Source: Phycisphaerae bacterium
GTDB taxonomy: Bacteria; Chloroflexota; Anaerolineae; 4572-78; J111
Direction of reading: 5' to 3'
DNA length: 64,000 bases
Assembly (NCBI GenBank): GCA_028285035.1
Contig: JANQQF010000120.1
Coordinates: 223,072 to 287,071, forward strand
This document shows positions 1 to 64,000 of the stretch, piece by piece (within the stretch, counting starts at the first letter, position 1; the number at the start of each line of letters is the position of its first letter). The notes below the pieces were generated by a model, which saw only the letters and a list, made by a program, of their open reading frames with translations, was not told the DNA's origin and did no database searches. A program made the translations under genes and the position numbers.

Positions 1-3000
1 GTGCGATATTTACAAGTCTATTTTATGTATGGTTTTACGTTCAGATAGATTGGCGATTTCTGATTCCGCTTGCTGGAAATAGCGTTGTTATAATAAGTGC
101 AGTTGCAATGCTCTATTTTATGAGGCGTGATAAACTAGAAATTGTAGCTTTTTTATTATTAACCGGCGGGATTCTTGGCTACGCTAGTCTTGAATTGGCT
201 GTTTCAGGGGCAACATTGTTTATTGCATTAGGGGGAATTGCCCTTATTTTTTCCAGTGGTCTTTTGTCCTTGCCCCATCGCCCCTATATTTGGGGAGGAG
301 TAGCCATAATTTTTGGTTTATACCTTTGGCAGATTAATCAGGCCCCCCCATTTGTCCGATACAACTTTTCACAATCCGATATCTTAACAATTTATGTGTA
401 TGGGGTTGCAGTATTGCCAATTCTTGCTTTGGGAGCCTTGCTTTTTCGTATCTTTTCCTTTGGCAGTATTCGGATTCGGTTACTCATTGTTTTGATTGGA
501 AGTGTATTTTTTACGGCTACAATTGTTGGGGTGAGTTCAGCCCTTTTGAATTTGAGAAATGGCCAGCAACAAACGATTTCGCAGTTAGGTATCCTTGCAG
601 AATTAAGAGAAGATGAAATACAGAACTGGCTTGATAACTTGTCGGCTATAGATTTGACAGCTGGCAGTGTAAATTTGGCTAATATACAAATTATCCTGCG
701 TCAATCCCCAGAAGATCGAATATCAACGATAGAAGGGCGAATAGGCCAACGGATTGAAAATATACTTGGTCGGGTTGTTTTTGAAAATCCAGATATTCAA
801 GATGTCTCTATTGCGGATGACAGGGGGGAGGTTGTGCTTTCGACCTCACCAGTTCTGATGGGGCAAGTGGTGAGAGACGAACTTTATTTTCAAAATGCAC
901 ACGGTGCCTTATTTTTTCAACCTCCTGTGTACTTAGAAGAGGCCAATCAAATCAAGATAACTATTTCCCAAGCAATTTTTGATACAGATGGAATGTTACT
1001 TGGGGTGATTTTTGGATCTGTTGGGGTGGAAACGCTTAATGACATCATGCAGCAGTCGAATCAGTTTGGTGGGAGCGTCGAGACATATTTGGTTGATGAA
1101 AACAGTATGCTCTTGACTGAAGCATATACTAACAGACTTGGAAGCATTTCTGTTCAAAGTGAAGCGGTTAATAATGCTATTAGTGAAGGAATGGATGGTG
1201 CAGGACTTTATAATGATTTTCGGGCTGTTCCCGTTGTAGGTGTCTATCGCTGGCTGGACCAATTAGGGATAGCTTTAGTGGTTGAACGTGAACAGGGTGA
1301 AGCCTTACAACCAATATTCGTTTCACTTTTGACAAGTTTGGGGATTGTTATTCTTGCGACTGCTTTGGCTAGTTTTGTAGGAGTATCTACAACTAGAACA
1401 CTGACTGATCCGCTGCGTGATTTGGCCGCAACATCTACACGAGTCGCTTCGGGGGATTTATATTTGCGAGCACCGGTCACCCGTAATGATGAAGTAGGGG
1501 AAGTGGCCCAAGCCTTTAATCAAATGACAGAGCAGCTACAGGGATTGATTGATAGTTTGGAGGACCGAGTCACTGAACGGACAAAAGCGTTAGAAACGAC
1601 TGCAGATATTAGTTTTCAGCTGACAAGTTTGTTAGATGAAGATGATATTTTGTCATATGTAGTCAATCGCGTTCATCAACAATTTGATTTGTATCATACA
1701 CACATTTATCTGGTTGACCAAAATACTAACGATTTGATTATGAAGTATGGATATGGTGATATCGGTCGAAAATTGAAAGCTGAAGATCATTTCCTGGCTG
1801 CTGGCCAAGGAATTGTTGGGACAGTTTCCGAAACAAAACAGGCATTTGTGAGTAATAATGTGGATGAACTATTAAACTTTGTCCGTAACAAATATTTGCC
1901 AAATACCAAATCTGAGGTTGCAGTTCCTTTGCGTAAGGGGGAGGAGGTATTAGGTGTTTTAGATGTTCAAAGTGAACGGTATGATGATTTTAGTGATGAT
2001 GTCGTTTCTTTGCTCCAATCAATTGCCGACCAAACCGCAGTGGCCCTTGATAATGCTCAGCAGATTGAACGGTTAGAGGAAGCCGTTGATGAAGTAGATC
2101 GTCTGAATAAACAATTACTCCAACAGTCTTGGCGTGATTTTGAAGCGGAAACACCAACAACAGGTTATCGATTTAGTCAAGGGGTGAGTGCAGCCATTAC
2201 TGAAAAAGAAGATACACTTCTTCCTCCTATGAAAGAAGCTGCAACTAAAAAGCAACGGATTACCTACAATCATGCGGGTAATGGAGATAAAGCTAAATCA
2301 GAATTAGCCGTTCCTCTATTGCTTCACGGAGAGGTCATTGGGGTGCTAGGGGTTAAGCGTGAAGACACCCCTCAATGGACTGATGATGAAGTCTCCACTG
2401 TAGAAACCGTGGCTAATCAGGTGGCGTTCGCCTTGGAAAATGCCCGCCTTTCTGAAGAGCAAGGCAAAACGATTGTAAAGCTTCAGGAGGTCGACCGGCT
2501 GAAATCTGAGTTCTTGACGAGTATGAGCCACGAACTACGAACCCCCCTAAACTCAATTATCGGATTTGCTGATGTTATTATTCAAGGAATTGATGGTGAA
2601 GTTTCTGATATGGCTATGAATGACGTTCAGCTTATTTACAATAGTGGACAGCATTTGTTAGCCTTGATTAACGATATTCTGGATATTAACAAAATTGAAG
2701 CGGGTATGATGGAGTTGGTTCAGGAGCCGTTAAGTATCAAAGATGTTGTTCAGGATGTTTTAGCCGCAACGACCGCACTTGTAAAAGATAAACCTGTTGA
2801 TGTTGCCCTTGATATGAATGAGGATTTACCTGACATAAATGCCGATAAACTTCGCTTAAACCAGATCTTACTTAACTTGGTGAGTAATGCTGTTAAATTT
2901 ACAAAAGAAGGAACGATTACGATTAGGGCGAAAGTTGTGGATGACGCAGACTTTATGCGGATTAGCGTGATTGATCAGGGAATTGGTATTTCTGAGGAAA

Positions 3001-3185
3001 AGTTCAGCAAAATCTTTGATCGGTTCAGTCAAGCGGATATGACGACCACGCGTGAATATGGCGGTACTGGACTTGGATTGCCCATTTGTAAACAGTTAAT
3101 TGAAATGCATGGTGGTACAATTGATGTTAAGAGTGAGGTTGGGGTAGGCTCTGAGTTTTTCTTTACAATTCCCCTAGTGGTATAG
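1..3185 (+). CDS. Multi-GAF sensor histidine kinase, 5' end cut by window edge
   Basis: Membrane histidine kinase. The reading frame is open from base 3, with hydrophobic codons and no stop ahead of the ATG at 108, so the true start very likely lies before the window. Numbering from that ATG: several membrane helices to about residue 145, a CACHE-like extracytoplasmic part (about 150-385), a further helix near 400, HAMP (about 420-485), two GAF domains (about 505-655 and 690-795), a HisKA box SMSHELRTPLNS with the phospho-His near 808, and an ATPase domain with the GGTGLGLPI G-box near the end. No receiver is attached. It is followed at 72 bp by an enzyme-receiver fusion and then a receiver-kinase and a lone receiver, so it probably feeds those receivers. 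The ligand is unknown. Confidence 0.9.
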   Translation, partial: AIFTSLFYVWFYVQIDWRFLIPLAGNSVVIISAVAMLYFMRRDKLEIVAFLLLTGGILGYASLELAVSGATLFIALGGIALIFSSGLLSLPHRPYIWGGVAIIFGLYLWQINQAPPFVRYNFSQSDILTIYVYGVAVLPILALGALLFRIFSFGSIRIRLLIVLIGSVFFTATIVGVSSALLNLRNGQQQTISQLGILAELREDEIQNWLDNLSAIDLTAGSVNLANIQIILRQSPEDRISTIEGRIGQRIENILGRVVFENPDIQDVSIADDRGEVVLSTSPVLMGQVVRDELYFQNAHGALFFQPPVYLEEANQIKITISQAIFDTDGMLLGVIFGSVGVETLNDIMQQSNQFGGSVETYLVDENSMLLTEAYTNRLGSISVQSEAVNNAISEGMDGAGLYNDFRAVPVVGVYRWLDQLGIALVVEREQGEALQPIFVSLLTSLGIVILATALASFVGVSTTRTLTDPLRDLAATSTRVASGDLYLRAPVTRNDEVGEVAQAFNQMTEQLQGLIDSLEDRVTERTKALETTADISFQLTSLLDEDDILSYVVNRVHQQFDLYHTHIYLVDQNTNDLIMKYGYGDIGRKLKAEDHFLAAGQGIVGTVSETKQAFVSNNVDELLNFVRNKYLPNTKSEVAVPLRKGEEVLGVLDVQSERYDDFSDDVVSLLQSIADQTAVALDNAQQIERLEEAVDEVDRLNKQLLQQSWRDFEAETPTTGYRFSQGVSAAITEKEDTLLPPMKEAATKKQRITYNHAGNGDKAKSELAVPLLLHGEVIGVLGVKREDTPQWTDDEVSTVETVANQVAFALENARLSEEQGKTIVKLQEVDRLKSEFLTSMSHELRTPLNSIIGFADVIIQGIDGEVSDMAMNDVQLIYNSGQHLLALINDILDINKIEAGMMELVQEPLSIKDVVQDVLAATTALVKDKPVDVALDMNEDLPDINADKLRLNQILLNLVSNAVKFTKEGTITIRAKVVDDADFMRISVIDQGIGISEEKFSKIFDRFSQADMTTTREYGGTGLGLPICKQLIEMHGGTIDVKSEVGVGSEFFFTIPLVV

Positions 3186-3257
3186 GCATTTTTCGAGAGT
3201 TTTGTATCTGTTTGATTAAATGTTAAAATCTTATTCTAAAAAGGCTAAACTATTACA

Positions 3258-5417
3258 ATGAGTGATAAAACCCTCTATCTAACAAAGATAAAATGTTTGG
3301 AATGTGGACATGAACAAGGTTTTTATCCGGGATTAGATCGCTGTCACGTTTGCAATGGGGTTTGGTTAGATGCAGAGTATGATTATGATGCTGTAAAAAC
3401 GATCTGGCGTGAGGGTTTGTATGGTCGGGTAAATTCGTTGTGGCGATACCGTGAATTATTGCCAGTATCAGATTTTAGCAAGGTTGTTTCTATGGGAGAA
3501 GGACGCTCTCCCTTGACCCCAGCCACCAAAATTCAGAAACGACTGAATCATCCTGCCATTTTCATTAAAGATGAGCGACAGTCCCCCACAAGTTCCTTTA
3601 AAGATCGGCAAGCCTCTGTGGCGACAACAGTGATGAATGAAGCGGATACCAAAGAGTGTGCTTTGGCTTCAACCGGAAATGCCGCCGCCGCCTATGCGGC
3701 CTACTGTGCTAGAGCAGATATCAAATTGTGGCTCTTTTTGACGAGTTTAGTCCCAGCCGCAAAAATGCGTGAGGTGGCTCTATATGGCGCTGAAGTTATT
3801 AAGGTGACGGGTACATATGATCAAGCCAAGAAAGTGGCCTCCGATTTTGCCAGTCGTCGTAATATCCATTTTGATAAAGGGGCGAAAGCCATCCCCGGTA
3901 AAGAAAGTATGAAAACCCTGGCTTTTGAAATTGCCGAGGAACTGGCTGTACAACTCGATGGCCCGGATGCCCACGGAAAATGGCGAGCCCCCGATTGGTT
4001 TATTCAAGCTGTGAGCGGTGGAATTGGACCCATTGGTGCACTCAAAGGCTTTGAAGAATTGTATCGAATGGGGCTCATTGATCGCGTCCCTAAAATAGGA
4101 GTGGTGCAAGTGGTCGGCTGTTCACCAATGGTACGGGCCTTTGAGGCGGGCAAACCGACAGCAGACCCTGTTGTCCCAGAAACTCGAATTACAGTTTTGT
4201 CCACAGGGGCACCTGGCTTGGGATATGAAATTTTGTATGCGGCCAATCAGAAGTATGGCGGTTACATGATTGATGTAACAGACGAAGAGGCTTTTGATGC
4301 CATGCGGCTTTTGGCAAAAACTGAAGGTTATTCCGTTGAACCCGCGACCGCTGTGGCCTTCGCGGGTCTTGATAAAATGATTGAGCGAGGTGTGATTTCA
4401 TCGGATGAGGTTGTTGTTGTCAACTGTTCAGGACACACTTTTCCTGTTGAGAAACATATTATGGACGATGAGGAAAATGTGCTGGATGTCAGTTTAGCAG
4501 ATGTACAATCAGCTGCGCCTGGAGCACCTTTGGACGGTTTAGGATCAGCCTTACAACGGCTAGATGAGCAAGTCACCACAATTGTAGTGATTGATGATAA
4601 TCCGATTGATAGTCGTCTTATCCGCCGTTTGCTTCAAGCACGAAAACCTTATCGTGTGTTTGAGGCGCATAGTGCAGCAGAGGGGCTACAGATTATCAAA
4701 GAGCGATTGCCTGATCTAGTGGTTAGCGATTTGACAATGCCAGAAATGGATGGCTTTACACTTTTAGAGGAATTGAAGAAGGATCCAGATACGGCAAACA
4801 TTCCGGTCATTGTGGTTTCAGCGAAAGATTTGACCCTGGAAGATGAACGTAAATTGACAGCACAGACTTCATCAATTTGGACCAAAGGGGCCTTCTCTAC
4901 TCAAGATTTGGTAGAACATGTTGTAGAAACCTTATCAACATTTGAACCTGAGCAGGAACAACCATCGAAAGATAAGGCTGATCAAGATAAGGAAAAAACG
5001 CGGCCTGTGTCTATTGCTGAAATTGAAGCTGCCAGAAGCTCTTTCAATGCTAAAAAGATTGTTTTAATAGAAGATAATCCTTATGATGCACGTTTGATTA
5101 GCCGTTTATTACAAACAAGTAATATTGAGATCAAACAAATTCAGGTAGGGCAAGATGCTATCACGTTTATTCAGGAAGAAAAACCTGATTTGATTGTTCT
5201 TGATCTAATGATGCCAGATGTAAGTGGTTTCCAAATTTTAAAGACACTTAAACAAGATGATCAACTAGATTTAATCCCAGTGGTGATTATCACTTCTAAG
5301 GATTTATCTGAGCATGAACGCAAATGGCTACGATCTAATGGCATTTCTTCAATGTGGCAGAAAGCTAAATTAGATCGGGCCAAGCTAGTGGCTGATATTG
5401 AAGCGCAACTTCAATGA
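3258..5417 (+). CDS. Threonine-synthase-like PLP enzyme fused to two receiver domains
   Basis: Residues 1-410 form a fold-type II PLP enzyme of the threonine synthase family. There is a Cys4 zinc-ribbon-like N-terminus (CLEC and CHVC pairs), the PLP-lysine motif SSFKDR with Lys115, and glycine-rich phosphate-binding stretches (STGNAAAAYAAY and SGGIGPIGALKG). After a short linker come two CheY-like receivers. The first (about 443-565) has phosphoacceptor Asp491 and keeps the DD, Ser and Lys positions. The second (about 595-719) has Asp649 and also keeps Thr and Lys. The frame is continuous, with no internal RBS or start near 4575, so this is a real fusion and not two genes. Such an architecture is unusual. 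It suggests either phospho-control of an amino-acid enzyme or use of the enzyme fold as a sensor. Whether it makes threonine is unproven, because SSFKDR differs slightly from the common TGSFKDR. Confidence 0.88.
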   Translation: MSDKTLYLTKIKCLECGHEQGFYPGLDRCHVCNGVWLDAEYDYDAVKTIWREGLYGRVNSLWRYRELLPVSDFSKVVSMGEGRSPLTPATKIQKRLNHPAIFIKDERQSPTSSFKDRQASVATTVMNEADTKECALASTGNAAAAYAAYCARADIKLWLFLTSLVPAAKMREVALYGAEVIKVTGTYDQAKKVASDFASRRNIHFDKGAKAIPGKESMKTLAFEIAEELAVQLDGPDAHGKWRAPDWFIQAVSGGIGPIGALKGFEELYRMGLIDRVPKIGVVQVVGCSPMVRAFEAGKPTADPVVPETRITVLSTGAPGLGYEILYAANQKYGGYMIDVTDEEAFDAMRLLAKTEGYSVEPATAVAFAGLDKMIERGVISSDEVVVVNCSGHTFPVEKHIMDDEENVLDVSLADVQSAAPGAPLDGLGSALQRLDEQVTTIVVIDDNPIDSRLIRRLLQARKPYRVFEAHSAAEGLQIIKERLPDLVVSDLTMPEMDGFTLLEELKKDPDTANIPVIVVSAKDLTLEDERKLTAQTSSIWTKGAFSTQDLVEHVVETLSTFEPEQEQPSKDKADQDKEKTRPVSIAEIEAARSSFNAKKIVLIEDNPYDARLISRLLQTSNIEIKQIQVGQDAITFIQEEKPDLIVLDLMMPDVSGFQILKTLKQDDQLDLIPVVIITSKDLSEHERKWLRSNGISSMWQKAKLDRAKLVADIEAQLQ

Positions 5418-5488
5418 GTGATAGATAGTCAGGTGTGGGAATAATAGCCATACAAGTATCATAAAATAAACTTTCATCGAAGGCAGTT

Positions 5489-6694
5489 ATGTTAGAAGTT
5501 AAACCAAAAATTTTGTATGTTGAAGATGATAAATTTAGTGCACGTTTGATGGAGCGCTTGCTGTTGTCAAATGGATATGAGTTTCGACACGCTGCAACTG
5601 GTCTAGCTGGTATTGAATTAGCGCATCAAGAAAGCCCAGATTTGATTTTGATTGATATTAATTTGCCGGATATTGATGGGTTGGTAATTACAACTCGTTT
5701 ACGAACCATTAATGCTATTCAAGATAAGCCAATCGTAGCAATAACTTCCAAATCTCAACTTGATGGACGTCAAATGGCTTTGGCTTCTGGGTGTGACGGA
5801 TACATTACAAAACCAATAAACATCAATACATTGTTAGGGCAAATTGAAGATTTTCTACAAGGCCATCAAGAAAAGTTATCTGCTGTAGAGGAACATACGT
5901 ATCTCAGAGCGCATACCGCTGACGTAGTTTTACAGCTTGAGGATCGAGTACGAGAGTTGGCTGAAACCAATCGCCAGCTTGAGCAGGCAAATGCACAATT
6001 ACAAGCCCTAGATCGACAGCGAGCAAAATTTTTTAATGTGATCTCTCACGAGTTACGCACCCCGTTTACCCCCATCCGAGGCTATATCGATCTTTTACGT
6101 GATGGGGCGATGGGGCCATTGACGCCACAGCAAAAACAGGCTATAGACATAGTCGCCAACAATTTAACAAACTCACTTCGATTATTGGATGACTTGTTAG
6201 ATTTAAGCAAACTGAAGGCAAGCGGGATAACCTTATCCCCTGAATTGTTTGAACCACAGCAATTATTAAAAGAAGTGGTTCTCAGTGGACGAGCCTACGT
6301 CGAGAATAGTCAGGTGAGTTTTAGAGATGAAGTTGCCTCAAACCTACCCCCAATTTTTGGGGATAAAGGGCGTATTCGTCAGGTTTTGCTCAATCTGATT
6401 AATAATGCTGTAAAATTTACAGATGAAGGAAGTATCACTTTGATGGCCAGTGTTGAACGGGATAAAATCGTTTTTCGAGTGAGAGATACAGGCCAGGGAC
6501 TGCTTCCTGAAGAAATCCCGCAAGTATTTAATGAATTTTGGCAAAGCGAAGATATGCATGGAACTGGGATTGGTACTGGTCTCGGTTTGGCGATTAGTAA
6601 GTATTTAATCCAGGCCCACAGTGGGAAAATCTGGTTAGAAAGTGAAAAAGGGATTGGGACAACAGTATCTTTTACCATTCCCATTGCCCGTTAA
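5489..6694 (+). CDS. Receiver-histidine kinase hybrid
   Basis: Soluble signalling protein of 401 aa. An N-terminal receiver (about 8-125, phosphoacceptor Asp in the LILIDINLPD stretch, conserved Thr/Ser and Lys in YITKP) is followed by a coiled-coil linker (about 145-175). Then come HisKA with ISHELRTPFTP (His near 186) and an ATPase domain with N box NLINNAVKFT and G box GTGLGLAISKYL. There is no membrane segment. Receiver-first kinases are usually switched by phosphorylation from another kinase, so the upstream GAF kinase is the likely input. It starts 71 bp after the PLP-receiver fusion; the four signalling genes run in one direction with short gaps and may be one transcription unit. Confidence 0.92.
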   Translation: MLEVKPKILYVEDDKFSARLMERLLLSNGYEFRHAATGLAGIELAHQESPDLILIDINLPDIDGLVITTRLRTINAIQDKPIVAITSKSQLDGRQMALASGCDGYITKPININTLLGQIEDFLQGHQEKLSAVEEHTYLRAHTADVVLQLEDRVRELAETNRQLEQANAQLQALDRQRAKFFNVISHELRTPFTPIRGYIDLLRDGAMGPLTPQQKQAIDIVANNLTNSLRLLDDLLDLSKLKASGITLSPELFEPQQLLKEVVLSGRAYVENSQVSFRDEVASNLPPIFGDKGRIRQVLLNLINNAVKFTDEGSITLMASVERDKIVFRVRDTGQGLLPEEIPQVFNEFWQSEDMHGTGIGTGLGLAISKYLIQAHSGKIWLESEKGIGTTVSFTIPIAR

Positions 6695-6799
6695 GAAAAT
6701 GGTAGATAACAGGTGTAGCTCTGAATATCTTTACCGTTTCCCTAAACTGATTAATACTGAACGTTTAGACAACCTATCTCTACCGGGAGGAATTTAAAA

Positions 6800-7171
6800 A
6801 TGGTAATTTTATATGTTGAGGACAATTATGAAAATAAGCTGTTTGTAAGACGTGTCCTTGAGTCGATGGGCCATGAGATGATGGAGGCTGAAACAGGCCA
6901 CGAAAGCCTTGAGCTTGTCAAGGATAGGGTGCCTGATCTAATTCTCATGGATATTAACATCCCCGGAATGGATGGCCTAGAAACAGCGTCACGATTTAAG
7001 GCTGATGCTAATTTGAATCACATTCCCATTATTGCGCTCACTGCAAATGCAATGAAGGGAGACCGAGAGCGATGCCTCGAAGCGGGTTGTAATGGTTATA
7101 TGCAAAAGCCGATAGGTGTTTCAGATTTACGCCGGGAAATTCAGCACTACGAAGCTGAATTAACAAAATAG
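6800..7171 (+). CDS. Single-domain response regulator (CheY/DivK-like)
   Basis: A 123-residue receiver with no output domain. It has the acidic pair (VEDN), phosphoacceptor Asp51 in LILMDINIPGMDG, the conserved Thr in ALTANAM and Lys in YMQKPI. The sequence style (MDINIPGMDG, CLEAGCNGYMQKP) is that of DivK-like receivers often encoded next to hybrid kinases. A good ribosome site GGGAGGAAT lies just ahead of the ATG. It is the last gene of the signalling island and ends before a 477-bp spacer with a strong hairpin. It probably acts by protein-protein contact or as a phosphorelay shuttle. Confidence 0.92.
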   Translation: MVILYVEDNYENKLFVRRVLESMGHEMMEAETGHESLELVKDRVPDLILMDINIPGMDGLETASRFKADANLNHIPIIALTANAMKGDRERCLEAGCNGYMQKPIGVSDLRREIQHYEAELTK

Positions 7172-7663
7172 CTCAGTTTATACTGTTTATTAACAAATTC
7201 AATATAAATTACTCATAAGTAAATCGACGTGTAGTTACGTTTGGCCCTAATTATCATTTGAATTAGAATTTCTTTCGGTTTGCTTAAAAACATCCTTAAT
7301 TGGCTTAGTTAAACTAACCACAGTATAGGTAAGGATGAAGTATCTTTGCCTTTACTGTGGTTAGTTTTTGCCTTAAAGTTTATTTTTATGTAAACTGATT
7401 ATGTATACATGTCTTTATATAATGTGACGATATTTATCAATTGTGATATAATAGTCTTATGATTTAAGAATGTTAGCTTTCATTACAGTGTATGATATTT
7501 CATTTTACTGATCAGCGACCAATTATCCTTAGATTGTTTTCGTAGATCAGCATTTAATGAAATGCTTCAACACTTTTGTGTAAAGCGAACTTTGTCAGTG
7601 TGGTCTCTTTAATCTTATTTCATTTTTTCAGGAGACTACTCATCTTTTGTGGAGGAAATGACA
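7172..7663. other. AT-rich intergenic spacer with hairpin and putative promoter
   Basis: About 490 bp without a convincing gene. It holds a long hairpin at 7311-7367 and a possible promoter: GTGACG at 7424-7429, a 17-bp spacer, and TATAAT at 7447-7452, pointing to the repeat-rich gene at 7664. A second TATAAT lies at 7418. If used, the leader would be about 200 nt. I see no RNA family I can name. Confidence 0.5.
7311..7370 (+). terminator. Long hairpin, probable terminator of the signalling island
   Basis: A 15-bp perfect stem: AAACTAACCACAGTA at 7311-7325 pairs with 7353-7367. The inner part is also partly self-complementary, and a short T run follows. It lies 140 bp after the last receiver gene. 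Because the inner arms continue to pair imperfectly, a structured RNA role is also possible. Confidence 0.6.
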
Positions 7664-9739
7664 ATGTCAAAAAAGCGTACAAATTCTGGGTCATCTGATG
7701 AAAAAGGCCGAGGAATTGATCTCCTATTCGGGGGGAAACCAGAAGCTGAAGCAGATGATGATGATGCGTCAAACTTGGTGATTGATGCATCATCCGATAC
7801 CAGTGCGACTGAAGAGCTAACTGTCCAAAGTCCACCTGCTGAGCCTTCGTTAGCAACACCTCCACCCCCTGCTGCGGCTCTGGATCACGCCTCTACCGTA
7901 GCCAGTGATACGCCACAAGTTGATGAACTTGGCTTGCCAGTTGCGATGGAAGCACCGCCAGCTGATCTGGAATTGGCGTCTATGGAAGCAACTTTACCAA
8001 CACCCCCTGCACCGCCAGCCGAGCTTGATTTATCAGACTACGATCTTATGACTCCCTCTGCTCCGGCTGATTCGTCACCATCTGATTTAGACCTTTCATC
8101 TTCAGATTTCGCCGACACTGACTCTGCTCCAAGTGATCTCGATCTTTCAGGTATGGATGTCTCTGAGCCATCAACATCTGATTTAGATCTTTCTTCTTCG
8201 GATTTTGCTGACACTGGCTCTTCGGCTGAGGCTGTTCCGGCTGATTTAGATTTAGCCGGACTTGGCGAGCCAGTGCCTGCCCCTGAGTTGGGAGACACTG
8301 CTTCTCCTCCAGGACCAGAGGCAGTGACAATTCCTGATCCGAGTTTGGATATTCCTGATAGTATGGGAGAAGGTGATCTCTATGGCGAGTCGGCTCAAGA
8401 TTTAGCCGACTTGGGCGAGGATGACTTGTCTGGTATTGATGACGATAATGACCTGTCTGACTTAGAGGATGAGTTAGGTGGCTTACCTGATATTGCACCC
8501 CCAATAGTTAGTCCGCCTGTTCCCGAGCCAGTTAGCCCAGTTATTGAACCTGTCCCTATTGAGCCAATAGCTCCAACGGTTGAACCGGTGTCGCCTGCGT
8601 CCCCAACGCCCGAACCTGTGTCTCCTACAATTGATCCAGTTGTACCCACAATTGATTCGACACCTCCAACTTCAACCGATATATTTGGCCCAGCCACACC
8701 AACCCCGCCGCCTGATCCTAACCTGACTTTGCCTCGGGCTCGTGTGGAGTCGGTAAGTGGTATTGTCTCAGAAAAAATCCAAGTGGTTGAAAAAGATATT
8801 CTGCCTGAAGATACTAAATTTAGCGGTGGTCCAGTCAGTGGCATTCTAACTGTGGCAGATCGAGCCCAGGTTGAGCAAAATGAGTTGATTACCCAACGGG
8901 TAACACGCTATATTGGACGTGAACGTCGAGAGAAGCTTGATAAAGATATTGAAAATCTATATGAAGATGTTGCTGAGGAACTTAGCTCACATAAGGAGGA
9001 TTCTGATTTCGCCCTGCGAATTCTGAGTCAAGCTCAAGATATCATTTTTGAAGATGCGCGGCAATATGACGAAGCCTTATATCGAGTGGCGATTGTCCGT
9101 ACGATGATTACTCGAAGACGTAATTTGCGAAAGTGGTCATACACATACGGATCGGCAGTGTTTTTCTACGCCGTGGTCTGGCTAGCAGCCTTTCTAGCTG
9201 GTTTTCTCTTTACCGAGGCTATCAATGCGGCTTTGAATACGGCTACCGCTGCACAAGAAATTGTTGGTAATAATGTGGACCCAACTGCAACAATCCGAGC
9301 GGCTTGGTTTTCAGCCCTGGCTGGTGGTATTGGCGGGGTCATTGGTATTTTGTATAGCCTCTACTGGAAGGTGGCGATGAAACAGGATTTTGATCGCCAA
9401 TATACAATGTACTATATTGTGCAGCCGATTATGGGATTTATTTTAGGCGCGTTAATGTATTTCATCATCGGAGCTGGCTTCTTGGTTATCAACTTTGCTG
9501 CCCAGCCCTCAAATGATGCTACTCAGACGACCTCTAATGTTCTATCTTCACAAATTGTTATATCCTTGCAAATCGTGTCAGGTTGGATTGCCGGTTTCCG
9601 AATGCGATTTACCTTAGAGTTGGTTGATAAGATTGTACAACGGTTCTCTGGTAAAGATGACGAACATCCATCCAGTGATCCGGTTAGTGTTGCTCCTGTT
9701 GAGCAAATGACTCCGTTGAACCCATACGATCAAAGTTGA
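7664..9739 (+). CDS. Acidic/proline-rich repeat protein with C-terminal membrane domain
   Basis: Start chosen at ATG 7664, which has GGAGG 8 bp upstream; a GTG at 7649 is also in frame. The product is 691 aa. Residues 1-360 are low complexity: first Asp/Ser/Leu repeats of the kind SDLDLSSSDFADT, then Pro/Val/Glu/Thr repeats (PEPVSPTIDP style). A predicted helical charged region follows (about 390-485). Three or four transmembrane helices lie around 490-660 (for example VFFYAVVWLAAFLAGFLF), and the tail is short and polar. The long disordered acidic N-terminus probably faces the cytoplasm, since no signal peptide is present. I do not recognise a family and no function is assigned. It is followed by its own terminator and then a Trypco1-like gene. 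Confidence 0.8.
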   Translation: MSKKRTNSGSSDEKGRGIDLLFGGKPEAEADDDDASNLVIDASSDTSATEELTVQSPPAEPSLATPPPPAAALDHASTVASDTPQVDELGLPVAMEAPPADLELASMEATLPTPPAPPAELDLSDYDLMTPSAPADSSPSDLDLSSSDFADTDSAPSDLDLSGMDVSEPSTSDLDLSSSDFADTGSSAEAVPADLDLAGLGEPVPAPELGDTASPPGPEAVTIPDPSLDIPDSMGEGDLYGESAQDLADLGEDDLSGIDDDNDLSDLEDELGGLPDIAPPIVSPPVPEPVSPVIEPVPIEPIAPTVEPVSPASPTPEPVSPTIDPVVPTIDSTPPTSTDIFGPATPTPPPDPNLTLPRARVESVSGIVSEKIQVVEKDILPEDTKFSGGPVSGILTVADRAQVEQNELITQRVTRYIGRERREKLDKDIENLYEDVAEELSSHKEDSDFALRILSQAQDIIFEDARQYDEALYRVAIVRTMITRRRNLRKWSYTYGSAVFFYAVVWLAAFLAGFLFTEAINAALNTATAAQEIVGNNVDPTATIRAAWFSALAGGIGGVIGILYSLYWKVAMKQDFDRQYTMYYIVQPIMGFILGALMYFIIGAGFLVINFAAQPSNDATQTTSNVLSSQIVISLQIVSGWIAGFRMRFTLELVDKIVQRFSGKDDEHPSSDPVSVAPVEQMTPLNPYDQS

Positions 9740-9765
9740 AAATTTAATTGAAATATGAATTATCT

Positions 9766-9794
9766 AAAAACCGGGGATAATCCTCGGTTTTTAT
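9766..9794 (+). terminator. Rho-independent terminator
   Basis: A 12-bp stem (AAAAACCGGGGA with TCCTCGGTTTTT, one G-U pair) with a short loop and T run, 27 bp after the stop at 9739. Confidence 0.85.
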
Positions 9795-9896
9795 TTTGAT
9801 CAAATCTGGTCTATGATTTGCTGTATATGTCAATCGATTTAAAGTATGTTATATTAGGCTAAAGATTACCCAAATATTTGGAGGCTCATAATAATT

Positions 9897-10250
9897 ATGA
9901 CTGAATATATAGAAACAAAAGCCAAAGATGGCTCAACCATTCGTATCGAAGTAGATGCCGATCCAAAAGGCTCTGCTGGTTTTGCCGGACGGTTGGCCGA
10001 TAGCTCTGATGTGTCGACTGAAGCAGCAAAGGATGCTTATGATCAAACACTACAGACCATTCAAGCGTGTGCCAATGGCGTAATTGATACTATTCACGGG
10101 CTTAGTACCCAACCAAGTGCAGCTTCATTTGAATTTGCTATAAAAGTTGATGCAAATTCTGGGGCGTTGATTGCTAAATCAGGTGGAGACGCTCACTTTA
10201 AAGTATCATTAAGCTGGAAACAACCAGATCCAGAAAAAGATAAAGAGTAA
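9897..10250 (+). CDS. Small Trypco1-like (CU044_2847-type) protein
   Basis: A 117-aa protein. The N-terminal strand TIRIEVDA is followed by a helical stretch (about 38-68), then EFAIKVDANSGALIAKSG and a terminal VSLSWK motif. This order (IEV strand, helix, Pro, E-F-x-I-K-V, G-x-L-I-A, k-V-x-L-x-W) resembles the trypsin-co-occurring domain 1 family. Members are often encoded beside trypsin-like proteases or conflict-system NTPases. No protease or NTPase neighbour is visible here, so the link to such systems is not supported locally. The family call is from memory of the pattern. Confidence 0.6.
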   Translation: MTEYIETKAKDGSTIRIEVDADPKGSAGFAGRLADSSDVSTEAAKDAYDQTLQTIQACANGVIDTIHGLSTQPSAASFEFAIKVDANSGALIAKSGGDAHFKVSLSWKQPDPEKDKE

Positions 10251-10271
10251 AAAATTTCTTTCTGAACCTAT

Positions 10272-10304
10272 CCGAGCCAAGCAAATTTTTGCTTGGCTCT
10301 TTTA
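10272..10304 (+). terminator. Rho-independent terminator
   Basis: GAGCCAAGCAAA / TTTGCTTGGCTC stem with a tight loop, followed by TTTTATTTT, 24 bp after the Trypco1-like gene. Confidence 0.9.
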
Positions 10305-10414
10305 TTTTGTTTTATTTGCCTCTTCGTTCCTTGTAAAAATCTTGAAACTATTGAACTTCAACCCCGTTTCGTGTATGATGACATAATATCCAAAATTTAT
10401 TGAAGGAGTAGTAA

Positions 10415-12199
10415 ATGCCATTTGAATTAATTATTGCTTTTGGTATTTTGCTGGGTGCCTTAGTTATTTTTATTTTGGATATCTATCCAATAGATTTTGT
10501 CGCTTTCACGATTATGGGCCTGGTATTAGTACTTGGCCCAATCTTGGGAGTAACACCCCAGGAAGCAATCTCAGGGTTCAGTAATCCAGCGACAATTACG
10601 ATTCTAGCAATGTTCGTGCTCAGTGCCGGTATCAATCGCACGGGATTGATTAACTTATTGGCCCAGCGTATGATCCGTTTTGCTGGGAAGAGCGAAATAC
10701 GTCAACTGATTACCGTGATGGTTGTCGTTAGCCCTATTTCCGCTTTTATCAACAATACGGCTGCCGTGGCCTTATTGATCCCCTCAGTAATTACGATGGC
10801 TCGTGAACATGGTCGAGCGCCCTCAAAGCTGTTGATCCCACTTTCCTATTTTTCACAATTAGCTGGCGCATTAACCTTGATTGGAACAGCTACTAACATT
10901 TTGGCCAGTTCCCTCTCGGCCCGAGAAGGATTTGGGGGCTTTGGAATGTTTGAATTTACACAGGTAGGGGTGTTGATTTTTGTGACAGGGGCATTGTATC
11001 TAATTTTTCTTAGTGGCCGTTTGCTTCCAGAGCGCCGTTTAGAGTCTGAGATTGCTGAAGATTATCGAATGGGCGAATATTTGACGGAAATTGTCATTTT
11101 GGACAATTCGCCCTTAATTGGGAAAACTTTAGTCGATGGGCACTTTCGAGAGCAGTTTAAGATAGAGGTACTTGAGGTTCTGCGGGATCGTCAAAAACTA
11201 CAACATCCTTTAGCTGAACATATTCTACAGGCGGGTGACATTCTCTTTGTTCAAACTGGAACCAAACAACTATTAAAGTTGAAAGATGTCAAAGGTCTGG
11301 CGATTGAGCCGGAATTAGAGCTTCCAGCCGAAGATTTGAAGATGAACCAGCGGAAACTTTTAGAGGTTATTATTGCCCCTAACTCAAATTTGATTGGTGG
11401 GACGTTAAAATCGACAAACTTTCGTCATCATTACAACTGTACAGTAATTGCTATTCGTAAACACGGCTCTGTCCTGAGGGAGCGGTTGAGCCGTGTCGTC
11501 TTAAACTTTGGTGATACATTGCTGTTGCGTGGCTCATCCCCAGTCATTGATCTTATGAAGGTTGAACCAGGATTTATTGTGACAGAAGAGTTAGAACAAA
11601 CAATGTATCGTCAAGACAAAATTCCTATCGCCTTAGCCATCATTATCGGGGTTGTTGGTTTGGCTGCTTTTGGCCAGCCAATTCTGGTAACCTCTATTGC
11701 AGGGTGTATTCTGATGGTTTTGACCGGGTGTTTAAAGGTTAATGAATTGCATGAAGCAATCCGTTGGGATGTCATTTTCTTGTTATCTGGGATTATTCCT
11801 CTGGGGCTAGCCTTGCAGCGAACGGGGGGCGCAGATTTATTAGCGAGCGTTGCTACATTATCTGCAAATTATGTTCCACCATTAGTTGTTTTGATTGTGT
11901 TTTACATTATGAGTGTAGTTATTGCTGAGTTTATTTCTCATAGTGGTGCGGTTGTAATTATGGTTCCCGTTGGCATTGCCACAGCCCAGTCGTTAGGTCT
12001 AGACCCAAGAGCGTTTGTGTTGGCTAGTATGTTTGCTGCCTCGATGAGCTTTTCAACACCTGTTGGCTATCAAACCAATACAATGGTTTACGGTCCTGGT
12101 GGCTACAAATTCTTGGACTACGTCAAAGTGGGTGCCCCCTTAAGCTTGTTATTAGCCATCACCACGCCAATATTTATTTATTTGGTGTGGGGCCTGTAA
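10415..12199 (+). CDS. SLC13/DASS family permease with two RCK_C (TrkA-C) domains
   Basis: A 594-aa inner-membrane transporter. Membrane helices fill residues 1-200 and 395-594. Between them are two soluble TrkA-C-like domains (about 205-290 and 300-385) with the repeated ILDNSPLIGKTL / IAPNSNLIGGTL pattern. The SNPATITILAMF and FINNTAAVALLIPSV stretches match the ion/substrate motifs of the ArsB/CitT/DASS superfamily. Members move sulfate, dicarboxylates or other anions with Na+ or H+; the substrate cannot be read here. The RBS GAAGGAG lies ahead of ATG 10415. It stands alone between a terminator and tRNA-Cys. Confidence 0.9.
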   Translation: MPFELIIAFGILLGALVIFILDIYPIDFVAFTIMGLVLVLGPILGVTPQEAISGFSNPATITILAMFVLSAGINRTGLINLLAQRMIRFAGKSEIRQLITVMVVVSPISAFINNTAAVALLIPSVITMAREHGRAPSKLLIPLSYFSQLAGALTLIGTATNILASSLSAREGFGGFGMFEFTQVGVLIFVTGALYLIFLSGRLLPERRLESEIAEDYRMGEYLTEIVILDNSPLIGKTLVDGHFREQFKIEVLEVLRDRQKLQHPLAEHILQAGDILFVQTGTKQLLKLKDVKGLAIEPELELPAEDLKMNQRKLLEVIIAPNSNLIGGTLKSTNFRHHYNCTVIAIRKHGSVLRERLSRVVLNFGDTLLLRGSSPVIDLMKVEPGFIVTEELEQTMYRQDKIPIALAIIIGVVGLAAFGQPILVTSIAGCILMVLTGCLKVNELHEAIRWDVIFLLSGIIPLGLALQRTGGADLLASVATLSANYVPPLVVLIVFYIMSVVIAEFISHSGAVVIMVPVGIATAQSLGLDPRAFVLASMFAASMSFSTPVGYQTNTMVYGPGGYKFLDYVKVGAPLSLLLAITTPIFIYLVWGL

Positions 12200-12210
12200 T
12201 TGCGAAAAAT

Positions 12211-12238
12211 TTGACGGATTAAAAAGATATGCTAGAAT
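12211..12238 (+). promoter_or_regulatory. Promoter for tRNA-Cys
   Basis: TTGACG at 12211-12216, a 16-bp spacer, and TAGAAT at 12233-12238. The predicted start is about 12245, a dozen bases before the tRNA. Confidence 0.7.
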
Positions 12239-12257
12239 ACCGTTCTTGTGAATTTAC

Positions 12258-12329
12258 GGCGACGTAGCCAAGTGGTAAGGCGGGGGTCTGCAAAACCCTT
12301 ATTCGCGGGTTCGAATCCCGCCGTCGCCT
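12258..12329 (+). tRNA. tRNA-Cys(GCA)
   Basis: A cloverleaf can be drawn. The 7-bp acceptor is GGCGACG/CGTCGCC, the anticodon arm is GGGGT-CTGCAAA-ACCCT with anticodon GCA, and the T arm is GCGGG-TTCGAAT-CCCGC. The discriminator is U and CCA is not encoded. Its own promoter lies upstream and a hairpin terminator follows at once. Confidence 0.95.
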
Positions 12330-12335
12330 TTTCGA

Positions 12336-12358
12336 GGGAGCCTAAATGGCTCCTTTTT
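12336..12358 (+). terminator. Terminator after tRNA-Cys, overlapping the end of a convergent gene
   Basis: GGAGCC-TAAAT-GGCTCC followed by TTTTT, 7 bp after the tRNA. The last sense codons and stop of the convergent glycosyltransferase (12342-12344) lie inside the hairpin. Confidence 0.85.
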
Positions 12359-13490
12359 GTTTTTCTTCATAAAGCCAATAATAAAGCTCCGCCAATTCAT
12401 CGGCGCACTTTTGCCAGGAGAATTTTTTAGCTTGATGTAAGCCTTTTTCCACTAAATTGTTGCGTAGGTCTGTATCAGATAGTAGATTGCCAAGTGCTTG
12501 TGTCAAAGCCAAGGTATCTGTTGGGTCAAAAAGTAGTCCTGCCTCACCTACGACTTCGGGCAAGCTGGAACTGTTGCTGCTGATCACTGGGACACCACTG
12601 GCCATTGCCTCTAGAGGAGGTAAGCCGAATCCTTCAAATAATGAAGGGTATACAAAAATTTCGGCTAACTGATAACACAATGGTAAATCCACCTCATCAA
12701 TGTAGCCAGGAAAAATGACAAGTTCAGATAACCCCAAGTTCTGTAGCTTCTGGAAAAAGTCGTCATACAACCACCCTTTTTTGCCGATTAAGACGAGCTT
12801 TAGATCGGGCCAATCGGCCAGAACAGCCTTGAAAGCCTCCAGCAGGCGAGCTAAGTTTTTTCGAGGCTCAATCGTAGCGACATGAAGAATAAAGCGTTCA
12901 GGAAGATTATATTTTTGCCGAACAGCCTCCAATTTGGTTTTATCCTCAGTTGGCTTGAAAATGGGTGAAGCAGCTTCGTAGATAACCTTAATTTTATCCT
13001 CATTAATGCTATAATACTTGATGGCGTCCTGCCGGGAGCATTCGGAAGGTGTCGTAATGATGTCTGCGGCTCGTAAATAACGAGGCATCGCAAAGGTGAG
13101 GTACCAGCGATTGTATGGCAAATGGTATTCCGGGTAGCGAAGAAAAATCAAATCGTGCAGGGTGTACACTGTCTTTGCCTTCCTGAAATGAGCCAATAAG
13201 TGATTTGTCGCGTGAAAAATATCTGTGGCCTTGAATGTTTGATCCATTGCCCAACGGGTCATATTGGATAACAGCACTCCCATTCGCCAAGGTTTGTTTC
13301 CCACATTCACTGCGGCGTGTGGGATATGGCTTAAATAATCCGGCAACTCGGCGTCACCTTGTCGATTGTAAAACAAAGTGAGATCAAGGTCGGAGCGATG
13401 TGCATCCAGAGCGCGCGCAACCTCACCTGCGTATCGCCCCAGACCCGCATGTTTTTGTGCTGTTGGTGAAACATCAATTGTGACGTTCAT
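12342..13490 (-). CDS. GT4-family glycosyltransferase
   Basis: GT-B retaining glycosyltransferase of 382 aa from ATG 13490; an in-frame TTG at 13517 only adds a poor nine-residue lead. The N-terminus NVTIDVSPTAQKHAGLGRY is typical of the acceptor domain. ATIEPRKNLARLLEAF marks the start of the nucleotide-sugar domain, and the E-x7-E element FEGFGLPPLEAMASGVPVI is the catalytic signature. It is the second gene of a pair with the paralogous transferase at 13562, 71 bp upstream on the same strand, so both probably add successive sugars to a glycolipid or surface polysaccharide. The substrate is unknown. Confidence 0.92.
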   Translation of the reverse strand: MNVTIDVSPTAQKHAGLGRYAGEVARALDAHRSDLDLTLFYNRQGDAELPDYLSHIPHAAVNVGNKPWRMGVLLSNMTRWAMDQTFKATDIFHATNHLLAHFRKAKTVYTLHDLIFLRYPEYHLPYNRWYLTFAMPRYLRAADIITTPSECSRQDAIKYYSINEDKIKVIYEAASPIFKPTEDKTKLEAVRQKYNLPERFILHVATIEPRKNLARLLEAFKAVLADWPDLKLVLIGKKGWLYDDFFQKLQNLGLSELVIFPGYIDEVDLPLCYQLAEIFVYPSLFEGFGLPPLEAMASGVPVISSNSSSLPEVVGEAGLLFDPTDTLALTQALGNLLSDTDLRNNLVEKGLHQAKKFSWQKCADELAELYYWLYEEKQKGAI

Positions 13491-13561
13491 CAGATTGGCC
13501 TTTTTCTTCGGAGACAAAGATGCCTAGGTTACATTGGTGTCATCTTAGTCGAAATGTGTAC

Positions 13562-14698
13562 TTACTTTCGTGTTAAGCTGATGTAAATATCAAACAACGC
13601 CGCTGCCATTGTATCCCAGCTAAATTTTTTGACTTGCTGGAAGCCCGTTTGAATATAGTGCTGTTGGAGATTGCTATCTGTCAATAACTGTCTCATTACT
13701 TGGCACATTTCATCAATATCAAATGGGTCGAATAACAACCCTGCATCTTCGACCACTTCAGGCAATGCAGATCGATTAGCGGCGGCAACCGGTATGCCGC
13801 ACGCCATTGCTTCGAGAAGCGGTATACCAAACCCTTCGTATAGCGACGGATAGATGAATGTTTCGGCCAGATTATACAAATAAGGTAAATCCGCATCAGC
13901 TATAAAGCCGGGAAAATGAACCCGACCAGACAGCCCCTGACGTTCAACTTCGGCAAAGATTGCTTCGTAGTGCCATCCCTTCCCCCCAGCAAGGACCAAT
14001 TCAAAAGGCGCTTCGATTTTTGCGAAGGCTTGAATCAAACGCTGATAATTTTTGCGAGGTTGGAGTGTGCTAACACTCAAGATAAAGGGTGCTTCACCCA
14101 GCTCATATTTCTGCCGAATTTCTGATAACTTGATTTTATCTTCAATAGGCTGAAATTCAGGGGATACGCCGTGATACAAAGTTGTTATTTTTTGGGGTGG
14201 GGTGTTGTATAGCTCAATTAAATCTTGACGGGTGGCCTCAGAAACAGCAATAACATGATCGGCTCGTTCTACTGAGCGAGGAACCCAAGTATTCAGGTGA
14301 TGGCTCATACCAGGCATGACAGATGATGGTTCCCGAACAAATGATAAATCATGAATAGTGACCACGGTTTTTGTATTGGGTTTAACAGGCGGTAGAAAAA
14401 AGTCTGGGGCGTGAAACACATCAACAGGGCCAGTCCACCACTCAACGGGCAACGGTAGCTGTAGCCGATACCAGAGACGTGTTAACCATCGCTCCGTTAG
14501 CCGTGTTGGATGCCAACTCAGGTGATGATTATCCCAATTTGGGTTGGCGTCCTGCCCTGCATCCGCTGAAAAGAGGCGATATTGAGGGTGCGGCTCAAGA
14601 TTCAGCCGGGCAAGGGCTTGAACCATTTCATTGGTGTAGCGTCCGATACCCGCTGATTGATGTATTGCCGATGTATAATCAATTCCAATAGTTAGCAT
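13562..14698 (-). CDS. GT4-family glycosyltransferase (paralogue of neighbour)
   Basis: A 378-aa GT-B enzyme. LTIGIDYTSAIHQSAGIGRY forms the N-terminal glycine loop, STLQPRKNYQRLIQAF starts the donor domain, and YEGFGIPLLEAMACGIPVA carries the catalytic E-x7-E motif. It has no signal peptide or membrane helix, so it is cytoplasmic or peripheral. It heads the two-gene transferase unit and resembles its neighbour over the full length, which suggests an old tandem duplication. Acceptor and sugar are not predictable from sequence. Confidence 0.92.
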   Translation of the reverse strand: MLTIGIDYTSAIHQSAGIGRYTNEMVQALARLNLEPHPQYRLFSADAGQDANPNWDNHHLSWHPTRLTERWLTRLWYRLQLPLPVEWWTGPVDVFHAPDFFLPPVKPNTKTVVTIHDLSFVREPSSVMPGMSHHLNTWVPRSVERADHVIAVSEATRQDLIELYNTPPQKITTLYHGVSPEFQPIEDKIKLSEIRQKYELGEAPFILSVSTLQPRKNYQRLIQAFAKIEAPFELVLAGGKGWHYEAIFAEVERQGLSGRVHFPGFIADADLPYLYNLAETFIYPSLYEGFGIPLLEAMACGIPVAAANRSALPEVVEDAGLLFDPFDIDEMCQVMRQLLTDSNLQQHYIQTGFQQVKKFSWDTMAAALFDIYISLTRK

Positions 14699-14771
14699 GA
14701 TTTGTTAGTCCACTTGAACTGGATAACTATGGACCGCTTTAGATGGATTGTCAAACATTGAAAACAGATGC

Positions 14772-14801
14772 TTGTGATGAGCCTTGAGAGTATGTTATAA
14801 T
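14772..14801 (+). promoter_or_regulatory. Putative promoter for the 14838 gene
   Basis: TTGTGA at 14772-14777, an 18-bp spacer, and TATAAT at 14796-14801. The predicted start is about 30 nt ahead of the ATG. Confidence 0.5.
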
Positions 14802-14837
14802 TTTGGCAAGGATTATTTGTTTGAAGGAAGAGGGCTT

Positions 14838-15461
14838 ATGACGACCAAACTAAAAATCGATTTATCACAGGGGCTATTGGAAGTTGAGGGAACTGAGGCC
14901 TTTGTTAGAAATATTTATGCAGATTTCAAAGCGCATTTTGCTGGTATTGCCCCACCGGAGGATAAGCCAGCAAAACGTCGGCCTCGTCGCAAGAAACCTG
15001 AACCCGCTGTAACGGAACAAGCCAAGCCGGAGCCAAAAAGTTTGCCCGATGTTTCTGGGGCTGATCTCGAGCCTACACCTGCGGAAACACCTGTTCAAAA
15101 ATCCCCAACACGTTCACGTACGACAACCTATACCTACACAATCATTGATGATATCGAGCTGGCTGGTACAAAAAATTATCCTTCTTTGGTAGATTTTATG
15201 GACTCAAAATTGCCCATTACCAATGAGGAGCACAATATCGTATTTCTTTACTATCTTCAGCACTTGCTCAAAGTTAAGCCCATCACAATCAATCATCTCT
15301 ATACCTGTTATCGTTCAGCAAAAATCCGCGCACCCTTAAACATTGAAAATACATTTGATCAGCGAGGCTGGATTAAGGTCGCGAAAAACGGGAATATGAC
15401 CCTGACCGATGCGGGGAAAAAATATGTAGAGCAGAGCCTCCCTAAAAAACTGAAAGGGTGA
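14838..15461 (+). CDS. Unknown protein with basic linker and winged-helix-like C-terminus
   Basis: Start chosen at ATG 14838, preceded by GGAAGAGGG; an earlier ATG at 14784 would add 18 residues that include part of the promoter region. The 207-aa product has a short N-terminal segment (LKIDLSQGLLEVEG, then FVRNIYADFKAHF). A Lys/Arg/Pro linker (about 42-100, KRRPRRKKPEP) follows, then a helical C-terminal domain (about 110-205) ending in TLTDAGKKYVEQSL, which reads like the last helix and wing of a winged-helix fold. DNA binding is possible but unproven. I do not recognise a named family. It lies 153 bp ahead of the NuoEF operon on the same strand. Confidence 0.75.
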   Translation: MTTKLKIDLSQGLLEVEGTEAFVRNIYADFKAHFAGIAPPEDKPAKRRPRRKKPEPAVTEQAKPEPKSLPDVSGADLEPTPAETPVQKSPTRSRTTTYTYTIIDDIELAGTKNYPSLVDFMDSKLPITNEEHNIVFLYYLQHLLKVKPITINHLYTCYRSAKIRAPLNIENTFDQRGWIKVAKNGNMTLTDAGKKYVEQSLPKKLKG

Positions 15462-15614
15462 TCGGACTTGGTCATTAAGTCGCCAAATTTTTATCAAATT
15501 GAGGCGAGCAATCCCCCTTCTCCTATACGCTCTAACCATTTGCCCTCACCCCTAAATTAGGTTACTATTTCAACCCTTTACCAATATCTTTATACTTCTG
15601 CGAAGAGGCAATTA

Positions 15615-17741
15615 ATGACTGAGAAACTCGAAAGATTTACAGCTGACCTGTGGGCAGGTCAAGCTAGCCGAGCTAGTTTGTTTTGGTTGCGGTGTTTTAT
15701 CCAGCACGCTCAGGCAGGTGTGTTACGTTCAGATGTTTGGGTCGATACTGGTCTGCGGGAAGGGGCTGAAGTTCTTGGTCTTGATCCCACAGATTTATCT
15801 CCCCGTTTGGCGCTCTTTGAAGATTATGCTCTATTTCAAGCCGAGCGATTGAAGGATCAGCAGATTTTTTCTGGTGAGGCTTTGACCTCTCTAGATTGGA
15901 ATCGTAAGTATAACCTCTCTTTAGCTTCAGATGTCACTGAAGCATCTGTTTCCGATCAAATTGAACAGTTATGGAGTGAACTCGGTGGTGTTTCGCCCGA
16001 GGCCGAGGCGCTGGAAAAGCTTTTGACCGAGCAAACGACAACTTGGGGACATAATCTACCTGATCGTTCCCGCCTCCCCGAAATTTTGCACGAAGCTCAG
16101 AATATCTATGGCGGCTGGTTGCCTCGTGAGGTGATGGCTCATATTGCCCATAGCCTAAAATTGCCATTGGCTGATGTGTATGGTGTCACTGAATTTTTTA
16201 CGATGTTTTACACCGAACCCATTGGTAAGAAGATTATTCGAGTGTGTGAAGATGCGGCCTGCTCGATGGGTGGATCACACGCTGTAGAAGAGGCGTTGTG
16301 CCATCATCTTCAAGTTGAGCCTAATCAAATGACCGCAGATGGTGAATATACCATTGAGCCGATTCGCTGTTTAGGACTGTGTGATCACGCCCCGGCTGCT
16401 TTGGTCAATGAAACACGCCACTACAATATTTCAACTGACTCCCTTGACTCGTTGCTCAACAATGAGCCTCGAAATGAACAGGTTGAAAATAAAATTGGGG
16501 GTGTAGCTAAGGTTGCTTTGGCCAATGTCAATGTTGTTGATCCGGAAAGTCTGGATGATTATCGGTCGCAGGGAGGAGTAGCTGCATTTCGCAAAGTCTT
16601 AACCCAAATGACCCCGGAGACGGTGATTAGTACCATCAAAGAAAGTGGATTAGTTGGCCGGGGTGGGGCGGCTTTCCCTACAGGATTGAAATGGGAGTTT
16701 ACCGCCGGAAACCCACCTGGACCACGACACGTCATTTGTAACGCGGATGAGAGTGAAGTTGGGGCATTTAAGGATCGGGTTTTGATGGACAATGATCCAT
16801 TTCGCGTGTTAGAAGGTTTGATGATTGCCTGCTATGCAGTTGGGGCCGAGCAAGGGTTCATTTATATTCGTGGCGAGCATCACGAAATTTATCGACGTTT
16901 TGTTCGAGCTGTTAAGGCTTTAGAAGAGGCAGGCTGGCTTGGTGAAAATATTCAAAACTCAGGCTTTACCTGCCACATTGGTGTTCGGCGTGGGGCAGGG
17001 GCTTATATTTGTGGTGAAGAGACTGCGCTGATGGAAGCTCTTGAAGGAAAACGTGGCTTCCCACGGTTGCGCCCACCTTTCCCGACAACGCACGGTCTTT
17101 GGGGTAGACCTACTGTTATCAACAATGTTGAAACCTTCGCCAAGGTTCCAGCGATTATTTTGCACGGTGGGGCTTGGTATCACTCCTTAGGAACCCAGGA
17201 CTCTGCTGGAACGAAACTGTTTGCAGTTAGTGGCTCTGTAAAACGTCCAGGGGTGTATGAAGTGGCCTTTGGCATGCCCTTGCGGTTTCTCATTGAGGAT
17301 TTGGCTGGTGGGGTCATTGAAGGGCGTAAGTTACGAGGCATTCTTACGGGGGGCGCGGCAGGAACTTTCCTTCAACCAGAACACCTTGATACCATTATTA
17401 GCTTTGAGGCCTTCAAAGAAGTGGGTGGCACGATTGGGGCGGGTACGATCATTGTCTTTGATGATACTGTTAATCCGGTTGAGGTTGTTACCACGGTCGG
17501 CGAGTTCTTCTCGCACGAAAGCTGTGGCAAATGTTACCCCTGCCAAATTGGGACACAGCGTCAAGCTGAGATTCTGAATCGTATCCAAAAGGGGCAAGGT
17601 CGCACAGGTGATGTGGACACTATTTTAGAATTAGCTCAAGTGATGACTGATACCAGTATTTGTGGCTTAGGGCAATCTGCAGGCTGGGCTGCGACTGATG
17701 CGATCAAGCGCTGGCCTGAATTTTTTGAGAATGGTAAGTAG
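15615..17741 (+). CDS. NuoE-NuoF fusion, NADH-oxidising diaphorase subunit
   Basis: A 708-aa flavoprotein. An N-terminal extension (1-115) resembles nothing I know. A NuoE/thioredoxin-like [2Fe-2S] part (about 125-285) has CEDAAC near 210 and CLGLC near 252. A NuoF part (about 310-708) has the FMN/NADH loop GRGGAAFPTG near 350, ICGEETALMEALEG, and the [4Fe-4S] motif ESCGKCYPCQIG near 640. It oxidises or reduces NAD(H) and passes electrons to the HoxU/NuoG-like partner encoded 27 bp downstream. No membrane Nuo subunits, hydrogenase or formate dehydrogenase genes are next to it, so the terminal partner is unknown. The ATG at 15615 has a GAAGAGG site. Confidence 0.92.
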   Translation: MTEKLERFTADLWAGQASRASLFWLRCFIQHAQAGVLRSDVWVDTGLREGAEVLGLDPTDLSPRLALFEDYALFQAERLKDQQIFSGEALTSLDWNRKYNLSLASDVTEASVSDQIEQLWSELGGVSPEAEALEKLLTEQTTTWGHNLPDRSRLPEILHEAQNIYGGWLPREVMAHIAHSLKLPLADVYGVTEFFTMFYTEPIGKKIIRVCEDAACSMGGSHAVEEALCHHLQVEPNQMTADGEYTIEPIRCLGLCDHAPAALVNETRHYNISTDSLDSLLNNEPRNEQVENKIGGVAKVALANVNVVDPESLDDYRSQGGVAAFRKVLTQMTPETVISTIKESGLVGRGGAAFPTGLKWEFTAGNPPGPRHVICNADESEVGAFKDRVLMDNDPFRVLEGLMIACYAVGAEQGFIYIRGEHHEIYRRFVRAVKALEEAGWLGENIQNSGFTCHIGVRRGAGAYICGEETALMEALEGKRGFPRLRPPFPTTHGLWGRPTVINNVETFAKVPAIILHGGAWYHSLGTQDSAGTKLFAVSGSVKRPGVYEVAFGMPLRFLIEDLAGGVIEGRKLRGILTGGAAGTFLQPEHLDTIISFEAFKEVGGTIGAGTIIVFDDTVNPVEVVTTVGEFFSHESCGKCYPCQIGTQRQAEILNRIQKGQGRTGDVDTILELAQVMTDTSICGLGQSAGWAATDAIKRWPEFFENGK

Positions 17742-17768
17742 ACAACGACAATCTCTCGGAGACACATA

Positions 17769-18419
17769 ATGAGTGAGACCATAAATTTAACAATCGACGG
17801 TCAAAGTGTGACCGTTCCCAAAGGGACAACAATTTTGGATGCAGCCGCATCAGTTGGTGTTGAAATCCCAACCATTTGCTATCATCCCTCCTTAACACCA
17901 CCAGCAATTTGTCGTTTGTGTACAGTTGAGGTGACAAACCAGCGTGTTTTGCAACCAGCTTGTGTGGTTCCTGTGGCTGAAGATATGGAAGTGAATACTC
18001 AATCTGATCGGGTGAAATCGGGCCAAAAAGTTATTTTGGAACTCTTAGCCTCGACAGTTGATTTGAGTGAGGCTCCCGAAATTGAGCAACAAATCGAAAA
18101 AAGTGGGGCTGATGTAGAGCGCTTTGCGGGTGGCGTCAAACGTGAGTTTGATGTCTTTGAGGACAACCCCTTCTACATCCGAGATTACTCTCAGTGTGTG
18201 ATGTGTTGGCGTTGTATTCAGGTGTGTGCCGAAGATGTTCAGCACACCTTTGCCCTGACTTGGGGTAAGCGTGGTATCGAAAGCCATGTCGCCACCTTCT
18301 TTGATGAAGATATGCCAGATACAACTTGTGTGTTCTGTGGAAACTGTGTTGGGGTTTGCCCGACGGGTGCCCTAAAGGGACTGGTTGAGTGGAAGTTGGA
18401 GCAGGAGTCTAGTGGCTAG
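17769..18419 (+). CDS. HoxU / NuoG N-terminal-like iron-sulfur subunit
   Basis: A 216-aa electron-transfer subunit. A plant-type [2Fe-2S] domain (residues 1-80, cysteines in CYHP, CRLC and QPAC) is followed by two [4Fe-4S] ferredoxin motifs ([11 protein letters not shown] and [12 protein letters not shown]). At this length it matches HoxU or the N-terminal part of NuoG and lacks the molybdopterin domain. It has GGAG ahead of the ATG and sits 27 bp after the NuoEF gene. Together they form a soluble diaphorase able to link NAD(H) to an unseen hydrogenase, formate dehydrogenase or other redox enzyme. Confidence 0.9.
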
Positions 18420-18888
18420 TATTGAGTCTATTGTTGCTGACTTTAAATACGGGCGTGCTGAAATTTTACGAGCGATAGCGGGCCTCTCAGAGGCTGAACT
18501 CACTGAGGTGCTCGTGTATGAAGCTTGGACGATCAAAGATATCCTAGCCCATTTGATAGGGTGGGATGAGTGGGTGATTTCTATTCTTCCGCTAATTACT
18601 GAGGCCCGTGCCGACGAAATTCCGCTGATTAATCGTGAGGCTTACAATCAACAAACCCTTAATTTGTGGCAGACTAAATCAGTTGATGAAATTCAACAAA
18701 AGCTACAGGAAACGCATGAGGCGGTCGTACACATGCTCTCAAATCTTGATTATGTCGAAATTGATACACGTCATGAACGCGATGGCCGTGTGATCACAAT
18801 ACGCAGTTACGTCGTAGATGTCGTCGAGGAGCACGAACGTCAACATGCCGCTGAAATTTTGGCGTGGCGGAAAGAGAAGGGGTTATGA
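18412..18888 (+). CDS. DinB/ClbS-like four-helix bundle protein
   Basis: Start chosen at GTG 18412, which has GGAGCAGGAG upstream and overlaps the HoxU-like stop by 8 bp; a TTG at 18385 is less likely. The 158-aa product has [16 protein letters not shown] and, near the C-terminus, [14 protein letters not shown]. The histidines and their spacing fit the metal-binding DinB/ClbS/DfsB bundle. Members act as hydrolases, thiol transferases or protectors against reactive compounds. Its place between a diaphorase and a CMD-type peroxidase-related protein suggests a redox or detoxification role (inference). It overlaps the next start by ATGA. Confidence 0.8.
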
Positions 18889-19475
18889 GACCCACATTGA
18901 AACCCTGGATCCGCTGGGTGTTTGATGAAGAAGCCAAGGGCTTGCTCAAATCCGAATTTGAGAAAGCAATGAAACGGGCGGGCCGAATTTGGAATATTGT
19001 CCGAATTATGAGTCCGAATCCAAAAGCCCTGCAGGCCTCGATGCGTTTGTATGGGGCCACGCTCATTCAATCAAGCGAAAGACTGGGCCGTCCCGAGCGT
19101 GAGATGATCGCGGTGGTTGTTTCACAAGAAAATCATTGCCATTACTGAACACAAGCACATTTGCACGACCTCCGTGAAGAGGCGAATGATGATGACTTAG
19201 TTGATCGGTTTGCTGAGAATTGGCGAACGGCTGGTTTGCCAGAAGCGATCTTGGCTACGTTAGAGTTTGCGGTGAAATTGACCCGTACACCAGAAAAAAT
19301 GCAGCAACAAGATATTAAGGATTTGCGGTCGCACGGCTATACTGAAGCAGAAATTCATGATATCGTGCAGATCACCTCTTTTTTCAATTATATCAATCGT
19401 GTGGCTGATGCTTTAGGTGTGCCCCCTGATGATGGCATTATGACCCCTTGGCTGCGTGAGGAGGGTGATTGGTAA
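18885..19475 (+). CDS. Peroxidase-related CMD/AhpD-like selenoprotein (in-frame UGA = Sec88)
   Basis: Read through the UGA at 19146-19148, this is a 196-residue carboxymuconolactone-decarboxylase/AhpD-type protein. Residues 1-87 contain LGRPEREMIAVVVSQENHCHY, and residues 89-196 start TQAHLHDLREE and include KLTRTPEKM and FFNYINRVADALGV. The family's redox motif is Cys-x-x-Cys-x-x-x-His. Here it reads Cys85-His-Tyr-UGA88-Thr-Gln-Ala-His92, so the UGA falls exactly on the second redox cysteine. No frameshift is needed, and conservation continues across it. A SECIS-like hairpin follows 20 nt later, and a tRNA-Sec gene is present at 26518. The likely role is thiol/selenol peroxidase or reductase chemistry. 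The ATG overlaps the previous stop (ATGA), so it is the last gene of the diaphorase operon. A nonsense mutant is the alternative. Confidence 0.88.
19166..19184 (+). promoter_or_regulatory. Putative bacterial SECIS stem-loop
   Basis: CGaCCUC-CGUGAA-GAGGCG: six base pairs with one bulged A and a 6-nt loop with G at loop position 2. The stem begins 17 nt and the loop 24 nt after the UGA at 19146-19148. This fits the known bacterial SECIS layout, with an apical loop roughly 16-37 nt downstream and a G early in the loop. The hairpin is inside the coding sequence, as SelB-dependent decoding requires. Confidence 0.65.
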
Positions 19476-19510
19476 ACGTCTTGTTTAGCAACTGTACTTA
19501 TGATATTTTA

Positions 19511-19547
19511 CCCGATAAATTATGTCTATGATTTATCGGGATTTTTG
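19511..19547 (+). terminator. Rho-independent terminator of the diaphorase-selenoprotein operon
   Basis: CCCGATAAAT / ATTTATCGGG stem followed by ATTTTTG, 35 bp after the stop at 19475. Confidence 0.9.
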
Positions 19548-19650
19548 TTTATATATCTGGAAATAAAAGGTAAAAAATTTGCCTGATACCTGCTTACGGT
19601 ATAAGCTACGACGTTGGAAGTATATATCGTCTTTGAGAGGAAGAGATACG

Positions 19651-20451
19651 ATGGATCCCGAAATCCGGGCCAAACTTGACCAGCATTTGATTAGTGCCAG
19701 ATCCAAGATTTATCGGACAATTAGTGGAGGGATGTTTGAACTTATGCGAGATTGGACCCGTGCTTATAGCGGCGTGCCGGTCTCAACCTACAATATATTT
19801 CAACCCCTTACCCCCGAAGGATTGACCGATGATACCCTAGCTGATACTGCCGCCTTTTTTTCTTCGATGGGCGTGTTGTATGCGGTTGAGTTGGTGCACG
19901 ATCAATTCCCAGAAGGCCCTGATTATCTCGACAAATTACATTATCAACCGCTGCCGCCGCATCTGGCTATGTATTTTGATGGACCATCTAATTTTGACGG
20001 TATTGAACTCAACTCTGGTGCGACGGTTGAGCATGTTACCAATGTGCCATCGCTGACTGCATTTTGTACCCTCCTTCACCAAACGTTTGACTACAATCTT
20101 GATGATATGATTAAGCTACATCCAGTCCTCCATCTCAGTGAGGATTTGCGAGATACCATTCGCTATTACTTGGCCTTTGTTGATGAGCAACCTGTAGGGG
20201 CGGGTACGTTGATTTGTTTAGACGGGGTAGCCAGTATCTCCAATGTTTGTACAGCCGATGCCTATCGACGGCAGGGGGTGGCCACCACGTTGGTTCATCA
20301 AATGTTGACTGATGCCGATGAGATGGGCTATCAACTCAAGGTTTTATACTCAACGGCCCACTCCTTCTCACTTTTTAGTCGTTACAACTTTGAGATCTTT
20401 ACCCAGCGACAATGGTTTTTGCCTTCTGGCGTAGATTACGAGGAGTGGTAA
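19651..20451 (+). CDS. GNAT-family N-acetyltransferase
   Basis: Start chosen at ATG 19651 (AGAGGAAGAG upstream); a TTG at 19579 in the same frame is unlikely. The product is 266 aa. The C-terminal half (about 145-265) is a GNAT domain: VGAGTLICLDGVASISNVCT, then the acetyl-CoA loop YRRQGVATTLVHQML, then FSRYNFEIF. The N-terminal half (about 1-130) may be a substrate or second GNAT-like domain. The acceptor is unknown. It is followed 1 bp later by an arginase-family gene, so the two are probably cotranscribed. Confidence 0.85.
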   Translation: MDPEIRAKLDQHLISARSKIYRTISGGMFELMRDWTRAYSGVPVSTYNIFQPLTPEGLTDDTLADTAAFFSSMGVLYAVELVHDQFPEGPDYLDKLHYQPLPPHLAMYFDGPSNFDGIELNSGATVEHVTNVPSLTAFCTLLHQTFDYNLDDMIKLHPVLHLSEDLRDTIRYYLAFVDEQPVGAGTLICLDGVASISNVCTADAYRRQGVATTLVHQMLTDADEMGYQLKVLYSTAHSFSLFSRYNFEIFTQRQWFLPSGVDYEEW

Positions 20452-20452
20452 G

Positions 20453-21232
20453 ATGAAACCTGTCTATTTATCTGCGCCCTACTGGATGGGCGAATTTAAC
20501 GCCCCACGTGCGGGTGTGACCCGACACAATTGGCGAATTATGGCCCCGATTGCTTTGTCTGGCACACCGCTAGAAAGAATGGGTACATTATGCTCAGTCC
20601 TGGCCGATGAAGTTGCTGCTTTTCGACAGGAAGAGCAACTGCCTGTTGTTATTGCAGGGGATTGCACCTTTAGCATCGGCGTAGTGGCTGGTCTGCAACG
20701 CGAGTTGTCTGATTTCACGATTGTCTGGTTCGATGCACACGGCGATTTTAACACAGCCGAAACAACACCCAGCGGATTTATTGGTGGGATGCCTTTGGCA
20801 ATGTTGTGTGGTTTGGGGGATCAAACGATTGTAACCGCCGCAAAGGGTAAAACACACCCTGACACAGATGTGATTTTAACCGATGCCCGCGACCTCGACC
20901 CCGGCGAAAAGGAGGCGGTCAGTGCCTCCAACATTGTTCATTTGGCCGATGTCTCGGAGCTAGAGGCAGTTGATCTGCCGGACAAGCCGATTTATGTCCA
21001 TTTTGATACGGATGTACTCCGCACTGATGATATGGGGGCCGTTGATTATCCGGCATCGGGTGGCGCGTCATTGGAAACGATTGAGGCTGTGCTGACCCGT
21101 TTAGCTAAAACAGGTCAGATTGCCGCAATTTCTGTCACGATGTGGAATCCAGAAATGGATGATGCCGATCAAACGAATGAGCAAGCTGTGGTTGGTATAA
21201 TCGAGCGATTTGTTGAGCAATTGCCAAAATAA
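20453..21232 (+). CDS. Arginase/agmatinase-family protein
   Basis: A 259-aa ureohydrolase-fold protein. Metal-ligand regions are recognisable: DAHGDFN, and HFDTDVLRTDD in place of the usual SFDxDxxDP. The first motif reads GDCTFSIG where arginases have GGDHS, so the first Mn-binding His is replaced by Cys. Such divergence is known in uncharacterised arginase-family branches and makes classical arginase or agmatinase activity doubtful. It starts 1 bp after the GNAT gene. A shared role in modifying an amine or guanidino compound is possible but unproven. Confidence 0.85.
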   Translation: MKPVYLSAPYWMGEFNAPRAGVTRHNWRIMAPIALSGTPLERMGTLCSVLADEVAAFRQEEQLPVVIAGDCTFSIGVVAGLQRELSDFTIVWFDAHGDFNTAETTPSGFIGGMPLAMLCGLGDQTIVTAAKGKTHPDTDVILTDARDLDPGEKEAVSASNIVHLADVSELEAVDLPDKPIYVHFDTDVLRTDDMGAVDYPASGGASLETIEAVLTRLAKTGQIAAISVTMWNPEMDDADQTNEQAVVGIIERFVEQLPK

Positions 21233-21242
21233 CGGAGCGACC

Positions 21243-21875
21243 CTACTTCTTGGTCCCTGTTAATGCTGTTGTAATCCCCAAAGCAATAAATACAGTGCCC
21301 GCAAAATAACGCTGTGCTTTGAAAAACTGGCCCTGCTTCTTCAGCCAACCTCGCAGTGCCCCTGCTAATACCGCATAAACCCCATCGCTCAGTATCCCTA
21401 GCACAATAAAAATTGTTCCCAAAACCATAATTTGCATAACAATACTGCCTTGTCCAGTATTGACAAATTGAGGCAAAAAGGCAAAGAAAAATAGGGCTGT
21501 TTTTGGGTTGAGGAGATTGACGACTACACCTTGGTTAAAAATATCAATCAGGCGTTTATGGGTGACAACTTGATCTTCTGAAATCGTATCAGACTCCATA
21601 AATTTACGCACACCTAAATAAATTAGATAGGCTGCTCCTAGATATTTGACGATATTAAAGGCTACAGCCGAAGAGACAAGCAGGGCTGACAAACCCAATG
21701 CTGCTGCAATCACGTGTACTAAGCTCCCAACCCCAACACCCAGCGCCGACACAATGCCTGCCATTCGCCCCTGATCAATACTCCGGGCCACGATGTAAAG
21801 CACTGCCGGGCCAGGGGTAATGAGTAGTAAGAGTGCTGCTGCAATAAATACTGATAAGGTTGTTATATCAAACAT
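21243..21875 (-). CDS. LysE/RhtB-family amino-acid exporter
   Basis: Six-helix inner-membrane protein of 210 aa with the family signature LLLITPGPAVLYIVARSIDQGRMAGIVSALGVGVGSL at the N-terminus and NLLNPKTALFFFAFLPQFV in the middle. Start chosen at the second ATG (21875), because GGGAG lies 6 bp ahead of it but touches the first ATG at 21881. It is a likely exporter of threonine, homoserine or another amino acid; the substrate is unknown. It converges on the arginase-family gene with only 10 bp between stops. Confidence 0.9.
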   Translation of the reverse strand: MFDITTLSVFIAAALLLLITPGPAVLYIVARSIDQGRMAGIVSALGVGVGSLVHVIAAALGLSALLVSSAVAFNIVKYLGAAYLIYLGVRKFMESDTISEDQVVTHKRLIDIFNQGVVVNLLNPKTALFFFAFLPQFVNTGQGSIVMQIMVLGTIFIVLGILSDGVYAVLAGALRGWLKKQGQFFKAQRYFAGTVFIALGITTALTGTKK

Positions 21876-21967
21876 GATCATCTCCCAAATTTGATTTTGG
21901 TTAGCTTAATGGATTAAAAGCTAATGCACAATGACCAAAAGAACAGGCTTTTAATGAGTTCTTGAAG

Positions 21968-22002
21968 AAAAAAGCCCTCGTAACCTGACGAGAGCTTTTT
22001 TC
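21968..22002 (-). terminator. Terminator of the alaX-ileS operon
   Basis: AAAAAAGCCCTCGT / ACGAGAGCTTTTTT stem with a short loop, 31 bp past the ileS stop. A and T runs on both sides make it potentially bidirectional. Confidence 0.85.
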
Positions 22003-22033
22003 AGTAACTGGATTGATTTCTTAATCGATCCGA

Positions 22034-25000
22034 TTACACTTTTTTGACCGCAACTTGAACCTCAACACCTTCAACATCAACCCCTTTGATCTTATCCCAA
22101 GCCTTAGTATCCTCACTCATTAATGTGTCAGCCAAGGTTTCGGCCTTGATGAAATCGCTATGTGAGGCAACCGTTGTTTGAAGCTGTGCATCCTGAGTAA
22201 TGACCCCAGCGACGATTCGATCATCCAATCGATAATCGACCTCTTTTCGCAAGGTTTGGATATGACGAACCAAGTCGCGGACCATCCCTTCCTGCTTGAG
22301 TTCATCGGTCAGATTAACGTCTAGGACAACAACTAAATCGTCTTTGGTTTCACAAGCGAAGCCTTCCTTGCCTTCATAATGGACATTAATGACGTCGGCA
22401 TCTAAAACCCACTCATTATTACCCGCCACTTTGTAGCGACCATCGGCTAATACCTCGAAATCATTTGACTTCGCAGCCTTCATAATCTGTGGCGTGACCT
22501 TGCCAAACTTGGGACCGATAACTTTGGCATTGGGTTTGGCAATAGGCGAGGTGTACTCACTCACGTCGTCAACCAAGTCAATACTTTTGACATTTAACTC
22601 ATCCAGCAACAATTCTTGATCGACCTGATCCAAGGTCTGATTTGTCCGAACAGTGACCTTGTTTAAGGGCTGGCGAACCTTGATTTCTGCTTTTGAGCGA
22701 GCAGCCAGACCCAATGAGGCAATCTGTCGGATTTCAGCCATTTTCTCATTGAGGTTGGTGTCGATCATCGCTTGATCTGGCATTGGCCAATCTTGCAAGT
22801 GAACTGAGTCGTGTCCCGTCAGGTTTTTATAGATCAAATCGGTAAAGAATGGGGTGAGCGGTGCGGCCGTCTTGCATAATAACACCACCACCTCGTGTAA
22901 TGTTTGATAGGCAGCTAACTTGTCGCCATCTTTTTCTGATTTCCAGAAGCGATCTCGTGAACGACGAATGTACCAGTTATTTAGATCATCGACGTATTCT
23001 AACAATAAGCTAACCCCGTCTCGCAAGTGATAGGCGCTCAAGGCGGCATCAACGTCATAGGTTAGGGCATACGTTCGAGACAGAATCCACCGATCGAGAT
23101 CATTTTGCATGGATTCTGGCGAACCGCCGTCAGCAAAGCCTGATGCAGGCTTCCAACCATCGATGTCGGCATATCGGGTCAGGAAGCTAAATGCGTTCCA
23201 AACTGGAATTACGAAGCGCCGTAACATTTCGGCGATACCCGCTTCTTCAATGCTACTATCGTTCCCATCGATCACAGGATGGCCCATCAAATAGAGCCGT
23301 AGCGCATCCGCCCCATATTTGCGAATGGTTTCATCTACATCGGGATAATTTTTCAGCCGCTTGCTCATCTTTCGGCCATCTGAACCCAACAAGATGCCGT
23401 GGGCGATCGAGTTGGTAAATGGCGGGCAGTCGAATAGCGCCGTACTGAGCACGATCAAGGTATAGAACCAACCCCGAGTTTGACCGATGTACTCCACGAT
23501 AAAGTCGGCTGGAAAGTTGTTCTTAAACCACGTCTCATTGTCAAATGGATAATGAATCTGACCGTAGGGCATTGAGCCTGACTCAAACCAGCAATCCAAC
23601 ACCTCGGACACACGTCGCGCCACGCCCTCACATTCTGGGCAAGGGATCTCGATGTCATCGATAAAATGACGATGCAAATCGGTGATATCCTCGACACCTG
23701 ATAGTTCCTTGAGTTCAGCCACGCTACCAATCACCATTTGATGATCGCACTCCTGACAACGCCATACTGGAATAGCCGCACCCCAATAGCGATTGCGCGA
23801 AATAGCCCAATCACGGGCATTTTCCAACCATTTCCCAAAGGCCCCGTGCTTGACATGTGTTGGGAACCAGTTGATTTGTTCATTCGCGGCCAACATTCGT
23901 TCTTTGAAGGCCGTCACATCGACATACCACGAAGGAATGGCCCGGTAGATGAGCGGCGTATCGGTACGCCAGTCGTGCGGGTAGGAGTGCAAGATCGTTT
24001 TTTGCGAAAAGAGGGTCCCATCCGCTTTGAGTTTTTGGATGATCGGCCGGTTTGCATCAAAGACGTTTAAGCCCTCAAAGTCGCTAACCTCAGCGGTAAA
24101 GTCACCCGTATCATTAACGGGATTAACTAATGAGATCCCTGCCGTTCGGCACGCATAAAAGTCGTCTTCCCCGAAGGCTGGGGCCATATGCACGATGCCC
24201 GTCCCATCACTGTCTGACACAAACTCGCCTGATAGAATTTGGAAGGCTCCTTCTTCTTTCTTGTCAGCGAAGTAGGGAAGTAGCGGCTGGTATCGTTTTC
24301 CGACCAGTCGATCCCCGTTAAATTCCTCCACAACTTCATACTCGCCCTCTTTGAAATGCTGACCAAGCAAACTTTTTGCCAACACATAGTTGGTGCCATC
24401 CCCATTTTTTACTTTTGTATATGTGATGTCTGGGCTGACAGCTAGGGCTAAGTTTGAAGGCAGGGTCCACGGTGTGGTGGTCCAAGCCAGCACTTTTGTG
24501 TCCTCATCATCTAACTGGAATTTGACAACAACAGAGGGATCCTGACGTTCGCGGTAGGCATCATCTAGAGTCGCCTCAAAGTTTGAGTAGGGCGTCGAAA
24601 GTCGCCAAGAGTAGTGAACGACCTTATAGTCACGATAAACTAGTCCCTTTTCCCACAACGTTTTGAAAACCCACCAAACCGTTTCCATGTACTCGGGGTT
24701 CATTGTTTTATAGTCGTTGTCAAAATCGACCCAGCGGCCAATGCGGGTGATGACTTGTCGCCACTCGCGAGTGTAACGCAACACAATCCCTCGACAGGCT
24801 TCATTAAAGTTGCCGATCCCCATCTCTTCGATATCGGCTCGACCATTAAGCCCCATCTCTTTCTCTAACTCAAACTCAACGGGTACGCCGTGGCAATCCC
24901 AGCCAAAGCGTCGTTCAACCCGCTTGCCTTTCATCGTGAAGAAACGGGGCACCACATCCTTGATGATGCTGGTCATAATGTGTCCATAGTGAGGCAGCCC

Positions 25001-25171
25001 CGTGGCAAAGGGTGGCCCATCGTAAAATACGTAATGATTGTCATCAGACCGCTGCTCAACGCTTTTTTCAAAGGTCTGATTTTCTTCCCAATGTTCCAAC
25101 ACCACCTCATCCAACGCCGCAAAGCTGACGTCGGGTGAAGCAGGGTGGAAGTAGTTCATCTGCTCTTTCAT
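22034..25171 (-). CDS. ileS: Isoleucine--tRNA ligase
   Basis: A 1045-aa class I synthetase that charges tRNA-Ile. The HIGH-type motif appears as LPHYGHIMTS near residue 58 and KMSKS as DGRKMSKRLKN near 610. The CP1 editing domain lies between them, with LAWTTTPWTLPSN near 230. The anticodon-binding region is in the last third. HYGHI with KMSKR and the 1045-aa length fit the eukaryote-like type 2 IleRS group, which in other bacteria is associated with low sensitivity to mupirocin; that is inference here. ATG 25171 has GAGGG about 9 bp ahead. It lies 104 bp after alaX and is controlled with it by the upstream T-box. Confidence 0.97.
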   Translation of the reverse strand: MKEQMNYFHPASPDVSFAALDEVVLEHWEENQTFEKSVEQRSDDNHYVFYDGPPFATGLPHYGHIMTSIIKDVVPRFFTMKGKRVERRFGWDCHGVPVEFELEKEMGLNGRADIEEMGIGNFNEACRGIVLRYTREWRQVITRIGRWVDFDNDYKTMNPEYMETVWWVFKTLWEKGLVYRDYKVVHYSWRLSTPYSNFEATLDDAYRERQDPSVVVKFQLDDEDTKVLAWTTTPWTLPSNLALAVSPDITYTKVKNGDGTNYVLAKSLLGQHFKEGEYEVVEEFNGDRLVGKRYQPLLPYFADKKEEGAFQILSGEFVSDSDGTGIVHMAPAFGEDDFYACRTAGISLVNPVNDTGDFTAEVSDFEGLNVFDANRPIIQKLKADGTLFSQKTILHSYPHDWRTDTPLIYRAIPSWYVDVTAFKERMLAANEQINWFPTHVKHGAFGKWLENARDWAISRNRYWGAAIPVWRCQECDHQMVIGSVAELKELSGVEDITDLHRHFIDDIEIPCPECEGVARRVSEVLDCWFESGSMPYGQIHYPFDNETWFKNNFPADFIVEYIGQTRGWFYTLIVLSTALFDCPPFTNSIAHGILLGSDGRKMSKRLKNYPDVDETIRKYGADALRLYLMGHPVIDGNDSSIEEAGIAEMLRRFVIPVWNAFSFLTRYADIDGWKPASGFADGGSPESMQNDLDRWILSRTYALTYDVDAALSAYHLRDGVSLLLEYVDDLNNWYIRRSRDRFWKSEKDGDKLAAYQTLHEVVVLLCKTAAPLTPFFTDLIYKNLTGHDSVHLQDWPMPDQAMIDTNLNEKMAEIRQIASLGLAARSKAEIKVRQPLNKVTVRTNQTLDQVDQELLLDELNVKSIDLVDDVSEYTSPIAKPNAKVIGPKFGKVTPQIMKAAKSNDFEVLADGRYKVAGNNEWVLDADVINVHYEGKEGFACETKDDLVVVLDVNLTDELKQEGMVRDLVRHIQTLRKEVDYRLDDRIVAGVITQDAQLQTTVASHSDFIKAETLADTLMSEDTKAWDKIKGVDVEGVEVQVAVKKV

Positions 25172-25275
25172 AATAGTGCATCCCTCATAAAGTTGATGAT
25201 AGTGTCAAAATAAAAGACTAAAGATTATATTATTCTGCTTAGTTCATCTTCTTAATCTCTGATCTCAAATCTCAC

Positions 25276-25977
25276 TTATTCAATCTCAAGCATAATTCGC
25301 TTGTTAATTTTTCCTTTACTCTTGTATCCAGCGACCTTGATTGTACCCACTTCACAGGTGTTGGCTACATGAGTACCCCCATCGGCCTGTAAATCGAGGC
25401 CTTCGATTTCAACAGTGCGGACTTCCATAATGCCTTCTGGGAGCAAATTAATTTTTGTCCGAATCAGGTCGGGGATTTGGAAGGCTTCTTCACGAGGTAG
25501 AACGTTGACGTGAATATCACGTGCGGCTGTAACTTCGGCGTTCAGTTTTTCCTCGATTTCCTGAACGAGATCTTGTTGCAACCGCTCAAACTCAAAATCC
25601 ATTCGCCCTTTCAGCACATCCATATTGCCGCCTGTTACTTGAGCCTCGTAATCTCGCCAAACAACACCACATAGGATGTGAAACGCCGTGTGGGTTCGCA
25701 TCAATTTGTGGCGGCGATCCCAATCAATTTTGCCTTGAATAGTGTCTCCTTCCGCTGGAAGATCGCCATTAAGCCAATGCCAAATGTGTTCGCCCTGCCG
25801 TTTCACTTTTGTCACAGGTACATCACTGATGTATCCGTAGTCACAGGGTTGCCCGCCCCCACCTGGATAAAAGGCCGTTTTGTCCAGCGCAACCGCATTT
25901 TCTTCTGTGTTGAGTGCAACGACAGTTGCTTCGAATTCTTGTAAATAAGCATCCGTATGTGCTAATAATTCAGTCAT
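25276..25977 (-). CDS. AlaX-type alanyl-tRNA trans-editing protein
   Basis: Start chosen at ATG 25977, preceded by GGAGGG; a longer in-frame reading from 26070 runs through the T-box terminator and is not real. The 233-aa product has the glycine-rich motif AFYPGGGGQPCDYG of AlaX-M and the zinc motif HTAFHIL. It also has the second zinc half GGTHVANTCEVG. AlaX removes Ser or Gly wrongly attached to tRNA-Ala. Its position directly behind an Ile-type T-box and ahead of ileS means it is induced when isoleucyl-tRNA is short, which is an odd partner for an Ala editing factor. Confidence 0.92.
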   Translation of the reverse strand: MTELLAHTDAYLQEFEATVVALNTEENAVALDKTAFYPGGGGQPCDYGYISDVPVTKVKRQGEHIWHWLNGDLPAEGDTIQGKIDWDRRHKLMRTHTAFHILCGVVWRDYEAQVTGGNMDVLKGRMDFEFERLQQDLVQEIEEKLNAEVTAARDIHVNVLPREEAFQIPDLIRTKINLLPEGIMEVRTVEIEGLDLQADGGTHVANTCEVGTIKVAGYKSKGKINKRIMLEIE

Positions 25978-25999
25978 CTTCCCTCCAATTTTTGAAAAC

Positions 26000-26034
26000 A
26001 AAAAACTCTCAATCCCAATTTGGGACGAGAGTTT
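26000..26034 (-). terminator. T-box attenuator hairpin
   Basis: On the minus strand, AAACTCTCGTCCCA pairs with TGGGATTGAGAGTTT, followed by a T run. It competes with the antiterminator formed with the GGGTGGTACCGCGG element. Confidence 0.88.
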
Positions 26035-26413
26035 GATTTCCCGCGGTACCACCCAAGTTGGTGGAGTCATCGATGTCGATGGCCCACCCGCTCATTGATC
26101 TACAGATCATTTTATTCTATAGATCCGCCTGGATAACGGTTGGCGATTCCGGCTGAGCCTAATTGATGTGAGTTTGTAGGGTTTGTGGCGTTTATAGAGT
26201 TAGTAGAGTTAAAATTTTTCAACTCTATAAACCCTATGAACTCTAGTCACTCTACAAATCTATATCTTTCAGTCAGCAGCTCAGGAAGGATTTTCGGTCA
26301 AGGTGTTGTATCTGGCTTGCACCATCCCAGACTCGCTATTACAACAAGAACTCAGTTATAAGATCCCTTTACCTACTCGTTTCCGTCATAGCTATTGCTT
26401 GATTATTTGATCG
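26000..26413 (-). ncRNA. T-box riboswitch, isoleucine-type specifier
   Basis: Leader RNA read on the minus strand. Stem I has the GA-motif region GACGGAAACGAGTAGG, the distal GGGATGGTGCAAGCC block, and GAAAATCCTTCCTGAG on the 3' side, where the specifier codon reads AUC (26291-26289). The conserved T-box GGGTGGTACCGCGG is at 26054-26041. An intrinsic terminator with a T run follows at 26034-26000, and alaX starts 23 bp later. The AUC specifier agrees with ileS as the synthetase gene of the operon. An unusually long imperfect hairpin lies between stem I and the antiterminator (26172-26259). Confidence 0.93.
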
Positions 26414-26419
26414 GCGAAA

Positions 26420-26448
26420 TATATATCACAAAGGGATAGGGTTGTCAA
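26420..26448 (-). promoter_or_regulatory. Promoter of the T-box/alaX-ileS operon
   Basis: Minus-strand TTGACA (26448-26443), a 17-bp spacer, and TATATA (26425-26420). The predicted start is near 26413, at the beginning of the T-box leader. Confidence 0.8.
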
Positions 26449-26482
26449 ATGACAGCCGAACAGGGGTGAATCATTATGACAA

Positions 26483-26510
26483 TTGCGAAATAAAAAAATC
26501 CGTCTACAAT
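26483..26510 (+). promoter_or_regulatory. Promoter of selC
   Basis: TTGCGA at 26483-26488, a 16-bp spacer, and TACAAT at 26505-26510. The first tRNA base at 26518 is 8 bp past the -10 box, so transcription should begin at or next to the mature 5' end. Confidence 0.7.
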
Positions 26511-26517
26511 ATCAGGT

Positions 26518-26613
26518 GGGAGTGGATGTCGTCCGGTGGCGGCCCTGGTCTTCAAAATCAGTGGGCGGTTGCGAGCAGCAAGCGTCGGTGGGTTCGACTC
26601 CCATCCTCTCCCG
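26518..26613 (+). tRNA. selC: tRNA-Sec(UCA)
   Basis: A 96-nt gene with the special shape of bacterial tRNA-Sec. It has an 8-bp acceptor (GGGAGTGG with CCTCTCCC, one U-U mismatch) and an anticodon arm CTGGT-CTTCAAA-ATCAG whose anticodon UCA (26552-26554) reads UGA. The long variable arm is built on GGTTGC/GCAAGC, and the T arm is GTGGG-TTCGACT-CCCAT. The discriminator is G, and CCA is not encoded. It shows that the genome decodes UGA as selenocysteine, provided selA, selB and selD lie elsewhere. It supports the in-frame UGA gene at 18885. Confidence 0.93.
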
Positions 26614-26799
26614 TAATTCCCCAAAAATAAAAAACATCTTATCATCAAAATGGTAATTTATACCCACTCCTGCAATTTATTGCCTAAAATAGCCCCTCAA
26701 TTTTGATAGGAAGTTGGCAACGGCCTGTTTTTTGAGTAGAATATAATGGTTAAGTACAGATGATGTATATGTATTAATTTATATAGGGTGAAAAATAAA

Positions 26800-27114
26800 A
26801 TGATTCAAAAGCATGAACCCGCCTATATTACAATTGTAGAAGGCCCACCCCCTGATTTTCGTGATGTTTCTAGCGATTGGGCCTTTGGCGTTTTGGAGAG
26901 TTTAGAGTACAGCGATATTGCGTTGTGTGAGATGCGAACATTTGATGGACCAAAGCTTGTAAAGCGTTGTGAGGATGCCTGGCGTGATGGCCGCCCAGCC
27001 CGACTCGATTTTCCAACGGGTGAAGGTGGTGAACGGGGTGAGCTTGATATTTTAGCCGCACGTTGGGAAGAGGCGGATGAAGGACATAAATTGTATTTGT
27101 GGGTAAAAGTCTAA
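26800..27114 (+). CDS. Small conserved-looking hypothetical protein
   Basis: A 104-aa cytoplasmic protein from ATG 26800; a GTG at 26788 would add four residues. It is acidic, with no signal peptide or membrane segment. It contains SDWAFGVLESLEYSDIALCEM, a basic stretch KLVKRCEDAWRDGRPARL, and an aromatic end KLYLWVKV. I do not recognise the family and assign no function. It sits alone between selC and a strong terminator. Confidence 0.75.
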   Translation: MIQKHEPAYITIVEGPPPDFRDVSSDWAFGVLESLEYSDIALCEMRTFDGPKLVKRCEDAWRDGRPARLDFPTGEGGERGELDILAARWEEADEGHKLYLWVKV

Positions 27115-27133
27115 ATTTGTTTCAAATTAAATG

Positions 27134-27166
27134 CAAACGCCAAGCTTAGTTGCTTGGCGTTTTTTA
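27134..27166 (+). terminator. Terminator between convergent genes
   Basis: AACGCCAAGC / GCTTGGCGTT stem with a 6-nt loop and a long T run. It overlaps the end of the convergent kinase gene at 27164. Confidence 0.9.
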
Positions 27167-27826
27167 TTTGGGTAAATTAATTGAGACCATTGTGCCATTA
27201 GAATTTGGCCCCGTTGAAATTTCTAGAGTCCCACCAATCGCGGCCACCCGGGCCCGAAGATTGGCTAAGCCAGCCCCACCTTTATCAACTGGGCGAGACT
27301 GTACCTCCATAAGATCAAACCCTTTCCCATTGTCAGCCACAACAACTTCATATGCCTTGTCTTGTTCGGTTACTGTCAGTCGAATATTAGACGCTTCTGC
27401 GTGCTTTCGGGTATTGAGCAGAATTTCTTGAACAACGCGAGCTAGGGTGAGGCTTACCTCCGTTGATAAATCAGAATAACTTTTTGAATTAAGCTCATAA
27501 TCAACCGGAGTACCGCCTCGCTCTTGATGTATCTCTATCACAAATCGGAGGTAATCATTAAGTGTTGCTTCGTCTTCTACTTTTGGCGGGCGCATATCAG
27601 CAATCATCTCACGTACTTGTCTGGAGGCAAGTTGAATGCGTTCTTCGAGCTGGGCTAATTCATCGGTCAGCATCTCAGCCATTCCCCGTTCTAGTAGCTT
27701 TTGACATATGCCGATTTGTAACCCTAACTGTAAGGTGGTTTGGGCAACTTCATCGTGAAGCTCTCTGGCGATATAACGTCGTTCGTTCTCTAGGGCTTGT
27801 AGAAGATGGCTGTTTTGAACTGGCAT
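27164..27826 (-). CDS. Sensorless NarL-type histidine kinase
   Basis: A 220-aa kinase of the HisKA_3 class. YIARELHDEVAQTTLQLG near residue 20 carries the phospho-His. A long helical dimerisation segment follows, then an ATPase domain with EILLNTRKHAEASNI (N box) and DNGKGFD (G1). It has no sensor or membrane part, so input must come through a partner. AGGAG lies 8 bp ahead of the ATG. It is 32 bp downstream of a lipoprotein with PPC repeats on the same strand, which may be that partner (inference). Confidence 0.88.
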   Translation of the reverse strand: MPVQNSHLLQALENERRYIARELHDEVAQTTLQLGLQIGICQKLLERGMAEMLTDELAQLEERIQLASRQVREMIADMRPPKVEDEATLNDYLRFVIEIHQERGGTPVDYELNSKSYSDLSTEVSLTLARVVQEILLNTRKHAEASNIRLTVTEQDKAYEVVVADNGKGFDLMEVQSRPVDKGGAGLANLRARVAAIGGTLEISTGPNSNGTMVSINLPK

Positions 27827-27858
27827 TGGATGTCTCCTGATTGATTGGTTTGTTTACG

Positions 27859-29643
27859 TTATGGGGCGGCGATAGCTTGGTCAGTGACTTGGGCTAAAAT
27901 CGTATAATCACCATCCTCATCGGCTGAATAAGCTCGAGCAACGATACGATAAATGCCATCTTCTTGGATAATGTGATTGACGATGGCCGCTTGCGTGCCA
28001 TTATAGTCATCATTGAGGGTCAAGAGTGTTCCCTCCTCATCAAACAAGGAGAGATGGGTGTCTAATGTGTCTGAATTCATTTCGATTGTGATGAAATCTC
28101 CTACAGTCGCTTCAATGGTCCAGCTATGTTGCTCCCCAGCTTCTAATATCGCTGCTTGAATTTCACCCGATGTGAGCTGATCGCTAGGGGCGACATCTTC
28201 CCCAATTTGTAAGGTGATTTCATATACACCACTCACATCGGTTTCGGTTGATGAGCGCAAAGCAATTTGATACTGCCCTGTATCGGTGAGTGGAATCTGG
28301 ATGAGAGCCGCATCCAGGGAACCCCCGCTGTCGTCGTCCTCAACGAGAAGATTCCCGTCTGCATCATACAATTCTAAGTAAGTGTCCAATTGCAATGACG
28401 TGGCTCGAATTGTAACAAAGGAATCTGCCTCACCTTCAAAGAACCAATTATCCACATAGCCAGGCAGCAACACTGCCTCTGTCGGCGAACCTATCTCCAA
28501 ATCTCCACCACCCGTTGGTACGGCGATTGTATCAAGTGCAATTTCGTAATTCCCACCAATTGTGTCTGACAAACCACGGACAACAACCGTATAAGTATCA
28601 TCGGCTAATAAAACGAAACGATCAAGGACGGAGTCTGTACTTCCTTCATAATCATCATTTTCAGCCAAAATTGTTCCTGTAGAGTCCCGTAACTCTAAAA
28701 ATGTATCAAATTCGCTTGAGGCTAACAGGAGATTGACAATTTGACCTGCTTTACCTGTGAATGTCCAAAGATGCGTTCGTCCGGCATTTAATAAACCCTT
28801 TCGAGTTTCCCCCACAGTCAGGGTTCCACCGCCACTGAGCGTTGCTGAACTTTTTACAGTTATTGTGGCCAGCCCTGTTTGTTCAATGGCTTGGACCCGA
28901 ATGGTGTATTTGCCATCAGTGATGAGTGGAAATTCAATAATTTCAGCATCAAGATTGGTCCCACTATCATCATCAGTGATGAGTAAGGCTCCGTTTGGAT
29001 CGTATAATGATAAGAGTGAGTCAACCCCATCATTTCCTTTAGCGGTGATTGTCAAAAAGGTGTCTTGCTTACCCTCATAATGCCATTTAAGACCATCTTG
29101 AGAAAGCAAAACAGTTCTTGTATCATCATTTTCTATTGTGCCCCCGCTTGAGGCAGGGTGACCGCCTGTCAAGGCCAAGGCATAGGTGCCTGTGCTTTCG
29201 CCAAAGCCTCGAATAATAATTTGATGAGGGCCACTTTGTGTCACAGGAATATCGATTAGGGCTGCATTGAGACTATCTCCATAATCATCATTATGGGCCA
29301 TTAATTCTCCCGTCGGTGCGATCAATTCCAAATAGCTGTCAAATTGACTGTTGACAACTACGCTCACCCGATCACCCACTTTAGCCTCAAATTGCCACGT
29401 TTCTGTTTCAAGCGGCGTGATAATTTCTCCCTGTTTGATCTCATTGTAAGTGATTGCTGGTAAAACCTCAGATGGTTCTGGTGATGGTGTTGGCTCAGTT
29501 TGGGCTAAGGTAGTTTCGGTAGCTGCCGTAGGAGCAGTAGGTTGCGGCATTGAGGTAGGGGTAGATGATAGTGAGGGGGTAGAGCAGCCCACTAAAAATA
29601 TTAATAAAAAACTTGAAAGATGTCGGTAAAAATAGTTTTCCAT
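27859..29643 (-). CDS. Lipoprotein with about five PPC-like beta-sandwich repeats
   Basis: A 594-aa protein with a lipoprotein signal peptide ending in FLVGC (lipobox Cys near residue 20) and a Thr/Pro/Ser linker to about residue 65. About five repeats of roughly 100 residues follow. Each carries W-x-F/Y-E/T-G/A-x-x-G/D, then Y-L-E-L or S-L, then N-D-D or D-D-D, and then Y-x-I-x-V/L-R. This is the pattern of the bacterial pre-peptidase C-terminal (PPC) domain. No peptidase is attached, so it is probably a surface binding or scaffolding protein. The Asp clusters suggest Ca binding. It is 32 bp upstream of the sensorless kinase. Confidence 0.88.
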   Translation of the reverse strand: MENYFYRHLSSFLLIFLVGCSTPSLSSTPTSMPQPTAPTAATETTLAQTEPTPSPEPSEVLPAITYNEIKQGEIITPLETETWQFEAKVGDRVSVVVNSQFDSYLELIAPTGELMAHNDDYGDSLNAALIDIPVTQSGPHQIIIRGFGESTGTYALALTGGHPASSGGTIENDDTRTVLLSQDGLKWHYEGKQDTFLTITAKGNDGVDSLLSLYDPNGALLITDDDSGTNLDAEIIEFPLITDGKYTIRVQAIEQTGLATITVKSSATLSGGGTLTVGETRKGLLNAGRTHLWTFTGKAGQIVNLLLASSEFDTFLELRDSTGTILAENDDYEGSTDSVLDRFVLLADDTYTVVVRGLSDTIGGNYEIALDTIAVPTGGGDLEIGSPTEAVLLPGYVDNWFFEGEADSFVTIRATSLQLDTYLELYDADGNLLVEDDDSGGSLDAALIQIPLTDTGQYQIALRSSTETDVSGVYEITLQIGEDVAPSDQLTSGEIQAAILEAGEQHSWTIEATVGDFITIEMNSDTLDTHLSLFDEEGTLLTLNDDYNGTQAAIVNHIIQEDGIYRIVARAYSADEDGDYTILAQVTDQAIAAP

Positions 29644-29745
29644 AGAAAGATCACAATGTGCTTAGATTTGTGTCGAGTATAACACAGTTGATGAGGGGAG
29701 GCCATTGTCTTTTCTATGATTATGAAAGAAGGTGTGCTGAATAAG

Positions 29746-29778
29746 AATAAAGACCCTACACCTGGTAGGGTCTTTATT
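29746..29778 (-). terminator. Rho-independent terminator
   Basis: AATAAAGACCCTA / TAGGGTCTTTATT stem with a short loop. It lies between the winged-helix gene (ends 29854, minus strand) and the lipoprotein gene start, and could act on both strands. Confidence 0.85.
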
Positions 29779-29853
29779 TACTCAACGGATTATTGACAGT
29801 CAATAAAGGGTTATATGGCTTTAGGAAGGGGGAGAAGCGGATTGATCTTAGAA

Positions 29854-30177
29854 TTATACGCGTAATTCATAGCCTTGACCACGACGGGTCAAGATGTATT
29901 CAGGAATACGAGGATCTTCCTCGATTTTTTGGCGTAGCCAACATATATGTACATCCAAGGTTCGGGTATCACCTAAATATTCTGTATCCCAAACTTCCTG
30001 CATCAAGATGCTCCGGCTAACAACTTTGCCCACATTTTGCATCAGCAGGGCCATCACTTTAGTTTCCTTTGGTGTGAGATGTATTTCATTTCCATTTTTG
30101 CTGAGTACAGACTTGTCCATATCCAAAGCCATGTCACCCGCTAAGACTGAGTGTTGAGTACCGTTTTGGTGCGCCAT
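29854..30177 (-). CDS. Stand-alone OmpR/PhoB-type winged-helix DNA-binding protein
   Basis: A 107-aa protein that is just the Trans_reg_C output domain: HLTPKETKVMALLMQNVGKVVSR, then TRTLDVHICWLRQKIE and the wing ILTRRGQGYEL. There is no receiver. AGGAGG precedes the ATG. The lone receiver gene lies 176 bp upstream on the same strand, so receiver and output of an OmpR-type regulator seem to be encoded separately. Confidence 0.9.
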   Translation of the reverse strand: MAHQNGTQHSVLAGDMALDMDKSVLSKNGNEIHLTPKETKVMALLMQNVGKVVSRSILMQEVWDTEYLGDTRTLDVHICWLRQKIEEDPRIPEYILTRRGQGYELRV

Positions 30178-30353
30178 AAGGAACCTCCTGCCAACTAAAA
30201 CCTGTTTTGTTTTTTTGTTAATTTAGCTTAAATTTATAGCCCGATTATAACATCTATAAATCTCAAAATCTATAGGAAGACCGTCCTGGTAACTTTGGGC
30301 TACAAAATGATAACAAACGAATGAAGGTTTTATATCAACAAAAGATTTGATTG

Positions 30354-30731
30354 TTAGGCAGACCGACTCATGACCTCCTCAACTTTTTGAATAAGTGCAA
30401 TTGGACTAAATGGTTTAGTAAAATAATCATCGGCTCCCATCCCTTTACCATAGTCGATATCATCATCTTGACCTTTGGCCGATAACATAATAATTGTAGT
30501 GTCAGCGGTTTTGTCGTCAGACTTCAACTGCCGACAAACTTCAAATCCGTCAATATTGCTTCCAGGCATCATTATATCGAGCAAAATAATATCTGGCTGT
30601 TCGCGACGGGCAACCTCTAGAGCCTCTTTACCATTTTCTGCTGTAAAAATATTGTAATCACCGACCTCTAAAGTAATTTGGACCAATTCGCGAACCTCTA
30701 ATTGGTCATCAACAATTAAAATTTTTTTCAT
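30354..30731 (-). CDS. Single-domain response regulator
   Basis: A 125-aa CheY-like receiver: ILIVDDQ acidic pair, phospho-Asp in IILLDIMMPGSNIDG, Ser in MLSAKG and Lys in YFTKPFS. The insertion GSN after MMP is a small variation. It begins 20 bp after the kinase gene, so it is the likely phosphorylation target of that kinase. The downstream winged-helix gene may supply the DNA-binding output. Confidence 0.92.
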   Translation of the reverse strand: MKKILIVDDQLEVRELVQITLEVGDYNIFTAENGKEALEVARREQPDIILLDIMMPGSNIDGFEVCRQLKSDDKTADTTIIMLSAKGQDDDIDYGKGMGADDYFTKPFSPIALIQKVEEVMSRSA

Positions 30732-30750
30732 TCTACTTACTCCTTTGAGG

Positions 30751-32214
30751 TCAACTGATTTTGCTCATTGTAGATAAATCTAGGATTTGCTGGGTAATCT
30801 GTTTGAGTGTAGCTAGGGCTTCTTTATGGGCGGGTGTATCTGGGTCCAGATTAGACAAATCGTGTAACTTGGTGTCCAACGCGCTCCCTAGGTTATTTAT
30901 TGTATCGATTTTTTTATTAGTTTTACGTTCTGAAGCCATCGCTCGGGCAATTTCTTTGGCATATATGATGGTTTGCTGATAGGCTACATCCACTCGATTA
31001 TCAATGGAAACATCAGTTAACTCGGTGATATAAGGTAAGACGATTCGAAATGTACTACCTTTGCCCAACTCACTTGTAACAGTTATTTGCCCACCGTGCC
31101 GCTCCACCCCATGTTGGGCAATCGTCAACCCTAATCCTAATCCGCCAACGCCTCGGGTTAAGTGCTCTTCGACCTGATAAAATCGATCAAAAATTCTGGC
31201 CAGATCAGTCTGAGGAATACCAATCCCTGTATCTTCAATATCAATGATTGTGACTTCTTGCTCATCAGAAAATGTCTTGAAATTTGGCTTGAGGTCTGGT
31301 AAATCGACCATCGGAATGGATTGAACGCGAATAAATATTTGCCCCTTTGATTTATTAAAGGTAACCGCGTTTTTTATAATTTGATACATGACATCACCCA
31401 GAATAAATTGATCTCCTTGAATAGTCATATCCTTCACTGGCAGTTCAAAGTGACAGGTAATGTCTTTCGCTTCGATTGTGTCTTCTAACAATTTCACAGT
31501 TTTTGTTAAGAGCCAATTTAAATTTATATTGACTAAATGTAGGCTACCCGTTGCCCCGCGATGTGTTGCAGCAAAGCTAACCAACTCGTCAATAATCACT
31601 TTGAGACGTTGATTAGACTGTAAAATCAGTTCTACCAAATTTTCAATAATAGGATTTTCGACATCATTTAACTCCTCTTCTAAAACCCCCACAAACCCAA
31701 TAATGCCAGCGAGAGGCGTTCGTAACTCATGGGCCGCGATATTTACAAATTCATCCTTAAGACCTTCGAGCCGTTTTCGTTCTGTCAGATCATGTAAAAT
31801 TAGAACCCAACCCTGCCTGTCTTTTAATGCTGCAAAGGTCACTAATAACGTCCGCAATAATGGGGCGTTGATTTCAACCTCAACGTGGCCTAGATTGGTG
31901 TTGACCATTTCTTGAGATTGCATAACCTGCTGAATTTCTTCAATAGGCAGGAATTGTGACAAAGCTTGGCCAATGCAAGATTTAGAAAGCTCAAGTAGCA
32001 TAAGAAATCGGGGATTGGCTTCAACGATGGTTAACTCATCATCAACCACGGCCAATGCACTTGGGGCTGTATCAAATATGGCTTGTAACTTTTGTGTTGT
32101 GAGTTCCAACTCATAGCGTCTTTTCTTTTCCGCTGCATAAAGTTGGGCTAACTCTTTCCCATATTGTTTGGCCTGAGCATAAGCTTGTTCGACTTCACTT
32201 AAATTATTACTCAT
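30751..32214 (-). CDS. PAS-domain histidine kinase with C-terminal helical extension
   Basis: Start chosen at ATG 32214, with AAGGA 9 bp upstream; the frame also has a TTG at 32232. The product is 487 aa. A coiled-coil start (1-40) is followed by a PAS domain (about 42-145) and HisKA with NIAAHELRTPLAG (His near 162). Then comes an ATPase domain (about 265-395) with GIGIPQTDLARIFDRF and GLGLGLTIAQHG. A tail of about 85 residues after the catalytic domain is predicted helical, which is not typical. There is no membrane helix, so the signal is cytoplasmic. It is followed at 20 bp by its probable receiver. Confidence 0.9.
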   Translation of the reverse strand: MSNNLSEVEQAYAQAKQYGKELAQLYAAEKKRRYELELTTQKLQAIFDTAPSALAVVDDELTIVEANPRFLMLLELSKSCIGQALSQFLPIEEIQQVMQSQEMVNTNLGHVEVEINAPLLRTLLVTFAALKDRQGWVLILHDLTERKRLEGLKDEFVNIAAHELRTPLAGIIGFVGVLEEELNDVENPIIENLVELILQSNQRLKVIIDELVSFAATHRGATGSLHLVNINLNWLLTKTVKLLEDTIEAKDITCHFELPVKDMTIQGDQFILGDVMYQIIKNAVTFNKSKGQIFIRVQSIPMVDLPDLKPNFKTFSDEQEVTIIDIEDTGIGIPQTDLARIFDRFYQVEEHLTRGVGGLGLGLTIAQHGVERHGGQITVTSELGKGSTFRIVLPYITELTDVSIDNRVDVAYQQTIIYAKEIARAMASERKTNKKIDTINNLGSALDTKLHDLSNLDPDTPAHKEALATLKQITQQILDLSTMSKIS

Positions 32215-32518
32215 TACAGCAGATCCTTGCACACACGTCTAATTGGGGCTGTTTTTGAGAGCGGGAAGATGGGATACCTATAATAATCATGATATAATCC
32301 CGTTTAATGGACAAACTACTACCTTGTAATTAGTTGGTCTTAAGTATTTGGCAGAAAGTTTTAGGAAATAAAGAATTACTCAAAAACCAAATATCGTCAA
32401 TTTCGCGCCATAATCTATGGTAAATTTCATTTACCCGTAAACAGGCCAAATGGATCTTATTTTGAGCAAAAATCGCTAGTTGACATTTATCGTTTTTCTA
32501 AAAGTTCTTGCCGGTTGC
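32215..32518. other. Intergenic region carrying copy A of an inverted noncoding element
   Basis: A 304-bp gap between the kinase start and the rluE stop. It holds the element at 32341-32474 described separately. TATAAT-like boxes occur around 32290, but no promoter can be set with confidence. Confidence 0.6.
32341..32474 (+). repeat. Noncoding element, copy A
   Basis: About 134 bp that match, in inverted orientation, 59117-59262. Long shared blocks are TAAGTATTTGGCAGAAAG, CTCAAAAACC, TCAATTTCG, CATAATCTAT, GTAAATTTCATTTACCCGTA and ATCTTATTTTGA. It includes a small hairpin GGTAAAT-TTC-ATTTACC and a second, CCATA-ATC-TATGG. Identity judged by eye is roughly three quarters, with indels. Confidence 0.75.
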
Positions 32519-33169
32519 TTAAAATCGGGTAAAAACCTTTCTTAAAGCAGCTTCTTCATCTATATCTATATCCCGCCATTCACCTGGCAACAGATTTCCT
32601 AGCTTGAGGGGGCCGATAGCCACCCGAACAAGTCGTAAGGTAGGGTGACCCACTGCTGCTGTCATTTGCCTTACTTGCCGTTTGCGCCCCTCTTGCAAAG
32701 TAATCTTTAACCAAGCTGTTGGAATATTTTTTCGTTCACGGATAGGAACAGGTCGGGGGAATAAATCTGGTTCACTTTTCAGAAGGGTTGCCCCAGCCTG
32801 GCGGGTTATCTTCTCTTTTATCATCACACCATTTCGTAGTGTTTGTAAAGCTGTCTCATCTGGAATATTTTCTACCTGAACCAGATACACCTTTTTGAGC
32901 TTATGGCGTGGGTGGGTAATTTGATGAGCTAATTTACCATTCGAGGTCAGGATCATCAAGCCTTCGCTGTCATAATCTAGTCGCCCCGCCGCATAGACAT
33001 CTGGCACATCAACATAATTGCCAACCGCTACTCGTCCTTCTGCATCTGTAAAGCTACTAAGTACCCGATATGGTTTACAAAAGATGAGGGTGCGATGTTT
33101 TGATGCCTCTTTCACTGATTTACGCGGCGGGGCGGGATAGTAACGGCGCCCTTTTCGTTTTTGGCTCAT
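32519..33169 (-). CDS. rluE: rRNA pseudouridine synthase, RluE-like
   Basis: A 216-aa RsuA/RluB/E/F-family enzyme without an S4 domain, as in RluE. The catalytic Asp is in GRLDYDSEGLM near residue 62. Other family motifs are LIFCKPYRVLSSF, KVYLVQVE and EGRKRQVRQM. It isomerises a uridine in 23S rRNA; the exact position is inferred from E. coli RluE. It is the third gene of a tight minus-strand unit with the MEMO-like and cupin genes, 6 bp after the cupin stop. Confidence 0.88.
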   Translation of the reverse strand: MSQKRKGRRYYPAPPRKSVKEASKHRTLIFCKPYRVLSSFTDAEGRVAVGNYVDVPDVYAAGRLDYDSEGLMILTSNGKLAHQITHPRHKLKKVYLVQVENIPDETALQTLRNGVMIKEKITRQAGATLLKSEPDLFPRPVPIRERKNIPTAWLKITLQEGRKRQVRQMTAAVGHPTLRLVRVAIGPLKLGNLLPGEWRDIDIDEEAALRKVFTRF

Positions 33170-33175
33170 AAAGGG

Positions 33176-33562
33176 TTATCTGAAAAATGGTTTAAATTTT
33201 TGCCACCGTTTTATTAGGGCACGTTTTAAGGCCTGTCGTGCATACACGTGTTGGTGGACTGTTTCTCGTAATACCCACGGTTCGTTACCGGCTTTTAAAC
33301 CGTGTAACATCTGTGCGGGGACACAAATCGTCATGCCTGGCGTTAAATTGATTTCTTGTCTGTCGAGCAGAAAGATTCCTTTTCCACTAATGACATCGAA
33401 GATTTCATCGTGATGGTCGTGGGAATGCTCGGGTACAATGGCTCCAGGTTGTAGAGTCACTACGCAAGCAATAATATCTTGCCCAACGTAAAATGGATTG
33501 CTATAAACAGCTTCCGTTGTTTCTACTTTATATTGTTTCAGATGATGAACCAACTTTGCCAT
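33176..33562 (-). CDS. Cupin-domain protein
   Basis: A 128-aa single-cupin protein. Motif 1 is PEHSHDHHDEIFDVISGKG, with metal ligands His, His and Glu. Motif 2 is PGMTICVPAQMLHGL with the last His. Its substrate or binding role is unknown. The start lies 3 bp after the MEMO-like stop, so translation is probably coupled. Confidence 0.88.
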   Translation of the reverse strand: MAKLVHHLKQYKVETTEAVYSNPFYVGQDIIACVVTLQPGAIVPEHSHDHHDEIFDVISGKGIFLLDRQEINLTPGMTICVPAQMLHGLKAGNEPWVLRETVHQHVYARQALKRALIKRWQKFKPFFR

Positions 33563-33565
33563 AGG

Positions 33566-34783
33566 CTACTCAAAAACCGTCCCACAAATTGATACAAAGG
33601 AGGTGTTATTGTGGTCTGCTGGACAGCGATCATAAGCAATTGTTTGGCCTTTGGTTTCACCCAACAAATCGAGGGTGAAATAGAAGGGAGACAATCCGCA
33701 GACATTACGCTCATACTGCCCCTTCATAAACTCAAAAAATTGATTAGCATTGCCTTGGCATAACGTTTCCATGAGTGCTTCATCATCAATTTTCATTTGA
33801 CTCTGATCTGCCACATCCAGTGGATCACCATCAAAAGCGGGTCCCATATGTGCCAAATCACCAGAGGCGACGATAACAGTACGCCGTTTGCTCATCTCAT
33901 CACGCAACACTTCCATAACGGCCTGGAAAGCTGCTTCCTGTTGAATATCGGCCTCGCCTGCGATAAAGTGCCCAAACGAGCCACACAAAATAGGTACGAC
34001 TGGGCAGGGGGTTTCTTCCCGTAAATATTGCAACCAAACCAAATCTAGCTCAATCGACCATTCATCTCGATGATGCAACTCTTCCGCAAAGGCTGCCTCT
34101 TCTCCCAAAACATCGACCAATCGCTGCACCACAGCCTGATCTGTCGGCATCACACCCAGGGGTGAGGCATAATTTTGCGGGGTCAAGGTTAGAGTACCGT
34201 AACCGCCACTATGATCCGTCCCAAAAATGATGATTAACTCAGCCTCACGAATGGCCTCAGCCGCACTAGCCCAAACTTGAGCATAGACTTCCCCTCCGCG
34301 TGGATAGTCGATGTGAGGACTAATGAGGGCTCGGCTGCTGGCTGGGGAAGCTGGTACGTTTGGCACCGCATCAAGATACCCCTGCAAGAGGTCTCGTAGT
34401 TTATTGGCATCGGCTGGATAGGAGGGGCCAGCTAAAGCTGGTATACGAAATGGACCCGAGCGGTATTCGTCGATTGCTTTCTGCTTGGCCTCTTTTTGCC
34501 GTGCTCCATCCAAAATCAACGCTTCATCAAACTGTTGGAGCAAATTTTCGATTTCATCTGTCGCTAAATTGATACCGTGCTGGAACTTCAACTTGGCTCG
34601 GATTTCCGGGATTGTATGTTGTCCATCACACAACATCGCAAACGGTCCCAGCGCTTGCGGTAGGGCAATCATCGCGTCTGTTAACTTGGCACTATTTTGT
34701 AACAAAAATACGGGTATCCCTTGATATACACTACGTTCAACGCTGTAACTTTGAATCTTTGGCTTCGTCTGATCGTTCGTCAT
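33566..34783 (-). CDS. MEMO-family protein (AmmeMemoRadiSam system B) with PqqD-like N-terminus
   Basis: Start chosen at ATG 34783, with AGAGAG 7 bp upstream; the longer reading begins at a non-ATG codon. The product is 405 aa. Residues 1-110 have a PqqD-like winged-helix pattern with a C-D-G-x-H-T turn (AMLCDGQHTIPEI). The MEMO domain begins near 140: ALISPHIDYPRGG, IIIFGTDHSGGYG, HHRDEWSIELDLVWLQYL, VIVASGDLAHMGP. Its putative metal-type residues resemble extradiol dioxygenases. The usual AMMECR1 and radical-SAM partners are not adjacent. The function of bacterial MEMO proteins is poorly known. Confidence 0.87.
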   Translation of the reverse strand: MTNDQTKPKIQSYSVERSVYQGIPVFLLQNSAKLTDAMIALPQALGPFAMLCDGQHTIPEIRAKLKFQHGINLATDEIENLLQQFDEALILDGARQKEAKQKAIDEYRSGPFRIPALAGPSYPADANKLRDLLQGYLDAVPNVPASPASSRALISPHIDYPRGGEVYAQVWASAAEAIREAELIIIFGTDHSGGYGTLTLTPQNYASPLGVMPTDQAVVQRLVDVLGEEAAFAEELHHRDEWSIELDLVWLQYLREETPCPVVPILCGSFGHFIAGEADIQQEAAFQAVMEVLRDEMSKRRTVIVASGDLAHMGPAFDGDPLDVADQSQMKIDDEALMETLCQGNANQFFEFMKGQYERNVCGLSPFYFTLDLLGETKGQTIAYDRCPADHNNTSFVSICGTVFE

Positions 34784-34873
34784 TAATAAATCTCTCTTGG
34801 CGAATAATTTTAGTTGTGTAATGATACTCGAAGATGGATGTTGTGCCAAGGTGAGTCAACCCTCGCTATGCAA

Positions 34874-35275
34874 TTACTTAATCGTGGTCAACAAATATTC
34901 TTTTGTCGATTGTATAAAGCTTGCTTTATCCGCCTGGATGGCGGCAAGTATCTGAGGATTCAAGGTAGTTTGGGTGTTGTAGTATAAGCTCCACATTGCC
35001 ACTTCCACAATAACAGGCAATAAATCGATGCCCTTTGGCGTGAGCGTGTAAATATATCGCGTTTTGTTTGTTTCATTAGCCGTCTTTTTGATAACCTCAG
35101 CCTCTTCAAGACGGCTGAGGCGGTCGGCCAAAATGTTGGTTGAGATACGTTCCTCCGCTTGTAAAAACTCTCCATAATATTGTTTCCCCTCAAACATCAT
35201 ATCCCTGATAATCAACAGCGACCACTTATCTCCCAATAAATCAAGGGCCGTGGCAATTGGACAGTCTGAACGCAT
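34874..35275 (-). CDS. HxlR-family transcriptional regulator
   Basis: A 133-aa MarR/HxlR winged-helix protein with the family start CPIATALDLLGDKWSLLIIRDM, then RISTNILADRLSRLEEAEVI and a TLTPKGIDLLPV wing. A single Cys at position 5 is in the place used by redox- or electrophile-sensing HxlR proteins; this is only a hint. It is divergent from the two small membrane-protein genes. Two near-identical palindromes between them look like its operators. Confidence 0.92.
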   Translation of the reverse strand: MRSDCPIATALDLLGDKWSLLIIRDMMFEGKQYYGEFLQAEERISTNILADRLSRLEEAEVIKKTANETNKTRYIYTLTPKGIDLLPVIVEVAMWSLYYNTQTTLNPQILAAIQADKASFIQSTKEYLLTTIK

Positions 35276-35309
35276 CGTTATTTCCTGTTATTTCGTAAAT
35301 GAATATACC

Positions 35310-35326
35310 ACTTGCAAAGTGCAAGT
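35310..35326. promoter_or_regulatory. HxlR operator 1
   Basis: Palindrome ACTTGCAaagTGCAAGT. It contains the -35 box TTGCAA (35312-35317) of the rightward promoter. Confidence 0.75.
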
Positions 35327-35340
35327 AGTTGAATTATAAT
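35312..35340 (+). promoter_or_regulatory. Rightward promoter of the membrane-protein pair
   Basis: TTGCAA (35312-35317), 17-bp spacer, TATAAT (35335-35340). The predicted start is about 35347. The -10 box overlaps the -10 box of the leftward promoter. Confidence 0.75.
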
Positions 35341-35361
35341 CTTCGTATAATTACTTGCAAA
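35333..35361 (-). promoter_or_regulatory. Leftward promoter of the hxlR gene
   Basis: Minus-strand TTGCAA (35361-35356), 17-bp spacer, TATAAT (35338-35333). It mirrors the rightward promoter and faces it. Confidence 0.75.
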
Positions 35362-35369
35362 ATGCAAGT
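35353..35369. promoter_or_regulatory. HxlR operator 2
   Basis: Palindrome ACTTGCAaaaTGCAAGT, 43 bp from operator 1 (start to start), about four helical turns. It contains the -35 box of the leftward promoter. Confidence 0.75.
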
Positions 35370-35388
35370 GGATTTTGAGAGGTGAGTT

Positions 35389-35784
35389 ATGAACTGGTAC
35401 TGGATTATTTCTGGGGTGTTGATGATTATCGGTGGTTTGATGCACACCGTTGTAGGTGAGCGAAACGTCATCAGCCATCTGGCTCGCAATAAACCAACGA
35501 CAGGCTTTTCGCCTAATCAAACATTTAATTTGATCCGTTGGTTTTGGTATCTAGGGAGCTTTATTTCATTTTGGATCGGGGCGATCGCTTTAATCATTGG
35601 CTTGACCGATGGCGTCATTCCTGCCGAGAACTTTATCGGGATGCTGTTGGCCAGCCTAATGCTCGGCTTCTCAATGATAACGTTTGGCGTTGTTGCCGCT
35701 CTAAATCCAAAAGAGTTAGGCAAGTTGAGCCAAGTCGTAATTTTGGTTGCGGTTACGATTTTGCTTTGGGTCGGCTCGATTTAA
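35389..35784 (+). CDS. Small four-helix membrane protein, copy 1
   Basis: A 131-aa protein with four predicted membrane helices (about 3-20, 48-70, 78-105, 110-130) and the opening MNWYWIISGVLMIIGGLMHT. No family I can name. It is the first gene behind the HxlR-controlled promoter and is followed 24 bp later by a paralogue with the same opening and shared motifs (IRWFWYLG / VRWFWHLG, IGLTDGVIPAE / MGLTDGFIPAE). Expression probably responds to the signal sensed by HxlR. Confidence 0.82.
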   Translation: MNWYWIISGVLMIIGGLMHTVVGERNVISHLARNKPTTGFSPNQTFNLIRWFWYLGSFISFWIGAIALIIGLTDGVIPAENFIGMLLASLMLGFSMITFGVVAALNPKELGKLSQVVILVAVTILLWVGSI

Positions 35785-35808
35785 GAATTGAACGAAAAAG
35801 AGGAAATA

Positions 35809-36201
35809 ATGAATTGGTATTGGATTATCGCTGGTGTATTGATTACAGTTTCAGGATTTATTCACATGATTTTGGGGGACCGCTGGATTTTTAACCAACT
35901 AAATACAGAAATGATGTCTACTCACTATAGTGGTGAGATTACCAAAATCACGGTCAGATGGTTCTGGCATTTAGGCATTTTTCTCATTTTTCTGATGGCT
36001 ATTCTTGTTCTAGGGATGGGTCTCACCGACGGATTTATCCCCGCTGAGCCGTTTATTGCCCAACTCTTTTCCGTGATCTACCTTGGCTTTATCGGCACGT
36101 TAATCGTGGTAAATAGCAAAAATTTAGGTAACTTAAAGGAGTTTCCCCAAGCTGTGTTATTTATCATTTTTACTGTGTTGTTACTACTTGGCAGTTTGTA
36201 A
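35809..36201 (+). CDS. Small four-helix membrane protein, copy 2
   Basis: Start chosen at ATG 35809 (GAGG 5 bp upstream); an earlier in-frame codon at 35788 is less likely. The product is 130 aa with four predicted helices and clear similarity to the preceding gene over its whole length, so it arose by tandem duplication. Function is unknown. Its 3' end overlaps the convergent MFS gene by 18 bp. Confidence 0.8.
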   Translation: MNWYWIIAGVLITVSGFIHMILGDRWIFNQLNTEMMSTHYSGEITKITVRWFWHLGIFLIFLMAILVLGMGLTDGFIPAEPFIAQLFSVIYLGFIGTLIVVNSKNLGNLKEFPQAVLFIIFTVLLLLGSL

Positions 36202-37467
36202 TGAATTATTAGCTGATGATTTTCGTGGGGTAAATAGGGGAAGTGTGATCAGACCAACGCTGCCCCCAGAGATCAGGGTGATAATCAATGAGACCCATAG
36301 GGCTGCGGCATAACTGCCGGTGATATCGAATAGATAGCCAGCCAGCCACGAGCCAGCAGCTGCCCCGGCCCCAAAGGCCATTCCCACAAAACCGTTGATC
36401 CGACCCAGACTGTTGCCTGGAAAGGTATCGCTCATAATTGCGGTTAAGAGCGAACTGCGTGATCCTTCGGCGAGACCAAAAAGTATAGCGTAGAGATAGA
36501 GCAACCCAACTTGGCTGGCGTTTTGAATTAACAACAACGTGATAATGGCCCCAAGCATGGTGGCAGAACTAATGACGAAGGCCTGAGACCGACCAATTTG
36601 ATCAGCCAGAATGCCCCAGCCGATAAAAGAGACGACCACGATTCCCCCTGATAACCCCATCACCGTTGCGGCAAAAAAACGATCAAAACCTACATCGACC
36701 GCAGCAGCTAGTTGATGAACCGTTAACATTCTCATTGAAAACAACGCCCCAAATGAAGCGACCAGCAAGAGCCAAAAAGCGGGGGTTCGAAGGGCCTCAT
36801 ACAGCGACCAATTGACTGATATTTGTTTTAAGTCTGTATGTGTCTGCTCCTTGGGTGATTGGTTGCCGTCGGGAAACAACCCCATCAGTGATGGCCTTAT
36901 ACGTAAGAAGAGGATACTGCTTGGTAAGACAATGGCCAGCAACAGAATACCTTGCCCAACCATCGCCCAGCGCCATCCCCAAATAGTAATCCAATATTCG
37001 GTCAGAGGCACAATAACCAGTGTCCCTACACCTGTGCCAGCAAAGGCAATCCCCATCGCTGTGCCCCGTCTGCGAGAAAACCATCGTGCAATGAGGGTGA
37101 CGTAGTTTGATAAACCTAAAACTGTAATGCCGAGTGAGGCAACAACGCCATACCAGACATAAAGCTGCCATTGGGCTGTAATCCAGCTACTTCCAATCAT
37201 GCCCCCAGCAAAAAGAATAGCTCCGATGGAGAACATCACACGCGGACCGTATTGATCCAAAAGCCAGCCAAATGGTATCGCAGTTAAAGCGAAGATTACC
37301 ATACTAATCGAAAAAATGCCTGCCGTGCTGGCCCGACTCCAGCCAAAATCTTCGATCAGAGCGACAAAGAAGACTTGAAATGATAAACGCCCGCCAAAAA
37401 CGATGGCAAGGCTGACAAATGCGGTCAGGGTGATAACCCAGCCGTAGAAGAATTTAGACGGTTTCAT
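36184..37467 (-). CDS. MFS transporter (monocarboxylate/OFA-like)
   Basis: A 427-aa transporter with about 12 membrane helices. The N-terminus FFYGWVITLTAFVSLAIVFG and RASTAGIFSISM are typical of the monocarboxylate/oxalate-formate antiporter branch. GWLLDQYGPR is the loop 2-3 motif A, and a central cytoplasmic loop lies near residue 200. The substrate is not predictable. It lies 37 bp downstream of the pntA relic and sthA on the same strand and may be cotranscribed. Confidence 0.9.
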   Translation of the reverse strand: MKPSKFFYGWVITLTAFVSLAIVFGGRLSFQVFFVALIEDFGWSRASTAGIFSISMVIFALTAIPFGWLLDQYGPRVMFSIGAILFAGGMIGSSWITAQWQLYVWYGVVASLGITVLGLSNYVTLIARWFSRRRGTAMGIAFAGTGVGTLVIVPLTEYWITIWGWRWAMVGQGILLLAIVLPSSILFLRIRPSLMGLFPDGNQSPKEQTHTDLKQISVNWSLYEALRTPAFWLLLVASFGALFSMRMLTVHQLAAAVDVGFDRFFAATVMGLSGGIVVVSFIGWGILADQIGRSQAFVISSATMLGAIITLLLIQNASQVGLLYLYAILFGLAEGSRSSLLTAIMSDTFPGNSLGRINGFVGMAFGAGAAAGSWLAGYLFDITGSYAAALWVSLIITLISGGSVGLITLPLFTPRKSSANNSLQTAK

Positions 37468-37503
37468 GTGAATTCACAAAAAGAAAGCGTGTAGATCGAT
37501 CAT

Positions 37504-37680
37504 CTACACGCTGTTACGGGTGTCAAACGCTTCAACCCGTGCGTCTAAACGCTTTGCCGTAGCAATGGCTTGTAGCCCCGCTACCCCAGCCCCGATGATG
37601 AACACGCGTGAGGGAGCTAAGGTTCCAGCTAATAAGTTGTTCGATATAAAGACTAAGATGGCTTCAAAAACTGAAGTCAT
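37504..37680 (-). pseudogene. Chimeric relic of NAD(P) transhydrogenase alpha (pntA)
   Basis: A 58-codon frame whose ATG is 2 bp past the sthA stop. Its opening MTSVFEAILVFI resembles the start of the small membrane alpha-2 part of proton-translocating transhydrogenase. It then joins directly to VFIIGAGVAGLQAIATAKRL and ARVEAFDTR, a classic NAD-binding loop of the alpha-1 part. The rest of alpha-1, alpha-2 and beta are absent. It looks like the product of an internal deletion in a pntA region, possibly replaced by the soluble enzyme next door. It could still be translated. Confidence 0.7.
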
Positions 37681-37682
37681 AT

Positions 37683-39050
37683 TTAACGTACCCGATTTAA
37701 TCCATTCAATGCCGCGACCCGATAAGCCTCGGCCATTGTGGGATAGTTGAAGGTGGTGTTGATAAAGTACATTAGGGTATTTGCCGTACCCTTTTGGCGC
37801 ATAATCGCTTGGCCGATGTGAATGATTTCTGCAGCCTGCGCACCGAAGCAATGAACCCCTAAAATTTCAAGTGTTTCGCGGTGGAACAGCAATTTCAGCA
37901 TCCCCACGGTTTGGCCTGTGATTTGAGCACGAGCCAAGCTCTTGAATTGGGAGTGGCCCACTTCATAGGGCACTTTCTGCTCGGTCAGTTCTCGTTCGGT
38001 GCAGCCAATTGAACTGATTTCAGGGATGGTATAAATACCCGTTGGAATATTTTTGACCAGTGAGTCATCACGCTTGCCAAACACCAAATGTGAGGCAGCA
38101 AAACGGCCTTGGTCGTAGGCGGCGCTGGCTAGGCTTGGGAAACCCACCACATCACCCACCGCATAAATGTGAGGTTGAGCTGATTGGTAATTTTCATTAA
38201 TGATGATACTGCCGCGACTATTTCGTTCGATGCCCAATTCCTCTAGACCCATGTTGTCAGAGTTGCCCGTCCGCCCCTGAGCCCACAACAGATAGTCACT
38301 GCGAATTTTTTTGTTCGATTTAAGGTGAATGGTGACGCCGTCATCATCGGCTTCAACCCGCTCATACTCCTCGTTGTGGCGGATCATTACCCCTTGCTCC
38401 CGCAAATGGTAGCTCAACGCATCGACAATTTCGCTGTCAAGATAGGACAATAATTGGTCGCGATTATTGATTAAATTCAGCTTGACCCGCAGTCCGCGAA
38501 AAATTGAAGCATACTCACAACCAATCACCCCTGCGCCATAAATCGAAAGCGAACGAGGATTTTCTTTCATATCAAGGACAGTGTCACTGTCTAAAATGCG
38601 GGGGTGGTTGAAATCGATATCGGGTGGATGATACGGGCGGGCCCCTGTCGCGATGACAAATGCATCGGCGGTTAGAGTCGTCTTAAGCCCGCTTGATTCG
38701 GCAATGTCAACTGTATTGGCATCAACAAAAGTGGCTCGACCGGGAAAAATGTCGATCAAATTGCGGTCATAAAAGCTGGTCCGCATGTTGACTTGGCGAT
38801 CAACGACGGATTCAGCCAATTTGAGTAAGTCCTGATAGTTAATTCGTCGTAAATCGGTATGATTAGCTAGCTGCTCAATAGCCTGGCGTAAGGCCTTGCT
38901 GGGGATAGTGCCTTGGTGGGTACAACTGCCGCCGATGTCGAGCTTGTCCTCAACCACAGCTACATTTTTGCCCTCCTTCGAGGCCTTCATTGCCGCCCCC
39001 TCCCCGCCGGGACCGGTTCCAATTACAATCACATCATAATGTTGAATCAT
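37683..39050 (-). CDS. sthA: Soluble (Si-specific) NAD(P) transhydrogenase
   Basis: A 455-aa FAD enzyme of the pyridine-nucleotide disulfide reductase family. It has the FAD loop [14 protein letters not shown]. In place of the redox CxxxxC it carries [13 protein letters not shown], which is the SthA signature. The NAD loop [16 protein letters not shown] lies near 175-190 and the second FAD motif [11 protein letters not shown] near 300. It interconverts NADPH and NAD. A relic of the membrane-bound transhydrogenase alpha subunit follows at once. Confidence 0.93.
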
Positions 39051-39204
39051 TGCGTATCATCTCCGTTTAATCCAAAAGGGCCGATGTCGCTCTGAATTGT
39101 ATTGAACTCTATCTCAGACACAAATTCCAGCCAACTCTCGGATTTGAATAATTTATGTGTGGCTCTACAATACCCCATAAGACGACCAAGGGAGGATAAT
39201 TATA

Positions 39205-39948
39205 ATGAGCTATCATCACCTATTTGATGCCCAATCCGATATTTATGCTAGGGCCAGACCGTTATACCCACCAACACTGTACAACTTTTTGGTGAGCGTA
39301 TGCTCAGAACACCAAATGGCTTGGGACTGCGCGTGTGGCAATGGGCAGGTGGCAGTGGATTTGATCAACCACTTTACTCAGGTTCAGGCCACCGATGTCA
39401 GCGAACAGCAGATTGCCAACGCAATACAAAAGGATGGTATCACCTATGATGTCATTCCCGCTGAAGCAACATCCTTTGCCGATAATACATTTGACCTAAT
39501 CTGCGTCGGTCAAGCCCTGCACTGGTTTGATTACGACAAATTTTGGCCAGAGATCAAACGTGTGCTTAAGCTAAACGGTATTTTTGCGGCGTGGGGGTAC
39601 AGCTTCTTTACGATCGCTGAACAGATCGATCAGATTATCGATACTACCTTTTTGGACACAATTTATCCTTACTGGCCAGATAGAAATCGATTGTTGTGGG
39701 ATCACTATCTGGACGTATCTTTTCCATTGGAGAAGATCACGCCTCCACCCATTTCATTGGTGATGGAGTGGAGCGTTGATGAATTGTTCGCTTATCTTCG
39801 CTCTTGGTCCTCTACGCAACGCTGCGTTGATGCCATCGGTGATGATTTCTTTATCAAAGCCTATGAGCAAACACGAGAAATCTGGGGGGAGCCGAATATG
39901 AAGCGAGTGATCAACATGGATTTTTGTTTGGTTGTGGGGCGGAATTAA
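39205..39948 (+). CDS. Class I SAM-dependent methyltransferase
   Basis: A 247-aa Rossmann methyltransferase. It opens FDAQSDIYARARPLYPPTLY. Motif I is WDCACGNGQVAVDL, motif II is near VQATDVS, and FADNTFDLICVGQALHWFD is the motif typical of the trans-aconitate/ubiE-like methyltransferase group. The acceptor is unknown. The following macro-domain gene starts 1 bp after its stop, so they are coupled. Confidence 0.88.
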   Translation: MSYHHLFDAQSDIYARARPLYPPTLYNFLVSVCSEHQMAWDCACGNGQVAVDLINHFTQVQATDVSEQQIANAIQKDGITYDVIPAEATSFADNTFDLICVGQALHWFDYDKFWPEIKRVLKLNGIFAAWGYSFFTIAEQIDQIIDTTFLDTIYPYWPDRNRLLWDHYLDVSFPLEKITPPPISLVMEWSVDELFAYLRSWSSTQRCVDAIGDDFFIKAYEQTREIWGEPNMKRVINMDFCLVVGRN

Positions 39949-39949
39949 A

Positions 39950-40450
39950 ATGAATCGCATCCAAATCATTGAGGGTGATATTACCAAGCTTGAGATTGAT
40001 GCGGTTGTTAATGCAGCCAATCGGGCTTTGTCTGGCGGGGGTGGAGTCGACGGGGCTATTCATCGGGCGGCTGGCCCTGAGTTGCTCAAGTATTGTCGTG
40101 AAATTGGCCCTTGTGGGATAGGCCAAGCCAAGATTACACCTGGGTTTAACCTATCTGCCAAATATGTGATTCAGGCGGTAGGCCCCGTGTGGCACGGCGG
40201 TCATAAAAATGAGGCTGATTTGCTGGCTTCGTGCTATCGAGAGGCGTTGAAACTGGCTCAGCAACACAAGGTTAAAACAATTGCCTTTCCGGCCATTAGC
40301 TGTGGGGCCTATCGATATCCCATTCAAGACGCAGCCCGTATTGCCCTGACCGAGATTGCTGCCTTTCTGGAACAGGATCAAACAATCGAGACGGTTTATG
40401 TCACCTTGTTTGATAAAAAAATTTTTCAGGCTTATCAACGAATGATGTGA
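39950..40450 (+). CDS. Macro-domain protein (O-acetyl-ADP-ribose deacetylase-like)
   Basis: A 166-aa single macro domain: IEGDITKLEIDAVVNAANRAL, GGGGVDGAIHRAAG (ADP-ribose loop), then AFPAISCGAYRYP (second loop). It matches YmdB-type macro domains, which remove ADP-ribose marks or deacetylate O-acetyl-ADP-ribose. The start is set at ATG 39950, directly after the methyltransferase stop. Confidence 0.93.
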   Translation: MNRIQIIEGDITKLEIDAVVNAANRALSGGGGVDGAIHRAAGPELLKYCREIGPCGIGQAKITPGFNLSAKYVIQAVGPVWHGGHKNEADLLASCYREALKLAQQHKVKTIAFPAISCGAYRYPIQDAARIALTEIAAFLEQDQTIETVYVTLFDKKIFQAYQRMM

Positions 40451-40587
40451 ATATGAGATCAGTTGTTGCTTTTAACGGAAAGAAACCTTCGTTGAAAATC
40501 ATAAAGTATCTCTTACCGCTTTGGTCACACTTCCGTAAAGTGGTATAATACCCTCTTGAAACAATGAATTTGGTTTGAGGAGAGATG

Positions 40588-41274
40588 ATGAGTCTAGCGA
40601 GCAATAAACAAATTCGCCTCTTATTGGCTGATGATCACGCAGTGGTGCGGACGGGAACCCGCCAGCTCTTAGAGCGACAACCTGATTTTGATATTGTGGG
40701 CGAGGCCTCAGATGGGGAAGAGGCGATCCGTTTAGCCCATGAGCTACGACCCGATGTGGTGCTGATGGATGTGCGGATGCCAAAATTATCGGGCGTTGAG
40801 GCCACTCGTCGCATTAAAGAAGAACTGCCTGATATACGGGTGTTGGTTTTGACCGCTCATGATGAAGATGCTTATGTTTTTGGCTTGCTCCAAGCCGGAG
40901 CAAATGGCTATTTGCTCAAGACGGCTGAATTTGAAGAGCTAGTTAAGGCGATTCATACGGTTGTATCAGGTCAGTCAGCCTTAGCCCCTGAAGTTGCCGG
41001 TAAGGTTGTGGCTCAATTCACCAGCGGTAAAAGTTTGCCTGATGTGTTGACCGATAATAAAGAGGATTATGATGGTTTGACCGAACGTGAGTTGAGTATT
41101 CTAACTCTGGTCGGCCAAGGGTTGAGCAATAAACAAATCGGCTCAGAACTGAGTATTAGTGACCGGACTGTACAGGCACATCTCTCTAATATTTTTTCAA
41201 AACTAGGCGTCAGCTCACGTACGGAAGCGGTGATGTATGCCGTTCGTAAGAATTGGATCGTGACAGGATCGTAG
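40588..41274 (+). CDS. NarL/FixJ-type response regulator
   Basis: A 228-aa regulator. The receiver (about 5-125) has ADDHAV, phospho-Asp in VVLMDVRMPKLSG, Thr in LTAHDE and Lys in YLLKTAE. A LuxR-type helix-turn-helix (about 160-225) has LTERELSILTLVGQGLSNKQI and VQAHLSNIFSKLGV. ATG 40588 is favoured over 40585 by the spacing of GAGGAG. It is the first gene of a three-gene unit with a solute-binding lipoprotein and a NarX-type kinase. Confidence 0.93.
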   Translation: MSLASNKQIRLLLADDHAVVRTGTRQLLERQPDFDIVGEASDGEEAIRLAHELRPDVVLMDVRMPKLSGVEATRRIKEELPDIRVLVLTAHDEDAYVFGLLQAGANGYLLKTAEFEELVKAIHTVVSGQSALAPEVAGKVVAQFTSGKSLPDVLTDNKEDYDGLTERELSILTLVGQGLSNKQIGSELSISDRTVQAHLSNIFSKLGVSSRTEAVMYAVRKNWIVTGS

Positions 41275-41276
41275 TC

Positions 41277-42587
41277 ATGTATCGTTGGGCCTTTGTGCTG
41301 CTGGTTTTTCTGGCTGGTTGTTCAGGCGCATCCTCTCCGCCCGAAGGTACGCCCACTCCTACTTTACCACCAGTTAAGTCTGAATTGGTTTCTGAACCAA
41401 TCACCCTTGAGGTTTGGCTAGACTTAGATTTTACCCGTGATAATACACTTTACGATGAACTCATCGACGAGTTTGAGGCAGCTTATCCTGATGTCGAAGT
41501 AGAGATATTTTCATTTGTTCGGGAAAGTTTACCACAACGGGTTGCATTAGCTGTTTCAAATGATGAGGTGCCGGATGTAGCCCAAGGTCACGTCTATGCT
41601 ATGGCTGGGCGAGGCCTAGCTGAACCTGTCGAGGACTATTGGCTAGGGTGGGAACAAGAAGATGGAGGTGTCAGTAGGCAGTTTCTCCCTGCGGCTCTGG
41701 ATGAAGTTACCTGGGACGGCGTACGATACGGCATTCCTCTCGATATTTATACGGTTGTTCTTCTCTACAATCGTGAACATTTTGATCAAGCGAATGTGCC
41801 GTATCTTGAAGGCGCCTATGATTTATTTGATCTGCAAAGCGCGGCTGAAGCCTTGACCAACCCTGACCAGGGACGATTTGGTTTGGGGTTGACAACTGAT
41901 CCTTGGTATGCGTCCGCTTGGATGGCTAGCGTCGGGGGAGGACTTGTTTCTGAAGATGACGAAGATGATCGCATCTTAACGCTTGATGAACCCATAAATA
42001 CACAGGCCCTCCAGTTCTTGACAGACGTTATTGAGGCAGGCTATGCGCCCCGCCCGAGTAGTCGCCCTCGAGATTATGAAGATGCCCGTCGTCAGTTCTT
42101 GGCTGGTGAGATTTCTATGTATTTTGGCGAGCCACAAGATATTCACATCATTCAATCAACCAATCCCGACTTTCCTCTGGGTGTCGCTCAATTACCTTTA
42201 ACCCCTGGTCAAGAGAAACCCGCCTCTGTGTTAGGAACAAGCGGATTGTTTGTCCCGCGTGGCGCACGTCATCCCGTTTTGGCCTTTGAGTTTATGAAGT
42301 GGATGACCAGCGACAGGTATTTGTTGCCTATGGCCCAACGACAAGGTCGCTTTCCGGCAAAAAATTGGTTGCAGACCTCGCCTGACTTTACTAAAAATTT
42401 GTCGCTTATTCCTTTCTTCGATCAATTGGAAACAGCCCGCCCCTATCGCCTAGGTTTATTCCCCGAGGCTGAAGAGGCGTTTTCTGATGCGATCAAATTA
42501 TCATTTTACAATATGACCACCCCGGCTGAAGCATTACAAAGTGCTCAAGGTGCGCAGGAAGGTGGAGAAGGCAGTTCTGCGCAATGA
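41277..42587 (+). CDS. Family 1 extracellular solute-binding lipoprotein
   Basis: Start chosen at ATG 41277, 2 bp after the regulator stop. The 436-aa product has a lipoprotein signal (LVFLAGC), a Pro/Thr linker, then a sugar-type binding protein fold: ITLEVWLDLDFTRDNTLYDELIDEF, VPDVAQGHVYAMAGRG, YGIPLDIYTVVLLYNRE, and LGTSGLFVPRGARHP. No ABC permease or ATPase genes are adjacent. It lies between a regulator and a sensor kinase with an extracytoplasmic domain, so it probably presents a ligand to the kinase. Confidence 0.9.
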   Translation: MYRWAFVLLVFLAGCSGASSPPEGTPTPTLPPVKSELVSEPITLEVWLDLDFTRDNTLYDELIDEFEAAYPDVEVEIFSFVRESLPQRVALAVSNDEVPDVAQGHVYAMAGRGLAEPVEDYWLGWEQEDGGVSRQFLPAALDEVTWDGVRYGIPLDIYTVVLLYNREHFDQANVPYLEGAYDLFDLQSAAEALTNPDQGRFGLGLTTDPWYASAWMASVGGGLVSEDDEDDRILTLDEPINTQALQFLTDVIEAGYAPRPSSRPRDYEDARRQFLAGEISMYFGEPQDIHIIQSTNPDFPLGVAQLPLTPGQEKPASVLGTSGLFVPRGARHPVLAFEFMKWMTSDRYLLPMAQRQGRFPAKNWLQTSPDFTKNLSLIPFFDQLETARPYRLGLFPEAEEAFSDAIKLSFYNMTTPAEALQSAQGAQEGGEGSSAQ

Positions 42588-44416
42588 CCACTGAGACCCC
42601 AAAATCTAATCGTATTGTAAGTGGTCTGGTAAATTGGCTGACACAATTACGGGCTCAAGCGTTAGCCTTAACCTTGCTGTTACTCTTATTGATGATTACG
42701 CTTACCTTAGGTGTTACATTTTTGGCCTATCGGCAAGTATCTCAATCTCTGGCTGAAAGTCGCGACCAGGAATTGGTAATTGTTGGGGCGGAACGTCTCT
42801 CCCGGCGGATGGAAACATTCATGCGTGGTCTCAGCACTCTGGCTGACCAGCCGGAGATGCAATCTGGCGAACCCACCATTCAAATTGCCACCTTAGAACG
42901 GGGGCGTGAACTCATCGCTGATTTTGTCAATCGAGATGGGGGAATCATTATTTTGGATGCCAATGGATTTGTTAGTGTGACCAACCCCTTTCGACCTGAT
43001 TTAATTGGGCAAGATTTCTCTCAAGAATCCTATTTTCAAGAAGTTAAAAACCAACCTTTCACTTTTTCGAATGTAATTAAAGAGCCGGGAACAGATCAAG
43101 ACATGATTGTCATTGCCGTTCCCATTATCAACGCAGCCGATGAATTTGTTGGTGTGATTGCTGGGCGTTTTTACATTCAGTATCAAGGGTTGGGGCGAGA
43201 TATTCAACAACTCCAAGTTGGTGAAGAGGGAACGGCGTATTTGGTAGACCAGAATGGTCGTTTGATTTACCATCCCATCGATAGTTTGATTGGCACCGAT
43301 TTTAATCAGCGGGTGGCTGTTCAGCGATTGCAAGCGGGTGACCGTGAGGGTGCAATCACAACCTTTAGTGAGGATGGTGAGTCACGGACGGTCGAAGGAT
43401 ATGCTGTTGTGCAAATCACGGGTTGGGGACTGGTTATTGGGGAACCCTGGAGTCAGGTTGTTGCCCCTGCGCTAACATCGCTTCAGCCCGTTGGCATTGT
43501 TCTTGCCATTGGCCTTATTTTAGTAGCAGGCTTGGTCTCCGGTGGGGTACAACGGGTAACCGATCCTATTCAGAGCTTGGTGCGGCAGACGCGGCAGGTG
43601 GCCGCTGGGGATTATGACGCCCAAGTAAGTCTGAGCCGTATTAAAGAGATTCGTGAATTGGGGATGGCCTTTAATGAGATGGTACAGCAAATCCGTCGAT
43701 ATCGGGCTGGGGTTAGCCAATACGTTGCTGATATTACGCAAAGTCAGGAAGAAGAACGTAAGCGTGTGGCTCGTGAGCTACACGATGATACGGTCCAATC
43801 GTTAATTGCCATTAATCAGCGTTTAGAATTATTGCGAAATACCCTAGATGATGATCCTGATGAGATTCGGGCTCGGGTGATGGAAGTTAAAACGATGGTG
43901 ACTGGGGCTATTGCGAGTGTTCGGCAATTTAGTCGAGATTTACGCCCCCTAGCGCTGGAAGACTTAGGCTTGGTTGCGGCGATGCATTATTTGGTTAATC
44001 AGCTAGGCGAGAGTGAGAAGATCGAAGCGACTCTTGATGTCGAAGGAGAAATTGGTGAGTTATTCTCTGACCTTGAAGTTGCCATCTATCGGATTGTTCA
44101 AGAAGCCCTAAATAATGTAAAAAAACACGCGCAAGCGACACAGGTGAAGGTTGTGGCTCAATTTACCAAAAACCAAATCAAGCTGACAGTTCGTGATAAT
44201 GGTAAAGGATTTGAAGTGCCTGAGTCGTTCACTGATTTTGCCAGTGATGGGAGCTTTGGGGTTATGGGGTTGCAGGAGCGGGCGCAATTATTCGGGGGAA
44301 GTATCTCTATTCAATCTGAATTAGATAATGGAACGATTGTTCGATTGGTGGTGCCACGTGATTTGGTTCCGTTGAAATTTGATATTTCAGAGCTTTCAAA
44401 GCTATCTCGGAGCTAA
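42584..44416 (+). CDS. CACHE-HAMP NarX-type histidine kinase
   Basis: A 610-aa membrane kinase. It has a membrane helix at about 25-48, a double-CACHE-like extracytoplasmic domain (about 50-300), a second helix (about 308-328) and HAMP (about 328-382). HisKA_3 carries KRVARELHDDTVQSL (His near 399), and the ATPase domain has EALNNVKKHAQATQ and DNGKGFE. Its start overlaps the binding-protein stop (ATGA). The order regulator, binding lipoprotein, kinase suggests a ligand-sensing three-component system. Confidence 0.92.
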   Translation: MTTETPKSNRIVSGLVNWLTQLRAQALALTLLLLLLMITLTLGVTFLAYRQVSQSLAESRDQELVIVGAERLSRRMETFMRGLSTLADQPEMQSGEPTIQIATLERGRELIADFVNRDGGIIILDANGFVSVTNPFRPDLIGQDFSQESYFQEVKNQPFTFSNVIKEPGTDQDMIVIAVPIINAADEFVGVIAGRFYIQYQGLGRDIQQLQVGEEGTAYLVDQNGRLIYHPIDSLIGTDFNQRVAVQRLQAGDREGAITTFSEDGESRTVEGYAVVQITGWGLVIGEPWSQVVAPALTSLQPVGIVLAIGLILVAGLVSGGVQRVTDPIQSLVRQTRQVAAGDYDAQVSLSRIKEIRELGMAFNEMVQQIRRYRAGVSQYVADITQSQEEERKRVARELHDDTVQSLIAINQRLELLRNTLDDDPDEIRARVMEVKTMVTGAIASVRQFSRDLRPLALEDLGLVAAMHYLVNQLGESEKIEATLDVEGEIGELFSDLEVAIYRIVQEALNNVKKHAQATQVKVVAQFTKNQIKLTVRDNGKGFEVPESFTDFASDGSFGVMGLQERAQLFGGSISIQSELDNGTIVRLVVPRDLVPLKFDISELSKLSRS

Positions 44417-44554
44417 AATACGCTAAAATGCTTACTATGTAATCTGAAAATTAGGCTAATTGACTGATGACGTGTTTGGATAAGATGATTATAATCCACC
44501 GGGTTTGTGAGAATAGTTTCAACTATTGATATCCTTATCTAAAGGTATAAACAA

Positions 44555-44680
44555 ATGGACTTTTTCTTCATTATTTTACTGTTTGGTTTGCTTGTCCTCT
44601 TTGGGTATGCACAATTGCACAAGAATGTCTTTAAATTACCTGGAGATATTCAACTGGATGAGGAAGACGGGCGTTTTTAA
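44555..44680 (+). CDS. 41-aa membrane microprotein, DUF2905-like tail
   Basis: A short frame with AAAGG 8 bp ahead of its ATG. One membrane helix (FFFIILLFGLLVLFGYAQL) is followed by KLPGDIQLDEEDGRF. The LPGDI-x-x motif after a membrane helix resembles the end of DUF2905-type small proteins. It lies 138 bp behind the kinase gene and before a strong terminator. Function is unknown. It could be missed by gene callers. Confidence 0.6.
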   Translation: MDFFFIILLFGLLVLFGYAQLHKNVFKLPGDIQLDEEDGRF

Positions 44681-44721
44681 CGTTTGTTTTTAGAGAAATG
44701 TAAATAATTAAATGAATGAAT

Positions 44722-44751
44722 AAATGGCGGTATTATACCGCCATTTTTATT
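44722..44751 (+). terminator. Rho-independent terminator
   Basis: AAATGGCGGTA / TACCGCCATTT stem and TTTTT run, 42 bp after the microprotein stop. Confidence 0.92.
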
Positions 44752-44833
44752 TGCCTACTACCAAAAATTTATTTGGTTTGAAGATAATAAATTTTTTGTT
44801 GTACTCTCCTTGTGATACACTATTGGCACGACA

Positions 44834-46108
44834 ATGATGCAGCCGAGACGATATTCGCTAATTCAAATACTACTTGTCGCTATTCTTTTAGGCATAGCAA
44901 TTTTTGCTTGGTTCTACCTGATTGACACAGTAACCACATCCCCCACTGTGTCGAGCGAGCAAAGCGAAACTGAAGCGACCCTGACACCCGTCTTGACAGT
45001 CACTCCCGAAGTGATCCCCTCTATCATTATTGATACACCTACCAAAGTTTCACTGCCTTCACCAACCCCTACGTCTACTATAACCCCCACCCCATCACCC
45101 ATTATTCATATCGTACAATCTGGCGAGGTATTAAGTGAAATTGCTCTTGAATATGGCACCACTGTGGAGGAGATTCTTACAACGAATGACTTAACTGACC
45201 CTTCGCGGTTACAAATTGGCCAAGAGCTAATTATGCCAGTTACGGTTATTCCAACCCCAACTTTAGAAATCACATCAACCCCCACCCCCGCTCCAACTGT
45301 TTATGTTGTTCAGTCGGGCGATACACTATTAGGCATTGCCGCAGTTTATAATACGACCGCTGACGCCTTGATGTTGGCCAATGATATTGACGACGCAAAG
45401 TTTTTACGGGCGGGTCAAGAACTAATCATTGTCTTGCCTGATGAAGAGATCGTTGTTCCCGACAGTGATGAAATTGTCGTGACATTCCACGAAATCTTTA
45501 GTGGTGACACACTTTCTGGTTTGGCGCAGCGTTATGGCTCAACCGTAAATGAAATTTTGGCTGCTAATCCTGGCCTTTCCCCAGATGCTTTGCGGGTTGG
45601 GCAGGAAATCGCCATTCCTGTAAGTCAGGCGTCTGCTACGTCTGCAACACCGATATCGGTTGCCCCATCCGAACCACGGATTGTTGATCCCGAACCTTCA
45701 TCAGAGAGTTTGTTTGCTGTGGAACAGGAGGTCTTTGAAGCGGCTAATGCTCAACGGCTGTTGGCTAATAGAGCTGCCTACACCTTTGATGAAGCGCTGG
45801 CCGACATTGCCAGAGCGCATGCTCAAGATATGGTCGCCCGTGATTATTTTGACCACTACACCCCGGAAGGGATCGGGGTGCGAGCCCGAACAGAGGCTAA
45901 AGGACTGCAACTCAATTGGGTGGGAGAGAATATTCAGCGGAATACCGAATCCATTGACCAGACAGCCCAGACCGCGATTGGTTGGTTCATGGGCAGCACC
46001 GCTCATCGTGATAATCTGTTGAATGAACGCTTTAATCGAGTGGGGGTTGGTGTGGCTGAAGGCCCCCCAGGTTGGTACACAATTGTAATGGTATTCGCTG
46101 GAGATTAA
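44834..46108 (+). CDS. LysM-CAP (SCP-like) surface protein
   Basis: A 424-aa protein with an N-terminal membrane anchor (ILLVAILLGIAIFAWFYLI) and a Thr/Pro linker. Three LysM repeats follow at about 92-137, 155-203 and 218-262 (for example VQSGEVLSEIALEYGTTVEE), then a CAP domain (about 295-424). The CAP domain has AHAQDMVARDYFDHYTPEG, VGENIQRNT and STAHRDNLL motifs including the conserved His and Glu. LysM binds peptidoglycan-like glycans. CAP domains of this YkwD type are secreted and of uncertain activity. The next gene starts within its stop codon. Confidence 0.92.
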   Translation: MMQPRRYSLIQILLVAILLGIAIFAWFYLIDTVTTSPTVSSEQSETEATLTPVLTVTPEVIPSIIIDTPTKVSLPSPTPTSTITPTPSPIIHIVQSGEVLSEIALEYGTTVEEILTTNDLTDPSRLQIGQELIMPVTVIPTPTLEITSTPTPAPTVYVVQSGDTLLGIAAVYNTTADALMLANDIDDAKFLRAGQELIIVLPDEEIVVPDSDEIVVTFHEIFSGDTLSGLAQRYGSTVNEILAANPGLSPDALRVGQEIAIPVSQASATSATPISVAPSEPRIVDPEPSSESLFAVEQEVFEAANAQRLLANRAAYTFDEALADIARAHAQDMVARDYFDHYTPEGIGVRARTEAKGLQLNWVGENIQRNTESIDQTAQTAIGWFMGSTAHRDNLLNERFNRVGVGVAEGPPGWYTIVMVFAGD

Positions 46109-46773
46109 TGAGTATGACAGAGCCACAAGAAGATCGTAATTTGGCCGAACAATTTATTGAGAGTGGCGATCCCACAGGCTGGTTTGAGCAACTCTATGCT
46201 AATGCACAGGGGGATGAAACACGAGTCCCTTGGGAAAATGGGGCACCACACCCCACATTTGTAGAGTGGCGCGATAGAACTCGTTTCCTCGCCGAGCCGG
46301 GCCAAACGGCCCTTGTTGTGGCTTGCGGCTTAGGTAGTGACGCGGAAGAATTGGCTCGACTCGGCTTCACAGTAACGGCCTTCGATATCTCACCAACCGC
46401 AATCGCTTGGTGTCAAGCCCGATTTCCCGACTCGAGCGTTGATTACCAAGTGGCTGATTTGTTCAAGGCCCCTGAAGCGTGGCAACAAGCCTTTGATTTT
46501 GTCTTAGATATTTACACCATCCAGGCCCTACCGCCAGCGATGCACCCGCAAACCGCCAAAGCCATTGCCGGTTTTGTCGCCCCTGGTGGCCGCCTGTTCA
46601 ACAGCTATATGGCACGTAAGCCAGATGTGCCACCCGTCGGCCCACCTTGGCCTTTGGCTAAAGCTGAGCTTGATTTGATGCTGACCTTTGGACTGTACGA
46701 AATCTCGTTTGAAGATTATTTCGACTTGGCCGAGGTACATCGGTTTCGTGCGGTATATGGTCGAGCCGCCTAA
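46108..46773 (+). CDS. TPMT-like SAM-dependent methyltransferase
   Basis: A 221-aa methyltransferase whose ATG (46108) shares one base with the LysM-CAP stop; another ATG is two codons on. GDPTGWFEQLYANAQ and PWENGAPHP, then ALVVACGLGSDAEELARLGFTVTAFDISPTAI (motif I and II) and FDFVLDIYTIQALPP, fit the thiopurine/thiol methyltransferase family. Members methylate small thiols, selenium or tellurium compounds. A link to the selenium biology in this window is tempting but unsupported. It converges with the GNAT gene with 4 bp overlap. Confidence 0.87.
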   Translation: MSMTEPQEDRNLAEQFIESGDPTGWFEQLYANAQGDETRVPWENGAPHPTFVEWRDRTRFLAEPGQTALVVACGLGSDAEELARLGFTVTAFDISPTAIAWCQARFPDSSVDYQVADLFKAPEAWQQAFDFVLDIYTIQALPPAMHPQTAKAIAGFVAPGGRLFNSYMARKPDVPPVGPPWPLAKAELDLMLTFGLYEISFEDYFDLAEVHRFRAVYGRAA

Positions 46774-47285
46774 GCGAGATCACATTCCATAAAAACCACA
46801 ATGGGTTTGATCGCTTCAGGGAAATCTGCAGGCGTGGGAACAAACTTAAAGCCAAAGCCTTGATAAATACCATGCGCCTGTGTCATCATCTTGTGGCTGT
46901 CCAAGATGAGGCGTGTATACCCCGTTTGTTTGGCTTCCTCAATAACTTGCCCCACTAACTGCTGCCCAATGCGCAACCCTCGAAAATCAGGTCGTACATA
47001 CAGTCGTTTCACCTCTGCGGTGTGGTTGTTGTGCCCCTTCAAAGCAACTGTACCCGCCGGTTGATTATTTTGTTTGGCTAATAGCAGCCGCCCTGTTGGC
47101 GGGACATAGATACCTGGTAGTGTTGCTAACTCTTGCTCTAAATTATCAAAGGTTGGAGCGTTCTCACTGCCCTCTGTTAGAGTGAATGCCCAACTCGTGA
47201 ATTCACGCCAGAGTGCTTGTACTGCTTGAATGTCCTCTTTTGATTCTGCTTGGGCAATCATCAGTATCGTAACCTCATTTCTCAT
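46770..47285 (-). CDS. GNAT-family N-acetyltransferase
   Basis: A 171-aa GNAT protein. GTVALKGHNNHTAEVKRLYV is the central strand, FRGLRIGQQLVGQVIEEA is the acetyl-CoA loop, and YQGFGFKFVP is the C-terminal strand. The ATG overlaps the previous stop (ATGA), so translation is coupled to the NTF2-like gene. Its substrate is unknown. Confidence 0.88.
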   Translation of the reverse strand: MRNEVTILMIAQAESKEDIQAVQALWREFTSWAFTLTEGSENAPTFDNLEQELATLPGIYVPPTGRLLLAKQNNQPAGTVALKGHNNHTAEVKRLYVRPDFRGLRIGQQLVGQVIEEAKQTGYTRLILDSHKMMTQAHGIYQGFGFKFVPTPADFPEAIKPIVVFMECDLA

Positions 47286-47635
47286 CTGTCAGTGGTTTCA
47301 ACAAATGGCCGCGTATCAAAAATTAGCCGAATTTTGCTGATTTTATTGTTAGTGATCTTAAAGGATTGGGCCATCGGTACAGAAATGTCAGCCTTTGAGA
47401 ATTGGTAAATCAAACAGACTTGATCTTGATTTTCAAAGGCCTGCAGCAACTCAAAACGCATCCCTTCTGGCGGGGCGTCTCGAAGCGACGTGAGATATGC
47501 TGATGCACTATCAAATGTAAATAACGGCCCCTCAAACACCAAGCTAGGCGCTAAAATTTTCTCCAGTGCCTCAAGGTTGCCTGTATTATAGAAACAATCC
47601 ATATAGATAAGGGCGAGTTCCAACGGTTTCATCAT
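47282..47635 (-). CDS. SnoaL/NTF2-like protein
   Basis: Start placed at the ATG at 47635, where the domain begins; the frame is open to 47713 but that part is not domain-like, and RBS support is weak. The product is about 117 aa with a cone-shaped NTF2-like pattern: YMDCFYNTGNLEALEKILAP, FEGPLFTFDSASAYL, and IRLIFDTRPF at the end. Such folds serve as small isomerases, hydrolases or binding proteins. It is coupled to the downstream GNAT gene. Confidence 0.7.
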   Translation of the reverse strand: MMKPLELALIYMDCFYNTGNLEALEKILAPSLVFEGPLFTFDSASAYLTSLRDAPPEGMRFELLQAFENQDQVCLIYQFSKADISVPMAQSFKITNNKISKIRLIFDTRPFVETTDR

Positions 47636-47868
47636 AATCTTACAGACCAATATGTTTGTCAGCATAACACATTCAATTTTAGCAAGCAAAGAACTTTGTA
47701 GAACGATCGTCATTTCTGATCAACTCAAAATACGAGCCTTTACCCTTTCAAACCCCAACCAAATTCATAAACAACTCCTCAACACAATCTAAACATCTTC
47801 TGAACATGGATTCGATACACTGGCTGCAACAGTAGTTATGGCGAAATGATTTTCAGGAGATTTATCAA

Positions 47869-48285
47869 ATGACACGACATATCCAACTGAAATGGGTCAA
47901 TTCAAGACGTGAAGATGACCAAGGGAACGCGTATATGACTCTTCCGGTAAGCATTGGGCGAGCTTTGAGCAACGACATTATTTTGGCTGATAATCAAGCG
48001 GGTGTCTCTCGGTGGCACGCCTGTCTGAGCTATGAAGATGATCAAATTATTTTGATGGATCAGAACAGTACAAACGGAATTTTTGTGGATGAGGAAAAGG
48101 TAACGCGGCACTTCATTACCAGTGGCACCACATTTCGGGTGGGGACGTTTGAGCTAACGGTGACCACCCAAAATCGCTGTAGTAACGGTTTCTGTCGAAA
48201 ACTAGTTGATAGTGAACTGCAGATGTGTCCGTGGTGTGGCCGATTTTTGGCCGATGCATTTACCCAAGATGTGTTATTTCAATAA
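47869..48285 (+). CDS. FHA-domain protein with C-terminal zinc-ribbon
   Basis: A 138-aa protein. The FHA domain (about 5-102) has SIGRALSNDIILADN, VSRWHACLSYE and DQNSTNGIFVDEEKV, which carry the phosphothreonine-binding residues (Arg, Ser, Asn). A short treble-clef or ribbon follows with Cys pairs CSNGFC and CPWC (about 104-128). FHA domains read pThr marks, and a Hanks-type kinase is encoded 2.5 kb downstream in the same direction. The next gene starts 24 bp later. Confidence 0.92.
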   Translation: MTRHIQLKWVNSRREDDQGNAYMTLPVSIGRALSNDIILADNQAGVSRWHACLSYEDDQIILMDQNSTNGIFVDEEKVTRHFITSGTTFRVGTFELTVTTQNRCSNGFCRKLVDSELQMCPWCGRFLADAFTQDVLFQ

Positions 48286-48309
48286 GCAACCTTAGATATT
48301 AGAGGTAAT

Positions 48310-50304
48310 ATGGCTGTGTTAGATAAACCAAATTTAATTCAGATAAAGTGGCTGGATCCAGAGCAATCGAAAAATGTTGAAGTCATTCAACCACTTCCCC
48401 TTACAATTGGGCGTGATCAGATGAAGAACGCTCTTAGACTTAACAGTCAATTTGTGTCAGATCAACATGCGCGATTAGAGTGGCAGAACGATCAGCTTGT
48501 CCTTGTTGATTTGGGGAGTAAAAATGGCACATTCGTTGAGGGAAAACGCATTCAACAAGCCACCCCTCTATCCCCAACCACGCCTTTTCGAATTGGCCCC
48601 TTTATCTTTACCTTTAATTTGATTTCTGAGGTTGCTCCCGTAAGAGTGCCTGTGGCTTTCCCAACTCATCGTGAAGAATCAATTCTGCTGAGACCCAATG
48701 AAGATACGGGATTAACATTTAGCCCTTTCACGGATGCGCTGACAACTCCAACCCCGATTGCTGGTCTACCTCAGGATACCCTGCCTGCCTTGTTCAAGCA
48801 GCAAGTTGTGCCAATACAGGCCCTCACTAAAGTCGTGCCAGTGGAGACAACAACCTATCTAACCATCGGCGGCGGGCTAGGAAGTTTTACCTGGGTTGAT
48901 CATTTGCTTATCAGCGGGGCCGATCCCAAGACGATGATGGCGATTGGCTTTGAGCCAAAACCCTACGGACGCTATCAGCGACTGTGTCGCAACTCCCAAA
49001 TTCCAGGCCACGAGCGGTTGCGCTCTAACTCCGACTCCTGTCCCGATAATGTGTGGGGTTGGCCAGGGTATGCCGTGCGTGAGATGTGGCACGATGTGTG
49101 GCGTGGTCGATTGGGGCCTGCGCTTGGGATAGCCTGGCAGATTTTGAATGAACCCTTTGTGCAAACCTATACCCCGATTGCCGCGAATGTGTTTGCGTCG
49201 ATGGACCGTGAGGCGAAACGGATTGGTTGGGGCAATATTTGGCGGCAAGGTCGCGTCCGAGCTATTCGCAAAACAGATGATGGTCGTTACGTGGTCTTGT
49301 ATTCTAAACTCGATGACGACCAAAAGAACCGACACCAATTGGTCGTTTGTCAATATCTTCATCTGGCCGTGGGCTATCCTGGCGTGCGATTTCTGCCCGA
49401 TTTGCAGGCCTATCGCCAAAAGACGGGGGATCTCCGACGGGTGGTGAATGCCTATGAAATGCACGATTACGTTTATGATGCTCTCAAACGAAAAGGTGGT
49501 GTGGTTCTCATTCGAGGCCGTGGTATTGTGGCCTCCCGAGTTATCCAACGGATTTATGAAATTCGGCAGGAAACTGATGTATCGATTGGCATTTTGCACC
49601 TGATGCGGACACCGTTGGCCGAGGGCAATCGATACAATGAAAGTCAGCGTCACGTTGACCACCACTGGGAATTTCAACCCTTCAACTGGCCCAAAGCAGC
49701 GTGGGGCGGCACCTTGCGACATAAACTTAATGGGGCTGATGATGAAGAGCGAGATAGCTTGCTGGATGCCTGGGGCGGCACCACCACCGCGGACCGCGAA
49801 GATTGGCGTCACATGATTGAGCAGGGCATTCGCGAAGGATGGTACGAAATTCAATTCGGGAATGTCAAGCAAGTCGAGCCTGATGGTACGGGGCGTATTG
49901 AAATGACTCTACAAAGCACATCGATAGTCGAGCGCGAGGTGCGTTTGCAGGCTGATTACATTATTGATGCGACCGGATTGGATGCAGATATCGATAATAG
50001 CCCCTTGTTGAAGGATTTGGTGACACATTACAACCTGCCTCGCAACCCTAAACGATGTTTGAAGGTCACCAACAATTTTGAGATTGAAACCCTACGCAAT
50101 AATACGGGGCGGGTATACGCCTCAGGTGTAAGTACCCTCGGTGGCCCATATGCCCCCGTTGACAGTTTCCTTGGCTTACAATATGCAGCCTTGTGTACCG
50201 TTGATGATTTAACAACGGCACAGGGTGCCCCCCAATTATATCGCCTGAATGGTATTCGCTCGCTTATGCAGTGGATGCGTTGGGCCATAGGAGTGAAACC
50301 ATGA
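48310..50304 (+). CDS. FHA domain fused to FAD/NAD(P)-binding flavoprotein
   Basis: A 664-aa fusion. An FHA domain (about 8-105) has TIGRDQMKNALRL, VSDQHARLEW and GSKNGTFVEGKRI. A linker to about 180 is followed by a nucleotide-binding oxidoreductase. That part has LTIGGGLGSFTWVDHLL (dinucleotide loop near 185), a middle part YLHLAVGYPGVRFLPDL, VVLIRGRGIVASRVI (second nucleotide loop near 400), YIIDATGLDAD near 555, and RVYASGVSTLGGPYAPVDSF near the end. This is the organisation of flavin monooxygenase or thioredoxin-reductase-like enzymes. pThr-dependent control of a flavoenzyme is implied. The combination is unusual and the substrate unknown. Confidence 0.85.
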   Translation: MAVLDKPNLIQIKWLDPEQSKNVEVIQPLPLTIGRDQMKNALRLNSQFVSDQHARLEWQNDQLVLVDLGSKNGTFVEGKRIQQATPLSPTTPFRIGPFIFTFNLISEVAPVRVPVAFPTHREESILLRPNEDTGLTFSPFTDALTTPTPIAGLPQDTLPALFKQQVVPIQALTKVVPVETTTYLTIGGGLGSFTWVDHLLISGADPKTMMAIGFEPKPYGRYQRLCRNSQIPGHERLRSNSDSCPDNVWGWPGYAVREMWHDVWRGRLGPALGIAWQILNEPFVQTYTPIAANVFASMDREAKRIGWGNIWRQGRVRAIRKTDDGRYVVLYSKLDDDQKNRHQLVVCQYLHLAVGYPGVRFLPDLQAYRQKTGDLRRVVNAYEMHDYVYDALKRKGGVVLIRGRGIVASRVIQRIYEIRQETDVSIGILHLMRTPLAEGNRYNESQRHVDHHWEFQPFNWPKAAWGGTLRHKLNGADDEERDSLLDAWGGTTTADREDWRHMIEQGIREGWYEIQFGNVKQVEPDGTGRIEMTLQSTSIVEREVRLQADYIIDATGLDADIDNSPLLKDLVTHYNLPRNPKRCLKVTNNFEIETLRNNTGRVYASGVSTLGGPYAPVDSFLGLQYAALCTVDDLTTAQGAPQLYRLNGIRSLMQWMRWAIGVKP

Positions 50305-50708
50305 CACCCACTTTATTCGGTCGTTGGCAAAGCCGCTTTTTTCTACTCGGCACCCTTGGCGTCTTTTTGACCCTGCCTTTTGTAGCCTTATCTCGATCCG
50401 TCGGCCCTTTGCTGATTTTGGCTTTAGTTTTTGTGCTTGGCTTATGCTGGGATGTGTTCTACATCCTCTTACAAAGAGAGCGCTGGGATCAAGACTGGCC
50501 TGCGATTTTGCAGGTGGTGGCTGGTATTTTCGAAGGCTTAATTGTTTTTATTTTATTATACGGTCTCGGTCAGTTTAATGGCTTGCCAGCCCCTAGCCTA
50601 TTCTGGCTTCATTACGGACTCGTCTGGCTAGCAACCTTTGTGGCCTCCCAAAGTTTTATGCGGCTCTATTTCCCCCGCTGGCGGTATCGCGGCGGGCAGT
50701 GGTTGTAG
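50301..50708 (+). CDS. Small membrane protein in the FHA-kinase cluster
   Basis: Start chosen at ATG 50301, which overlaps the flavoprotein stop (ATGA); a longer frame begins at 50271. The 135-aa product has four predicted helices (about 12-30, 35-55, 65-90, 95-118). No recognisable family. The coupling suggests it works with the FHA-flavoprotein, for example as a membrane partner. Confidence 0.8.
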   Translation: MTPTLFGRWQSRFFLLGTLGVFLTLPFVALSRSVGPLLILALVFVLGLCWDVFYILLQRERWDQDWPAILQVVAGIFEGLIVFILLYGLGQFNGLPAPSLFWLHYGLVWLATFVASQSFMRLYFPRWRYRGGQWL

Positions 50709-50768
50709 ATAAGATAATTGTGAATTGTAAATGACAAATTGTGACTGGTGAATAAAAGGACAGGTATT

Positions 50769-52541
50769 ATGAAACAGATAAAACAGTATAGCTTACAAGA
50801 AGAAATTGGGCGGGGTGGGATGTCAACAGTGTATCGCGCTTATGATCCCGACCACGATAAGGATGTGGCCATCAAGTTGATGCACGAAAGTTTGATTGGC
50901 AACGAACAGGCCCAAACTCGCTTTATTAAAGAGGTGCAAACGGTTATTTCCCTTGATCATCCTGCCATTGTACCGGTTTTGGAGTATGGCACCGTGGATG
51001 ATCGAATTTACATCGTGATGGAATGTATGACAGGCGGGGCGCTACGACAGCGGCTCAATGATGGCCCGTTGTCACTTGAAACAAGCCTGATGATTTTGCG
51101 GCAAGTGGCCTTGGCTTTGGCCTCAGCACACAAGCAGCACGTGATCCATCGTGATGTTAAACCGCACAACATCCTGCTGGATGAGGCCGGCAAGGCCTAC
51201 CTGTCTGATTTTGGGATTGCTCGGTCTATGGAAGGGGAAGGGGCTGGTAAAACGGTGACGATGATTGGTACTCCGGAGTATGTTGCCCCAGAACAGGTTA
51301 TTAACGGGCAACTCAGTTCAAAAACTGATATTTATCAGTTGGGGGTGACGTTATTTCACATGATGACCGGGCAACTGCCGTTTAGCGGTTCAGCCTATCA
51401 TCTGATGTCTCATCACGTGAATGATCCGCTGCCTTCGGCTGAAGCTCTTAATCCACTTTTGCCCGTTGGTGCCGATGCTATCTTGCGCCGGGCTACGGCC
51501 AAAAATCCCGATGATCGATTTGTCTCGGCGGAAGCATTTATGAATGCATTTGAAAGTTTGCTTGAGAATGGTACAGCGACAAATTTGTTGGTTTGGCCGA
51601 TCATTTCACAGCCACACGTCGCTTCCTCTGCATCGGGTCGAGCAGCCGCACTTGAGGCAAAGCCTCGTACACCTTTTTTGCGACGGGCAATGGCTTGGAC
51701 TGCGGGCGGTGCGGTTCTTGGGAGTATGGCCCTCTTCTCAATGGGTATCCTTCCCAATGTCTTTGATGCAGAACCAACTCGTCAGACAGTGCAAGCTACA
51801 GAGATTAGCCCGTCTAATGAGGGTTTAGAGGATGTCTCAGTAGTTGAGGTGGCTGATGAAGCGCCTATCTTAACGACCGAGGATACCGCCACTCAGTTAG
51901 CGGTAGTCACCGATGAGGCCGAAATCGAAGCTGAGGTTGTGACCTCGGAGGTCATTGTAGAAGAAGAGGCAGTTGTTGAGACAATCGTTGAAGATACACC
52001 TACAATTGATGATACCGTCGATCAATTAAGTGATACTGTTGAAATTGAAGCAACGGTGGTTGAGGCTGAAGTGGTAGTGTCAGAAGAGGCTTCTACCGTT
52101 GAAATGGTTGTGAGCGAAGCCCTTGAAAATAGCACGACAGCTTCACTGGCAACGATAGACGATAATACAGAAGATAATGGTGATGACAGCAGTGAGGTAG
52201 TTGTTGAGGTTGTTAACGAGACAGATGAGACGACTGGGGATGACACAACCGATAGCAGTGATGATAACACTGGTGATGACACCACTGACACCAGCGAAGA
52301 AGAGGTGGCTGAAGAGACCGACAATGATGACAATCAGAACAATGGCAACGGTCGCGCCAACAACAATGGCAATCAAAATGGCCCTGGTAATGGTGGCGGT
52401 AATGGTCCCGATGGTGGCCCCCGCGCTAACGGTGGTGGCAATGGTGATGGTGGAAATGGCGGCGGTCGCGGCAATGGCGGGAATGGTGATAACGGTGACA
52501 ATGGGGGTGGCGGTCGCGGCGGTCGTGGCGGCCGTGGGTAA
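50769..52541 (+). CDS. Hanks-type Ser/Thr protein kinase with acidic and Gly/Asn/Arg-rich tail
   Basis: Start chosen at ATG 50769 (AGGACAGG upstream); an earlier ATG at 50748 is possible. The product is 590 aa. The kinase domain (about 5-265) has GRGGMSTVY, VAIKLM (Lys), HRDVKPHNILL (catalytic loop), DFGIARS, TPEYVAPEQ and TDIYQLG. A membrane helix lies near 315-335. Outside is a long acidic Glu/Val/Thr region (about 345-515) and a final 75-residue Asn/Gly/Arg tail ending in GGRGGRGGRG. There are no PASTA or NHL sensor domains. The two upstream FHA proteins are likely readers of its phosphorylation. The tail is probably disordered. Confidence 0.93.
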   Translation: MKQIKQYSLQEEIGRGGMSTVYRAYDPDHDKDVAIKLMHESLIGNEQAQTRFIKEVQTVISLDHPAIVPVLEYGTVDDRIYIVMECMTGGALRQRLNDGPLSLETSLMILRQVALALASAHKQHVIHRDVKPHNILLDEAGKAYLSDFGIARSMEGEGAGKTVTMIGTPEYVAPEQVINGQLSSKTDIYQLGVTLFHMMTGQLPFSGSAYHLMSHHVNDPLPSAEALNPLLPVGADAILRRATAKNPDDRFVSAEAFMNAFESLLENGTATNLLVWPIISQPHVASSASGRAAALEAKPRTPFLRRAMAWTAGGAVLGSMALFSMGILPNVFDAEPTRQTVQATEISPSNEGLEDVSVVEVADEAPILTTEDTATQLAVVTDEAEIEAEVVTSEVIVEEEAVVETIVEDTPTIDDTVDQLSDTVEIEATVVEAEVVVSEEASTVEMVVSEALENSTTASLATIDDNTEDNGDDSSEVVVEVVNETDETTGDDTTDSSDDNTGDDTTDTSEEEVAEETDNDDNQNNGNGRANNNGNQNGPGNGGGNGPDGGPRANGGGNGDGGNGGGRGNGGNGDNGDNGGGGRGGRGGRG

Positions 52542-52571
52542 AACTTCCCCAGTTGATCGATATTATAGACA

Positions 52572-52651
52572 AAATTTCCAATTTCGCATTGGGTTATCAA
52601 GCGAGATTGGAAATTTTTATCTGGATCCAATGCTCTGCGTTGGATCCAGAT
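52572..52651 (+). terminator. Two tandem terminator-like hairpins
   Basis: The first stem is AAATTTCCAATTTCGC (52572-52587) with 52601-52616, followed by a T run. After 2 bp comes a perfect 12-bp stem ATCTGGATCCAA (52619-52630) with 52640-52651. They separate the convergent kinase and LLM genes. Confidence 0.8.
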
Positions 52652-52677
52652 CATAGATATGAGTAAAGCTTGCTTCT

Positions 52678-53568
52678 TTAGAAATCAGCCACAGCCGGAA
52701 TAATTTCCTGCCCCAACTTTTCCACGTGCTCAACCGAGTAATTATTGGGCATATTGAAGAAGATGTGTTGTATCCCGGCTTTGGCCAGGCTGCGACATCT
52801 ATCAACCAACTCATCGGATGATTGTCCGCCTTCGCCCAAATTAACAGTATCTAAGGCGGTGCGCTCAATCTCTTCATACGGGCGGCCAACAGTATCGCAG
52901 TGCTCCTTGAGAATATCAAGCTTGCGGCTAAGCTCTTCACTGCCCAGAAAGGCAAAGAGGTTACACGCATCGGCATACTGGGCCACCATTCGTAGGGTTT
53001 TCTTTTCTCCCGCGCCACCGATCAAAATCGGTGGATGGGGGTTACTGAGGGGCATTGGGTTGTTCATTGGCTCGGCTAGCTGATAGTGCTGACCGTTGTA
53101 AGGTTTGACATCCCCAGACCACATTTGTTTGGCAATTTGGAGGGTTTCCTCTAAACGCTCAAAACGCTCTTTTAGTGGCGGGAAAGGAAAACCTAGCCCC
53201 AATGCCTCACGCTCATACCACCCTGCGCCGATACCCAGATTAGCGCGACCGCCCGACAGCACATCCAAATTAGAGACAATTTTGATCAAATGACCGGGAT
53301 GACGATAATTCGCGCCGGTGACCAACGTGCCGAGCCGCACATTTTTTGTGACGGCGGCAAGATAACTCAGCACCGTATACCCATCCATCATCGGCTCTTC
53401 TGGCTTTAGCCCCATTTGAGGCATATCCATCTGGAAAAAATGATCCATCACCCAAATGCTGGCAAACCCCAAGTCATCCGCTGTTCCCGCAATGTCGGCT
53501 AATCTTGAGCCTGTGTTCTCTGGGGTGCCTTCCCAATTAAAACTGACAATTTGTAAGCTAACTTTCAT
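52678..53568 (-). CDS. LLM-class (F420-type) oxidoreductase
   Basis: A 296-aa TIM-barrel protein of the luciferase-like family: VSLQIVSFNWEG, then FASIWVMDHFFQM, LGTLVTGANYRHPGHLIKIVSNLDVLSGGRANLGIGAGW and PILIGGAGEKKTL. These match the F420-dependent branch (coenzyme F420 binding inferred from family). The substrate is unknown. It is a single gene between hairpins and a 200-bp spacer. Confidence 0.9.
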   Translation of the reverse strand: MKVSLQIVSFNWEGTPENTGSRLADIAGTADDLGFASIWVMDHFFQMDMPQMGLKPEEPMMDGYTVLSYLAAVTKNVRLGTLVTGANYRHPGHLIKIVSNLDVLSGGRANLGIGAGWYEREALGLGFPFPPLKERFERLEETLQIAKQMWSGDVKPYNGQHYQLAEPMNNPMPLSNPHPPILIGGAGEKKTLRMVAQYADACNLFAFLGSEELSRKLDILKEHCDTVGRPYEEIERTALDTVNLGEGGQSSDELVDRCRSLAKAGIQHIFFNMPNNYSVEHVEKLGQEIIPAVADF

Positions 53569-53772
53569 AGGTCCCTTTCCTTAAAGATAATATTAGGCAG
53601 ATAACTTTCTGCGTTACGATTTGATTATTTTTTGTTAAAGCTTGTTGCTGCCTAGCTCTTGAGAAAACGATGCTTGGTGAGGTTTTGTGGAGGTGGAGGG
53701 GGTCTCGTAGATAATTGTAAAAAATTCTGAAAGAATCTTGCCCCCTAAAGTGAGACTGAAGACAGGTCTAGA

Positions 53773-56772
53773 TTAATTGACGACGACATTTTGAGCAAAT
53801 TCTGAGGTATTGTCAGCGGCATCAGTGGCGGTCGCTGTGACTTCATTGCCTGGAAGCAAAGCGCCTACAGGCAAGACAAATGAAAATTCCCAGGCGGTTG
53901 GATCAATTGCGCCTGGCGTACCGCTAGTAACTGAGCCTGAACCCAGCCATATTCTGCCTTCACCATGACCGCTGGGGTCTGGATCAGCGATAAAAAACTC
54001 GACCGTGCTGTTGGGGCGGGCTTCGCCAGTGATGACCACCGTGCTAGTGATCAGGGTCGCATTGTAAATAATGGGGAAGTTAAGTAAGTCGTTGGGACCG
54101 CTGTCTACATCGCCTGGATCATTTGCCGTTGTCACATCATCATTATTTAGGTCAATGCCCAACCCGGCGTTCGCGTAAATAGTGTTAGATATGACGGCGT
54201 TCCCTGTGCTGGTAATTGTTCCAATTATATCAATACCTACATCGCTGTTGTAAGCAATAATGTTACCGGCATTGGGTGTCGTCCCACCAATTAACGTATT
54301 GGTAGAGTTATCAATCAAGATACCAAGGCTGTTACTTAAAGGCATTGTCCCTGTCACATCTGTGCCGATGTAATTACCCCGAATAACATTTCCGTTGCTA
54401 TTGCTAATAATAATTCCTTCATCACGGTTCCCTGAAATAATATTTTTTACATTAGCCGCAGTACCCCCAATCGTATTGTTGTTACCTAATACTCGGATAC
54501 CTGGGTTGTTGTTGGGGATAGCGCTTGTCCCTGTCACATCTGTGCCGATGTAATTGCCCTGAACAACATTGCCGTTACTACTTCTAATTAGAACCCCTTC
54601 ATCACCGTTTCCTGAAATAATATTTCTTTGATTAGCCGAGGTGCCCCCGATCGTATTGTTGTTACCTGACACTCGGATACCCGGCTTAGTATTACCCAGA
54701 GGGCTGGTTCCTGTAATATCTGTCCCAATGTAATTGCCCTGAATCATATTTCCGCTACCATTTCCGGCAATAAAAATCCCGTGATTATTATTCCCTGAAA
54801 TAATATTTCTTCGATTAGTCGTTGTGCCTCCAATTGTATTGTTGTTACCTAACACTCGAATACCTGAGTCATTATTACCCAGAGCGGTTGTCCCCGTAAT
54901 ATCTGTTCCAATTAAGTTTCCTCGGACGGTGTTCTCAGTTGCAGTATTATTAATCTGTATGCCATATGATGCATTCCCAGATATGAGATTGCCTGACCCT
55001 ATTAATCCTCCACCAATCAAATTACTACTGGATTGAGTTATAGAAATCCCAATCGTATTACCAAGGGATACAGTTCCTGTTGTATTGGTTCCGATATAGT
55101 TGCTTTGGATGACGTTGTTATCGCCATTACTTAACACAATGCCACTATCGCTGAAGCGAGTGATGGCCAGCCCCCGTACTGTGCTGTTCCCGGCTGTGAT
55201 GTGTAACCCAGCTATTGAAGACGTTGATATATTGATACCATCGAGCTGAATCAGGGGCGTGCCAGCATAGCCGGGCTGGCTTGTCCCGTCAATAATAGCT
55301 CGGTCGGTGACCGTTGGTAGATCAGAGGTGGGTTGAATAGTATAAGGCGCAGCCCCAGTGATGTTGAAGATGATGGTATCTGTGCCGACAATAGCATTGG
55401 CATTAGAGATAGTCTGGCGAAAAGAGCCCTGATTACTATTCTGTAGGTTTGTTACAAGATTGTAGGTAAAGCCAAAATCCACCCCGGTTAGATCTAGACC
55501 GCTGACTGTAACGGACACGTTGGTGTCTCCCACACCAGCCCCAGCCCCTGTACTCAGGTCACTGGTCGTTGGGCTGTTCCCTCCCAACGCTGCTGTTCCG
55601 CCATTGCCCGCCAGGCCATCATGTTCGTACGTTTGCTCAGCAGTGGCTGAGAAGAAGCCCCCATTAAAGCCAGCGGCTGGCGGGGTGTCGGTGTCTCCAA
55701 GCGTGGCCGAGACCACGCGCACAGTGTAGGTCCCGATGCCAGGTGCATTGGTGAATGTATACGCTCCCAGTAAGTCGGTTGTGACTGTGTCGATTAAGCC
55801 CCCTCCGTCGTATAACTCAACTTGTACATTAGCCAACAAGACATCCCCGGCTCCAAACGCTGTTCCATCACCTCCACTGTAGTTTGTATCCTCAAACACT
55901 CGACCAGAGATTTGGATTATAGGGGTAGGTGTGTTTGTTACAGTCGGTGTGTTTGTGGGAGCTGGCGTAGGCGTTGTAGTTGGTGTGTTTGTCGGAATTG
56001 ACGTATTGGTGGGTGGAATGGGCGTGTTTGTGGCTGGTACAGAGGGGTCGTCGTCTGATGATGGTGGTGTGTTTGTAGCCGGAATAGGGGTGTCTGCGCC
56101 CAAGGGCGGCGGTGTATCGGTTGGTAATGACCTTGGTGTATGGGTTGGCAATGGCCTTGGTGTACTGGTTTGAGATGGCAGCGGTGTGATAGAGGGGGCC
56201 GCTGTCGCAGTTGCCACTGGAGTCAGAGTGGATGGCGTTTCTGTTGGCTCAGGTGTTCCTGTTGCGTTAGACGTTCCGGTTGAAAACGGGGTTCCTGTTG
56301 TCCCTGGGGTGCCTGTATTTGGCGGGGGTGAGGCCGTTAGACGGTTAGCGGTGGCTGTCGGATCAGGTGCATTTGAGGTAGAAGTAGGGGGCGTGTCAGT
56401 TTCGAATGATGGGAGCGGGATTGAATTTGAGTTTAAGGTAGGGGTCGGTGTTCCTGGTAAATCAGCAATAATAATTGACGGTTCACCATCATGGTATGTC
56501 GGTGTTATTTGGAGATACTGGCTATCGATAGCTGCTTGCTCGCCTAAAGATGGGTCTAAGACAGCAAATTGAACATCCGAAGATGCGTTGGTGTAGTCAG
56601 CTTGTCGATCAGAAAGTAGTGTGGTTTCAACCTGACTCGGCCACCAGACAAGGGCGAGAGAAGTTGAGCAAAAAATGCAAAGAAAGCTTAAGAGGGCCAG
56701 GAGGAGGAGTAACAACCATTCTGGACGACGTTCTTTATCCTTGTTTTGTTGGATTGGAGTCGTTGACGACAT
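53773..56772 (-). CDS. Large surface protein: Thr/Pro linker, SdrD-B-like domain, beta-helix repeats
   Basis: Start chosen at ATG 56772; the longer reading begins with a TTG. The product is 999 aa. A membrane helix (about 20-45) anchors it, with a Thr/Pro/Asn-rich linker (about 95-285) outside. An SdrD-B-like Ig-type domain follows (about 287-430, ISGRVFEDTNYSGGDG and DLLGAYTFTNAP), then a right-handed parallel beta-helix (about 480-860). In the helix, units of about 60 residues repeat: GNYIGTDITGT, GIRVLGNNNTIGGT, RNIISGN. The end resembles an Ig-like adhesion domain (GEARPNSTVEFFIADP). A role in surface adhesion or glycan contact is likely. It lies directly behind the kinase gene with 15 bp between. 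Confidence 0.87.
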   Translation of the reverse strand: MSSTTPIQQNKDKERRPEWLLLLLLALLSFLCIFCSTSLALVWWPSQVETTLLSDRQADYTNASSDVQFAVLDPSLGEQAAIDSQYLQITPTYHDGEPSIIIADLPGTPTPTLNSNSIPLPSFETDTPPTSTSNAPDPTATANRLTASPPPNTGTPGTTGTPFSTGTSNATGTPEPTETPSTLTPVATATAAPSITPLPSQTSTPRPLPTHTPRSLPTDTPPPLGADTPIPATNTPPSSDDDPSVPATNTPIPPTNTSIPTNTPTTTPTPAPTNTPTVTNTPTPIIQISGRVFEDTNYSGGDGTAFGAGDVLLANVQVELYDGGGLIDTVTTDLLGAYTFTNAPGIGTYTVRVVSATLGDTDTPPAAGFNGGFFSATAEQTYEHDGLAGNGGTAALGGNSPTTSDLSTGAGAGVGDTNVSVTVSGLDLTGVDFGFTYNLVTNLQNSNQGSFRQTISNANAIVGTDTIIFNITGAAPYTIQPTSDLPTVTDRAIIDGTSQPGYAGTPLIQLDGINISTSSIAGLHITAGNSTVRGLAITRFSDSGIVLSNGDNNVIQSNYIGTNTTGTVSLGNTIGISITQSSSNLIGGGLIGSGNLISGNASYGIQINNTATENTVRGNLIGTDITGTTALGNNDSGIRVLGNNNTIGGTTTNRRNIISGNNNHGIFIAGNGSGNMIQGNYIGTDITGTSPLGNTKPGIRVSGNNNTIGGTSANQRNIISGNGDEGVLIRSSNGNVVQGNYIGTDVTGTSAIPNNNPGIRVLGNNNTIGGTAANVKNIISGNRDEGIIISNSNGNVIRGNYIGTDVTGTMPLSNSLGILIDNSTNTLIGGTTPNAGNIIAYNSDVGIDIIGTITSTGNAVISNTIYANAGLGIDLNNDDVTTANDPGDVDSGPNDLLNFPIIYNATLITSTVVITGEARPNSTVEFFIADPDPSGHGEGRIWLGSGSVTSGTPGAIDPTAWEFSFVLPVGALLPGNEVTATATDAADNTSEFAQNVVVN
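54240..54960 (-). repeat. Tandem coding repeats of about 180 bp
   Basis: Three to four copies of a 180-183-bp unit inside the surface-protein gene. Each encodes the GNYIGTD...GNNNTIGGT...IISGN block. The copies keep high DNA similarity, for example TGTGCCGATGTAATTGCC and the related forms near 54361, 54541 and 54724. Confidence 0.85.
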
Positions 56773-56787
56773 GTTTATAAATCTCAA

Positions 56788-59019
56788 TTAAGCGACCGGT
56801 GTTTGCTTCTCTAAAATGGGGAGAGATAGACTGAAAAGGCTGCCCTCATTCAATTTACTCTCGGCCCATACCTTGCCTTCGTGCAATTCAATCAAAGAAC
56901 GCGTAATAAATAGGCCTAGTCCTACCCCAGCGACATTATACATAAGATCATTGTTTGCCCGGAAAAAGCGGGTAAAAAGATAAGGATGATCTGTGCTATG
57001 TATTCCTATGCCCGTGTCACGTACATCCAAGCGGGCCATATCGCCAGTCCGGAACAGATCGATCTCAACGTGGCCTCCGCTCAAGGTGTAATCGTGAGCA
57101 TTTTTTACCAAATTATTAATCGCCCACTGTAACCGACTAGCATCGCCCACTACAAGTAGACTTTCTGGGGGGAGTGTTACCTTTAAAGATAACCCTTTCT
57201 CCTCCATTGCTGCACACCATTGGTTAACCACCTGTTCAACGACCATCTCAAGAGCAACCTCTCCTTTTTCTAACCGTAAGGTGCCCGCCTGCAGCTCAGA
57301 TATATCGATAATTTCATTGACATGTTCAATCAATTGATTGGCATTGTCATTAATAATTTGCATAAATTGTTGTTGCTTATCATTGAGGTTGTCATTGGCC
57401 ATATAAAGTAAAATCTCACTATAGCCTTTTAGCGAAGTTAGGGGCGTGCGTAAATCATGGGAGATACTGGTGATAAAGCCATCTTTTAACTGCTCGGCCT
57501 CAGCTTCCCGGGTAACATCACGCAAAGCGATAACGGTTCCTAACTCCTGGTCCTCTGGGGTTACAACTGGTGCAACCAAGGCACTAAAAACACGATCACC
57601 TACTTGATAGCGGTGCGACTGTTGAATTTGATTTGGAGGATGGTCATCGCTCATATTACGATGGAAAATGGGCGAAGGGGAGCGATCACGCAAGATGTTC
57701 AACAAAAAATCATCTGAGATCTCGGCCAGAATCTGCCGGGCTACCGGGTTGGCCGTGATCACAACATTTTGAGGATCCAAAACGATCATCCCATCAAGGG
57801 TACTGTTCAAGATGGCCTCCAATTTACTGGCCTGCTCAATCAATTGATGGGTACGTTCTTCAAGATGATCCGTCATTATATCAAAAGAGGAGGCCAGATT
57901 GCCGATTTCATCGTTACGGCGAATCCCCGTACGCTGGCTCAAATCCCCCTGAGCAATCAAAGTGGAGCTTTGCACTAAACGTCTTAGGGGGGTGATGATC
58001 CATTGAGCTAGGACAAAGCCAATGACAAGAACACCAAGTGTAACCAAAAAAAAGATTGTACTTAGTAGGGTGCGGCTGGTGGAGGCCGTTGTAACAATAA
58101 AATTATTGGGGAGTGCTACACTAAAAAAGCCAATTGACTGTCCTCGTACGCGCCAGTCGCCATAAGCTAAGGTGTAATCTTGGCCTAATATTTTGACCTG
58201 CCGAAGGGGGACTTCGGTTTCGGCATTGGTGACGATCACTGGATATTGAGCAGGCGATTCGGCCAAAAGGGAGAGAACTGTCTCATATTGGTCAGTCGGT
58301 TCTTGCAGAATCTCGGTTACCGTCTGCTGTCCTCGCCCCAAAGTGGTCTCAATTGTATTCCCTTGCTGATCATACAATGTTACACTAGCTGCAGATGTAT
58401 TCGCTAGCCCATCCACCATTTCGGTAATATAGGTGCCAACTAAAGCAACCCCAATCACCCTATCTTCAAAATAAACAGGCCCCAGCGTAAATAACATGGG
58501 ACCATAGGGGGTTTGGCTTAGCATAACCCGCTTCTCGCCAAACACATCAACAAATCCATCCAGAACTCGACGAATCTCGGGCAATTGGCTAAAATCGGCC
58601 CCACTTCTTTCCTCACCGGAATTGCCGGTTTGGCGTGGTGGACGTTGCCAACCATACACCGCCTGTCCTTGTTGATTAATCAACTCAACTGCATCGACAT
58701 TGCTATTGGCGATAATTTGGGGAACACGGGCAGCTAATGCATCCCTATTGTCTGCCGCTAAACTTTCATCAACCCCTTCGGTTCCAATAACCGTTCGTAA
58801 AATTTGTAGGCGTTCCGCTTCATAATCAACCATACTTTCAGAGGTGATTCGGCCCGCATCAAGTAATTGATTAACGAATCGTTCCTGCAATGAGCCTGTC
58901 ACAAACCTGACAATAATAAACGCCCCTACACCGGCCACAATGATGGTCAGTAACACGTAGGGAAGTACAATTTTGGTACCAATACTGGTCCACAGTCGAT
59001 TAAGTACGTTTTGTCGCAT
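56788..59019 (-). CDS. CACHE-HAMP-PAS histidine kinase
   Basis: A 743-aa membrane kinase. It has a membrane helix (about 17-38), an extracytoplasmic double-CACHE-like domain (about 40-310), a second helix (about 318-340), HAMP (about 338-392, ITPLRRLVQSSTLIAQGDLS) and PAS (about 405-512). HisKA carries SISHDLRTPLTSLKGY (His near 519), and the ATPase domain has NNLVKNAHDYT and GVGLGLFITRSL. The surface-protein gene follows 15 bp downstream and a lone receiver lies 330 bp upstream on the same strand. The ligand is unknown. Confidence 0.93.
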   Translation of the reverse strand: MRQNVLNRLWTSIGTKIVLPYVLLTIIVAGVGAFIIVRFVTGSLQERFVNQLLDAGRITSESMVDYEAERLQILRTVIGTEGVDESLAADNRDALAARVPQIIANSNVDAVELINQQGQAVYGWQRPPRQTGNSGEERSGADFSQLPEIRRVLDGFVDVFGEKRVMLSQTPYGPMLFTLGPVYFEDRVIGVALVGTYITEMVDGLANTSAASVTLYDQQGNTIETTLGRGQQTVTEILQEPTDQYETVLSLLAESPAQYPVIVTNAETEVPLRQVKILGQDYTLAYGDWRVRGQSIGFFSVALPNNFIVTTASTSRTLLSTIFFLVTLGVLVIGFVLAQWIITPLRRLVQSSTLIAQGDLSQRTGIRRNDEIGNLASSFDIMTDHLEERTHQLIEQASKLEAILNSTLDGMIVLDPQNVVITANPVARQILAEISDDFLLNILRDRSPSPIFHRNMSDDHPPNQIQQSHRYQVGDRVFSALVAPVVTPEDQELGTVIALRDVTREAEAEQLKDGFITSISHDLRTPLTSLKGYSEILLYMANDNLNDKQQQFMQIINDNANQLIEHVNEIIDISELQAGTLRLEKGEVALEMVVEQVVNQWCAAMEEKGLSLKVTLPPESLLVVGDASRLQWAINNLVKNAHDYTLSGGHVEIDLFRTGDMARLDVRDTGIGIHSTDHPYLFTRFFRANNDLMYNVAGVGLGLFITRSLIELHEGKVWAESKLNEGSLFSLSLPILEKQTPVA

Positions 59020-59349
59020 CTGGAATGATAAAGGTTACGTTGCTTTATGTTTCATTCGTTTTAATTGTTAAGTAAACGGCAAGATGGGTTAGAAAAATGG
59101 ATAAATATTAACCTGGCGATTTTGTTCAAAATAAGATCAATTTGATCGTTTACGGGTAAATGAAATTTACTATAGATTATGACCCGAAATTGACCACATT
59201 TGATGACAATTTCGGTTTTTGAGCACTCTTCTAATTCTTATTACTTTCTGCCAAATACTTAGGTGTGTCACAGTTTAAAGTTAGAGATTAAAAAATTGTG
59301 ACACTTAAATAACTGCTTTATTGTAATAAGGTAGTAGTTAAACAGGGGA
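59020..59349. other. Intergenic region with copy B of the noncoding element
   Basis: A 330-bp gap between the receiver stop and the kinase start. It holds element copy B (59117-59262) and an 8-bp inverted repeat GTGTCACA (59265-59272) / TGTGACAC (59297-59304), which is operator-like or a weak hairpin. Confidence 0.6.
59117..59262 (-). repeat. Noncoding element, copy B
   Basis: Inverted, diverged copy of 32341-32474. Reading the minus strand gives TAAGTATTTGGCAGAAAG at one end, CTCAAAAACC, CATAATCTATAGTAAATT, CATTTACCCGTAAAC, and ATCTTATTTTGA at the other. It holds the same GTAAAT/ATTTAC hairpin. Confidence 0.75.
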
Positions 59350-59742
59350 TTAGGGTCTAAATTTATCATGTCTAATTAAAATTCGATTAATCCGTATGAC
59401 TAATTCCTGTACGGAAAAGGGTTTTACAATATATTCTTCAGCACCCAGGCTGAGTCCACGGTCAATCTCGCCTTGTTGGCCGTGGGCTGATAGAAAAACG
59501 ATAGGAATATGGTTGGTTGCCTCATCAGCCTTAAGCGCTTCACAGGCTTCAAAACCGTCCATTTTAGGCATTCGTACATCTAACAGTACTAAATCTGGTA
59601 AATTTTTTTGTGCTAATTGTACAGCTTCCTCGCCATTTAATGCCTCGATCACATCGAAGTCTATAAACTCAAGTGCACTTTTAATTAAGCCTCTTACACT
59701 TTGTTCATCATCGGCAACCAAAACTGAGGTTTTAGGATTCAT
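59350..59742 (-). CDS. Single-domain response regulator
   Basis: Start chosen at ATG 59742; the longer frame begins at a TTG. The 130-aa receiver has VADDEQ, phospho-Asp in LVLLDVRMPKMDG, Ser in FLSAHGQ and Lys in YIVKPFS. No output domain. It lies upstream of the CACHE kinase on the same strand and is its likely target, separated by the repeat-bearing spacer. Confidence 0.92.
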   Translation of the reverse strand: MNPKTSVLVADDEQSVRGLIKSALEFIDFDVIEALNGEEAVQLAQKNLPDLVLLDVRMPKMDGFEACEALKADEATNHIPIVFLSAHGQQGEIDRGLSLGAEEYIVKPFSVQELVIRINRILIRHDKFRP

Positions 59743-60217
59743 AGGACATTTTTTCCACAAGATTTTTGTATTTTAGAACGATAATAATATTCGCTTAGTT
59801 TGTTAGTATTAGCAACTGACAAACTGAATAATGGAATAAGAGATAGTTTAGTAGTGAGGTGATTTGTGGTGCCCGTAGTGTTTGTCTTTGTTGCCATCTT
59901 TAATTGACTAGGACTAAGGAATAAATAACTTTCGGATCTCTGGAGCTATGTACAGGCATTTATACTTAAGTTATTTCTCTTCTATTCCTTAGTTATGGGA
60001 AAAGCTTAGCTAATCTTTTGTAGATATTTGATATGGAGGAAGTAACCTATCGATTTCACAAAAATACTTTAAGGCTAATTGTACTTCATCAAGCAAATTT
60101 AGTCTATAGGAAAATTGTCGAAAAACTCAAATGTTGACGAACGATATTTAAACGATATCTCAACTCTAGTTAGTTTTGTATTGCAAATGTATAATTTTTG
60201 AGCGGGACTAAGACTTA
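59743..60217. other. AT-rich intergenic region
   Basis: About 475 bp with no credible gene. An imperfect inverted repeat (CTAAGGAATAaATAACTT near 59910 against AAGTTATTT...ATTCCTTAG near 59968-59993) may form a hairpin. I see nothing else. Confidence 0.5.
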
Positions 60218-61228
60218 TTATGAGGCTAGTTTCCCACTAGCCCAGCTAATGCGTGAGTCGACGCGGCGAACGAGCCGATGCACGATGGGCTGGAAACCTT
60301 GACGTAACCAAAAGCGGTCGGCGAGGAGGTTTGTGCTGCGCCAATCGATTTGGCAGGTATGATACCCTGCTTGCCAAGCGTGGGCTAATGCGGATTGGGT
60401 TAATAGCGTGCCGATACCCTGACCACGAGCTGAGGACCTCGTACCAGCGACGGAGAGCTTTATACAATGAACGGGCGTTATTAAATCGTCGTCATTTGTC
60501 GAAGCGGGCCAGTAACCTTGTATGCCAACGATCTCATCTTCCTGAAACGCTAGCCAGATGGCTATTTCCGAATCTGCAGCCAACTCAGCCCAACCTACCT
60601 CATTGGCCTCGACTTTTTCTGGCAACATCACTCCCCAGACCGGAGCCTTGACTTGTACCCGCCAAATTACGTCGGACATTTCGGCTAGGTGTGGACGATC
60701 TTCTGGTATAGCCTGTCGAATGGTCAAATTGGAAGGGATAATGGGTGTCTTAGGCTTGAGTTCCTGTAAGTCAAGGATGGCGTGAATTTGTTCCAGGCCA
60801 AAGCTGAGGGAGAACCAAGTTTGATTGAGTTCTGTGTTCGTGGCAGGGATCAGGGCAAAATGAAAATAAATTCCGGCGTTCACCCACTGTTCACCCAATA
60901 CAGCATACAAATCGCGGATGGGCTCAGGTCCGGCTGCTGCATCATAAGCACAGCCGGGCAATCGGACCCAACCTGACCGCCCCCAGACCGGATCAATCAC
61001 TGGTTCACCAATTAAATAGGCGATCAGCGTGCCATCCTGTACTGCGGCCAATCCCACTGCCTGAGGTCGCGCCAATGTTGCCTCAATGGCTTGTTGCACC
61101 ACAGACGTATCCTCAAATCGGGCAGGCAGTTCAGGTCGGACATTTCGTGCTGCTCGTTGCCGTTGGGTGAGTAACTCGGCAGCTTGGGGGAGCAGATTTT
61201 TATTAAAAGAGATGATTTTGAATGACAT
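60218..61228 (-). CDS. Double-domain GNAT acetyltransferase
   Basis: A 336-aa protein with two GNAT-like halves. The N-terminal half (about 1-150) is degenerate. The C-terminal half (about 168-325) has LTIRQAIPEDRPHLAEM, EIVGIQGYWPAS, the acetyl-CoA loop ARGQGIGTLLTQSALAHA, and FWLRQGFQP. This two-GNAT layout resembles mycothiol-synthase-like enzymes, but no thiol pathway genes are nearby. It lies 11 bp after the MFS gene on the same strand. Confidence 0.87.
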   Translation of the reverse strand: MSFKIISFNKNLLPQAAELLTQRQRAARNVRPELPARFEDTSVVQQAIEATLARPQAVGLAAVQDGTLIAYLIGEPVIDPVWGRSGWVRLPGCAYDAAAGPEPIRDLYAVLGEQWVNAGIYFHFALIPATNTELNQTWFSLSFGLEQIHAILDLQELKPKTPIIPSNLTIRQAIPEDRPHLAEMSDVIWRVQVKAPVWGVMLPEKVEANEVGWAELAADSEIAIWLAFQEDEIVGIQGYWPASTNDDDLITPVHCIKLSVAGTRSSARGQGIGTLLTQSALAHAWQAGYHTCQIDWRSTNLLADRFWLRQGFQPIVHRLVRRVDSRISWASGKLAS

Positions 61229-61239
61229 TAGAAAGCTTG

Positions 61240-62451
61240 TTAGGTAGTTGCCAGACTCGGCTTTTTCACGATTGACTCATTAACAGGCAGGTGCAACAGG
61301 GCTGAACCGATACTAAGGATGATAGCGATGATCCAAACCGGAGTGTAAGAGCCGGTCTGGTCGAAGATACGTCCCCCTAGCCAAACACCAATAAAAGCCC
61401 CGACCTGATGGCTGAAAAAGACAAAGCCATATAACGTGGCCAGATATCGGACGCCAAAGAAGTGGGCTACGAGACCGCTGGTGGGGGCGACGGTGGCCAG
61501 CCAGAGAAAGCCCATGATGCAGGCAAAGGCGATGGCAGTGAATGGGGTGAGTGGAAGTAGTAATAGACCCGTAATTAAAATGGCACGGCCCGTATAGATG
61601 ATGGTCAGCAAGAATTTTTTTCGATAGCGATCGGCCAGTACCCCAGATAGGAATGACCCCGCAATATTGAGCAGACCAATAAGTGACAGGGCCGTGGCGG
61701 CCAACTCGCTGGAGAGGCCGCTGTCGGTGAGGTAGCTGGGGAAGTGGGCGGAGATGAAGGCGACATGGAACCCGCAGACAAAAAAGCCAACCAAAACGTA
61801 CAAATAGTTTCGATTTTTACCGGCGCGTTTTAGGGTTTCCAGATAGGGTTCTTCGGCTGTGCGTAGGTTTTCCTCGGCATCTTTCCGACCGGGTAAGCCG
61901 ATGGCGATTACAATGAAGGCCAGAAATACCAAGACTCCCAGTACATTGAAACTGCTTTGCCAACTGCCACTAAAATTTTGTAGCCAACTCGCTCCCAGAA
62001 CAATCAGAAATGTGCCAAGCGAGGCCATTGCCATCACTACACCAAAGGCCATCCCCCGCCGATTGTCGGGCACCACCTTGGCCACTGCACCAAGAGCGAT
62101 AGTGTTGGAGGTACTGCTCAGCCCCCAGCCAACAAGTAAAGCCAGACCAAAGTAAAGACCAATCGAGTTTTGCATAATTGGCAGAAGAAGCATCCCCGCA
62201 CTGTAACAAACCGCGCCAATAAGGACAACCAATCGAAACCCTAAACGATCTGCCACCAAAGCCATAATCGGGAAACCAAATAACAGATTTTGCATTGCTA
62301 AAGCAAGACTAACCCCTTCCCGTCCGGTATTTAGGGTGGTTGTGATGTCTTTCAAAAAGATACCAAAGGATTGACGAACCCCCATACTTAAGAACACAAG
62401 GAATGAACAGGCGATGATAATAGTCAGACCTTTTGATTTGATTGACGACAT
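61240..62451 (-). CDS. MFS transporter
   Basis: Start chosen at ATG 62451 (AAGG 9 bp upstream); the frame is open to 62505. The 403-aa product has 12 predicted helices. Motifs are SMGVRQSFGIFLKDI, ALVADRLGFRLVVL (motif A) and SGVLADRYRKKFLL. It belongs to the monocarboxylate/CynX-like major facilitator group; the substrate is unknown. It is divergent from the flavoenzyme gene and cotranscribed with the GNAT gene. Confidence 0.9.
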   Translation of the reverse strand: MSSIKSKGLTIIIACSFLVFLSMGVRQSFGIFLKDITTTLNTGREGVSLALAMQNLLFGFPIMALVADRLGFRLVVLIGAVCYSAGMLLLPIMQNSIGLYFGLALLVGWGLSSTSNTIALGAVAKVVPDNRRGMAFGVVMAMASLGTFLIVLGASWLQNFSGSWQSSFNVLGVLVFLAFIVIAIGLPGRKDAEENLRTAEEPYLETLKRAGKNRNYLYVLVGFFVCGFHVAFISAHFPSYLTDSGLSSELAATALSLIGLLNIAGSFLSGVLADRYRKKFLLTIIYTGRAILITGLLLLPLTPFTAIAFACIMGFLWLATVAPTSGLVAHFFGVRYLATLYGFVFFSHQVGAFIGVWLGGRIFDQTGSYTPVWIIAIILSIGSALLHLPVNESIVKKPSLATT

Positions 62452-62662
62452 TGTTTCTGCCTTTCTTTGGACATTGCAACACTCGAATAGCTTGATGTGC
62501 CGCACGATGCTGGCTAAGGTGAAGCACGGATTATACTACAAGGCGAACGACGGCTCAAGGGCTAATTTTAAGAATTATGGTAGGACAATTGACAGGCCCA
62601 AGATGAGACCATAAGATGGGGCTGGATTTTTGATAATTTTAGAAACAAAGAACAAGATGCTT

Positions 62663-63838
62663 ATGAAAATCTATGATGTGATTGTTATTGGGCGAGGGCT
62701 AATTGGTTCGGCTGCGGCCCGCCATTTGGCCGAAAATGGGGCGCACGTAGCTTTAATTGGCCCCGGTGAACCCGTCGACCATCGGACCCATACTGGGGTG
62801 TTTGGCAGCCATTACGACTCTGGACGCATCGTGCGTATCCTCGACCCGATTGCCTATTATGCCCACATTGCCAAGCAGTCGATCCAGCGCTTTCGTCCGT
62901 TGGAGGCAAAAACAGGTATTCAATTTTATCACGAGGTCGGCTATCTGGTAGTCTCCAATAATGCCGAGTATTTAACAGATATGGAGGCTCGGGCCAGGGA
63001 ATACTACCCCGCGATTGAGCAACTGGCTCACCTTGAGTTAGGCCAACGGTTTCCCTACTTTCACTTTCCCGCTGATGTGCGCGCCCTTTATCAGGCCACC
63101 GATGGCGGTCATCTCAACCCGCGCCAGAACATTGCGGCACAAAACAAAGCACTGGAGATGCAGGGTGGAACGGTGATTGCTGAAACAGCACTTGAAGTGG
63201 ATAACAATGGGGCCATTGTTCGTGTGCGGACGGCCCAAGGCTGGATTGAGGCTCAGAAGATTGTGTTAGCCACGGGAGCCTTTGCCAATGTGGGGGGCAT
63301 TGTTCCCCAGAAGATCGACTTTGCGGTCAATCCCCACACTGTGGTGCTGGCTGAAGTCACCCCCCAACAACTCGATGCCTTGGCGGGAATGCCCTCCCTT
63401 AGCTATCGGTTGGGCGATGACCCGATGCGTTTTATCTACTTTATGCCCCCAATTAAATATCCTGATGGCAAACACTATATTAAAATTGGTCACTCCAAGG
63501 GGGATGTGATGCCAAATGACCGTGAGGCGCTCACGGCTTGGTTCCAGAGCGATGGTGATCCGCATCGGATTGAATGGTTGACTGAGACCTTGCACAATCT
63601 GTTGCCGAGTGTCCAATTTAACAGCCTTCATAGTCAATCATGTGTGACGACGCAATCGCCGACAGGCAAACAGTTTATTGATCAATTTGAAGATGAGCGG
63701 ATTTATTCATTGTTGGCAGACAATGGTCAGTGTGCCAAATCGGCGGACGAGTTGGGCTACATCACTGCTTCGTTTGTGAGCAAGGGGAAGTTTCCTGCGG
63801 GGTATGATCGAGCGGATTATCGGTTGGTGTTTGAGTAG
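62663..63838 (+). CDS. Sarcosine-oxidase-like FAD enzyme (DAO family)
   Basis: Start set at ATG 62663, where the FAD loop begins; ATGs at 62657 and 62630 are possible and RBS evidence is weak. The product is about 391 aa. It has IYDVIVIGRGLIGSAAARHLA (Rossmann loop), GVFGSHYDSGRIVR, FVSKGKFPAGY near the end, and QSCVTTQSPTGKQFID. In the last, the Cys sits where monomeric sarcosine oxidase binds FAD covalently. It oxidises a secondary amine or amino acid, by family. It is divergent from the MFS transporter, which may import the substrate (inference). Confidence 0.87.
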   Translation: MKIYDVIVIGRGLIGSAAARHLAENGAHVALIGPGEPVDHRTHTGVFGSHYDSGRIVRILDPIAYYAHIAKQSIQRFRPLEAKTGIQFYHEVGYLVVSNNAEYLTDMEARAREYYPAIEQLAHLELGQRFPYFHFPADVRALYQATDGGHLNPRQNIAAQNKALEMQGGTVIAETALEVDNNGAIVRVRTAQGWIEAQKIVLATGAFANVGGIVPQKIDFAVNPHTVVLAEVTPQQLDALAGMPSLSYRLGDDPMRFIYFMPPIKYPDGKHYIKIGHSKGDVMPNDREALTAWFQSDGDPHRIEWLTETLHNLLPSVQFNSLHSQSCVTTQSPTGKQFIDQFEDERIYSLLADNGQCAKSADELGYITASFVSKGKFPAGYDRADYRLVFE

Positions 63839-64000
63839 GTGAAGACGACTCAAAAAGAGGCAGTCTACAGATGGACACAGATAGACACAGATAATAAATT
63901 TAAGGCTCAATATGGGTTTCAAGGAGGTGAGTTGAAAAAGGAGGAAAAAAGGATAAGCTGAACAAAAAAACAAAGAAAGTAAAGAGATGCTAAATATCCA

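Follow-up and report, generated by a model that had tools for sequence, protein, structure and literature searches.

The gene considered here lies at positions 18885–19475 on the + strand of the window (the whole 64,000-nucleotide stretch of DNA analysed). Its reading frame opens with an ATG at 18885, closes with a TAA at 19473–19475 and is free of frameshifts. The sole internal stop is a TGA at 19146–19148, codon 88, and read-through translation thereby confirms the original prediction of a single in-frame UGA without a frameshift. The read-through product has 196 residues, with the putative selenocysteine (Sec) at position 88 in the motif C85-H-Y-U88-TQA-H92 (encoded as Cys-His-Tyr-UGA-Thr-Gln-Ala-His). 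By score, and over nearly its whole length, it is a member of the NCBIfam model TIGR01926, peroxidase-related enzyme (5.3e-46; 156.6 bits against a cut-off of 81.8; residues 7–183 on profile positions 1–177 of 178). It shows the feature of that model, a Cys-x-x-Cys/Sec pair with the relay Glu and His, and it matches the Pfam CMD family (5.1e-12). Standard ORF calling splits the gene in two, as had been anticipated, into an N-terminal half ending at 19148 (mechanical start GTG 18864, with the ATG at 18885 inside it) and a C-terminal half at 19161–19475; the read-through reading corrects that. When the 64-kb window was scanned for TGA codons flanked by 40 or more codons on either side, with overlap of no more than 40% with ORFs at least 130 codons long, this gene was the single place to emerge.

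Three genes precede it on the + strand. The nearest, at 18412–18888, encodes a DinB/mycothiol-transferase-like protein (Pfam DinB_2, 6e-11), for which we take GTG 18412 as the probable start within a mechanical ORF of 18385–18888. Its stop overlaps the ATG of the AhpD-like gene by 4 nt, which suggests that translation of the two may be coupled. Further upstream are genes for a HoxU/NuoG N-terminal-like iron–sulfur protein (17769–18419) and a diaphorase-like NuoE–NuoF fusion (15615–17741), both assigned by family matches and treated here as neighbours only. Downstream, a terminator-like hairpin of 13 pairs (19511–19540, + strand) is consistent with the end of the transcript; the consensus scan of 15400–19700 in which it appears gave 9 sites against a shuffle mean of 4.8, a comparison that is not evidence of function.

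Gene order in the window agrees with the suggestion that a diaphorase operon ends with this gene, but the diaphorase part finds no counterpart in L001, the closest relative whose upstream flank could be read. That locus has a DinB-like protein in common with the window (55% identity) and, alone among the 66 loci searched, shares the order DinB–AhpD–GNAT–arginase. Neither the HoxU/NuoG-like nor the NuoE–NuoF gene has a hit there, and the gene 5′ of DinB–AhpD looks like a MetF/homocysteine-methyltransferase-like gene, judged from its ORF. Searches with the diaphorase genes found nothing in the 66 loci, most of which have flanks of only about 1.5 kb and make a weak test beyond L001. We regard the linkage of the diaphorase genes to the selenoprotein gene as probably incidental. 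One database protein (P0016, 314 aa) carries DinB-type domains and an AhpD N-terminal half in one chain that ends exactly before the expected UGA, and is possibly a fusion.

A scan of genome contigs shows TGA at codon 88, with family sequence on both sides, in all eight relatives from named genomes (one Chloroflexi, one Anaerolineales, two Terriglobia and four Bryobacterales), although the six acidobacterial relatives are close to one another on the tree and the eight do not amount to eight independent cases. For a broader view, a set of 127 loci was placed on the family profile; it consists of the window, the eight contigs, 58 of 60 loci from two profile searches (the other two duplicate contigs already included) and 60 hand-fetched regions. 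The Sec column holds TGA in 101 of these, TGC in 20, TGT in five and AGC in one, with no TAA or TAG; 101 of 127 is not a frequency, as the sample is biased and the hand-fetched regions leaned to rows flagged beforehand as TGA. The pairing of UGA with Cys proposed as a check is thus evident, with a Cys codon in 25 of the 26 non-TGA loci. The exceptional locus, L103 (G484:C68), carries the Ser codon AGC in place of Sec or Cys and retains the first Cys. The profile searches found matches in 139 of 400 Chloroflexota and 114 of 297 Acidobacteriota genomes. The 30 loci taken from each phylum, by a ranking that favours kin of the Sec-rich alignment, divide into 16 TGA and 14 Cys for Chloroflexota and are all TGA for Acidobacteriota. 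Six changes between Sec and Cys can be counted on a quick tree whose deep branches are weak and which includes several long rows, a rough figure that leaves out the Ser row. In each of six genomes (G248, G150, G393, G448, G506 and G559) there are two AhpD-like genes with a TGA, belonging to different subgroups. A plasmid search gave 585 records, all below 60% identity, with the five listed rows at 32–37%.

These data bear directly on the possibility that the locus is a pseudogene or a sequencing error, that is, a Cys-type gene with an accidental stop at codon 88 and a truncated product. Such an explanation would account for the split ORFs, and the nearest full-length database homologue (P0002) does have Ser at column 88. 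We nonetheless consider it very improbable. The TGA is kept in the named relatives and in most placed loci across two phyla, the stop occurs at one column only without other decay, and pairing constrains the codons 3′ of the UGA within the family (see below). Decay in relatives, in the form of further stops, was looked for: the eight relatives have none, and in the 127 placed loci stops other than the column TGA are confined to the final few residues of the match.

Database proteins give a second view of the same column. Among 121 sequences (the best 120 of 284, plus the query), five fragments are N-terminal halves that stop exactly at C-x-Y and three are C-terminal halves. Twelve proteins (P0002–P0009, P0012, P0021, P0040 and P0111) have another residue at column 88, namely Trp in eight, Ser in two, Arg in one and Gly in one. 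The Trp and Gly rows could be read as evidence that UGA88 is translated as Trp (code 4) or Gly (code 25), or is passed by programmed or leaky read-through of the stop. Three observations make this very unlikely: (i) the upstream DinB gene has its TGA stop just at the end of its Pfam match, meaning that UGA keeps its role as a stop there; (ii) the non-TGA loci have Cys in all but one case and (iii) the contig carries a tRNA-Sec with a TCA anticodon. A simpler account of the Trp and Gly rows is that gene callers applied codes 4 and 25. The two Ser and one Arg are so far unexplained.

The tRNA-Sec gene lies at 26518–26612 on the + strand (Rfam RF01852, 67.4 bits against a gathering threshold of 47; ARAGORN 26518–26613), 7 kb downstream of the selenoprotein gene. 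An AlaXM-like alanyl-tRNA editing gene (25276–26070), some 450 bases away from the tRNA-Sec, is located between it and an isoleucyl-tRNA synthetase gene. NCBIfam scans of 17 window proteins gave no match to SelA, SelB or SelD; tRNA-Sec, SelA, SelB and SelD are all above cut-off in each of the eight relative genomes. In the two Chloroflexota relatives SelD itself contains one in-frame TGA (G001:C681:5222-6139 and G007:C315:5753-6748), and in G007 SelD and tRNA-Sec share a contig; Sec-type SelD with an in-frame TGA is a known kind. Since 305 of the 400 Chloroflexota genomes contain tRNA-Sec, its co-occurrence with the TGA gene adds little, and its presence is necessary, not discriminating. Of the 15 genomes whose TGA matches rank best, 11 also have a tRNA-Sec hit; the other four lack one in that search, but all have SelA.

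Following the UGA, the window reads ACACAAGCACAUUUGCACGACCUCCGUGAAGAGGCG, and a SECIS-like hairpin can be drawn at 19167–19184 (+ strand), inside the coding sequence and starting 18 nt 3′ of the UGA. Its arms are 19167–19172 and 19179–19184, with an apical loop CGUGAA at 19173–19178; the stem has four contiguous pairs (CCUC/GAGG), to which the minimum-energy fold adds pairs beneath a bulged A. The available text of PMC13188914 gives limits for bacterial SECIS elements of a 3–9 nt loop, a stem of at least 4 bp, a G in the first two loop positions, a spacing of 16–37 nt and a minimum free energy of at most −7.5. Measured against these published values the window hairpin is acceptable, with a loop of 6 nt, a stem at the 4-bp minimum, the loop G at position 2, a spacing of 24 nt and a minimum free energy of −9.1 kcal/mol (51-nt segment). 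Taken by itself it does not stand out from synonymous shuffles (z −0.76; 61 of 300 fold as well), nor significantly from dinucleotide shuffles (z −1.52; 17 of 200 fold as well), and Rfam has zero matches at the site up to an E-value of 1. As the window copy alone is unremarkable against shuffles, the evidence for a hairpin sits in the family.

A group test of minimum free energy over the downstream 48 nt gave a weak signal (mean z −0.81), and we used in its place counts of base pairs compared with protein-preserving synonymous shuffles. Two registers, initially picked by eye, describe the family. In register A, nt 19–24 after the UGA pair with nt 31–36 and the loop begins at nt 25; this register is found in a subgroup with the protein motif DLRxE, which includes the window. 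In register B, nt 11–16 pair with nt 22–27 and the loop begins at nt 17, as in many other Sec members. The 101 TGA genes form 5.34 of 6 pairs in their better register, against 4.02 in the shuffles, and the corresponding values for the 26 non-TGA genes are 3.08 and 3.15. Five or more pairs are found in 84 of the 101 TGA genes and in 2 of the 26 non-TGA genes. Two genes reach five in both registers and 17 of the 101 in neither; the window, with 4 of 6 model pairs, is one of these 17. Eight Sec-type genes (L025, L026, L071, L080, L090, L093, L130 and L136) fall below four in both and may represent further SECIS forms.

Because the registers had been chosen by eye, scans of 252 registers served as a control. 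Within the DLRxE subgroup, represented by 24 non-redundant loci of which the window is one, the best of the 252 is register A (5.58 against 4.30 pairs, z 8.4), and the Leu codon is CTC in all 24. In the remaining 66 Sec loci the highest values belong to register B and the register one base away from it (z 14.5 and 14.8). When all 90 non-redundant Sec loci are pooled, the best eight registers all lie around nt 9–14, and register A tops the scan only when the DLRxE subgroup, which is defined by protein motif, is taken separately. In 24 non-Sec loci z stays at or below 3.7 for every register, versus a maximum of 11.8 in the pooled Sec set. None of these statistics is a probability, as related sequences are not independent.

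Covariation supports one pair in each register. Pair 14–24 of register B is formed in 43 of 50 distinct sequences (shuffle mean 27.9; 0 of 1000 shuffles as high) and includes a compensatory swap from G-C to C-G in 13 sequences. Pair 21–34 of register A is formed in 26 of 26 (shuffle mean 23.4; 1 of 1000 as high), with C-G replaced by T-A in three. No covariation was seen in this test for the remaining pairs of either register, which therefore carry little information. The conserved Leu codon, nt 22–24, lies in the 5′ arm in register A and in the 3′ arm in register B. About five changes of register can be counted on the quick, weakly supported tree, a rough figure for which rows fitting neither register were excluded and the window was assigned to register A by hand. 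It may be that the SECIS element has changed register inside the coding sequence of a single family, the fold flipping while the protein motif stays in place; we hold the chances for and against this to be evenly balanced.

The pairing of UGA with Cys, the conservation over two phyla, the downstream SECIS-like hairpin and the tRNA-Sec on the contig together argue for a Cys-x-x-Sec AhpD/CMD selenoprotein, as originally proposed. We consider it very probable that the gene at 18885–19475 is an AhpD-like selenoprotein (TIGR01926/COG2128) in which SelB and the hairpin decode UGA88, and which is likely to act as a peroxidase or disulfide-reductase adaptor. Actual insertion of Sec at UGA88 is what we infer from the sequence. 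In this scheme SelB with Sec-tRNA(Sec) would read UGA88 owing to the hairpin 18 nt downstream.

An AlphaFold model of the protein, computed from an alignment of 30 sequences and with Sec replaced by Cys, has a mean pLDDT of 94.5. Its best matches in the PDB are 2prr, 6k40, 2pfx and 3c1l (TM on query 0.79–0.86), well ahead of Mycobacterium tuberculosis AhpD. Mlr4105 (3c1l) and the peroxidase-related proteins of Silicibacter (2pfx), Ralstonia (2prr) and Deinococcus (6k40 and 2oyo) resemble the window protein in fold and sequence, and the alignments with 3c1l, 2pfx and 2oyo place a Cys where the window protein has Sec. A further comparison is with the AhpD-like PA0269 of Pseudomonas aeruginosa (2o4d, 2ijc). 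According to the available text of PMC3141380, the proton relay of PA0269 consists of Glu36, Cys48, Tyr50, Cys51 and His55, and the authors measured a weak reduction of H2O2. That protein is shorter than the window protein and has Cys-x-x-Cys. All five relay residues, Tyr included, have counterparts at the published spacing in the window protein, namely Glu73, Cys85, Tyr87, Sec88 and His92. Glu73, Cys85, Tyr87 and His92 are invariant in both of our alignments (A1 and A2), and position 88 is invariant in A2 only, with Sec read as Cys and the rows with Trp, Ser, Arg or Gly at this column left out.

Given the PA0269-like spacing and the invariant relay residues, our best guess is that Sec and Cys form a redox pair whose target would be a peroxide or a disulfide. 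The protein is most likely a thiol/selenol peroxidase or a disulfide-reductase adaptor, an assignment made by homology, as is that of its putative substrate. An all-helical protein would carry the Cys85-x-x-Sec88 pair within the AhpD proton-relay set. Sec88, presumably in preference to Cys85, would attack the peroxide; Cys85 would then resolve Sec88 as a selenenylsulfide, and reduction, perhaps by a cellular thiol system, would complete the cycle. It is also conceivable that the protein is a selenoprotein of other function, such as a reductive dehalogenase or another thiol-transfer enzyme, by comparison with the CMD-fold debrominase Bmp8. Bmp8 resembles deiodinase chemistry. The model does match the Bmp8 structures 6ohj and 6ohi (E about 1e-5, TM 0.74–0.75), and the experimentally studied Mycobacterium tuberculosis AhpD (1knc) matches it more weakly than Bmp8 does (E 0.04, TM 0.48). 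The closer matches in both fold and sequence are the peroxidase-related 2prr, 6k40, 3c1l and 2pfx, though these are mostly titled as uncharacterised, and we judge a dehalogenase or other thiol-transfer role to be improbable.

AhpD-like CxxU selenoproteins of TIGR01926/COG2128 have been in the literature since 2005, and are listed in the available text of PMC1088965, PMC2398784, PMC1794560, PMC9312934 and PMC13188914. They share both the NCBIfam model and the Cys-x-x-Sec motif with the window protein. As far as the accessible portions of these papers go, the known set comprises sequences from the Sargasso Sea and GOS, two cases encoded in genomes and a further single accession, with 27 Sargasso Sea sequences in PMC1088965 and 299 AhpD-like 1 (COG2128) and 70 AhpD-like 2 (pfam02627) sequences in PMC2398784. 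Two Chloroflexi genome papers mention selenocysteine, to go by their titles (PMC4959059, PMC5736913). A further model, NF041238 (AhpD_rel_CFYUT), for an alkylhydroperoxidase-related (seleno)protein, has a homologous C-terminal domain (8.3e-17), and the C-F-Y-U-T of its name resembles C-H-Y-U-T in the window protein; the latter aligns to positions 152–339 only of its 357 and scores 61.5 bits against a cut-off of 175, placing it outside that family.

The window gene thus belongs to the already known AhpD-like CxxU selenoproteins, with sequence evidence that is unusually clear in its case, and the two registers of the family are less expected. Relative to the accessible portions of the published lists, the Chloroflexota and Acidobacteriota loci and the two hairpin registers are described here, and the open-access literature searched, to the extent of its available text, holds no mention of two SECIS registers in one family. 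TGA occupies the redox column in no fewer than 32 of the 400 Chloroflexota genomes and 53 of the 297 Acidobacteriota genomes searched, lower bounds drawn from the matches that were read, so many such AhpD-like genes may be split in databases. SECIS prediction models are said, in the available text of PMC13188914 and PMC12013277, to be incomplete on the hairpin positions that SelB accepts. On that point the two registers of this family offer a natural set of cases to compare.
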